Assembly: GCA_026396875.1 (NCBI GenBank) | Contig: JAPLVY010000003.1 | Coordinates: 1-35,728 of the forward strand | DNA: 35,728 nt | Reading direction: 5' to 3' | DNA from: Candidatus Falkowiibacteriota bacterium | GTDB taxonomy: Bacteria; Patescibacteriota; Patescibacteriia; Patescibacteriales; UBA12465 | In this document: piece by piece, positions 1 to 35,728 of the stretch | Layout of the letters: the number at the start of each line of letters is the position of its first letter | Numbering within the stretch: position 1 is the first letter of the stretch | Notes under the pieces: generated by a model | Told to the model about the DNA's origin: nothing | Seen by the model: only the letters and a program-made list of their open reading frames with translations | The model's database searches: none | Position numbers and translations under genes: made by a program

Positions 1-48
1 GAATCTTATCTGCGCCAGAGAACTAATTATTAACTAAAACAAAAAACT

Positions 49-255
49 ATGAAAAAGTTTAACGCTCTTGATTTGGTCGCCTTGTTCTTGGTGGTCATTG
101 GCGGCTTGAATTGGGCTTTAGTCGGTCTGGGAGATTTTGATTTAGTAGCTGCAATTTTTGGTCCGATGACTTTCCTAACCAGAGTTGTTTACTCCGTAGT
201 CGGCTTGGCTGCTCTTTATGTTCTGTCCATTATTGCTAGATCGACCAAAAAATAA
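49..255 (+). CDS. DUF378 family small membrane protein
   Basis: A 68-residue protein of the DUF378 (YuzA-like) family. Two hydrophobic segments (about residues 8-27 and 40-62) flank a short loop; the N-terminal motif VVIGGLNWALVGL and a second segment ending in an Arg/Lys tail are the family hallmarks. It should be an integral inner-membrane protein; no biochemical function is known for the family. The ATG is preceded by an A-rich stretch without a clear Shine-Dalgarno. It is followed 15 bases later by a strong intrinsic terminator, so it ends its transcript. Family assignment is firm, function unknown. Confidence 0.9.
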   Translation: MKKFNALDLVALFLVVIGGLNWALVGLGDFDLVAAIFGPMTFLTRVVYSVVGLAALYVLSIIARSTKK

Positions 256-270
256 AATATTATCATTTCG

Positions 271-302
271 AAAAAGACCCGCAAAATTCGCGGGTCTTTT
301 TG
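271..302 (+). terminator. Intrinsic terminator after DUF378 gene
   Basis: A 12-bp stem (271-282 with 290-301) with a GACCCGC core, a 7-base loop, an upstream A-run and a downstream T-run. The A/T symmetry means it can also stop minus-strand transcription coming from the dioxygenase gene that ends at 307. Confidence 0.9.
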
Positions 303-306
303 TTTA

Positions 307-1095
307 TTAGCGGTAAATTACACAGCGCATGGAAAGGGAGGCAGCAAATATTTTTTCACAGAAGAACTCTGCCTTTTCCTCTTTGGAAGCCCCAACTACA
401 TAAAGAAGGGGTAAGAAGTGCTCAACAGTTGGCAGAGCTAATTTACTCAAGGGGTTATTTTCAAAGTTTATGATTGCCTTGGTATCTCTTTTAGTCAGTG
501 CGTCCTTGATAAATTCATCAAATTCCAGCGCCCAGTCATAAGGCTTTCCTTGCCAAACGATTTCTCTTAAATTATGGACAATGTTCCCGCTCCCTAAAAT
601 CAAAAAACCATCGTCACGCAAACCGCTAAGTTCTTGGCCAATAGCAAAAAGTTTTTCTCGCGCCAATTCCTCATCAATGCTCACTTGCACAACCGGAATA
701 TCGGCCTCGGGATACATTTTTGCTAGCACCGACCAAGCACCGTGATCCAAACCCCATTCATTACTTCGTTTTATTTTAATAGTTTTAACGTTCGCGATAA
801 TTTTTTCAACCAGTTTCTCGTGGCCAGGGGTATTATAGGAAAATTCATAAAAATTTTCCGGAAAACCATAAAAATCGTGGATAGTCTCCAGTTTTTTGCT
901 ACTAGTGATCGATGTTTCTTTTACTTTTTCATCCAACCTATTAGTCCAATGGGCACTAATTACGACAATCCCTTTAGGTTTGACGAATGATGATGCAATT
1001 TGCTGCCAAGTCTCACTGAATTCATTGCTTTCAAAGGCGTTCTCTGGTGATCCGTGACCAATAAAAATTGCTGGCATTCTTTCCTTATTTTTCAT
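307..1095 (-). CDS. LigB-type extradiol dioxygenase (YgiD/DODA family)
   Basis: A 262-residue class III extradiol ring-cleavage dioxygenase of the YgiD / 4,5-DOPA dioxygenase group (LigB domain), the usual family length. Visible features: N-terminal MPAIFIGHGSP with metal ligand His14, SAHW with His49, GSGNIVHNLR, PTVEHFLPLLYV, and the C-terminal SLSM motif, all very close to E. coli YgiD. The family uses a divalent metal to cleave catechols; the substrate here cannot be inferred. Start choice: an in-frame TTG at 1170 exists further upstream, but it lies inside the -35 box of a good minus-strand promoter (1142-1170), so ATG at 1095 (or ATG at 1077, which has a better AAGGAAAG ribosome site) is preferred. 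It is a single-gene transcription unit. Confidence 0.88.
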   Translation of the reverse strand: MKNKERMPAIFIGHGSPENAFESNEFSETWQQIASSFVKPKGIVVISAHWTNRLDEKVKETSITSSKKLETIHDFYGFPENFYEFSYNTPGHEKLVEKIIANVKTIKIKRSNEWGLDHGAWSVLAKMYPEADIPVVQVSIDEELAREKLFAIGQELSGLRDDGFLILGSGNIVHNLREIVWQGKPYDWALEFDEFIKDALTKRDTKAIINFENNPLSKLALPTVEHFLPLLYVVGASKEEKAEFFCEKIFAASLSMRCVIYR

Positions 1096-1141
1096 ATATT
1101 TTGCATTTAAAATATTAATAGTTTCTGTTCCTTCTAAGCAA

Positions 1142-1170
1142 AGTATGCTCACCAATAACCAACTTGTCAA
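1142..1170 (-). promoter_or_regulatory. Promoter of the LigB-type dioxygenase gene
   Basis: On the minus strand TTGACA (1170-1165) and CATACT (1147-1142) are separated by 17 bp, giving a transcript start near 1135 and a leader of about 40 nt to the ATG at 1095. This also argues against the upstream TTG start. Confidence 0.7.
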
Positions 1171-1219
1171 TAAAATAAAGGGTAATTAGAGGTTTATATG
1201 CTATTATTAAAATATCGGC

Positions 1220-1225
1220 TATAAT
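1220..1225 (+). promoter_or_regulatory. -10 box of the glycosyltransferase operon
   Basis: A perfect TATAAT lies 29 bases before the GTG start at 1255. No convincing -35 box at 16-18 bp spacing was seen, so this is a partial promoter call. Confidence 0.5.
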
Positions 1226-1254
1226 ATTAAGGTATAAATAATTACCAAACTAGG

Positions 1255-2793
1255 GTGAAAAAGCGCAAACCCATCTTTTTGCTTTTGTTATTCCTCTCCT
1301 TTGTGGGGTTGGTTTTTTATTTTGCCGTACGTCTTTATATCTTTTTTGCCAATCATCATGGCATTTTGAACATCACCATTTCTCTTTTTCTTCTTTTATC
1401 GGAAAGCCATTCTATTTTGCACTCCCTGGGCTTTATTCTGGGTCTAATTCGCTTGAGAAAGAAAGGAGTTAATTATCATCGTCGCGCCAAGCTTGATCTT
1501 AATAATCTGCCGTCAGTAAGCATTTTAGTACCAGCCAGGAATGAGCCGTTGGAGGTATTAGAATTGACCTTTATTTCCTTAGTTTCTCTTGATTATCAAA
1601 ACAAGAAACTGGTTTTTCTTGATGGTTCGGACCATGAATACAAAAAGGCAAATAGCGAATTAGCGAAAAAATACAATATTGATTACTTTTATCCTCTGAC
1701 GCCGCCCAGGAGTAAGGCAGAAATTATTAACCAATATTTACCTCAAGTAACAAGTAAATATCTTTCAGTTTTTGACGCAGATCAGAATCCGCTGCCGGAA
1801 TTTTTGTCAGACACCGTCAGTTTGTTGGAGCACTCCAAAAAAATTGCTTTCGTGCAAACGCCACAACTTTATTCTAATCTTCATGTTAGTCCAATTGCTC
1901 GCGGTGCCGCTCTTCAGCAATCAATCTTTTATGAGAACGTTTGTGAAGCCAAGGGAGAATCCGGTGCGATGTTTTGTTGCGGAACAAATTTTCTGATGCA
2001 GACCGTGGTTTTGAAAAAAGTTGGTGGTTTTGACGAGAACTCCGTGACCGAAGATTTTGCTACTTCAGTAAAAATTCATTCTCTTGGTTATCGCTCAATT
2101 TACTATAACCATGTCCGAGTTTTTGGGATGGCTCCTGAAACATTCCCAGCATACCTTAAACAACAATTCCGTTGGTCAGCTGGCTCGGTCGGTGTTCTGC
2201 GTCGCATTTTTCTCGATTCTATTCATGGGAAATTACATCTTAACATTGCTCAGAAGTGGGAGTACTTTTTATCGGCAACCTATTATTTCGTTGGCTGGTC
2301 CTTCTTGGTTTTAATGTTGTGTCCAATACTATTCTTGTTATTTAAGATACCTTCCTATTTTGCTAATCCCTACCTTTATCTGGGAACCTTTATTCCGTAT
2401 TACACCTTAACCCTGCTCACTTTTTATGCCACTATGAAGAAGCGTCATTATCAATTGAAGGATGTATTCAGTGGAATTATCATGGGCTCCTTGAGCTATC
2501 CGGCGCTAATCCAGTCCAGTACTGCTGCCATCTTTGGCCGCAAAAGCACTTTCGTGGTGACGGATAAGCGTGGAACTGGTAATCTAAGTTTTTGGAAACT
2601 ATGGCCCTGGACAGTCATGATTGCCCTCAATATTGCGGCAATTACCAATGGTCTATTCCATCTGTCAGAAAATTACTACGCTATCGGTATTAATATACTT
2701 TGGTGCACCTATCACGCCCTACTTCTTTCTCGAGTTTTCAAGCTTAATCGTCGCCCTCAAGCAGAAAAAAATCAAGTCTTAAATTATACTTAA
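1255..2793 (+). CDS. Processive family 2 glycosyltransferase, cellulose-synthase-like
   Basis: A 512-residue membrane glycosyltransferase (GT2, BcsA/hyaluronan-synthase-like) that would polymerise a beta-linked polysaccharide from a UDP-sugar and extrude it. Layout: two N-terminal hydrophobic segments (about 5-60), catalytic domain from PARNEP, then DGSD, DxD as FDADQ (D174, D176), TED (265-267) and the acceptor/channel motif QQFRW (303-307), then four to five C-terminal membrane helices (about 340-490). No PilZ domain follows, so c-di-GMP control is not evident. The start is GTG with weak upstream TAGG. It heads an operon containing galU, which makes UDP-glucose, a plausible precursor supply. 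The actual polymer is not deducible. Confidence 0.9.
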   Translation: MKKRKPIFLLLLFLSFVGLVFYFAVRLYIFFANHHGILNITISLFLLLSESHSILHSLGFILGLIRLRKKGVNYHRRAKLDLNNLPSVSILVPARNEPLEVLELTFISLVSLDYQNKKLVFLDGSDHEYKKANSELAKKYNIDYFYPLTPPRSKAEIINQYLPQVTSKYLSVFDADQNPLPEFLSDTVSLLEHSKKIAFVQTPQLYSNLHVSPIARGAALQQSIFYENVCEAKGESGAMFCCGTNFLMQTVVLKKVGGFDENSVTEDFATSVKIHSLGYRSIYYNHVRVFGMAPETFPAYLKQQFRWSAGSVGVLRRIFLDSIHGKLHLNIAQKWEYFLSATYYFVGWSFLVLMLCPILFLLFKIPSYFANPYLYLGTFIPYYTLTLLTFYATMKKRHYQLKDVFSGIIMGSLSYPALIQSSTAAIFGRKSTFVVTDKRGTGNLSFWKLWPWTVMIALNIAAITNGLFHLSENYYAIGINILWCTYHALLLSRVFKLNRRPQAEKNQVLNYT

Positions 2794-2794
2794 T

Positions 2795-3037
2795 ATGCCA
2801 AAAACAAAAATTACACCAGAATTCGTTTTACAGCGAATTAATGAAGCAAGAATCAAAGAAGAGCTAGCAATTCCAATCTACGCTAGCCATATCAAGCAAA
2901 CCATGTTTTGGTCTGGAATTTCTGAGGATAAACAAGAAAAGATTATCGCCAGTCTTAAGGTTTTGGAAAGCGATTCAATGAAACATTCAAAAATGCTTAA
3001 AGTAGTTTATAATAATTTTTTAAAGTACTCCAAATAA
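2795..3037 (+). CDS. Half-ferritin-like two-helix protein A
   Basis: An 80-residue protein starting one base after the glycosyltransferase stop. It is predicted to form two helices with ferritin-like spacing: E22-E23-L-A-I-P-I-Y29-A-S-H32 in the first, and E58-S-D60-S-M-K-H64-S-K-M-L in the second. The first helix resembles the EExxAxxxY pattern of rubrerythrin/ferritin-like and encapsulated-ferritin proteins. In the second helix the metal Glu of the ExxH motif is Ser61 (D60 is one residue off), so a full diiron site is not obvious in this chain alone. It is only half the size of a four-helix bundle and is followed by a second half-bundle, suggesting hetero-oligomer formation. No encapsulin gene is nearby. 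The fold assignment is an inference from motifs. Confidence 0.6.
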   Translation: MPKTKITPEFVLQRINEARIKEELAIPIYASHIKQTMFWSGISEDKQEKIIASLKVLESDSMKHSKMLKVVYNNFLKYSK

Positions 3038-3038
3038 T

Positions 3039-3227
3039 ATGTTTAATAAAAAAGACTATCGTTCGTATTTTCAACAACTTTATCAAGTTGAACTAACCAT
3101 GAAACAGGAAGGAAAAGAGTTGATGGCTTTAGTTCCTGATCGGGCTTCCAAAGAGATATTGAAGAGTTTGGTTGCCGACGAAATCAGGCACGCCAAAATT
3201 GTTAAAGAAATGATGGCCTTGATTTAA
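3039..3227 (+). CDS. Half-ferritin-like two-helix protein B
   Basis: A 62-residue protein starting one base after the previous stop. Helix 1 (about 8-31) carries E18 and E24; helix 2 (about 36-60) carries an intact ExxH motif, ADEIRHAKIVKEM (E48, H51), as in ferritin-like and rubrerythrin proteins. With the preceding protein it looks like a four-helix diiron bundle split into two chains; only this chain has the complete ExxH. A role in iron binding or peroxide/oxygen protection would be typical of the superfamily but is inferred. It sits four bases before galU in the same operon. Confidence 0.6.
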   Translation: MFNKKDYRSYFQQLYQVELTMKQEGKELMALVPDRASKEILKSLVADEIRHAKIVKEMMALI

Positions 3228-3230
3228 TCC

Positions 3231-4130
3231 ATGACTAATATGCAAAAAATAAAAACCGCCGTTATTCCGGTTGCCGGCTGGGGCACTCGCTTCCTGCCGA
3301 TCACCAAAACTATTCCCAAGGAGATGTTGCCACTTGGCAATAAGCCAATAATTCTTCATGTTGTTGAAGAGGTTGTTGCCTCGGGAATTAAAAACATTAT
3401 TTTTGTTGTTTCCCAGCACAAGCAAGTGATTGAAAGTTTCTTTACAGATAATGAAATGCTTGACGACTACTTTGAAAAAATTGGTGCCGAAAAAGAAGTA
3501 GTTAATTTAAAGAAAATCACTGAGATCGCCAACTTCACTTTTGTTTATACCAAGAATCCACATGGCAACAGTGGCGCCCTAGGTGCCGTTAGAAATTTAC
3601 TTGCCAACGAGCCTTTTGTTCTAGTGTGGTCTGACGAAGTTATTCTTTCCAAACAGAAACCACGCATCAAGCAGTGTCTTGAGGCTTTTGAAAAATACAA
3701 TAAACCAGTAATTTCTGCGGTCAAAATTGCTGACCCCAAAAAGCGTTCGCGCTATGGCATGGCTAGCTTGAAAGATTTGGCCGATGAAACAGAAATCAAG
3801 GAAATCTCTAATATCGTAGAGAAGCCAGCTTTTGGTACTGAGCCTTCTGAATATGCCACTCATGGAGCCTATGTCCTGACCCCAGAAATATTTACCGCCC
3901 TAGATCAGATTCCGGAAAACGAAGAAGGAGAAGTGGCGCTGGTCGATGTTATCAACATCATGAAAGAGAAAACCGGCTTGCTCGCCAAAATAATTCCTGA
4001 CGGCCATTATCTCGATTGTGGTAATCCGGTCGAGTACCTTTATTCCCAAGTAGACTACTACGCTAATTACTCGGAATATTCAGCTGAAGTTTTGGAGTAT
4101 TTTGGCAAAGGTGTTTGTAAGAGATTTTAG
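3231..4130 (+). CDS. galU: UTP-glucose-1-phosphate uridylyltransferase
   Basis: A 299-residue GalU (usual length about 290-300) that makes UDP-glucose from UTP and glucose-1-phosphate in the cytoplasm. The nucleotide-binding signature is present as VIPVAGWGTRFLPITKTIPK with KEMLPLGNKP, followed by the QHKQ, HGNSGALGAV, EKPAFGTEPSEYATHGAYVLTP and GHYLDCGNPVEYL segments. The Leu of the usual GLGTRFLP is Trp here. A second ATG at 3240 is an alternative start. The gene is in the middle of the operon led by a processive glycosyltransferase, so UDP-glucose supply for an extracellular polysaccharide is a reasonable role. Confidence 0.93.
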   Translation: MTNMQKIKTAVIPVAGWGTRFLPITKTIPKEMLPLGNKPIILHVVEEVVASGIKNIIFVVSQHKQVIESFFTDNEMLDDYFEKIGAEKEVVNLKKITEIANFTFVYTKNPHGNSGALGAVRNLLANEPFVLVWSDEVILSKQKPRIKQCLEAFEKYNKPVISAVKIADPKKRSRYGMASLKDLADETEIKEISNIVEKPAFGTEPSEYATHGAYVLTPEIFTALDQIPENEEGEVALVDVINIMKEKTGLLAKIIPDGHYLDCGNPVEYLYSQVDYYANYSEYSAEVLEYFGKGVCKRF

Positions 4131-4143
4131 TAATTTTTGAGAT

Positions 4144-4491
4144 ATGGCGACCAAGCAGGCAACGATAGATTTTATTCTCGATCAACTCTTGGGGTTGGAT
4201 AAAATAGCGACTCGAAAAATGTTTGGCGAATATGCTTTGTATTATCAGAATAAAGTCGTGGCACTAGTTTGCAACGACACCTTGTTCGTTAAGATTACCG
4301 CGGCTGGAAGAGATTTTGCTGGTGAGTATTACGAAGAAGGGTTTGCTTATCCCGGGGCCAAAGCTTCGTTGCTTATTGATGAAGACAGGATTGAATGTGG
4401 CGACTGGCTTAGTGAGCTAATTGAAATTACGTACAATAATCTTCCCGAGGCAAAAATTAAGAAAAATAAAAAATATGAAATTAAAGATTAG
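4144..4491 (+). CDS. TfoX N-terminal domain protein
   Basis: A 115-residue stand-alone TfoX_N domain protein. The motif ATRKMFGEYALYYQNKVVAL followed by VCNDTLFVKIT and the PGAKASLLIDED segment match the family. The Haemophilus TfoX/Sxy protein regulates competence, but single-domain TfoX_N proteins are widespread and uncharacterised; competence control must not be assumed. Its last 17 bases overlap the start of the next gene, implying translational coupling. Confidence 0.85.
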   Translation: MATKQATIDFILDQLLGLDKIATRKMFGEYALYYQNKVVALVCNDTLFVKITAAGRDFAGEYYEEGFAYPGAKASLLIDEDRIECGDWLSELIEITYNNLPEAKIKKNKKYEIKD

Positions 4492-4672
4492 AAGTTTTTT
4501 GGGCAATTTTTATTTTATTCATTTTGAGGTATTCTTGGCTTTATTCGCATTTTTCGGCTACCTAATTATCCATAATCAGGCATTGGTATTCTTCACCCTC
4601 CTTTCTTTTGCTGGCGCTCTCTGCGGGGCTTTTATTCGGGTGATTGATGCAATTCAATCATCTAGTAAATAA
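4475..4672 (+). CDS. Small two-helix membrane protein, unknown
   Basis: A 65-residue protein with two hydrophobic segments (about 15-34 and 37-56) and a short basic N-terminus MKLKIRSF. An in-frame ATG at 4421 lies deep inside the preceding gene; the ATG at 4475, overlapping it by 17 bases, is the more likely start. No family was recognised. Confidence 0.6.
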   Translation: MKLKIRSFLGNFYFIHFEVFLALFAFFGYLIIHNQALVFFTLLSFAGALCGAFIRVIDAIQSSSK

Positions 4673-4687
4673 TTAACAGAATAAAAT

Positions 4688-5113
4688 ATGAATTCATTTT
4701 TAAAATCTATTAAGAAACCGGTCGGAATCATTGTCATTGTTACCCTTGCCTTGTTGGCGGTAATTGCGATCGTTGGTTTTATTCGTTTTAATTTTACAAA
4801 CGGTGGTGACATTGTTCCCGGAAAAAACGCGAATGCCGTTCAGCTTATTTGCACAAACGAATACTTAATTTCTGCTTTGTATTATTCTCCCAATCAAGAG
4901 GGAATCATGGAAAAATTATCTTTGACCGTTAAACATTCTGGCTCAACTAAAATCTACGAAATGGTGCCGGCAATGGCAGCTAGCGGAGCAAAATTTGAAA
5001 CCACTGATCAATCCTTTTCTTTCTGGGAGCATCAAGGAGAGTTTAGACTATCTCAGGGGGAAAACGATCTTTCTTTGTGCCAGAAGAGTACTGGCCCAAT
5101 CGATGAGGAATAA
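4688..5113 (+). CDS. Membrane-anchored MliC-like (lysozyme inhibitor) protein
   Basis: A 141-residue protein with a single N-terminal membrane anchor (residues 12-34) and an exported domain. Residues 51-132 match the MliC fold (inhibitor of c-type lysozyme): first Cys at VQLICTN (C55), the signature SGAKF (S99-F103; family SGA(R/K)Y/F), the FWEHQGEFRL segment around W113, and a closing Cys (C131). The two cysteines could form the family disulphide. The Lys of the usual W-x-K-G loop, which contacts lysozyme in characterised members, is Gln116 here, so inhibitory activity is uncertain. It lies 15 bases after a small membrane protein and 7 bases before a GIY-YIG gene, in the operon with polysaccharide genes. 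A surface-protection role is an inference. Confidence 0.72.
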   Translation: MNSFLKSIKKPVGIIVIVTLALLAVIAIVGFIRFNFTNGGDIVPGKNANAVQLICTNEYLISALYYSPNQEGIMEKLSLTVKHSGSTKIYEMVPAMAASGAKFETTDQSFSFWEHQGEFRLSQGENDLSLCQKSTGPIDEE

Positions 5114-5119
5114 TTAAAG

Positions 5120-5371
5120 ATGCCTTCCTACTTTGTATATATAATCCGCTGTGCCGATAATTCACTTTACACCGGCATAACTACTGATATTGCAAGACGT
5201 TTTGCTGAGCATCAGAAGGGAGGCAAGGGGGCAAAGTACACCACGAGTCATCCGCCCGTAGATTTAGTTTATCAAAAGAAATTTCCAAATCGCTCGGAGG
5301 CATCGGCCGAAGAGGCGAGAATAAAGAGACTTAATCGTTCGGATAAACTGGAATTCATCAATAGTAAATAA
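5120..5371 (+). CDS. GIY-YIG domain nuclease-like protein
   Basis: An 83-residue single-domain GIY-YIG protein of the YhbQ/UPF0213-like type. The motif YFVYIIRCADNSLYTGIT gives the two Tyr-containing strands, followed by R27 (ARRFAEHQ) and the conserved ASAEEARIKRL helix. Members are small putative endonucleases with poorly defined roles. It is the last gene of the operon starting at 1255; no strong terminator follows, and the next gene has its own promoter. Confidence 0.88.
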   Translation: MPSYFVYIIRCADNSLYTGITTDIARRFAEHQKGGKGAKYTTSHPPVDLVYQKKFPNRSEASAEEARIKRLNRSDKLEFINSK

Positions 5372-5380
5372 AATTTGCTA

Positions 5381-5409
5381 TTGATTTTTTTTAATTTTTA
5401 TGGTAATAT
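5381..5409 (+). promoter_or_regulatory. Promoter of the slipin gene
   Basis: TTGATT (5381-5386), 17 bp, then TAATAT (5404-5409) preceded by TGG, giving an extended -10. Transcription would begin near 5416. This places the in-frame upstream ATG at 5375 outside the message. Confidence 0.72.
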
Positions 5410-5443
5410 TTTGCTGTTAATAAATAATTTTCATCTTAAAATT

Positions 5444-6202
5444 ATGAACATCCTCACAATTATCGGGATTATTATCATCTTTGTGTTGGCGACGGGAATC
5501 AAGGTGGTGAAACAATATGAGCGCGCGGTAATTTTTCTTTTAGGAAAGTACACTGAGATGCGCGGCCCCGGTTTAATATTTGTCATTCCAATCTTTGAGA
5601 AAATGAGTCGAGTGACTCTTCGAACTGTTACCATGGATATTCCTTCGCAAAAAATTATCACCAAGGACAATGTCTCTATTGATATTGCAGCAGTTGCTTA
5701 TTACCACATCGTAGAGGCCTCAAAATCTGTGATTGCTATTGAGAATGTATATCAGGCGGTTAATCAGATCAGCCAAACCACGGTGCGCAATATCGTTGGT
5801 CAATTCCAGCTTGATCAATTGCTCTCACAGACGGCCCAGATTAACGAACAGATTAAAAATGTCATTGACACTCACACTGAACCCTGGGGTGCACAGGTGA
5901 CCGCGGTTGAGATTAAGGACATCATCTTGCCAGACAACATGCAACGCGCGATGGCCAAAGAGGCTGAAGCTGAACGCGAGAGACGGGCCAAGATTGTTGC
6001 CGCCGAAGGTGAGTTTCAAGCTGCCGTTAAACTTGGCGAGGCTGCCGATATCATGGCTCAACATCCAGTCGCCTTACAGCTGAGAACCCTACAAACGATG
6101 GCCGAAATCAGTGTTGAGAAGAATTCCACCATTATTTTCCCAGCACAGTTCATGACCACGGTTGAAGAAGCTTTTAAAAAGGTTAGGGAAGCAAATAGTT
6201 AA
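5444..6202 (+). CDS. Slipin/stomatin-like SPFH (Band 7) membrane protein
   Basis: A 252-residue slipin: one N-terminal membrane hairpin/segment (about 2-20), then the Band 7 domain beginning [16 protein letters not shown], with [29 protein letters not shown] and the [19 protein letters not shown] segment, and a charged coiled region [21 protein letters not shown], ending in [12 protein letters not shown]. Slipins scaffold membrane microdomains; many are paired with an NfeD protease-partner, but none is next to it here. The start at 5444 is chosen because the promoter lies at 5381-5409. A terminator follows. Confidence 0.9.
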
Positions 6203-6226
6203 TTAATTTAGTTACAATAGAGCAAG

Positions 6227-6256
6227 AATCCGCTTCAAACAGGCGGATTTTTGTTT
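6227..6256 (+). terminator. Intrinsic terminator after slipin
   Basis: AATCCGC (6227-6233) pairs with GCGGATT (6243-6249), followed by a T-rich tract. The -35 box of the next gene begins at 6259. Confidence 0.8.
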
Positions 6257-6258
6257 TA

Positions 6259-6287
6259 TTGACAAAAACATGCAGTTATGATATTTT
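6259..6287 (+). promoter_or_regulatory. Promoter of the 6329 gene
   Basis: A perfect TTGACA (6259-6264) followed after 17 bp by TATTTT (6282-6287). Transcript start would be near 6294, leaving about 35 nt before the TTG start at 6329. Confidence 0.55.
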
Positions 6288-6328
6288 TCTAATATTGACC
6301 TTGAATATTAACAATAAAAAATAGAAAA

Positions 6329-6946
6329 TTGAAACAAAACAAGCAAACAAGCGGAAGTCCATTCCTTGCAACACAAGTATTTGGACACAACCCTTTTGAG
6401 TATCGAGGGGGAGTTTATCGGTTTAATCCCACCGTGGTAACGGCGGGGGTGGCCGAATCAATGCTCACAAAGGACGAAATCAGCCTGATGATGAGTAAAG
6501 ACATTAATTTTATTGGCCTACCAAAAGAACAGCCGGTAATTGTTGTCATTATTGACAGAGTTCATAATGAGGTTCCGCTGGAAAAGAAGAGCAAACCAGA
6601 AGAAGCTAATGAAATTAGTAAATGGCAGGTTGAATTAAATGGCGTTCAATTTGAACGTCAGTACTATCATCATTTTCTTAAAGAGTACTTTGAAAAGTTG
6701 GTGTATTTTCTCGCCGAAGGGAAATGTCCTGACGAATTAGAAATTGAAGATTTTTTATTTCTCTTCAGTATCAACTTCTTTTCTCAGTATCTCATTAGTC
6801 CGGGAGGTAGGTTGATCTCGCCTTGGGAAAAGGCCAGATTTTTTCAGAAAGTTTACAAAGAAATTAACGCTTTCGAATACGCCTTAATCGCTCACAAACT
6901 ACCAGGAGGAAGAGAACAGATTCACTTTATTCTCTGGGAGAAATAA
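6329..6946 (+). CDS. Hypothetical cytoplasmic protein
   Basis: A 205-residue protein with no recognised family, no signal peptide and no membrane segment. It is mixed hydrophilic with several aromatic-rich stretches (for example RQYYHHFLKEYFEKLVYFL, about 111-129). The start is a TTG at 6329, 35 nt after the predicted transcript start and without a Shine-Dalgarno; the first in-frame ATG is codon 45 (6461), so the N-terminus is uncertain. It is monocistronic, bounded by a promoter at 6259 and a terminator at 6955. Confidence 0.65.
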   Translation: MKQNKQTSGSPFLATQVFGHNPFEYRGGVYRFNPTVVTAGVAESMLTKDEISLMMSKDINFIGLPKEQPVIVVIIDRVHNEVPLEKKSKPEEANEISKWQVELNGVQFERQYYHHFLKEYFEKLVYFLAEGKCPDELEIEDFLFLFSINFFSQYLISPGGRLISPWEKARFFQKVYKEINAFEYALIAHKLPGGREQIHFILWEK

Positions 6947-6954
6947 GAAAATAC

Positions 6955-6985
6955 AAAAGGAAGCCCAAAAAAGCTTCCTTTTTGA
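6955..6985 (+). terminator. Intrinsic terminator
   Basis: AAAAGGAAGC (6955-6964) pairs with GCTTCCTTTT (6973-6982), followed by a T-rich tract that also supplies the -35 box of the next promoter (TTGATT, 6982-6987). Confidence 0.85.
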
Positions 6986-7010
6986 TTTTTTAGGCATTTA
7001 ACCCTATAAT
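6982..7010 (+). promoter_or_regulatory. Promoter giving a leaderless message at 7020
   Basis: TTGATT (6982-6987), 17 bp, then perfect TATAAT (7005-7010). Initiation 6-8 bases downstream puts the mRNA 5' end at about 7017, two to three bases before the ATG at 7020, so the message should be leaderless or nearly so. Confidence 0.75.
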
Positions 7011-7019
7011 AGATAGTAT

Positions 7020-7160
7020 ATGAAATCACAAACAGACAAAATTAGCCCAGAATTAAAAGAAAAAATTCAAGCTTTAATTAATGGTTATCGCACCGAAGTC
7101 TCTTCGCTTTTGACTAAAAAGCCAAGTCTCGTCCAAGATGGTGACCAAAAAAAGTCTTAA
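7020..7160 (+). CDS. 46-codon leader ORF, probable true N-terminus of the giant protein
   Basis: ATG at 7020 opens a 46-residue reading frame (MKSQTDKISPELKEK...) ending at TAA 7158-7160. It overlaps the following 1657-codon frame by 23 bases in the +1 frame. Its ATG sits at the predicted 5' end of the transcript, whereas the ATG at 7138 of the giant frame has no ribosome site and a stop (7111-7113) just upstream. The overlap includes an A7 run (7147-7153); loss of one A would fuse the two frames into a single protein. It may therefore be the real N-terminus (sequencing indel, natural frameshift mutation or recoding), or a separate coupled leader peptide. Confidence 0.5.
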   Translation: MKSQTDKISPELKEKIQALINGYRTEVSSLLTKKPSLVQDGDQKKS

Positions 7161-10100
7161 TCATATGTTTAAAGAACAAGGCAGTGCAAACATTGAAGAA
7201 GAAAACACTCTCAAAGAGCTCGAGAGCTCCTTTATTGATTCTCTTGAGGCGGTTGAAAGAATCGAAAAACTAGAACTAGCCCAGGAAAGTCAGAGTAATA
7301 GTCCTCTCTCAGAAAAGGTTTGGCAGGGAATTTCAGAAGCTGGTAGTAGGTTGGTTAAGGGTATTTCTTCAGAGGTGGCAAAAGCTTACGATTCAAATGC
7401 CATTACCATAACTTTCCGTGACCTCTATCTCAAGAAAAAATCTGGCAAGATCAGAGAGAACATTAGAGATTTAAATAGTCATAATTGGAGTAGAAATAAG
7501 CAAGAGCTAAACAAACTTTTCGAAACAGTAAAATCTGGTTTTTGGGGAGCCTCGAAATTCACCGCTGACACCGAACTCAGCCTTGGAAATCTCTTGATGC
7601 AGACAAAAGATTCTAACTTTTTAACCGATCCGGAAATCTCTGCACTATATCCGCAAATTTTCAATAAGCATCGCGCTGGTCAGTCTCCTGCTCGGGGTGG
7701 GTGGTCAGATTTTCTTGATAAATCTGGCTACGCTTTTATTAATAGACAGGGAAATGAAGCAGAAATAGATATCAAGGAAGAGATTGCCAAGGATAGTCAG
7801 GGTGATAGTTTTCTGACCCTTTCTTATTTGAGCAAAGTTTCTGAAAGCAGTTCGCATAGCAATAAAATTGATCACACTCAAGCGATAGAAGCAATCGACA
7901 AGATTATTGAACAATATCCAAATCTCAGAGATATTCCTTACAAACTGTTAGATTATTCTTTGAATAGTTTTCTAAATTGTCCAGATGAATTGCTCCACAA
8001 TGAAGAACGTCGCAACTTTCTTTTTGAAGCCTGGATTAAAAATCTAGACAGAAATGATTTTTTGAGGTTCACGCCTTTCTTTACGGAAAATCTGAAAAAT
8101 GCTTCTGAGCAGCAGAAAGAGTCTTTGAGAATTCACTGTCGTAATTCCAGTAGTTCATTTGGTGTTGCTGCTATGTTGGCAATGACCCCGCCCGATGCCA
8201 CGGACTCTAAGGCCGCAAAAGATTTTGATAAAATTAGTGATAGCGAAGAAGCTTTCAAGAAAACAGACAATATCCCTTTTCTTGCCTTGCGACCAGAAGT
8301 TTTTAAATTTCCCGTCGAGGATTACAATAAAAAATATGCTTTTCAGAGACTAGCTTCTTATGGCAACGATAGTAATAATTCGTGTGCCCTATTTCTTTCC
8401 GTGTTGGTAGAAAATATCTCGACCCTGAGCGCTGGCTTGGACGAGAAAGAGGTGGAAGAAATTGTTTCAAGGTTATTTTCCGGAAACAATCGCAATTTCT
8501 CCATAAAGGATATCCATTTGTGGTCGGAGTTTTTGGATGAAAAAGGCGCCCCTGACTATCTCAAAAAGATGGTCTACGGTAGTGTCCGTTCCGATTTTTT
8601 GCAATTGCACCAAATTTTGGTTGATGGCAAAGACGATGAACAAAACGCCTGGGTGCACTCACGGCCAGAGTTGTTAGCAGCTCTTCAATCGGAATATTTT
8701 AAAAAGAGCGCAAACAATGAATTGCGTCATTATTTCTACGAAACTCTTGACGGTAATTATCAAGTAGAAAATTTTAAAGAGCTAGTTGGCGCTTTTGCTA
8801 AGAAGCATCAAAACCTTGACGCCAATGAATTAGTTAATTTATTTATTTCTCCTGGTAAGGTGGACCGAAAATATATTTCCCGCTTCGTTGTTTCCATTTA
8901 CGACTATAACGCATTCAGGGATCAGCTAAAGAGCTTTGTTTCCGCCGGTAGAATCAGTCAAGATGATGTTTCTTGGTTTCTTGGGAGTTTCGTCGCCGAT
9001 GGTCAGCTCGACAATGCTTCTTCTGCGCTGAGAAATTTTTTGGAACGGGAAGATCTTGCCCCTGAGGATCGGACAGACTTATTGGCAAATTATTCCAGTA
9101 ATTCTCTAAAGAAATTTAAAGGTGGCGATGCTGATGATAGTTATCGCTCAAAAATTTTTAATCCAGTCGCCCTCGAATTCATGACGCCAGAAGAAAAGAG
9201 CGATTATGCCAGAAAATTCCTGGACTCTTTATTAGCTAATACTAATGACACCAGGAGAGTAGAGTTTATCTTTCGCGCCGACAATCTTCCTTTTCTGGAA
9301 ACTGCTTGGCCAGATCCAATTGCCAGGGCAGAATATTTAAAGAAAATCATCGGTGAAACAAAAACGTATAGCGCTGAAAGCACATTAATCAGATCATATT
9401 TTTCTTCTCAAGATGTCTTTAGTGTCCTGGAAGAGGCTGACCGACTAGATTTGGAAAATAGGTTTTTTGCCGAAGCTGATTTAACTGTTGTGGAAGCACT
9501 ATTTCTCTCCATGGATAAAATGTCAGTTAGTCAGAGAAATAGTTTTCGCGACTCATTTCTTAGTCGCCCTGATGTGCTGGCCGTTGGTGGCAGCACTAGT
9601 GCAAATAATTTTTGTTATAATTTCCGTAATCGTTTTCATGGCGCCGCCGATGCTGGTTATTTGGAAATATACAAAGAGCTTTATTCCAAGGTCCTTGCGA
9701 GCGAAAAGTTAACTGGTGACTATTTGGATCATTTGTTTATCCAAGATCTTTTGATTCAATCTCCGGATTTAACCAAGGAATATGTTGAAAAATTTCTTAC
9801 GTTTAAAAATCTAAATGGTTTCAGGGTTTTAAATCTCTTGTCTGAAGGAGGAATGTCAAAAATGGAGGCAGGTGATGTCAAAAGAATTTCTAAGCAAACA
9901 ATGGAACAGTTTGGTTTGACGCCAGATTTCTATAAACGCGCTGTTGCTGCCGACAAAGATAATCCCGATTTTTATTTGGATCAAGAGTTTTTTGACCTGG
10001 GTATCGATAATCTTAACGGGAGACAGGCTTTTCCTTCTGGCGTCGAATCATCCATAAATTTTATCAGTGAATTAAAAAGCGGACCGTTTATTGTTAGCGA

Positions 10101-12111
10101 GGCTCAAGAAAAAAAAATGCTTGGTGCGTTCTTTGACAATTATTACGAAATTGATGCAATAACCGCTCTGTATAAATACGACAATAAGTTCTGTGAAGAA
10201 ATAATACTCAAGAAACTGACGGAAAAAGGTCGATCTCTTATGTCCAATCTTTTTCGTTCGGGGATTTCTTTTTCTGAGGAAATGAATCAAAACATGCTGG
10301 AAAATTTCAAAAGTGATTTTGCTTCTGAAGAAAAGATGTTCACCGATTTATGTTATTATTTCAAAAAAAATCCGGAATATGTGATTTTGATCAAGGACAT
10401 GGTCAAAAAAATGCCGTCAGAAAAGCTTGGGGCCTTCAAAATGATAATGTTTGACGAAGATCTGCTCGATGCTAGCGAACTAAAGAATTTTTATGAGGAT
10501 GTAATCAGAAACGGCGGCGCCAGTGTGCGCGAACAAGTTTTGCAGACAGCCGATATTCTTGGTTCTTTGGTTAGTCGAGGAAAGACTGATGAACTCAGTA
10601 AATTTTTTAATGAGCCTGATCCGGTAGCAGAAAACCAGTTAAAAGATATTGCTTCTTTTACTGAAAAGTATTCACTGGAAAACAAGGGAAGAACGATCGC
10701 CGTAATGTTGTTTGCCAAGGAGTATTTGCCAGAGTTATCTCTTAACGAAGTGATCGCTAAGGTGTCAGGTCGCCTAGAAAAATACGAGAAGATACTAGAA
10801 AAATATTCTTACAAAAATATTCCTGAGGGGCTGAATGCTTCCATCGGCATGGAATATGAGGTTACCCGTTCCACAGCAAATGGTTATGAGGAAATTACCG
10901 GACAAGACTTCAAAAAAGATATTGTTCGCTTAAGTAAGGCAGCCCATGTTGGCAACGGGAACGATGCGGTCCACGAAATTGCTACCAGACCCGCACTCAA
11001 TCCCTATTTGATGCTCTTGGAAACTCAAATCCTTAATGATACTGATTTTGTTGATTTTAATTTCCAGCGCTCCCCTGATTATCAGAAGGGCGCCAGAGGC
11101 TTCCATTTGACCATTGGTGGTGCTCGCGGTCTCAAAGTTGATGATAATACCAATTTTTTACAGAATTCAATTATTGCCGCCTCTTGGGGCGGGGTCCAGG
11201 CGGGCCAATTGGGAGCAAGAGCTAACCGTGGTCGCGGTGTCTCTCTGCGTTTTCGTGAGGCAAATGCCAGCAATAACATCAAATTATTCGAAGAGAACAC
11301 TAGTTCCGTTGAGCTAAGATCGCTTTCTATCGACAAAATGGAAACTTTGCAGCGGGCAGTTACCACCTCTTTTCATGGGGCTATCGCCATTCAGGCCTTA
11401 AATAAATACTCCGATAAGAATTCAGCAGAACTGAGTAATTATTTTAATCAGGCGACAAGTAAAAATGATTTTTTGAAATTAATTTCCAATGTTCAGTTTG
11501 ATGAGATAGACCAAAATACTGGAGAGATTATTTATTATTGGGCGGAAGCAGTTAACGCTATTGAAAAAGCAGTAGAAAATCACAATGAAGCTTTCTTGTC
11601 GGAAGAGGTCAATGGTTATCTCGATCAAAATGACATCTGGGTCGATTCCCGTGATTTTGGCGGCGAGTATAATCGTAAACGTTTTGAATCAGTGGTTAAG
11701 TCCATGGATGATACTTTGTCGGTGGAGGAATACTTCAATTCCACCAAGATTCAAAGAAGCAAATTGTTTTATAGCTTCGACGAGGAGTTGTCAGACAAGC
11801 TGACGAAGATAAATAATCTCTTCTTGAAGGGCGGCTCAGTTAGCAAGGGTGGCGAAGGAGAAAAAGATGAGAAAATTTTTAAGGGTGATCAGGCCAATGC
11901 CTTGGCGATGCTTACGTTTACCAAACTAGACAATGAAAATCTGGAATATCGAAGCGATAGTGAATTTTTGGATTACAGCGTTTTTAATACCCAGGGAGAC
12001 AAAAGAGAGGGTTATTATGCGCTTCAAGGAGCAAGTGAAAAGATGCTGACTCACGCAACCCAAAGGGCTCTGTTAGATTTTAATAAAAAGATGGAGACCC
12101 TGCTTAACTAG
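7138..12111 (+). CDS. Giant helical protein with C-terminal amidoligase-like domain
   Basis: A 1657-residue cytoplasmic protein with no signal peptide or membrane helices. About the first 1200 residues are charged, aromatic-rich and probably alpha-helical (possible degenerate helical repeats); no family was recognised. The segment from about 1230 to 1420 shows the ordered motifs of the amidoligase / glutamate-cysteine-ligase-like (glutamine-synthetase fold) superfamily: GMEYE (1237-1241), VHEIATRP (1278-1285, cf. ElvSpPL), GFHLTIGG (1321-1328, cf. GlHvHv; the second His is Thr), RGRGVSLRFR (1364-1373) and SVELRS (1390-1395). If active it would ligate a carboxylate to an amine using ATP. The superfamily call is a motif-level inference. 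The gene is alone between a promoter at 6982 and a terminator at 12137. The true start may be 7020 (see the upstream frame). Confidence 0.8.
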   Translation: MVTKKSLNHMFKEQGSANIEEENTLKELESSFIDSLEAVERIEKLELAQESQSNSPLSEKVWQGISEAGSRLVKGISSEVAKAYDSNAITITFRDLYLKKKSGKIRENIRDLNSHNWSRNKQELNKLFETVKSGFWGASKFTADTELSLGNLLMQTKDSNFLTDPEISALYPQIFNKHRAGQSPARGGWSDFLDKSGYAFINRQGNEAEIDIKEEIAKDSQGDSFLTLSYLSKVSESSSHSNKIDHTQAIEAIDKIIEQYPNLRDIPYKLLDYSLNSFLNCPDELLHNEERRNFLFEAWIKNLDRNDFLRFTPFFTENLKNASEQQKESLRIHCRNSSSSFGVAAMLAMTPPDATDSKAAKDFDKISDSEEAFKKTDNIPFLALRPEVFKFPVEDYNKKYAFQRLASYGNDSNNSCALFLSVLVENISTLSAGLDEKEVEEIVSRLFSGNNRNFSIKDIHLWSEFLDEKGAPDYLKKMVYGSVRSDFLQLHQILVDGKDDEQNAWVHSRPELLAALQSEYFKKSANNELRHYFYETLDGNYQVENFKELVGAFAKKHQNLDANELVNLFISPGKVDRKYISRFVVSIYDYNAFRDQLKSFVSAGRISQDDVSWFLGSFVADGQLDNASSALRNFLEREDLAPEDRTDLLANYSSNSLKKFKGGDADDSYRSKIFNPVALEFMTPEEKSDYARKFLDSLLANTNDTRRVEFIFRADNLPFLETAWPDPIARAEYLKKIIGETKTYSAESTLIRSYFSSQDVFSVLEEADRLDLENRFFAEADLTVVEALFLSMDKMSVSQRNSFRDSFLSRPDVLAVGGSTSANNFCYNFRNRFHGAADAGYLEIYKELYSKVLASEKLTGDYLDHLFIQDLLIQSPDLTKEYVEKFLTFKNLNGFRVLNLLSEGGMSKMEAGDVKRISKQTMEQFGLTPDFYKRAVAADKDNPDFYLDQEFFDLGIDNLNGRQAFPSGVESSINFISELKSGPFIVSEAQEKKMLGAFFDNYYEIDAITALYKYDNKFCEEIILKKLTEKGRSLMSNLFRSGISFSEEMNQNMLENFKSDFASEEKMFTDLCYYFKKNPEYVILIKDMVKKMPSEKLGAFKMIMFDEDLLDASELKNFYEDVIRNGGASVREQVLQTADILGSLVSRGKTDELSKFFNEPDPVAENQLKDIASFTEKYSLENKGRTIAVMLFAKEYLPELSLNEVIAKVSGRLEKYEKILEKYSYKNIPEGLNASIGMEYEVTRSTANGYEEITGQDFKKDIVRLSKAAHVGNGNDAVHEIATRPALNPYLMLLETQILNDTDFVDFNFQRSPDYQKGARGFHLTIGGARGLKVDDNTNFLQNSIIAASWGGVQAGQLGARANRGRGVSLRFREANASNNIKLFEENTSSVELRSLSIDKMETLQRAVTTSFHGAIAIQALNKYSDKNSAELSNYFNQATSKNDFLKLISNVQFDEIDQNTGEIIYYWAEAVNAIEKAVENHNEAFLSEEVNGYLDQNDIWVDSRDFGGEYNRKRFESVVKSMDDTLSVEEYFNSTKIQRSKLFYSFDEELSDKLTKINNLFLKGGSVSKGGEGEKDEKIFKGDQANALAMLTFTKLDNENLEYRSDSEFLDYSVFNTQGDKREGYYALQGASEKMLTHATQRALLDFNKKMETLLN

Positions 12112-12136
12112 AGGTATTGAAAAATTATCAAAAATA

Positions 12137-12168
12137 AAAAAACTCCTTTTCTGGAGTTTTTTGTTTTT
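12137..12168. terminator. Bidirectional terminator between convergent genes
   Basis: AAAAAACTCC (12137-12146) pairs with GGAGTTTTTT (12153-12162), with A- and T-runs on both sides. It separates the giant gene from the minus-strand methyltransferase that ends at 12169. Confidence 0.88.
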
Positions 12169-12801
12169 TTAGAATTTTTGAAGCAAAACAGCTCGGTGAT
12201 GAGCTTCATTTTCGCGCTCCAAGTCTTTGTAATCGACAATCTGTAGCCGATTTTTACCGATTTCTTGTCGAAAATATTTCCAACAATGATCGTAGAAACT
12301 TACCTCGAAGTTCGTTAGATGATGATGTGGCTTTTTACAACCGTCGTCGTGAAACAAGCAATTCAGGCCAAAAAACCCACCGATTTTTAGAACTCTGGCA
12401 GTTTCCTCTATTAAATTCTTGATAGAATCCAAATAGATCATTGTTGAGAAAGAAGTGGCGAGATCAAAGTAGTCGCTTGGAACGGCTATTTTTTCTGTTT
12501 GTAAATCTGCTAAGACAGTTTCAAATTTCAGATGTCGTCCATAGATTTCGTTTACCATTTTCAGAGCTTCTTTTGACGAATCCACTAGGGTGAATTCCTT
12601 AAGATTTAAGACGGTCATGGTTTTTAGAATTGAAGTGCCTGGTCCGGCGCCCAAGTCAATTAAATTACCCCCTGGAGAAAATTTTTTTTCTCGAAGCATA
12701 AAAATTATTTGATCTATCCAGGGATTGTTGGCTGTCTGATTGCAGGTGGATAAATATCCGGCGACCACCCATGGCCTACCATAGTATACTGTTGCTCTCA
12801 T
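12169..12801 (-). CDS. SAM-dependent class I methyltransferase
   Basis: A 210-residue Rossmann-fold methyltransferase. Motif I is NLIDLGAGPGTS (about 46-57), then the acidic end of strand 2 (LVDSS, about 73-77), motif with DYFDLATSFSTMIYL and the RVLKIGGFFGLN post-motif III. The N-terminus (YYGRPWVVAGYLST) and a His-rich KKPHHHL stretch are distinctive, but the substrate cannot be predicted. A short AAAAGGA ribosome site precedes the ATG. It is divergent from guaB. Confidence 0.85.
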   Translation of the reverse strand: MRATVYYGRPWVVAGYLSTCNQTANNPWIDQIIFMLREKKFSPGGNLIDLGAGPGTSILKTMTVLNLKEFTLVDSSKEALKMVNEIYGRHLKFETVLADLQTEKIAVPSDYFDLATSFSTMIYLDSIKNLIEETARVLKIGGFFGLNCLFHDDGCKKPHHHLTNFEVSFYDHCWKYFRQEIGKNRLQIVDYKDLERENEAHHRAVLLQKF

Positions 12802-12844
12802 TCCTTTTATTGTTTTTTTGTTGTTAAAGATTAGACGTTTTTAG

Positions 12845-12873
12845 ACTCTAATATATTAGCATTGTATTGTCAA
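12845..12873 (-). promoter_or_regulatory. Minus-strand promoter of the methyltransferase
   Basis: On the minus strand TTGACA (12873-12868), 17 bp, TAGAGT (12850-12845). A perfect 12-bp palindrome CTAATATATTAG (12848-12859) overlaps the spacer and -10 and could be an operator. Confidence 0.55.
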
Positions 12874-12894
12874 TGGCAAGCTGTATATTCCATC

Positions 12895-12923
12895 TTGACT
12901 TTGCCTCTCATTTGACATAATAT
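12895..12923 (+). promoter_or_regulatory. Promoter of guaB-purA
   Basis: TTGACT (12895-12900), 17 bp, TAATAT (12918-12923). The leader of about 75 nt contains a small hairpin (TCCTG/CAGGA around 12939-12953) followed by TTTTT, too weak to call an attenuator. Confidence 0.6.
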
Positions 12924-13003
12924 GGCCTCGTCTGGTATTTCCTGATAATCAGGATTTTTCGGGCAAAAAAATGTAAATTAATAACTAAATATTCAAATAA
13001 AAA

Positions 13004-14539
13004 ATGGACGAAAACAAACAAAAAACAAACAGAAAATGTGACAGTTTTTTTAAGAAAATGACTCGTCAAGGCATCGCCCTTAGTTATGGCGATGTTCGAT
13101 TAAAAACAACCTATTCAGAGGTATTGCCGAAAGAAACCAATCTGGTGAGCAAGTTTTCTCGGAACATATCTTTAAACATTCCGATTGTTTCCTCGCCGAT
13201 GGATACGGTCACTGAAACCAGGATGGCAATTGCCATGGCGTTCCTTGGTGGTATTGGGATTATTCATAAATCACTTACCCCGCAGGAGCAGGCTTCATAT
13301 GTCGGTTCAGTAAAACATTACCTTAATGCTTTTATTGCCAAGCCGGTTTGCGTCAAAGAATCTGACCTTGTTGAGTCGGTTTTAAAAATGCGTCTCAAAA
13401 AAGGCTATGATTTTTTTAGTTTTCCGGTGATTGATAATTCTGGCAAGGTAGTCGGCATAGTGACGCGTAATGATTTTGATTTCTGTTTTGACTCAAGTGT
13501 CAAAATTTCCGAGATTATGTCTAAAGAAATTGAACAGTTTTCTTTAATCGGTGATGACATTGACGTAAACACCGCCTGTCAGCGAATGCTGGAAAATCGC
13601 AAGAAAATTTTGCCGGTTTTTAGTAAAAGCGGGACATTTCATGGAATTTTTACCCTGGCAGATGTTAAGCGTATTGTTAAAGGAGACTTCAAGGATTACA
13701 ATCTTGACGCCTTGGGCAATCTGCGAGTTGGCGCTGCAGTTGGTGTTGGGTCTGATCTCGAGGAACGCTTGGAGCTGTTGAGTCGTAAGAATATCGACGT
13801 TATCGTTATTGATTCAGCGCATGGTGATTCCAGAGCAGTAATTGATGTTCTTAAGTACTGCAAGGCCAATTATCCGATGATTGATGTGGTTGTAGGGAAT
13901 ATTTCCGAAGGCGCATCAGCCAAAAGATTGGTTGACGCTGGCGCTGATGGGCTACGCATTGGTCAAGGACCTGGTTCTATTTGTACAACCAGAATTATTG
14001 CCGGCGTTGGCTGCCCTCAGGTTTCCGCAATTTATGAATGCGCTTTGGCGGTCAGAGGTTCTGGTGTGCCAATCTGCGGTGATGGCGGAATCGAATATTC
14101 TGGTGATGTCAGTATTGCTTTAGCTGCTGGTGCAGATAACGTGATGTTGGGAAAAGTTTTGGCAGGCACCGAAGAAGCCCCGGGAATCACTTTTTGGGAG
14201 CAGGGGAGACAGAAAAAGGTTTACCGCGGCATGGGGTCTTTAGAGGCTATGATTGCCAGCAAAGCTTCCAGGGAAAGATATCTTCAGGGGGAAAATTCTC
14301 CTTCTAAGTTGGTGCCGGAAGGCATTGAGTCTAAAGTTGATTATAAAGGAAATGTTTCCGATGTTATCAACCAGTTTCTGGGAGGATTAAGAAGTGGTCT
14401 CGGCTATCTTGGGGCGAAAGATATTCTATCGCTGCAAGAATTGGCCGACTTTCACATGATTACTGGTGCTGGTCTCAAGGAGTCACATCCGCATGGCTTG
14501 GATTATATCCAAAATGCACCAAATTATTCTATTAGTTAA
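13004..14539 (+). CDS. guaB: Inosine-5'-monophosphate dehydrogenase
   Basis: A 511-residue IMP dehydrogenase that oxidises IMP to XMP with NAD, the first committed step to GMP. Two CBS domains (about 110-230) are inserted in the TIM barrel. Hallmarks: [10 protein letters not shown] near the N-terminus, [20 protein letters not shown], the active-site loop [18 protein letters not shown] with catalytic Cys327, CGDGGI, and the flap [10 protein letters not shown]. The N-terminus has about 20 extra residues rich in Lys/Asn. No Shine-Dalgarno is visible. It lies 23 bases before purA, so the pair directs IMP to both GMP and AMP branches. Confidence 0.95.
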
Positions 14540-14562
14540 ATTAAAATCAAAAATCATTAGTA

Positions 14563-16053
14563 ATGGAAAAACTGTTAAAAAACGTTAATGTCCTTGCGAT
14601 AACCTGCTTACAGTGGGGCGATACCGGCAAGGGGAAACTCGTGGATTTGTTTGCTCTCTGGGCAGATATTATTGCACGAGGCACCGGCGGAGACAACGCT
14701 GGTCACACTATTTGCTATAATGGCAACACTTATGTGTTTCACATTGTGCCTTCGGGCATTCTTTATGATAAAGATGGCAAAATTAATATTATTGGCAACG
14801 GCACAGTAGTTTATGCAAAAACTTTGTGCAATGAGTTGGGTTTGTTGACAGCAAATGGTCTGAGTTATCAGAATCTGATGTTAGCTTGGAATGCCAAACT
14901 AATTCTCCCTTCCCATATTCTTTTGGATCGGGTTAGGGAATCAGGCAAGGATGGCAGAATCGGTAGTACCGGCAAAGGCATCGCTCCGACATACATGGAT
15001 CATGTTGGCCGTAAGGGACTGATTGTAAATGACTTGCTGAATCCTGATATTTTTGCAGCAAAATTGAAGAGACATTTAGTTGAGAAGCGTTTACTGCTTA
15101 AAAATTATGATCACGGGTTAATTCAGGAAATCATGGCTCATGAACATTTGGAACACGGCGCTTACTATAATGCTAAAAAAATATTTGACGAAGAATCAAT
15201 CATTCAAAAATATTTGGCTTATGGACAAAAGCTTAGACCTTTAATCAAGGACACCGATAATTTTTTGAGAAACGCCCATAAAGGCGGTGCCAAAATATTA
15301 TTAGAGGGGGCACAGGGGAATCTCCTAAGTATTGATCATGGGACCTACCCTTATGTCACTTCTTCTGATTGTTCGGTGGCTGGTTTAGCCAAAGGAGTTG
15401 GCCTTAGCGCTCGAGATGTTGATAAATCTCTTGGAATAATTAAGGGTTTCTACGAAACTCGAGTTGGCGAAGGTCCTTTCCCGACAGAAATGGGTGGCAA
15501 AGAATCTGACTTGTGGTGTAATGGCGGTCAGGCTACTAAAGAAATAGAAGCTGCCAAATATGCTAAGGTACCTATTAACTGGCAAAGCGCATTTGACCAG
15601 GGGGTGGGAATTAGAATTAGAGGTGGCGAATATGGAGCTACCACTGGAAGACCTCGTCGTACCGGTTGGCTGGACCTTCCTCTATTGTCTTATTCCATAA
15701 AATTCTCTGGTCCGGAAGTTGTTCTAACTAAACTCGACGTTCTTGATGAATGTGAGGTAATTAAAATCTGTTCAGCATATCGCTATGAAGGACCAACCTT
15801 CCAGCACGCTGATCGAACTATTAAAGCGGGAGATGTCTTAAAAGACGTGATACCGAACGATGAATTTCTGAAACACTGCGTTCCAATTTATCGGGAATTT
15901 CCCGGTTGGCAATGCAGTATTGAAAAAACTAGAAATTTCACCGATTTGCCAAGCAAGTTAAAAGATATTTTGCAATTCATTGTTGAAGAAACCGGAATTG
16001 ATCCCAAAATTATCTCTGTCGGCGCTGATCGTGAAGCAACTATTTTTGTTTAA
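14563..16053 (+). CDS. purA: Adenylosuccinate synthetase, divergent long form
   Basis: A 496-residue adenylosuccinate synthetase (E. coli PurA is 432) that condenses IMP and aspartate with GTP. Conserved: phosphate loop QWGDTGKGK with catalytic Asp20, NAGHT, GNGTVVY, IGSTGKGIAPTYMDHVGRKGL, LEGAQGNLLSIDHGTYPYVTSS, ETRVGEGPFPTE, GATTGRPRRTGWLDL, TKLDVLD, and the C-terminal ISVGADREATI. Oddities: the usual GDEGKGK Glu is Thr21, the GGHNAGHT first His is Asp, and about 25-35 extra residues (about 315-350) lie between PFPTEMG and the GATTGR motif. All expected catalytic Asp/His positions remain, so it is probably functional. It is the second gene of a two-gene operon with guaB. Confidence 0.93.
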   Translation: MEKLLKNVNVLAITCLQWGDTGKGKLVDLFALWADIIARGTGGDNAGHTICYNGNTYVFHIVPSGILYDKDGKINIIGNGTVVYAKTLCNELGLLTANGLSYQNLMLAWNAKLILPSHILLDRVRESGKDGRIGSTGKGIAPTYMDHVGRKGLIVNDLLNPDIFAAKLKRHLVEKRLLLKNYDHGLIQEIMAHEHLEHGAYYNAKKIFDEESIIQKYLAYGQKLRPLIKDTDNFLRNAHKGGAKILLEGAQGNLLSIDHGTYPYVTSSDCSVAGLAKGVGLSARDVDKSLGIIKGFYETRVGEGPFPTEMGGKESDLWCNGGQATKEIEAAKYAKVPINWQSAFDQGVGIRIRGGEYGATTGRPRRTGWLDLPLLSYSIKFSGPEVVLTKLDVLDECEVIKICSAYRYEGPTFQHADRTIKAGDVLKDVIPNDEFLKHCVPIYREFPGWQCSIEKTRNFTDLPSKLKDILQFIVEETGIDPKIISVGADREATIFV

Positions 16054-16066
16054 CCACAATTTTTCT

Positions 16067-16096
16067 AAACCGCTAGATTTTAACTAGCGGTTTTTT
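16067..16096 (+). terminator. Intrinsic terminator after purA
   Basis: AAACCGCTAG (16067-16076) pairs with CTAGCGGTTT (16084-16093), 7-base loop, followed by a T-run. Confidence 0.92.
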
Positions 16097-16122
16097 ATTT
16101 TCCCAATTAAACGGCAAAGATG

Positions 16123-16128
16123 TATAAT
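16123..16128 (+). promoter_or_regulatory. -10 box giving a leaderless message at 16137
   Basis: TATAAT at 16123-16128 ends 8 bases before the ATG at 16137, so the transcript should start at or within two bases of the ATG. A weak TTCCCA (16100-16105) is at 17-bp spacing. Confidence 0.6.
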
Positions 16129-16136
16129 GAAGGTAT

Positions 16137-17162
16137 ATGAAAAAAATATTAATTATCACAAGTATCCTCGTCTTCTCGGTCATCGTCTTGATTGTTGCCC
16201 TAGGAGCTTACAAATTTAATTCAATCAGCCAAGAAGTGAATCGGCCGATCGTCACCAAGACCTCCTATCTCAATACTACTTATGTTCTTGAAGGACAGAA
16301 AGTTGTTTTGAAAAATGGAGTAAATGAATCAACTGCTGCTCCGGATTCGGTGACGAAAATTGTTACCAAATATTTTGGTGGCGAAAGCCTTGGCGATCTA
16401 AATGGCGATGGTCAAAATGACGTAGCCCTAATTCTAACTCAACAAGGAGGAGGTAGTGGAACTTTTTATTATCTAAGCGCCGCCTTGACCGACAACCAGG
16501 GTTATTCCGGTCTCAATGCTATTTTTTTGGGAGATCGTATTGCGCTACAGAATACAGAAATTAAAGATGGTGTAGTAACGGTAAGTTATGCCGAACGCCA
16601 AACTGGTGAAGATTTTAGCGTCCCCCCATCAGTTGCCGTTTCAAAGCGTTTTCAGGTGGTCGATGGACAATTAAAAGAAACTTTGAGCGCCAAACCGAAT
16701 TCTCAATTGGCCAATCCCGCTTCCACCAATTGTTTGGGGCAGGGCGGCACTTTGACTATTCAAAAGCGTGGAGATGGTGGAGAATATGGTTTATGCAATT
16801 TTGAAGACAATCGTAGCTGCGAAGAGTGGGCTCTGGTGCGGGGCGATTGTCCATTCGGTGGTCGGAGAACTACTGGCTTTGATACAATTGATCAAAAATA
16901 TTGTGCTTGGTTGGGGGGGGAGACTTTTGCCGTGACTAACTCCGTTTGTACCTTCAAGGATGGTTCCAAGTGCTCGACCATCGATTTGTATAATGGTAAA
17001 TGCGTCTCTGGCCAGGTAAGCGCTAATAGTCCGACCTGTCCAACTGGTAAGAAATTTTTTGAAGAAAACTGCTCATGTCCAGCGCCTTTTAACATTCGTA
17101 TTGGTGATGTTAAAATTGGATTCCAGTGTGTTGGTATGCCAAAGGACAATCTGCAAAATTAA
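16137..17162 (+). CDS. Membrane-anchored secreted protein with two DUF333 modules
   Basis: A 341-residue exported protein. An N-terminal hydrophobic segment (about 4-24) anchors or exports it. Residues about 85-105 contain GDLNGDGQNDVAL, an EF-hand/dockerin- or FG-GAP-like calcium loop. Residues 193-240 are a clear DUF333 domain (NPASTNCLGQGG ... YGLCNFEDNRSCEEWALVRGDCP), and about 253-291 form a second, shorter copy (QKYCAWLGG ... CTFKDGSKCSTIDLYNGKC). A third Cys cluster ends the protein (TCPTGKKFFEENCSCP). DUF333 occurs in small lipoproteins labelled putative hemolysins; the function is unknown. A G8 run at 16913-16920 lies within the second DUF333. The gene appears leaderless and monocistronic. 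Confidence 0.85.
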   Translation: MKKILIITSILVFSVIVLIVALGAYKFNSISQEVNRPIVTKTSYLNTTYVLEGQKVVLKNGVNESTAAPDSVTKIVTKYFGGESLGDLNGDGQNDVALILTQQGGGSGTFYYLSAALTDNQGYSGLNAIFLGDRIALQNTEIKDGVVTVSYAERQTGEDFSVPPSVAVSKRFQVVDGQLKETLSAKPNSQLANPASTNCLGQGGTLTIQKRGDGGEYGLCNFEDNRSCEEWALVRGDCPFGGRRTTGFDTIDQKYCAWLGGETFAVTNSVCTFKDGSKCSTIDLYNGKCVSGQVSANSPTCPTGKKFFEENCSCPAPFNIRIGDVKIGFQCVGMPKDNLQN

Positions 17163-17176
17163 ATAATTTTAATATT

Positions 17177-17209
17177 AAAAAGCCATCTTTTTGATAGATG
17201 GCTTTTTTT
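17177..17209. terminator. Bidirectional terminator between convergent genes
   Basis: AAAAAGCCATCT (17177-17188) pairs with AGATGGCTTTTT (17196-17207), with flanking A and T runs; it serves both the DUF333 gene and the minus-strand beta-CASP gene. Confidence 0.9.
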
Positions 17210-17226
17210 GGTTCAAATAACAGAAG

Positions 17227-18771
17227 TCACTGAATAATGGTTTCTTCATTAATTCCTGGTATTCTAATATTGTGGCAGTTTTTGGGAAATAATTTTTCCA
17301 AATCCGCCTTCAAGGCTTTGGCGCTCTCTTTTTCTCCGTGAACGATAAAAATATTAAGGTTCGGCGAATCAGGATGGTTTTGCGAAAGCTCTTTGGCGTA
17401 ATCAACCAAGAAAGGTCCGTCGGCATGAGCGGAGAAACTGTCAAAACTGATAATTTCTGCCGCCACCTTAATTTCTTGTCGATTCATTTTTACGACCGAA
17501 TGTTCCTTTAGTCTTCTTCCTAAACTTCCTTCGGCCATATAGCCGACTAAGAAAACCATCGTATTTTTGTCGCCAAGATTTGCGCGTAAATGTCCCCTAA
17601 TCCTTCCGGCGTCGCACATTCCAGATCCAGCAATAACAATGTAATTGCCAGTTTTTTTAATGAGCTCGTCTGATTCCAAAGCTTCAGTTATCAGGTGAAA
17701 ATATTTATTTTCTTGCGGGCTAAAAGGATTAAAGCCTAGACGACTTTGATCGGCGAACATCCCGGCATCCCAGCCCGCGGAAAAAATTGCAGTAATTTTG
17801 CTGCCCAACGGGGAGTCTAAATAGATAGGAATCGGATCAATCTCTTTTTGTGCCATGTAATATGACAGTAAATAGATAATTTCCTGAGTCCTTTCTAGAG
17901 CAAAAGAAGGAATAAGAATTCTTTTGCCTTTTTTTTGACTGATTTTTATTAGATCAAGTAGTTTTTGAGTCTCCTGATCTCTTCCTGGGTGGGCTCGGCC
18001 GCCATAAGTGGATTCCAAGATCAAATGATTAATTGGTTCTTGAACTACTTCTGGTGGTGGCAGGATAATCCCATCCTTTCTTCCTAAATCACCGCTGAAG
18101 CAGATGTATTCCGGTTTTGGTCGGCTACTTAATCTGACCACAGCGATTGCTCCACCCATAACATGCCCCGATGGATAAAATTTTACGTGGATATTATGAG
18201 CTAATTTGATCCACTCGTGATAATCATAGCCGGCGTTTTTAACCAAGCTTTGAGCCATTTCGGCATCGCTAGTAGTGTACAGGGGCAAGTATTTTTCACT
18301 TGATTTTTTCTGTGCACCTTGCTTCTTGCGATCATAATTTCCCAAAGACAGAGAACTGCGAGAATTGCCCCTCTTGTTTTTGGAATCTTTCTCATCTTTT
18401 GCGGCTTTTGCGTTAGAGTAATTAGCTTCCGCCATCTGGATTTTTGCACTATCCTCAAGCATTACGCCGATCAAACGTTCGGTTCCCGTAGTACAGATTA
18501 CCCTGCCTTTGAAACCGTTTTTAGTAAACAACGGCAAGCGTCCGACATGGTCGATATGCGCGTGAGTCAGTAGGATAAAATCAATATCCTTCGGATCGAA
18601 TTGTTTCAGAATCTCCTGATTTCTACTTAGAGATTCCTTAAAATTACACTGAATCAAGCCGGCATCCACCATAATCTTGAAACTTCTTTTGCCGTCAATT
18701 ACCGACAAAACATAGCATGAACCAGTCAGTTCTCCCGCTAGTCCACCGAAAAATTGCATTTTCGTCTTCAT
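17227..18771 (-). CDS. Beta-CASP metallo-beta-lactamase-fold ribonuclease
   Basis: A 514-residue RNA-processing nuclease of the CPSF73/Ysh1-like bacterial group. Motif 2 is HAHIDH (70-75, two-zinc ligands), then FSGDLG, the beta-CASP segment SFALERTQEIIYLL, GSGMCDAGRIRGHL, SFSAHADG and IVHGEKESAKAL near the C-terminus, which match the beta-CASP and RMMBL domains. A Lys/Ser-rich insert (about 115-155) is unusual and may bind RNA. It should act on RNA in the cytoplasm; exo- versus endonuclease activity is not deducible. It has one of the few strong ribosome sites in the window, AGAAGGAGG just upstream of its ATG. Confidence 0.9.
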   Translation of the reverse strand: MKTKMQFFGGLAGELTGSCYVLSVIDGKRSFKIMVDAGLIQCNFKESLSRNQEILKQFDPKDIDFILLTHAHIDHVGRLPLFTKNGFKGRVICTTGTERLIGVMLEDSAKIQMAEANYSNAKAAKDEKDSKNKRGNSRSSLSLGNYDRKKQGAQKKSSEKYLPLYTTSDAEMAQSLVKNAGYDYHEWIKLAHNIHVKFYPSGHVMGGAIAVVRLSSRPKPEYICFSGDLGRKDGIILPPPEVVQEPINHLILESTYGGRAHPGRDQETQKLLDLIKISQKKGKRILIPSFALERTQEIIYLLSYYMAQKEIDPIPIYLDSPLGSKITAIFSAGWDAGMFADQSRLGFNPFSPQENKYFHLITEALESDELIKKTGNYIVIAGSGMCDAGRIRGHLRANLGDKNTMVFLVGYMAEGSLGRRLKEHSVVKMNRQEIKVAAEIISFDSFSAHADGPFLVDYAKELSQNHPDSPNLNIFIVHGEKESAKALKADLEKLFPKNCHNIRIPGINEETIIQ

Positions 18772-18781
18772 TTTCCTCCTT
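18772..18781 (-). promoter_or_regulatory. Strong Shine-Dalgarno of the beta-CASP gene
   Basis: On the minus strand GAAGGAGGAAA immediately precedes the ATG at 18771. This is exceptional here, because most genes in the window have no recognisable Shine-Dalgarno. Confidence 0.75.
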
Positions 18782-18986
18782 CTTTTTTGGTTTCTAATTT
18801 TTAAAGTTCATTCCTTAATTTTCGCTTCACCCCACTATTATTAAATAAAAAAACAGAAAATACAAGTTGATAACTAAAGAACCAATTTTTGTATTTTCAA
18901 TCCCTGGTATATAGTTAAAGTAATGATGTCTAAACGCTAATAACTATAAAAATCTATGACGTAGAGCAAGAATCAATCTTGTGTGC

Positions 18987-19022
18987 TATAATAATTAGAC
19001 AGAGCATTTCTTACTAAGAAAT
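18987..19022 (+). promoter_or_regulatory. -10 box and 17-bp palindrome upstream of 19043 gene
   Basis: TATAAT (18987-18992) is followed by the perfect palindrome ATTTCTTA-C-TAAGAAAT (19006-19022), starting about 7 bases after the expected transcript start. It fits a repressor operator better than an RNA hairpin, since the loop would be very short. No good -35 was found. Confidence 0.5.
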
Positions 19023-19042
19023 ACTTATTAATTTTTAAAATT

Positions 19043-19465
19043 ATGAAAAAACCAATCGCCAAAAAAGGCTCAAACAAATTAGAGGCCACCGCCATTGGCG
19101 CCAGCTTGGCCGGCTTGGCAGCAGTAGCTTATTTTTTTCTTGGTCCAGAGGGGAAGAAGCACCAAAAAAATGTAAAGTCTTGGGCAATTAAAATGAAAGG
19201 TGATGTCGTTGAAAAATTAGAGGCAGCGCGCAACGTTGGCGAACCAGCCTATCACGCCATCATTGATTCCGTAGCCGCTAAATACGAAAAAACCAAAAAA
19301 ACTAGTCCCGAAGAAATTAAGGCCCTAGCTCAGGATTTAAAAAAACATTGGAAAACTCTTGCTGGCTCAGTAAAGCATGAAACTCCCAAGGTTCAGGCTA
19401 AAGTCAGTAAGACGCCCACCAAAACAGTTAAAATAGCGACCAAGAAAAAAACTGTTAAAAAATAA
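19043..19465 (+). CDS. YtxH-like single-helix, lysine-rich protein
   Basis: A 140-residue protein with one membrane-type segment (about 17-35, AIGASLAGLAAVAYFFLG), then a charged helical stretch and a Lys/Thr/Val-rich tail ending KTVKK. The architecture resembles YtxH/gas-vesicle-like single-pass proteins, but sequence similarity is weak. The basic tail may bind nucleic acid or acidic polymers. Monocistronic with a palindrome in its leader and two terminators after it. Confidence 0.7.
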   Translation: MKKPIAKKGSNKLEATAIGASLAGLAAVAYFFLGPEGKKHQKNVKSWAIKMKGDVVEKLEAARNVGEPAYHAIIDSVAAKYEKTKKTSPEEIKALAQDLKKHWKTLAGSVKHETPKVQAKVSKTPTKTVKIATKKKTVKK

Positions 19466-19484
19466 ACAACTACATATTTAAAAC

Positions 19485-19514
19485 AAAAAAGATGGCATTT
19501 GCTGTCTTTTTTGA
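19485..19514 (+). terminator. Intrinsic terminator after 19043 gene
   Basis: AAAAAAGATGGC (19485-19496) pairs with GCTGTCTTTTTT (19501-19512) using two G-U pairs and a 4-base loop. Confidence 0.75.
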
Positions 19515-19520
19515 TAAATA

Positions 19521-19552
19521 AAAAAGCATCATTTAAATGATGCATTTTTTTC
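19521..19552. terminator. Palindromic bidirectional terminator
   Basis: A perfect 18-bp palindrome GCATCATTTAAATGATGC (19526-19543) flanked by A5 and T7, sitting between convergent genes ending at 19465 and 19559. Confidence 0.8.
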
Positions 19553-19558
19553 TATTTT

Positions 19559-19915
19559 TTAGATTAAGAAGCAGGGAATAAGGTTGATTAAAAAGATGAC
19601 TAAGTCGAGAGCGGAATTTTCCAGCACCGTCTGTTTAACCATATTTACTTCTGAAGAGTCTAGCGCTTTTTGGTTAGAAGCGACAGTTTTCATGCTCAAT
19701 CTCATTTTTTCTTTGGTAAATTCTTCCCATTCTTTTTTATTATAAAAGAATAATTTCCAAAGATCCATCAAAAGCAGGATGCCAAAAATAATCGACGAAA
19801 ACAGCGATATGAACCAGCTGATTTCTTTTAGGTCGGTGTTCTTGCTGTTAGAGAAATAAATAATAGCAATAATACACCAGATCACCAAGTAGCAAGCTAA
19901 GATAATTTTCTTCAT
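19559..19915 (-). CDS. Hypothetical membrane protein, three helices
   Basis: A 118-residue protein with hydrophobic segments at about 3-22, 33-54 and 100-117 and a charged middle part (KKEWEEFTKEKMRLSMK). No family was recognised. It is alone between a bidirectional terminator and the divergent barrel-like gene. Confidence 0.65.
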   Translation of the reverse strand: MKKIILACYLVIWCIIAIIYFSNSKNTDLKEISWFISLFSSIIFGILLLMDLWKLFFYNKKEWEEFTKEKMRLSMKTVASNQKALDSSEVNMVKQTVLENSALDLVIFLINLIPCFLI

Positions 19916-19996
19916 TGTTGTAAGATTTTTAAAGGATGTTTATTCGTGTTCTTGATATTATAATAATTGTTTTTTTCTGTCAATTAAAGGCCGTTC

Positions 19997-20025
19997 TTGA
20001 AATATTTGGCAAAACATGGTAATTT
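19997..20025 (+). promoter_or_regulatory. Promoter of the barrel-like gene
   Basis: TTGAAA (19997-20002), 17 bp, TAATTT (20020-20025) preceded by TGG (extended -10-like). This is the window's ordinary sigma-70-like pattern; a Bacteroidota-type TAnnTTTG -7 box was looked for and not seen. Confidence 0.5.
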
Positions 20026-20082
20026 AAATTTCCAATCCGTTTTTTAAAAATAATACAATGTTTCACTAAAAAATTTTAAGCC

Positions 20083-20844
20083 ATGCTAAAAAGCAGAAAA
20101 TTTGCGATCTTCGTGATTGCTTTGCTGATCTCCCTGACGCTAAAAGCTCAGAAAGCAGATCTCTTTGATTTTAAAATTGGTTTCTCAACCAATCAAATGA
20201 ACGCTTCTCATGTTTCGGAAGATTTCCGAAATGTCCCCATTCATCCCGACGACGGCAGTGGCCCAAGTGGTGTCATCGCAAAAGCCGATTATTCAGTACC
20301 ATTTTTTTTGTCCCTCGATTTCCTTTATAAACATAAATTTGAAGGTGGTATTATCTTTGGTGGCGGCTTAACGCTTGGTTGCCATTTTGCCGACCTAGAA
20401 GAGAGGAACTATACTAACGCTCCCGGAACCTCACAAAGAGGCTATGGGGCGGCTCTGACTTATTGCGGCGTGATTGTTGAGGGACCCCTTGGCGCAGCCG
20501 GTGTGCACCCGCTAATTAATGGCATGAGTGTTTTGCCAAAGTTAATTTTTGAAGTTCCGATTAAAAAATCCTTAAGCTTTTCTTTGGCAGCTAGTTATCA
20601 GGCTTTTTCAGCAATTAATGGCTGGGATCGTTTTGATGACAAGGAATGCAATGAAACCAAAGTTTTAGCCCATTTATTTCCGTTGGATGCTTCTTTGAGA
20701 TTTAATTTTTCTGGCTGGGGGCTAGAGCTCGGTTCTCGCTACCTCATTACTTCCTTAACTGGTACGGGCAAGGATTTTGGTACAAAAATTAGTCCCTTTG
20801 GTGTCTACGTTGGCTTCTCATTAAATACCAAGGTGCTCGAATAA
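20083..20844 (+). CDS. Outer-membrane-barrel-like secreted protein
   Basis: A 253-residue protein with a cleavable-type signal peptide (Lys/Arg start, hydrophobic core about 8-20, LTLKA-Q junction about 22-23) whose Ala-Gln ending is typical of Bacteroidota secreted proteins. The mature part has alternating hydrophobic/polar strands with aromatic ends (for example FFLSLDFLYKHKFEGGIIFGGGLTLG, SLRFNFSGWGLELGSRYLI, PFGVYVGFSLN), as in small outer-membrane beta-barrels, but without a canonical terminal Phe. Patescibacteria are generally thought to lack an outer membrane, so this gene may have been acquired from a Bacteroidota-like donor, or may be a secreted beta-protein with another role. It is monocistronic. 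Confidence 0.65.
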   Translation: MLKSRKFAIFVIALLISLTLKAQKADLFDFKIGFSTNQMNASHVSEDFRNVPIHPDDGSGPSGVIAKADYSVPFFLSLDFLYKHKFEGGIIFGGGLTLGCHFADLEERNYTNAPGTSQRGYGAALTYCGVIVEGPLGAAGVHPLINGMSVLPKLIFEVPIKKSLSFSLAASYQAFSAINGWDRFDDKECNETKVLAHLFPLDASLRFNFSGWGLELGSRYLITSLTGTGKDFGTKISPFGVYVGFSLNTKVLE

Positions 20845-20851
20845 CAAGATT

Positions 20852-20880
20852 AATCCGGATTAATAAAGTCCGGATTTTTT
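20852..20880 (+). terminator. Intrinsic terminator after barrel-like gene
   Basis: AATCCGGA (20852-20859) pairs with TCCGGATT (20869-20876), followed by T-run. Confidence 0.88.
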
Positions 20881-20902
20881 AATGGTTTTAGTGCCTAATT
20901 TA

Positions 20903-20911
20903 TGTTATAAT
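20903..20911 (+). promoter_or_regulatory. Extended -10 of the MazG-like operon
   Basis: TGT-TATAAT: an extended -10 with a perfect hexamer at 20906-20911; no clear -35 is needed or seen. The ATG at 20941 is about 22 nt into the message. Confidence 0.6.
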
Positions 20912-20940
20912 TTCCCATGTAGGATAAGTAATAATTTTAT

Positions 20941-21258
20941 ATGACTTTTAATGAACTGAGCGCTAAAATAATGGAGCAAGCGGCCAACAAAGGCTTCGGT
21001 GTTAAGCCAGAAGACGTTATTGTGGCTGAAAAAATTGCCCTCATTCACTCGGAGGTTTCCGAAGCTTTCGAAGCTTACCGTCGCAACAACATTGACGGCA
21101 AGGACGGTTTTAAAGAAGAGCTTGGTGATATTTTGCAAAGGGTTATGCATTTGGGCGCAATTTTTGGCTTCAACCTTGAAGATGAAGTACTAAAGAAATT
21201 GGAAGCCAACCAAAAAAGAACCTGGCCTTGGGAAAAAATGAACGAAAATCATTCTTGA
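20941..21258 (+). CDS. MazG-like nucleotide pyrophosphohydrolase
   Basis: A 105-residue all-alpha NTP pyrophosphohydrolase. The metal-binding signature is present: EKIALIHSEVSEAFEAYR (EExxE-like helix, about 30-47) and KEELGDILQRVMHL (about 59-72), followed by the typical K-R-T-W-P-W-E tail. It would hydrolyse a (d)NTP to the monophosphate and pyrophosphate, cleaning aberrant nucleotides. Short single-domain form, about one third of E. coli MazG. Followed 3 bases later by a small membrane protein. Confidence 0.85.
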   Translation: MTFNELSAKIMEQAANKGFGVKPEDVIVAEKIALIHSEVSEAFEAYRRNNIDGKDGFKEELGDILQRVMHLGAIFGFNLEDEVLKKLEANQKRTWPWEKMNENHS

Positions 21259-21261
21259 GAT

Positions 21262-21423
21262 ATGGACAAAAAAATTATTTTCCTCGGCATGGCCTTTGGC
21301 TCAATTATTGGTGCCTACATCCCAACATTTTTTGGTGCTGGGGTCTTTTCTTTTGCTTCAGCCATTTGCGGGGCTTTGGGTGGATTGCTTGGTATTTGGC
21401 TTTCTTGGCGTTCAATTAATTAA
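21262..21423 (+). CDS. 53-residue glycine-rich two-helix membrane protein
   Basis: A short reading frame, ATG at 21262 to TAA at 21423, three bases after the MazG-like stop and nine before the DUF1003 start. It encodes two hydrophobic helices with Gly-xxx-Gly spacing (FLGMAFGSIIGAYIP and CGALGGLLGIWLSW), a common type of tiny membrane protein in this kind of genome. No function is known. Confidence 0.65.
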   Translation: MDKKIIFLGMAFGSIIGAYIPTFFGAGVFSFASAICGALGGLLGIWLSWRSIN

Positions 21424-21432
21424 TTAAGCAAT

Positions 21433-21867
21433 ATGAAGAAACAAAAAAAAATTATCGGGAAGGTTGGTGGTGAAGCCAAGACTTGGCACGAAAAGCATGC
21501 CAAGAATTCAACTCTAGGCCAACGAGTAGCTGACGGCACGGCGAATTTAATGGGTTCATGGCGCTTTATTATTATTCAGACAGTTTTTGTTATTCTTTGG
21601 ATGTCTCTGAATTGCTTGGCCTATATTAGCCATTGGGATGTTTATCCTTTTATTCTCTTGAATTTAATTTTCTCCACTCAAGCAGCTTATGCGGCGCCAA
21701 TTATTATGATGGCGCAGAATCGCCAAAATGAGAGAGATAGATACCAAGCCAAAGAAGACTATTTTACTAATGTCCAGGCCAAGAAAGAGATTGAAGAGTT
21801 GCAGAAGTCTCTAGCTCGAATAGAAAATGATAAACTAGATAAAATCCTCAAAATACTAGATAAATAA
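21433..21867 (+). CDS. DUF1003 family membrane protein
   Basis: A 144-residue DUF1003 protein: GQRVADGTANLMGSWRFI, two membrane helices (about 37-60 and 70-92), the hallmark DVYPFILLNLIFSTQAAYAAP, then MMAQNRQNERDR and a C-terminal coiled-coil (about 100-144). The family is widespread and uncharacterised. It is the last gene of the unit starting at 20941. Confidence 0.92.
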   Translation: MKKQKKIIGKVGGEAKTWHEKHAKNSTLGQRVADGTANLMGSWRFIIIQTVFVILWMSLNCLAYISHWDVYPFILLNLIFSTQAAYAAPIIMMAQNRQNERDRYQAKEDYFTNVQAKKEIEELQKSLARIENDKLDKILKILDK

Positions 21868-21872
21868 AAAAT

Positions 21873-21903
21873 AAAAAGCACCAGTTTGTCTGGCGCTTTT
21901 TTG
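21873..21903. terminator. Bidirectional terminator between convergent genes
   Basis: AAAAAGCACCAG (21873-21884) pairs with CTGGCGCTTTTT (about 21890-21901) with one mismatch, with T-run; it separates DUF1003 from the minus-strand gene ending at 21905. Confidence 0.8.
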
Positions 21904-21904
21904 G

Positions 21905-22807
21905 TTAGTGTTTTTTAAAGAAATCTTTTAGGGAGAGCACTTCTAGAGAAAAAAGTTGATTAAATTCTGAATCACAAATATTTTCTAGTGATTCGGTTTC
22001 TTCATTGAGTGAAATAAAAAAGGAATTTTTTCTGGTGATAGTTAAATATTTTTCCAAAATAATTTCCTGATTAGGAAGTTTTTGTTTTTGGTTCTGCCCG
22101 ATACTAATAATTATTGGTACGCAGCTTGGCATTTCCTTATTATCAGAGTAGCGCAAATAAATGTTAAAAACTCTTCTCCCATATTCATCTTTCTTGCATT
22201 TAATTATTGCTTTTCCTTGGATCCCAGTGGTCTTCTGCTCATCAAAGTTGATTTGCAAAAATCCCAGACGCCCCCCTTTGAAGATCATTTTTTCTCCATA
22301 GAGATAGTATAGCCGGCCAAAGAAATAGCTGGCCAAATCCCCGGGTTCTCGTCTAGCTTGCTCGAGACTGTGAATATAAGTATTTCCCATAGTCTGCGGG
22401 AAGATTTTATATTCAGGGAAAGCTTCATTTATCATTTCTAAGTATATTGGATTTTTTTCTCCAAAATCCAAGCAATACTTATTTTGATAAAAGTAGGCAT
22501 TCCTTGAGAGGTCGAACTGTTCTTGCTTGATTAATCTAATAATCTCTATTTTTAAACTTTTTAGATCTTTGATCGCTTTTTCCCAATAGGGGCCAATTTC
22601 ATCGATAGTTTCTTGAATTTTTAGGTAAAAACCTTTTCCATAAACTAAAATAATTATTAGACGTCTACCTTTTCTCCAAAAAATTAAAGATTCTGGTATT
22701 GGTTGAAAATAATCGCAATAGTTTTGGTTGGTAGCCAAGTCCTTACTATTCACTCCCGATTCTTGTAAAAAATTAATAATTTTTTTTCTGCTTGTTTCTG
22801 CTTTCAT
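21905..22807 (-). CDS. Hypothetical cytoplasmic protein
   Basis: A 300-residue protein rich in Lys, Glu, Ile and aromatics, without signal peptide or membrane helices. No family was recognised. The middle (about 135-190) has a mixed-charge segment with FGRLYYLYGEKMIFKGGRLGFLQINFDEQ, and the C-terminal half looks beta-rich. It is monocistronic and AT-richer than its neighbours. Confidence 0.65.
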   Translation of the reverse strand: MKAETSRKKIINFLQESGVNSKDLATNQNYCDYFQPIPESLIFWRKGRRLIIILVYGKGFYLKIQETIDEIGPYWEKAIKDLKSLKIEIIRLIKQEQFDLSRNAYFYQNKYCLDFGEKNPIYLEMINEAFPEYKIFPQTMGNTYIHSLEQARREPGDLASYFFGRLYYLYGEKMIFKGGRLGFLQINFDEQKTTGIQGKAIIKCKKDEYGRRVFNIYLRYSDNKEMPSCVPIIISIGQNQKQKLPNQEIILEKYLTITRKNSFFISLNEETESLENICDSEFNQLFSLEVLSLKDFFKKH

Positions 22808-22877
22808 TGTTTTTAGTTTTTAAAGTACATATTTAAGTTTAAACCTTAGCTTTTTATTGCTTTTTCGTCAATTTAGC

Positions 22878-22906
22878 TTGTTTAGATGGTCTTTTCGTGT
22901 TATTTT
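22878..22906 (+). promoter_or_regulatory. Promoter of the envelope (DedA) cluster
   Basis: TTGTTT (22878-22883), 17 bp, TATTTT (22901-22906) with TGT just upstream (extended -10). AAGGA at 22907-22911, nine bases before the ATG at 22921, can act as ribosome site. Confidence 0.55.
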
Positions 22907-22920
22907 AAGGACATAAATAT

Positions 22921-23310
22921 ATGTCAGACAAAAATAAAAATTTTATTTATTGGCCGGTATTCACGAGCATCTTTCTGGTAGTTTTTCTATTGATCTTATT
23001 TTGGCGCTTTTTGGTCTCTCAGGCGCCAAAGATTAATTATCGAGCAATTCCCATTCCCAAGGAGAATGGAATCATTAGACAGTCCCTGGGTCTGAAAGAA
23101 ATTGGCTTGATTGAATCTTGGATGACCTTCGATTATTTAAATAAGTCTTTTAATTTACCGGGAGATTATCTGAAGGTCGCTCTTGGCATTCAAGACAAGC
23201 GCTATCCTTTTATTACCATTGATCATTATTCTCGCCTAAGAAAAATTAGCAATGCCGCTGCCCTACAATTAACCAAACAGTCGGTCGCTAATTATTTTCC
23301 TCAGCAATAA
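22921..23310 (+). CDS. Single-pass membrane protein, unknown
   Basis: A 129-residue protein with one membrane helix (about 13-33) and an external or internal helical domain. The segment IESWMTFDYLNKSFNLPGDYLKVALGI resembles the short helical [R/S]xWMTxxxIxxxxxIPxxYLxxxLgi motif seen at the end of some membrane redox and transport proteins, but no family is claimed. It is one base before the DedA-like gene and probably works with it. Confidence 0.65.
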   Translation: MSDKNKNFIYWPVFTSIFLVVFLLILFWRFLVSQAPKINYRAIPIPKENGIIRQSLGLKEIGLIESWMTFDYLNKSFNLPGDYLKVALGIQDKRYPFITIDHYSRLRKISNAAALQLTKQSVANYFPQQ

Positions 23311-23311
23311 A

Positions 23312-23886
23312 ATGGAACAATTTCTCTCCCTATTTCTTTCTTCAATTTTGCTCTATAAGTATATAGCTTTATTTGTGGTGATTTTTGTTTGTAACGTCAT
23401 TTTTTTCTTGCCGTCAAACTTGATAATTATCATGACTGGCGTTTTTTCCGGTACGGGATATATTGATTTTTATTGGTCTCTTTTTTTATTGTAATCGCTA
23501 ATACTGCTGGCGATTTATTTTTTTATCAATTAGCAAAAAAATATCCTAGTTTTGTCGAGAATAGTTTGCGGACGAAGAAAATCACCGCTCTCGAACGTCT
23601 TAAAAGATTCATGAATTCATCAGCCGGCCGCACAATCTTGGTGAGTCATGTCGGCGGCACTTTTGCAATGGTGGTTAGTCTGCTTTCGGGATTAGCGAAA
23701 GTCTCTTGGCGCAAATTTTTGTTATTTTCCCTGATCGGTAACCTTTTAATGGGCTTCATCTTGCTCTATCTAGGCTTTGTCCTGGGCTTGAATTGGGAAA
23801 AGGGTTCAAATATCGTTAATATCGCTTCCTTGGTTCTAACTTTAGGGATCGGTGCCATTCTTGGCTATCAGGCGTTGCGCAAGTAA
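23312..23886 (+). CDS. DedA/SNARE-associated membrane protein, split by a -1 frame break
   Basis: Two frames together make one DedA (VTT/SNARE_assoc) protein of about 191 residues, the normal family size. Frame 1 (23312-23494) gives the N-terminus with FFLPSNLIIIMTGVFSG and stops at TAA 23492-23494. The -1 frame continues with VIANTAGDLFFYQLAKK, HVGGTFAMVVSLLSGLAKVSWRKFL and two C-terminal helices to 23886. The break lies in a T7 run (23481-23487) that contains the heptamer T-TTT-TTA (23482-23488) in the correct phase for -1 slippage, 3 bases before the stop. It may be a sequencing indel, a true frameshift mutation or programmed recoding. DedA proteins are membrane lipid-carrier (undecaprenyl phosphate or phospholipid) transporters. 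Confidence 0.75.
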
Positions 23887-23923
23887 TAATTTGCCAAATC
23901 TGGTAAAAAAACCAATAATCAGG

Positions 23924-23929
23924 TATAAT
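23924..23929 (+). promoter_or_regulatory. Possible internal -10 before the glycosyltransferase
   Basis: A perfect TATAAT lies in the 93-base gap between the DedA-like gene and the glycosyltransferase; the best 17-bp-spaced -35 is only TGGTAA. It may give the downstream genes a separate message. Confidence 0.4.
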
Positions 23930-23979
23930 CTCTATATTATTTAATTAATCTTGGTTATCAATTAATCTCCAAAATCTTT

Positions 23980-24732
23980 ATGGACCAGCCATTTATTTCC
24001 ATTGTCATCCCCGCCTATAACGAGGAAAAAAATATTGAAGCTTGTCTAAAATCTCTCAAGGCTCAAGATTATCAAGGAATGAGAGAAGTTATTGTTACTA
24101 ATAATAATAGCTCCGACCTGACTGCTGAAGTAGCTGCTAGGGAAGGGGCGACGGTAGTCTTTGAATCTCAGGCAGGAGTTATTTTTGCTCGTGAGGCTGG
24201 TACTAAAGTTGCCAAGGGGGAGATTATTATCCAGACTGATGCGGATACGGTTTATCCTGCTGGCTGGTTAAACAAGATCGTGGAGACTTTTAGTAAGCAC
24301 CCAGAAGCGGTTGCCGTTATTGGTTCTTTCAAGTTTTTTGATGGACCTTGGTGGGGTAAAGCTTTCTCGGGATTACTTTTCGGTATCACTAACATAATTT
24401 ATAAAATTACCGGGCGCCTCGTCTATATTCCCGGCGCCAATACGGCTTTCAAAAAGAAACACTTTCATGGTTATGATTTGACTCTTGACCAGGGTGGTGA
24501 CGAAGTTGCCCTGCTTAAAGCTCTCAAGAAAGAAGGGAAGATAGTATTCTTACGCAACAATGCGGTTTTAACTTCCGCAAGGCGTCTTAAGAAGGGACTG
24601 CTTTACAATATCTTTGTTATTTTAATTTTCTATTACATCTTTGACTATACCTTTAGACGCATCACTGGGCGCAGCATTGTGAGCGCTTTTCCTCGGATTC
24701 GCGAAAAAGAAAAAAGCGCCAAACAGGTTTAA
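23980..24732 (+). CDS. Family 2 glycosyltransferase
   Basis: A 250-residue GT2 enzyme. N-terminal ISIVIPAYNEEKNIEACLKSLKAQDY, NNNSSDLTAEVA, and the nucleotide-sugar/metal motif TDADT (about 87-91) are diagnostic; GGDEVALLKALKKEG supplies the catalytic-base region. A hydrophobic C-terminal helix (about 208-226) probably docks it on the membrane. Two bases separate it from a polysaccharide deacetylase, suggesting they act on the same glycolipid or polymer. Donor and acceptor are unknown. Confidence 0.9.
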   Translation: MDQPFISIVIPAYNEEKNIEACLKSLKAQDYQGMREVIVTNNNSSDLTAEVAAREGATVVFESQAGVIFAREAGTKVAKGEIIIQTDADTVYPAGWLNKIVETFSKHPEAVAVIGSFKFFDGPWWGKAFSGLLFGITNIIYKITGRLVYIPGANTAFKKKHFHGYDLTLDQGGDEVALLKALKKEGKIVFLRNNAVLTSARRLKKGLLYNIFVILIFYYIFDYTFRRITGRSIVSAFPRIREKEKSAKQV

Positions 24733-24734
24733 TT

Positions 24735-25460
24735 ATGCAATTAATTATTTGGTTAATTGTTCTCGTTTTAATATTTTTAGGCTTGGCCTACTATTTTACT
24801 ATCTGGTTTAAACCCCAGATTTTTGGCTATTTTCCTGATTCCATAAAAACCGACAAGAAAGTAATTGCTCTTACTTTTGATGACGGGCCAAATCCACCGG
24901 ACACGGAAAATCTTTTGCGCATTCTTGATAAACATCAAGTTAGAGCAACCTTTTTCATGCCAGCAAAAAACCTGGAAAGATTTCCGGATTTAGCTAGAAA
25001 AATAATTGCCGCCGGACACATCGTCGGCAATCACTCTTATGCTCATAAATTTTTTAATCACTTCAAAACATTAACTTTTGAAAAAGAGATTTCAAGAGCG
25101 CAGGCGGTTATCCAGCAAATCACCGGCAAAACACCAGCGCTGTATCGTTCCCCCTGGCTATTTAAGCAACCATGGCTTTTGACCAATTTAAGAAAGCACA
25201 AATTGACTCCAGTCTCTGGATTTTTTTCTTCCAATTGGGAAGTTTGGCATGCATCAGCGGAATTAATTTTTCAAGATGCCATGAGAGTGGTGGCTCCGGG
25301 GAGAATCATTATTTTCCACGATGGCTTTGATACCAAGGGCGGCCGAAGAGAAGGCTCGGTCGGAGCAATAGATTTATTAATTCCGGAATTAAAAAAGCAA
25401 GGCTACGAGTTTTTAACTGCTGATGAGATTTTAGGTGTACCTGCCTACCAAAATTTATGA
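24735..25460 (+). CDS. NodB-type polysaccharide deacetylase, membrane-anchored
   Basis: A 241-residue CE4 deacetylase. N-terminal anchor (about 3-24), then motif 1 TFDDGP (D49, D50), motif 2 HSYAH (H100, H104, zinc ligands), motif 3 as LYRSPW (usual RpPyg, here variant) and the C-terminal IIIFHDG (motif 5 His). It would remove N-acetyl groups from an amino-sugar glycan or glycolipid at the outer face of the membrane. It overlaps the next gene by four bases (ATGA), implying coupling. Confidence 0.92.
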   Translation: MQLIIWLIVLVLIFLGLAYYFTIWFKPQIFGYFPDSIKTDKKVIALTFDDGPNPPDTENLLRILDKHQVRATFFMPAKNLERFPDLARKIIAAGHIVGNHSYAHKFFNHFKTLTFEKEISRAQAVIQQITGKTPALYRSPWLFKQPWLLTNLRKHKLTPVSGFFSSNWEVWHASAELIFQDAMRVVAPGRIIIFHDGFDTKGGRREGSVGAIDLLIPELKKQGYEFLTADEILGVPAYQNL

Positions 25461-26059
25461 ATTCCAATGACTTATCAGTTTTAGTGCCCTGGGTAATCAA
25501 TCATGGCTATTTGATTTTTTGGGTGGTGGCCACCATTGAGGGGCCAATCACCACTATCGCCGCCGGTATCGCTGCCTCTTTGGGTTACTTCAACATTTTT
25601 ATTATTATGGCCCTGGCTCTCGCCGGAGATTTGGGTGGCGATTTATTGTACTATGGCATCGGCTATATCAGCTACAATGTTATTCGTTCGCCATTTTTTC
25701 GCTATTTGGGGTTGAATGAAAAAAGACTGGGAAAAATTGAAAGCCTTTTGCATACTCGCCCTAACCGTGCAGTATTTTTCATTAAGATTTCTCCAGTGGT
25801 TGGTCCGATAGGTATTATTGGCATTGGTGCCACCCGTCTGAAATTCAAAAAATTCTTTTGGCCAGCGCTTTGTATGGCTATTCCCAAGTCTCTTTTCTTT
25901 GTTCTATTGGGTTTTTATTCAGGAGAAGCTTACGCTGGGCTGAACAGGGTCATTGCCGACGGTCAGACCTTAGCAATCTGGGGTATTGCCGTGGTAGTTG
26001 TTGTTTATTTAATTTACTTGAAGGTGGTTAATCAAATTTCCAAAAAAATGATTGAGTAG
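25457..26059 (+). CDS. DedA/SNARE-associated family membrane protein
   Basis: A 200-residue intact DedA-family protein. Membrane hairpins and helices: WVVATIEGPITTIAAGIAASLG (about 21-42), AGDLGGDLLYYGIGY (about 55-70), the conserved FFIKISPVVGPIGIIGIGA with an Arg shortly after, and C-terminal helices. The family flips or carries undecaprenyl phosphate or phospholipids and depends on proton motive force in characterised members. It starts inside the deacetylase stop, and is the second DedA protein in this cluster. Confidence 0.88.
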   Translation: MNSNDLSVLVPWVINHGYLIFWVVATIEGPITTIAAGIAASLGYFNIFIIMALALAGDLGGDLLYYGIGYISYNVIRSPFFRYLGLNEKRLGKIESLLHTRPNRAVFFIKISPVVGPIGIIGIGATRLKFKKFFWPALCMAIPKSLFFVLLGFYSGEAYAGLNRVIADGQTLAIWGIAVVVVVYLIYLKVVNQISKKMIE

Positions 26060-26077
26060 CTATTATCTAAAATTTTG

Positions 26078-26103
26078 GCCCGTTTTTAAAGCGGGCTTTT
26101 TGT
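26078..26103 (+). terminator. Intrinsic terminator after DedA cluster
   Basis: GCCCG (26078-26082) pairs with CGGGC (26092-26096), followed by T5. Confidence 0.8.
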
Positions 26104-26129
26104 TGGTCAAAAATTGATTTTTGAGACCT

Positions 26130-26158
26130 TTTACAAAAATAAAAATATGTGTTATAGT
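26130..26158 (+). promoter_or_regulatory. Promoter of the DEAD-box helicase
   Basis: TTTACA (26130-26135), 17 bp, TATAGT (26153-26158). Transcription near 26165 leaves a leader of about 85 nt, long for this genome, which would fit post-transcriptional (for example cold-responsive) control. Confidence 0.65.
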
Positions 26159-26249
26159 TCGTCAGCAGCTTCGTGAATTTGAGTAATTACTGGGTACTTA
26201 TTTCAGATTTTGGGGCTAATTTAATTAATATTAGCTAAAGTAACAGTTT

Positions 26250-27977
26250 ATGAAAACATTCAAAGAACTGGGTTTAAATACCCATATTCAAAAAAGTCTC
26301 GCAGAACTATCGTATCTCGAGGCAACTCCTATCCAAGAACAAGCGATTCCGTTTGTTTTAGAAAATGATCGAGACCTTATTGGTCTTGCTCAAACTGGCA
26401 CCGGTAAAACGGCGGCTTTTGGTTTGCCAATTTTGCATAAATTACAGAAAAACAAAGAAGTTCAGGCGATAATTCTTTGCCCGACAAGAGAACTGTGTTT
26501 GCAAATTAGTAAAGAAATTAGTAGTTTCGCCAAATATTCTGAAGGCGTCGGCGTAGTGGCGGTATATGGTGGCGCGAGAATTGATTTGCAAATTAGAGAA
26601 ATCCGCAACGGTGCTAATATTGTTGTTGGTACCCCCGGCCGAGTTCTCGATCTTATCCGTCGCAAAATTTTAAAATTGCAGACTATTCGCTTCGTAGTTC
26701 TTGATGAGGCCGATGAAATGCTTGACTTGGGATTTAAGGACGATTTGAATGAAATTTTGAGTGATACTCCGGAGACCAAACAAACTTTATTATTTTCGGC
26801 CACCATGTCGCCGACCATTTATAGTATTGCCAAAAAGTACATGAATTCTCCGGAAGAAATTAGTGTCGGTAAAAAGAATGTTGGCGCTGATCAAGTGGCG
26901 CACCAATACTATTTTGTGAAACCTGGTCAGAAGTATGAGGCTTTGCGCCGCATTGTTGATTCCGAGCCAGATATTTACGGCATCTTATTTTGTCGTACCA
27001 GAAACGAAACCAGGGAGATTGCTGATCGTTTAAAAGAAGATCGTTATTCCACTGAAGCTCTGCATGGTGATGTTTCACAAGATATGCGCACTCAGATTAT
27101 GGAAAAATTTCGCCAACGTAAAGTTCAATTATTGGTGGCAACTGACGTAGCGGCGCGTGGTATCGATGTAAATGATCTCACTCACGTCATCAATTATAAT
27201 TTGCCAGACGCCAATGAAGTTTATCTTCATCGCAGTGGACGCACTGGACGCGCCCAAAAGAGCGGAATTTCCATTTCTATTATTACTGCCAGAGAATCTC
27301 GAAAAATTCGCGAGCTTGAACAGAAAACCAATAAAAAGTTTGAACTCAAACAAGTGCCAACTGGCCAAGAGATTTGTGGTAAGCAACTTTTCCGCCTAGT
27401 GGACAAAATTAAGGACACAAAAGTAGACGAGAAAGAAATCGCTCAATTTTTGCCAGTGATCGAAGAGGGTCTGAAGGACCTATCTCGCCAAGAGCTACTC
27501 ACCAGGTTTGTTTCTGTTGAATTTAATCATTTCCTAAATCTCTATAAGAATACCAGGGACTTAGAAACTGTTTCTGCTGGTCAATTTGAAATGGGACGCG
27601 CCGAAAGACCAAAACGCGAAAGCCTTTTGTCTGAAGAAGATTTTATGGATGTCCGCCTTAGTATTGGGAAGAGGGACGGATTTAATATCAAAACTCTATT
27701 CGCCATGGTAAATAGTTTGAAAGAGTTGAAGGGCGCAGAGATTGGTAAAATCAAAATGTCTGACTCTTTTACGATTTTCGGCATTGATAAAAATAAAAGG
27801 GAAGAAGTGGTGGAAAGTTTTGAGTCTATTCTCTTTAATAACAAAGCATTCGAAGCGAGTATTGTCAGCGGCGTAGAAATTGATCGCGGCACCAAAGATT
27901 TTTCTCTAAAAGGCAGTAGACGACCAATCCCTCGCAAGGGAGGAAGGAAAGCTGGGGGCCCCAGAGGAAGAAAATAA
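26250..27977 (+). CDS. DEAD-box RNA helicase, DeaD/DbpA type
   Basis: A 575-residue ATP-dependent RNA helicase. Q motif (FKELGL ... TPIQEQAIP), Walker A AQTGTGKT (47-54), DEAD (152-155), SAT (183-185), and HRSGRTGRA (from 327) are all intact. Residues about 375-440 form a helical linker, and about 468-545 match the DbpA-type RNA-binding domain (DVRLSIGKRDGFNIKTLFAMV). The tail is basic and Gly/Arg-rich (RRPIPRKGGRKAGGPRGRK). It should remodel rRNA or mRNA structure. Long leader; monocistronic, with a terminator directly after. Confidence 0.95.
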   Translation: MKTFKELGLNTHIQKSLAELSYLEATPIQEQAIPFVLENDRDLIGLAQTGTGKTAAFGLPILHKLQKNKEVQAIILCPTRELCLQISKEISSFAKYSEGVGVVAVYGGARIDLQIREIRNGANIVVGTPGRVLDLIRRKILKLQTIRFVVLDEADEMLDLGFKDDLNEILSDTPETKQTLLFSATMSPTIYSIAKKYMNSPEEISVGKKNVGADQVAHQYYFVKPGQKYEALRRIVDSEPDIYGILFCRTRNETREIADRLKEDRYSTEALHGDVSQDMRTQIMEKFRQRKVQLLVATDVAARGIDVNDLTHVINYNLPDANEVYLHRSGRTGRAQKSGISISIITARESRKIRELEQKTNKKFELKQVPTGQEICGKQLFRLVDKIKDTKVDEKEIAQFLPVIEEGLKDLSRQELLTRFVSVEFNHFLNLYKNTRDLETVSAGQFEMGRAERPKRESLLSEEDFMDVRLSIGKRDGFNIKTLFAMVNSLKELKGAEIGKIKMSDSFTIFGIDKNKREEVVESFESILFNNKAFEASIVSGVEIDRGTKDFSLKGSRRPIPRKGGRKAGGPRGRK

Positions 27978-27994
27978 TAATATATAAATTTTTT

Positions 27995-28026
27995 AAAAAA
28001 GACTTTTAGCAATAAAGGTCTTTTTT
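27995..28026 (+). terminator. Intrinsic terminator after helicase, fused to next promoter
   Basis: AAAAAAGACTTTT (27995-28007) pairs with AAAGGTCTTTTTT (28014-28026). The last T bases are part of the next -35 box TTGACA (28025-28030). Confidence 0.85.
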
Positions 28027-28081
28027 GACATTTTATGGTAGAAATGATACTTTAAAAGTATTAAGCGAACAAAAGTACTTT
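28025..28081 (+). promoter_or_regulatory. Promoter with two palindromic sites
   Basis: TTGACA (28025-28030), 17 bp, TACTTT (28048-28053) with TGA upstream. A perfect 15-bp palindrome ATACTTT-A-AAAGTAT (28047-28061) covers the -10, and a related AAAGTACTTT palindrome lies at 28072-28081. Their shared ACTTT/AAAGT half-sites suggest a repressor operator pair. Confidence 0.6.
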
Positions 28082-28106
28082 AATATTCACTAAAAAAAGA
28101 AATGTA

Positions 28107-28913
28107 ATGGGAATGCCAAAAAATTTATTTCTTATTAGGCATGGTCAGTCTGAAGGAAATGCTACCAGAAAAAATTATGAACAAACAGGAGATGAATCTT
28201 TCTTTTCCGAAGAATTCTTAAAAATTCATGAATCGCAGTATGCTTTAACGGAGATGGGAACTGGTCAGGCAAAGATGGCCGGGAAGTGGCTGAAGGATAA
28301 TGGATTTTCTATTTTTGATCGAACACTAGTTTCTAATAATGTTCGAGCAATGCAAACAGCGGCTTATCTCGATTTGCCGGATGCGGAGTGGCTTATGGAT
28401 TTTAATCTGCGCGAAAGAGATGGTGGATTATTCAACACAGTCTCGCCATCAAGAAGAGACAAGTATTACAAAGATCAACAGAACTTCTTTAATTCGCAGC
28501 CTTTCTTTTTTCACCCACCTCAAGGAGAAAGTATTGCCGCGGTCTGTCAAAGAGTAAAAATTATTTTGGATACCCTGGCCCGTGAGTGTGACGGCAAGAA
28601 TGTTGCCATTGTTTGCCACGGTCACGTCATGAGATCTTTCCGGATAGTTTTAGAAAGGATGTCTTTGGCGCAAATAAATGATTATTTATTAAGCACTGAA
28701 GAATTTGCGAGAGTGCCTAACTGCGCCATCATGCAATACACCAGAGAAAATCCTGGCAATCCACAGCATGGTCTTGCGAACTATCTTAACTGGACCAGAA
28801 TGATTCGTCCGGCTGGTGGTGGAGAGTTAGAGGATCAATTTTCTCTGGTTTCGAGAAAAAAATACTCAAATGCAGAGTTATTAATCGAAGCAGATAAAAA
28901 CCGTAATATTTAA
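28107..28913 (+). CDS. Histidine phosphatase family protein (phosphoglycerate mutase-like)
   Basis: A 268-residue histidine phosphatase. The catalytic RHGQSEGN (phosphohistidine His12) and second-half IVCHGHVMRSF (His171) motifs are intact, with NVRAMQTA (Arg of the phosphate pocket) and E in LRERDGG. It is longer than the typical about 200 residues, with an extra C-terminal region (about 200-268). Substrate unknown; could be a phosphatase or a cofactor-dependent mutase, and sequence alone does not decide. The first or third codon (both ATG) may be the start. Confidence 0.88.
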   Translation: MGMPKNLFLIRHGQSEGNATRKNYEQTGDESFFSEEFLKIHESQYALTEMGTGQAKMAGKWLKDNGFSIFDRTLVSNNVRAMQTAAYLDLPDAEWLMDFNLRERDGGLFNTVSPSRRDKYYKDQQNFFNSQPFFFHPPQGESIAAVCQRVKIILDTLARECDGKNVAIVCHGHVMRSFRIVLERMSLAQINDYLLSTEEFARVPNCAIMQYTRENPGNPQHGLANYLNWTRMIRPAGGGELEDQFSLVSRKKYSNAELLIEADKNRNI

Positions 28914-28921
28914 TCAATTTT

Positions 28922-28949
28922 AACTGTCCAAAAAGAGGGCAGTTTTTTA
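28922..28949 (+). terminator. Intrinsic terminator after histidine phosphatase gene
   Basis: AACTGTCC (28922-28929) pairs with GGGCAGTT (28937-28944) with one G-U pair, then T-run. Confidence 0.82.
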
Positions 28950-28979
28950 TTATCTAATAATAGGCAAGATTATTCCTTC

Positions 28980-29008
28980 TTGACATTTTTATTTTCACGT
29001 GTTATTAT
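28980..29008 (+). promoter_or_regulatory. Strong promoter of the cold-shock gene
   Basis: A perfect TTGACA (28980-28985), 17 bp, TATTAT (29003-29008). The leader of about 80 nt before the ATG is in line with structured cold-shock leaders, though no specific fold is proven. Confidence 0.78.
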
Positions 29009-29095
29009 TAACTAGCAACAATATCGTACCAAGAAGTCGTCGAGCTTTATTAACTTTATTCACTTGCAACCTTACAAACTAAGTCTAAAATTTTT

Positions 29096-29293
29096 ATGAC
29101 TGGTATTATTAAAGCTTTGACCGACAAAGGTTTCGGTTTCATCGCTATTGAAGGACAGGAGAAGGATTTATTCTTTCATAGCAACTCTTTAGTTGACGTT
29201 CAATTCAATGAATTACGTGAAGGTGATGTCCTTTCTTTTGAAACAGAAATGTCTCCAAAAGGAATGAACGCCGTTAACGTTCGCCGCGCTTAA
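29096..29293 (+). CDS. Cold-shock domain protein
   Basis: A 65-residue single cold-shock-domain protein that binds single-stranded nucleic acid. RNP1 is KGFGFI (about 11-16) and RNP2 is DLFFH (about 24-28). The usual Trp near the start (as in GTVKWF) is replaced, with TGIIKALTDKGFGF. Strong promoter, about 80-nt leader, own terminator: a highly expressed single gene next to other RNA-binding proteins. Confidence 0.93.
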   Translation: MTGIIKALTDKGFGFIAIEGQEKDLFFHSNSLVDVQFNELREGDVLSFETEMSPKGMNAVNVRRA

Positions 29294-29306
29294 ACTCGCG
29301 TCTTCA

Positions 29307-29349
29307 AATCAAGGTCCCGCCCAAATCTTTTTGAGGCGGGATTTTGATT
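29307..29349 (+). terminator. Long-stem terminator after cold-shock gene
   Basis: A 15-bp stem (29307-29321 with 29335-29349), core TCCCGCC/GGCGGGA with two G-U pairs, 13-base loop. The T-tract is short, so RNA stability may be a second role. Confidence 0.75.
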
Positions 29350-29430
29350 GAGGGGCTTATTGCTTTTCGGTATCTAAACCGTTAGACTAAAGTTATATAG
29401 AATTAATTATAATAAATTTATTAATCATTT

Positions 29431-30144
29431 ATGAAAAATTTCAATCGAGGCGGTGGCTTCGGAGATAAAAAAAGTGGCGGCAATTTTGGTCGTCGAGATT
29501 CCGGTAGTCGAGGTGGCTTCGGCCGTGATAGCTCAGAACGCCCAACCATGCATCGTGCAACCTGTGCCGAATGTGGTAATTCCTGTGAAGTACCATTCAA
29601 GCCAGTAAGTAACAAGCCAGTATTTTGTAGCAACTGTTTTAAGGGGAAGGATGAATCTTCAACTCGCCCCTCAAGAGGTCGCGATGATCGTCCAAATTTC
29701 GGTGCTCGCGGCAGGGAAGAACGTTTCGGTTCCGACGAGAAAAGAATGTTCGAAGCAGTTTGTTCTGAATGCGGTGATGCTTGCGAAGTACCATTTAAAC
29801 CATCCTCCGGAAAGCCAGTTTACTGCAGTGAATGTTTTGGTAAGAGTGAAGGCGGAAGCACCAAGGTCAGCAAGAGTAATAACGGTGGTGACCAATTCGC
29901 CATTTTGAATGAAAAACTTGATAAAATTTTACGCGCGCTCGCCGCTTGTCCGTCTTCCTCTCTTAAGCCAAAAAAAGAAATGGCCAAAGAAATTATTGAA
30001 GAGGCTCTTGAAGAAGTTGAAGACGTGGTTGAAGAAACAGTCGCTAAATCAAAAAAAGCGGTGAAGAAAGTAGCTGCTAAAGTTGAAAAAGTGATTAAGA
30101 AGGTAACCGCTAAGAAGCCAGCTGTTAAAAAAGCCAAGAAATAA
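29431..30144 (+). CDS. RGG and double CxxC-x17-CxxC zinc-ribbon protein with histone-H1-like tail
   Basis: A 237-residue, probably nucleic-acid-binding protein in three parts. Residues 1-38 are Arg/Gly-rich with RGG-type repeats. Two zinc-ribbon-like modules follow, each CxxC, exactly 17 residues, CxxC (about 45-68: CAEC ... CSNC; about 110-133: CSEC ... CSEC), the CxxC-x17-CxxC family common in Patescibacteria. The C-terminal third has a helical charged segment then a Lys/Ala-rich tail (AKSKKAVKKVAAKVEKVIKK) like histone H1. It follows the cold-shock gene with a -10 at 29408-29413 and few leader bases. An RNA or DNA organising role is an inference. Confidence 0.85.
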   Translation: MKNFNRGGGFGDKKSGGNFGRRDSGSRGGFGRDSSERPTMHRATCAECGNSCEVPFKPVSNKPVFCSNCFKGKDESSTRPSRGRDDRPNFGARGREERFGSDEKRMFEAVCSECGDACEVPFKPSSGKPVYCSECFGKSEGGSTKVSKSNNGGDQFAILNEKLDKILRALAACPSSSLKPKKEMAKEIIEEALEEVEDVVEETVAKSKKAVKKVAAKVEKVIKKVTAKKPAVKKAKK

Positions 30145-30161
30145 AGAAAAACTTTACATAT

Positions 30162-30195
30162 AAAAAACAAGCTCTTCCGGGGCTTGTTTTTTGTT
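30162..30195 (+). terminator. Intrinsic terminator after zinc-ribbon gene
   Basis: AAAAAACAAGC (30162-30172) pairs with GCTTGTTTTTT (30182-30192), then T-rich; the next promoter's -35 begins at 30195. Confidence 0.88.
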
Positions 30196-30223
30196 TGACG
30201 GTTTTTATGCCGAGGTGTATTAT
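30195..30223 (+). promoter_or_regulatory. Promoter of the copper operon
   Basis: TTGACG (30195-30200), 17 bp, TATTAT (30218-30223). The transcript start falls near 30230, exactly at the left edge of the inverted repeat below. Confidence 0.78.
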
Positions 30224-30228
30224 TTAAT

Positions 30229-30254
30229 TACCCTCTACCCCCAGGGGGAGGGTA
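30229..30254. promoter_or_regulatory. Probable CsoR operator
   Basis: A GC-rich inverted repeat in AT-rich DNA: outer arms TACCCT (30229-30234) and AGGGTA (30249-30254), inner CCCCC-A-GGGGG (30238-30248), with three extra bases in the left half. It covers the predicted transcript start and lies 20 bases before csoR. Known CsoR operators are G/C-tract palindromes flanked by TA, such as the TACCC...GGGGGTATG copZA site of Bacillus, so binding by the adjacent repressor is likely. Confidence 0.78.
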
Positions 30255-30273
30255 TGAATAATATTTTGAATTT

Positions 30274-30552
30274 ATGACGAAGAAAAATCTAAGTCCCAGG
30301 GAGGATGTTGCTCGCCGTCTCAAAATAGTTGAGGGCCATTTGCGTAAAACTATTGAGATGGTTGAGAGTGGCGTTTATTGTGTTGATGTTTTGCAACAAA
30401 CATCTGCTGTTCGTAGTGCCGTCAAAAAAGCCGAAGAAGTTCTACTGGCCAATCATTTGAATAGTTGTGTGGTTAGAGCCATGCAAAATAATGGCGCCGG
30501 CAAGGATAAGGCCGTGTTGGAGTTAATGCAGATTTTCAAAAAAATAGACTAA
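30274..30552 (+). CDS. csoR: CsoR-family copper-sensing repressor
   Basis: A 92-residue all-helical metal-sensitive repressor (CsoR/RcnR family, usual size). The Cu(I) ligand set is complete: C36 (VYCVDVLQQ), H61 and C65 (NHLNSCV), i.e. the C-H-C pattern of true CsoR copper sensors rather than the His-rich RcnR nickel/cobalt set. R14/R15/K17 form the basic DNA-facing N-terminal patch. It should release DNA when Cu(I) binds and autoregulate the operon. The stop overlaps the next start (TAATG). Confidence 0.92.
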   Translation: MTKKNLSPREDVARRLKIVEGHLRKTIEMVESGVYCVDVLQQTSAVRSAVKKAEEVLLANHLNSCVVRAMQNNGAGKDKAVLELMQIFKKID

Positions 30553-30923
30553 TGAAAAAATATTTTACAAACATCATTGTCAGTCTTTTGCTCGCAGCGA
30601 TCTTTCCGTTGACCGGCGCTTTTTGTTTTCAGGGACTCATGAGTGATTGTGATGGGTGCCAAGAAGAACAAGTTGCTATACCAATTCACATCGGATCTTC
30701 TTCGGTTCAGGGGCAGAATGCTTTAATGCCGTGTTGCCAAGTCGCTAATCATCCAGAGGGAATTCTGAATACTCAGTCAGGAGAATTAAGTAAATTTGTC
30801 GCGACTATCTCTTTTCAAGCAGTGACTCCTCCAGAGACGCCCAAGGAGATTTTTATTTTTCATCCTCTTATTATTCCTCCGCCCAAGCTTTTGGCTCTCA
30901 AAACGACGGTCCTTCGTTTATAA
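30552..30923 (+). CDS. Small Cys-rich secreted or anchored protein in copper operon
   Basis: A 123-residue protein with an N-terminal signal/anchor (about 6-24) and cysteines C25, C33, C36 (CDGC) and C61-C62 (MPCCQ); the C-terminal part is Pro-rich. The C25 site lacks a proper lipobox. It is not a known family that I can name. The CxxC and CC pairs plus its position, translationally coupled to csoR, point to a periplasm-side copper-binding role, which is an inference. Confidence 0.65.
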   Translation: MKKYFTNIIVSLLLAAIFPLTGAFCFQGLMSDCDGCQEEQVAIPIHIGSSSVQGQNALMPCCQVANHPEGILNTQSGELSKFVATISFQAVTPPETPKEIFIFHPLIIPPPKLLALKTTVLRL

Positions 30924-30986
30924 TTGAATTATTATCCATCTTTTGTGGGCGTTTTTTGTTTGAATAAACTAAAATAATTTGCTTAT

Positions 30987-32822
30987 ATGTCTCAAAATAA
31001 ATTCTTAAAAATACCGGTTAAAGGCATGCACTGTCGTTCTTGTGAACTTTTGATCGAGGAAGGCCTTCAAGAGATTGAAGGAGTAAATTCAGTAAAAACT
31101 GATTATCAAAAAGGAGAGGCGACAATTTATTATCAAGGCGCAGAACCTTCTCTCGGTCTTGTGAAAAAAGCAGTCGTTTCTGCTGGTTATCAAATCGGTC
31201 GAGAAGAAGAGTTAACTTGGATTTCTCAAGATGTTAAGGAGTACCGTAATTTGGGTGTCGCTTTCTTAATTCTTCTTGGCATCTATTTAATTCTCAAAGC
31301 CCTCGGGCTCACTGGTGTTAATATTAATTCCAACTTAAGTAATCCTGGCTTTGGCTTAGTGATTATGATCGGCCTAGTAGCTGGGTTTTCTACCTGCATG
31401 GCATTAGTTGGTGGATTGTCGCTCGGTCTGTCCACTAAATTTTTGGCTAGTCATCCGGAAGCTACAGCTAAACAGAAATTTCGCCCTCATCTTTTCTTTA
31501 TTGGCGGTAGGGTTGTTGGTTATGCTCTTTTGGGCGGCATTCTTGGAATGTTAGGATCCGCCTTCAAGCTCTCCGCTCTCACTAATAGCATTCTTACTAT
31601 TGCTGTTGCCATGGTGATGTTGGTCATGGGGCTTCAGTTGGTGAATATTTTTCCGCGTTTAAGCAAATTTAAATTTACTCTACCGAAAAATATTAGTAAG
31701 GCCCTCGGCTTTAGTCAAAAATCCAAAGAATACAGTCATGGTCGAGCAATGTTTTTGGGCGCGCTAACCTTTTTCTTGCCTTGTGGGTTTACTCAGGCGA
31801 TGCAACTTTATGCCGTCAGTACTGGTAATTTTTGGTCAGGATTCGCAGTGATGGGTTTGTTCGCTCTTGGTACGGCACCGGGGCTTTTGAGTATTGGCGG
31901 TTTAACTTCTCTAGTGAAAGGGTTATTTAAGGAGAGATTTTTTAAAGTTGCCGGTTTGGCACTAATTATTTTTGCTTTATTTAACTTACACAATGCTTAC
32001 GTGCTAGCCGGTTTTAGCGGGAATAGCATTAATTCCGTAAAATCAGAGAAAGTAGTTAATGATCCGAATGTTACCATGGAAGACGGAGTTCAGGTGGTGA
32101 GAATGATCGAAGGCAATAGGGGCTATTCGCCAAATAAATTCTCGATCAAAAAAGACGTACCAGTGAAATGGATTATTGACGCTCAGGCACCATATTCTTG
32201 TGCTAGCTCTTTGGTCTTGCCGAAAATGAATATCGAGAAAACCTTAGAGGCTGGGGAAAATATTATTGAGTTTACTCCCACAGAAACTGGTAAACTACCT
32301 TTCTCTTGTTCGATGGGAATGTATACTGGTGTGTTCAACGTTTATGATGAGAATTCAACAGCCAGCCTTGATACAGTCAGTAGCAAGGTCGCAGCGAGAA
32401 CGAGTGGCGGTTCCTGTGGCATGACTAGGTCAAGCGGTGATGGATCTTGCGGCGGTAGCGGAGCTACTGGTGGTGGTTGTGGTTGTGGTGGAGGTGGCGC
32501 AAAAGTAAAAACTAGTGCTACCGAGACACCAGCCGCTCCAACTAGCGAAGTTCAAGTAATTAAAACTTCCTATACTTTATCCAAGGATATCCAACCAAAT
32601 GATTTTAAGGTTAAAGTCGGTAAGCCAGTTCGTTTTGAAGTGGCAGTCAAAGAAGATGGCGTTGGTTGTATGAGCCAAATAGAAATTCAGGGGCTTTATG
32701 AAAAACCGCAACTTTTGGAAGCAGGAAAAACCTTAGTAATGGAATTTACCCCGCAGACCCCAGGAGAATATCTAATTGTTTGTCCGATGGGAGTGGTGCG
32801 CGGTTGGCTCAAGGTTGAATAA
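30987..32822 (+). CDS. HMA-TauE/SafE(UreH-like)-cupredoxin-cupredoxin fusion protein
   Basis: A 611-residue multi-domain membrane protein. (1) HMA domain, about 5-68, with MHCRSC. (2) TauE/SafE/DsbD_2 (UreH-like) membrane domain, about 90-350, with the paired-Cys signature [11 protein letters not shown] (C137) and LPCGFTQ (C266). (3) Cupredoxin-like domain, about 370-455, with C405 and CSMGM (C441, M445). (4) A Gly/Cys/Ser-rich linker (about 465-505; several Cys in [11 protein letters not shown] patterns). (5) A second cupredoxin-like domain, about 520-611, with IVCPMGV near the end. It would take copper by its cytosolic HMA and hand it across the membrane to external cupredoxins or keep them reduced. 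Substrate and direction are not proven. Confidence 0.88.
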
Positions 32823-32847
32823 TTTTAACTTAATAAATTTTAGATAT

Positions 32848-35728
32848 ATGGAAAATAAAAGAATTAATCTGTCTCTTTCTGGAATGCACTGTTCTTCTTG
32901 TGCCAATCTGATTGAAAAAAGATTACAAAGAGTTCCTGGCGTTAATTCGGCTAATGTTAATTTTGCAGCTGAAAAAGTTTTAGTGGATTACAATGAAGAA
33001 CAGGTTAATCCACAACTTTTAGTGACAGCAGTAGAAAAGGCTGGTTATAAGGCGGAAATAGTGGAGGCGAGTGACACCAGTCATGATCAGAGAAAACATG
33101 AAAAAGAAAGTAAGGACTACGGAAGAAGATTCTGGATTAGTTTTCTCTTGAGTTTGCCTTTGATTTACTTCATGCTTTTAGACTTCTTTGTTTTGCCCGG
33201 GCAAGCAATCATTTTGCCTTTTGTCGGAATCATTTCTTTCTTGCTAGTAACACCGGTCCAGTTTATTATTGGCGCCGGTTTCTATAAAGGAATGTGGGCA
33301 TCCTTGAAAATGAGGACTTTCAATATGGACAGCTTGGTAGCGATTGGTACTTCCACCGCTTATTTCTACAGTTTATATAATTTACTTCATTATTATTTTC
33401 TCAACCATTCATTTATTGGTTTGGCGGGAAAGATACCAGAACTATATTTTGAGACGGCTGCCTATCTGATTACTTTCGTTATTCTGGGTAAATGGCTAGA
33501 GATGCGCACCAAGGGCAAGACGGGCGATGCCATCAAGAAGTTAATGGGGCTACAGGCTAAAACGGCGCGAGTGCGAAGAAACGGCCAGGAAATTGATCTA
33601 GCCATTAACGAAGTTGTTCATGGTGATGTTGTTATTGTTCGACCAGGAGAAAAAATTCCTGTTGACGGGAAAATTAATAAAGGATCTTCGTCGCTTGATG
33701 AATCCATGATTACCGGCGAAAGCTTACCGGTAGAAAAGAACGTTGGCGACTTGGTAATTGGAGCAACTATCAACAAAACTGGTAGCTTTGAGTTCATCGC
33801 CACCAGAATCGGCAGTGAAACCGCTTTGGCGCAAATAATTCGTTTAGTAGAAGATGCCCAAGGTTCAAAGGCGCCGATTCAGGGATTTGCCGATCGGATT
33901 GCAGCAGTGTTTGTGCCAATAGTTATTAGCTTGGCTATTTTGACTTTTGCGGTCTGGTATTTATTTCTAGGTAGCACTCTGTCCTTTGCTTTGATGGCAT
34001 TTACCGCGGTAATCGTGATTGCTTGTCCTTGTGCTTTAGGCCTAGCAACTCCAACGGCTTTAATGGTGGGGACTGGTCGCGGCGCTGAGCAGGGAATCTT
34101 GATCAAGGGCGGTGAGCCACTTGAGGCGGCTTGTCATATTAAGGCCGTGATTTTTGATAAGACCGGCACTTTAACCAAGGGTAAGCCAGAGGTCACAGAC
34201 TTATTGTCTCTTGGCGATTTGGGTGAAGAAAAAATATTAACTCTTTCAGCTAGTTTGGAAAAAATGTCTGAACACCCACTTGCCGAAGCGATTTATAATT
34301 ATTTTCAGACACAAAAAAAAGAAATACTGGAAGTGAAAAATTTTTCAGCCATTCCTGGCCATGGCGTTTCTGGCACCATTGATAGCGTTGAATACTACTT
34401 TGGCAATCGCCGTTTAGTGACAGAGAATCTGAAGCATTCTGTTACTGCAATCGATCAACAAATGATTGACCTAGAATCCCAAGGAAAAACGGTCATGATA
34501 CTTTCTACCAAAGAAAAACTCTTGGGGCTCATTGCAGTTGCTGATACTGTCAAGCCGACATCAAGGGAAGCGGTCCAAAAATTACAGAAGTTGGGCATGA
34601 CAATCTATATGATTACTGGTGACAACGAAAGGACTGCCAAGGCAATCGCTAATCAGGTCGGCATTACTAATATTTTGGCTGAAGTTTTACCTGGAGATAA
34701 AGCGAACGAGGTTAAGAAATTACAACAGCAAGGTCTGAGGGTTGCCATGATTGGTGACGGTATTAATGACGCGCCAGCCTTGGCTCAAGCAGACCTGGGG
34801 ATTGCAATGGGCTCCGGCACAGACGTGGCCATGGAGTCGGGGGGGATAGTTATCATGAAAGACGATCTAAACGACGTAGTGACCGCTTTTCAGCTCTCTC
34901 GCGAGACGATGGCAAAGATCAAGCAGAATATGTTTTTTGCCTTGTTTTATAATGTTATCGGAATTCCAATCGCCGCCAGAGTTTTTGTGGTTTTTGGCCT
35001 AGTTCTAAGACCAGAGTTAGCTGGTTTGGCAATGGCGATGAGCTCAATCTCGGTAGTGGGCAATGCTTTGCTGCTCAGGCGTTTTCGTGCCAATAAGAAG
35101 AATTACTTATCATTACTTGCTCCCATAGCGATGGTGCTAGTTTTTACTTTCGCTTTTTTTCAATTTGCCAAACTAAGTGCCGGCATGGAAATTCCTGGCG
35201 AAAATTTAACCGTATCAGTGAAAACTGCTACCGATTTAAATCTATTAATTGCTAATGGTGAGACAAAAATTAATTTTGGTGAAGGAAATCCCAAATTGTT
35301 TTTGAAGATGGAATTTCTACCCAATTCTTTATCAGCCAAAGAGGGAACAGTTAATTTACTAGAAGATGAAATGGTGGTTGGTTCAGCAGAGGGGGCAATG
35401 ATGAAAAAGGCGGGTCTAATAAAAGGCGTTGGTGATAGTTTGAAAAATTTCTTTGGTGTGCCAAGCATGAAGGTGGTAGGAATTTTAAAGCCAACTGGCA
35501 CGATGATTGATGACTACCATTTTGTTAACAATGCTACCTTTGTCAAACTAGGAAATGAAGCAGTAGTAAAATATGTTGCTGAAGGAGTAATAATGAAAGA
35601 TTTTTATTTTATAAACGCAACTAATACACCAGAAAAAATACGTAATGGACTAAGTGGATTTGCAGTAGTTAACGTTAATGGCAGAAATTATCAGCCGATT
35701 TATATCGGCTCCAGTGAAGCCAAAATGA
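32848..35728 (+). CDS. copA: CopA-type Cu(I) P1B-ATPase with C-terminal ectodomain (partial at window end)
   Basis: A reading frame open from ATG 32848 to the window end (960 codons; no stop reached, so 3' partial; the final TGA is out of frame). N-terminal HMA (C15, C18), membrane helices, actuator TGES (289-292), copper CPC (C393, C395), phosphorylation DKTGT (D437), HP motif (SEHPLAEA), and GDGINDAP (636-643), all typical of Cu+ exporters. Instead of ending after the last helix (about 742), it has an extra membrane segment (about 754-772) and at least 185 more residues that should lie outside the cell. That region contains [18 protein letters not shown], reminiscent of MacB/FtsX-type periplasmic domains. 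It is 25 bases after the cupredoxin fusion gene in the csoR operon. Confidence 0.93.

Follow-up and report, generated by a model that had tools for sequence, protein, structure and literature searches.

A giant Patescibacteria protein combining a putative glutamine-synthetase-fold ligase domain with a long, predicted helical N-terminal part

The giant gene and its linked small genes

The window, by which we mean the whole 35,728-nucleotide stretch of DNA analysed, carries a giant gene that is open throughout and comprises 1657 codons as annotated (Table 1). The motifs named in the preliminary description are found in the order given there, with GMEYE at residues 1237-1241, HEIATRP at 1279-1285, GFHLTI at 1321-1326 and ELRS at 1392-1395. 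A second copy is absent from the 767-kb genome, which is ~89% complete. The annotated start is overlapped by a small upstream frame encoding 46 aa (MKSQTDKISPELKEKIQALINGYRTEVSSLLTKKPSLVQDGDQKKS). In relatives, the ligase genes begin 1-10 nt past the stop of such a frame, and ATG 7165 is therefore probably the true start of the giant gene, rather than 7138. A pattern scan placed a promoter-like site upstream of the small frame, whose ATG follows 9 nt further on, making a leaderless start possible. Together with the terminator-like stems on both sides, this pattern evidence suggests that the giant gene forms its own transcription unit. The peak 19-residue hydropathy of the protein is 1.59 and a clear membrane segment is not seen, so that a cytoplasmic location is probable.

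Table 1. Features of the giant-gene locus, and the downstream small genes at related loci
Feature	Position	Strand	Description
Intrinsic-terminator-like stem	6955..6982	.	Pattern scan; T-rich tail on both strands; would end the upstream transcription unit
Promoter-like site	6982..7010	+	Pattern scan; TTGATT-17-TATAAT
Small frame	7020..7160	+	46 aa; counterparts in L021, L022 and L017
Giant gene	7138..12111	+	1657 codons as annotated
N-terminal ~395 residues	7138..8322	+	Predicted helical at very low confidence (pLDDT mostly under 50); poorly conserved
Residues ~396-1120	8323..10497	+	Predicted run of short helices resembling a solenoid, with HEAT-like matches; confidence low to moderate
Putative glutamine-synthetase-fold ligase domain	10684..12108	+	Residues 1183-1657; ~480 residues; conserved; from alignment and fold searches
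GMEYE	10846..10860	+	Strand-1 GhExE motif
D1276 ... E1280 (DAVHE)	10963..10977	+	Acidic residues at strands 2-3
H1323-L-T1325	11104..11112	+	Strand-4 motif, Thr replacing Asn/His
R1366 and R1371	11233..11250	+	Loop and strand 5, respectively
E1392-L-R1394	11311..11319	+	Strand-6 ExR motif
Terminator-like stem	12137..12162	.	Pattern scan; between the giant gene and a convergent methyltransferase gene
Downstream small gene	L008:14048-14479		Related locus
Downstream small gene	L017:12142-12576		Related locus
Downstream small gene	L023:11378-11794		Related locus
Downstream small gene	L024:2037-2435		Related locus
Downstream small gene	L010:5507-5977		Related locus

The protein had been described as stand-alone. 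This is only partly right, as linked small genes exist both in relatives and at the window. At four loci, namely the window, L021 (45 aa), L022 (40 aa) and L017 (55 aa), the ligase start lies no more than a few bases from the end of a 40-55-aa frame. When the upstream sequence was shuffled for the window, L021 and L022, such a frame arose in 1-3% of cases. Similarity between these frames is significant only for the window versus L017 (shuffle p=0.0017), the other pairs being marginal or showing none. No such frame is present at G029, and L023 and L026 leave too little room for one between the ligase gene and the gene before it. On the other side, a gene of 132-156 aa follows 3-6 nt past the ligase gene at five loci (Table 1). 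Its products form a single family by sequence and have no convincing Pfam match; a search found no member in the window genome or G699, and G029 gave only a hit at E 0.07. Neither linked small gene is universal among the ligase loci. The 46-aa product is a candidate partner, substrate, regulator or leader peptide, and the downstream products are candidate substrates or regulators.

The 205-aa gene at 6329-6946 was also considered as a partner and rejected: a terminator-like stem intervenes and no counterpart lies beside the relatives. Searches of Pfam, NCBIfam, PHROGs and PADLOC gave nothing convincing for its product. Elsewhere in the window, the proteins encoded at 20083-20844 (253 aa) and 21905-22807 (300 aa) have no Pfam match at E 0.001, and a metal-handling pair occupies 30987-35727, in which an HMA-DsbD_2-cupredoxin protein precedes an HMA-containing P-type ATPase.

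Distribution and conservation

Patescibacteria are streamlined, mostly symbiotic or host-dependent bacteria, and most of their giant proteins still lack an explanation. Queries with the whole protein gave a single partial relative within the family, in G029 (28%; an N-terminal part lying where a contig ends), and a first pass over genome contigs and viral contigs gave no relatives. The N-terminal part is too variable for such queries, a problem solved by using the C-terminal domain alone, which retrieved relatives in G235, G314 and G728. A three-sequence profile of the domain was then searched against 84,980 species genomes and found eight loci, in Nomurabacteria, Paceibacterota, UBA12445, Magasanikbacteria, Doudnabacteria (the G728 protein), Microgenomates and SR1 (code 25), and that of the G235 protein. 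The distribution is patchy, with the domain present in no more than ~1% of the Patescibacteria genomes sampled, and the relatives of the giant protein place the window genome in this same group. Despite this patchiness, there is no support for a mobile or phage origin, the domain being found in none of the viral contigs, phages or plasmids searched. Weak domain matches in G474, G526, G608 and G731 were dropped (0/4 were recovered with the profile), and an apparently split gene in G314, with its halves at two contig ends, is most simply an assembly break.

The complete giant proteins are 1136-1839 aa long, and a divergent stand-alone relative of 367 aa (21% identity) occurs in G699 (L018). In the tree, the window, L021 and L022 group with full support, and the deeper branching order lacks resolution. 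The two nearest relatives are 56-57% identical to the window protein in the domain and 20-23% in the ~1180-residue N-terminal part. Across nine homologues, domain identity to the window is 36-57%, and the giant members span the Nomurabacteria, Paceibacterota, Magasanikbacteria, Doudnabacteria, Microgenomates and SR1 loci. The preliminary description had placed the ligase at residues 1237-1395; the motifs are indeed there, and the conserved unit is wider, running from ~1183 to the end. It had also named loss of the conserved Glu, His and Arg in orthologues as grounds for abandoning the ligase reading, and these residues are all present: E1239, E1241, D1276, E1280, H1323, T1325, R1366, R1371, E1392 and R1394 are invariant in the nine homologues. 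Of 505 alignment positions 64 are invariant, and the probability that seven named catalytic positions all fall among them by luck is ~5e-7, a figure that applies to positions chosen post hoc. Judged from the alignment, the motif conservation is not due to chance. In the stand-alone L018 protein, GxExE, HxTIGG and ExR are retained, as are the strand-5 Arg and both acidic residues (D and E) of strands 2-3; it lacks the loop Arg (R1366) that all giant members have.

The N-terminal part comprises about 670-1350 residues in full-length members. Compared with the window's, those of other groups show no clear similarity, with a weak signal only over the ~110 residues that directly precede the domain; between the G235/G314 group and the Doudna/UBA12445 group, the N-terminal parts are related. 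A model of residues 1-1181 (mean pLDDT 58, pTM 0.35) has helices throughout, best between ~396 and ~1120, and matches solenoids of the HEAT and TPR types, as a model of this kind would do anyway. The N-terminal part is likely a solenoid scaffold, as predicted from this model; given the pTM of 0.35, both its solenoid nature and any role in holding a substrate are tentative.

Fold and family membership of the domain

Members of the carboxylate-amine/ammonia ligase superfamily have six core strands with helices after strands 3 and 6, an Ex[EH] motif on strand 1 (usually GhExE), acidic residues in both strand 2 and strand 3, a [HD]x[NH] motif on strand 4, an Arg on strand 5 with another in the preceding loop, and Ex[RK]x2D on strand 6 (PMC2588565). 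An AlphaFold model of the domain, built with nine sequences, reached a mean pLDDT of 78 and a pTM of 0.84. This structure prediction, which had been proposed as a check, returned the six strands of the glutamine-synthetase-fold ligases in order (82-90, 120-122, 127-130, 170-176, 219-221 and 238-244 in model numbering), with helices after strands 3 and 6. The motifs sit on strands 1, 3, 4 and 6, with GMEYE on strand 82-90, D1276 just past strand 2 and E1280 in strand 3. The GhExE motif, the acidic residues of strands 2-3 and the two arginines are thus all in place. Strand 4 agrees by half with [HD]x[NH]: the His is invariant and the third position is Thr in every member, confirming the earlier observation that the second His is changed to Thr. 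This HxT may be a family-specific variant of the strand-4 motif. On strand 6, ExR is invariant and the following Asp is spaced differently, at x4 in 8/9 sequences and at x2 only in SR1.

In a Foldseek search with the domain model, the best matches were glutamine synthetases (probability 0.99) and YbdK, with a modest best E of 0.012. Via re-alignment, the YbdK-type 1tt4 gave Z 9.2 (rmsd 4.2, 206 aligned), YbdK 1r8g Z 9.0 (rmsd 4.5, 213 aligned), Dop 4b0r Z 8.9 (rmsd 4.7, 214 aligned), glutamine synthetases Z 8.5 and below, and PafA 4bjr Z 7.9 (rmsd 4.9, 223 aligned). The well-ranked PDB matches all belong to a single superfamily, that of the glutamine-synthetase fold, and in a viral library amidoligases made up most of the annotated top matches. 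Arginine and guanido kinases were rejected; they appear only low in the fold list, with GhExE present and a Pfam match absent. These modelled comparisons, with moderate fold scores, support a glutamine-synthetase fold near YbdK/GCS2, Dop, glutamine synthetase and the phage amidoligases. The model, the fold matches, the viral amidoligase matches and the invariant residues agree with the reading as a glutamine-synthetase-fold ligase that the preliminary description had offered.

A placement in PF12224 or PF04107 found no support. Pfam hmmscan of nine members with E up to 10 gave no ligase family, including PF12224, PF04107 and PF03136, and a profile of ten phage Amidoligase_2 proteins, compared with that of the domain by hhalign, reached a probability below 1% at E 0.08, short of significance. 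A PF12224 search in the relatives gave no match, nor did it in its controls. NCBIfam, PHROGs, PADLOC and PDB sequences contained nothing meaningful for the giant protein, and in these databases and Pfam the N-terminal part matches nothing, as had been stated. A role in defence is likewise unsupported, PADLOC and PHROGs having given no meaningful match. On present evidence, the domain is a separate family within the glutamine-synthetase-fold superfamily, outside any named family. An undescribed family and architecture would thereby be added to the superfamily that holds glutamine synthetase, the glutathione-type ligases and PafA, the new elements being the HxT active-site variant and a fused arm that exceeds the enzyme in size.

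Proposed chemistry and alternatives

Amide-ligase chemistry appears well supported, and is deduced from superfamily membership and from the invariant residues, which occupy the superfamily's metal-, phosphate- and ATP-contacting positions. With Mg-ATP, a carboxylate would be phosphorylated and an amine would attack the acyl phosphate to form an amide bond. The N-terminal part evolves too fast to be catalytic; it may hold a protein or peptide and present it to the ligase domain, and the linked small genes (40-55 aa before or 132-156 aa after, depending on the lineage) could encode either a regulator or one substrate of the two. A protein or peptide may thus be what the ligase modifies, and we consider it fairly probable that the giant protein is an ATP-dependent ligase whose helical part holds the protein or peptide to be modified. 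Arguing against it are the silence of the known-ligase profiles even at E up to 10, the moderate fold scores and the departure of strand 4 from [HD]x[NH]. Glutamine synthetase has the fold, but its identity to the domain is 11-16%, there is no Pfam match, and the giant N-terminal arm is found here. The Rv2566-type mycobacterial ligase is, by description, likewise a large protein with a C-terminal glutamine-synthetase-fold ligase; its N-terminal domain is transglutaminase-like, whereas the one described here is predicted to be helical and has no Pfam match (PMC2588565 for Rv2566).

A small-molecule ligase like GCS2/YbdK or the phage amidoligases, joining a glutamate-like carboxylate to a small amine while the helical part regulates or localises the enzyme, is possible though rather unlikely. 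YbdK-type proteins are the nearest solved folds by Z and have GxExE on strand 1 and ExR on strand 6, the phage amidoligases have the same motif order (GxExE, D...E, HxH, ExR), and the 367-aa stand-alone relative has no giant arm. However, the YbdK/GCS2 proteins (PF04107), at ~360 residues, lack such an arm and differ in the strand-4 motif as well as in giving no profile match, and the phage amidoligases (PF12224) have HxH where the giant proteins have HxT. The about 670-1350 additional residues are costly in a 0.77-Mb genome, and the usual phage amidoligase neighbours (glutamine amidotransferase, COOH-NH2 ligase, ATP-grasp and AIG2) are absent beside the giant gene.

Dop is the exception in the superfamily in that it cuts amide bonds. 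PafA and Dop are a ligase and a hydrolase on one core (PMC7947786), Dop is among the top fold matches, and the altered strand-4 residue could signal altered chemistry; a hydrolase or deamidase that cuts amide bonds by phosphate chemistry in the manner of Dop is nevertheless improbable. The Dop profile gives no match, and the proteasome family (PF00227) was found in 0/6 genomes tested, with positive controls; two of these six genomes, G000 and G029, have a completeness of only ~89%.

To our knowledge, PafA is the one protein-tagging ligase on the glutamine-synthetase fold. The giant proteins resemble PafA and Dop in this fold, in GhExE and in having small linked genes, placed at or 1-10 nt before the ligase gene (window, L017, L021, L022) or 3-6 nt after it, as Pup genes likewise adjoin PafA (PMC2588565). 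A pupylation-like system, in which the ligase joins the upstream or downstream small protein to target proteins, is all the same very improbable, and we see equally little chance that a solenoid-armed Patescibacteria ligase tags proteins with a co-encoded small protein in cells without a proteasome, in a manner distinct from pupylation and ubiquitin. The case for tagging is weakened because the small products have no conserved C-terminal Gly-Glu/Gln tail and no Pup-like C-terminus, and because the six genomes tested gave no proteasome family, though Pup systems without linked proteasome genes exist (PMC2588565). In addition, the small frames are not universal and the upstream ones are only weakly alike, PF03136 gives no match, and the giant protein is much larger than the Pup ligase and Dop.

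That the domain is a catalytically dead relic retained as a binding module is extremely improbable, for although its strand-4 motif is unlike that of characterised enzymes, the other catalytic residues are invariant across very distant lineages and the core ones are also kept in the stand-alone form. Near this stand-alone relative in G699, L018:12241-18684 encodes a 2147-aa protein of short repeats ('SNTxGxxNTAxGxxSLY'-like).
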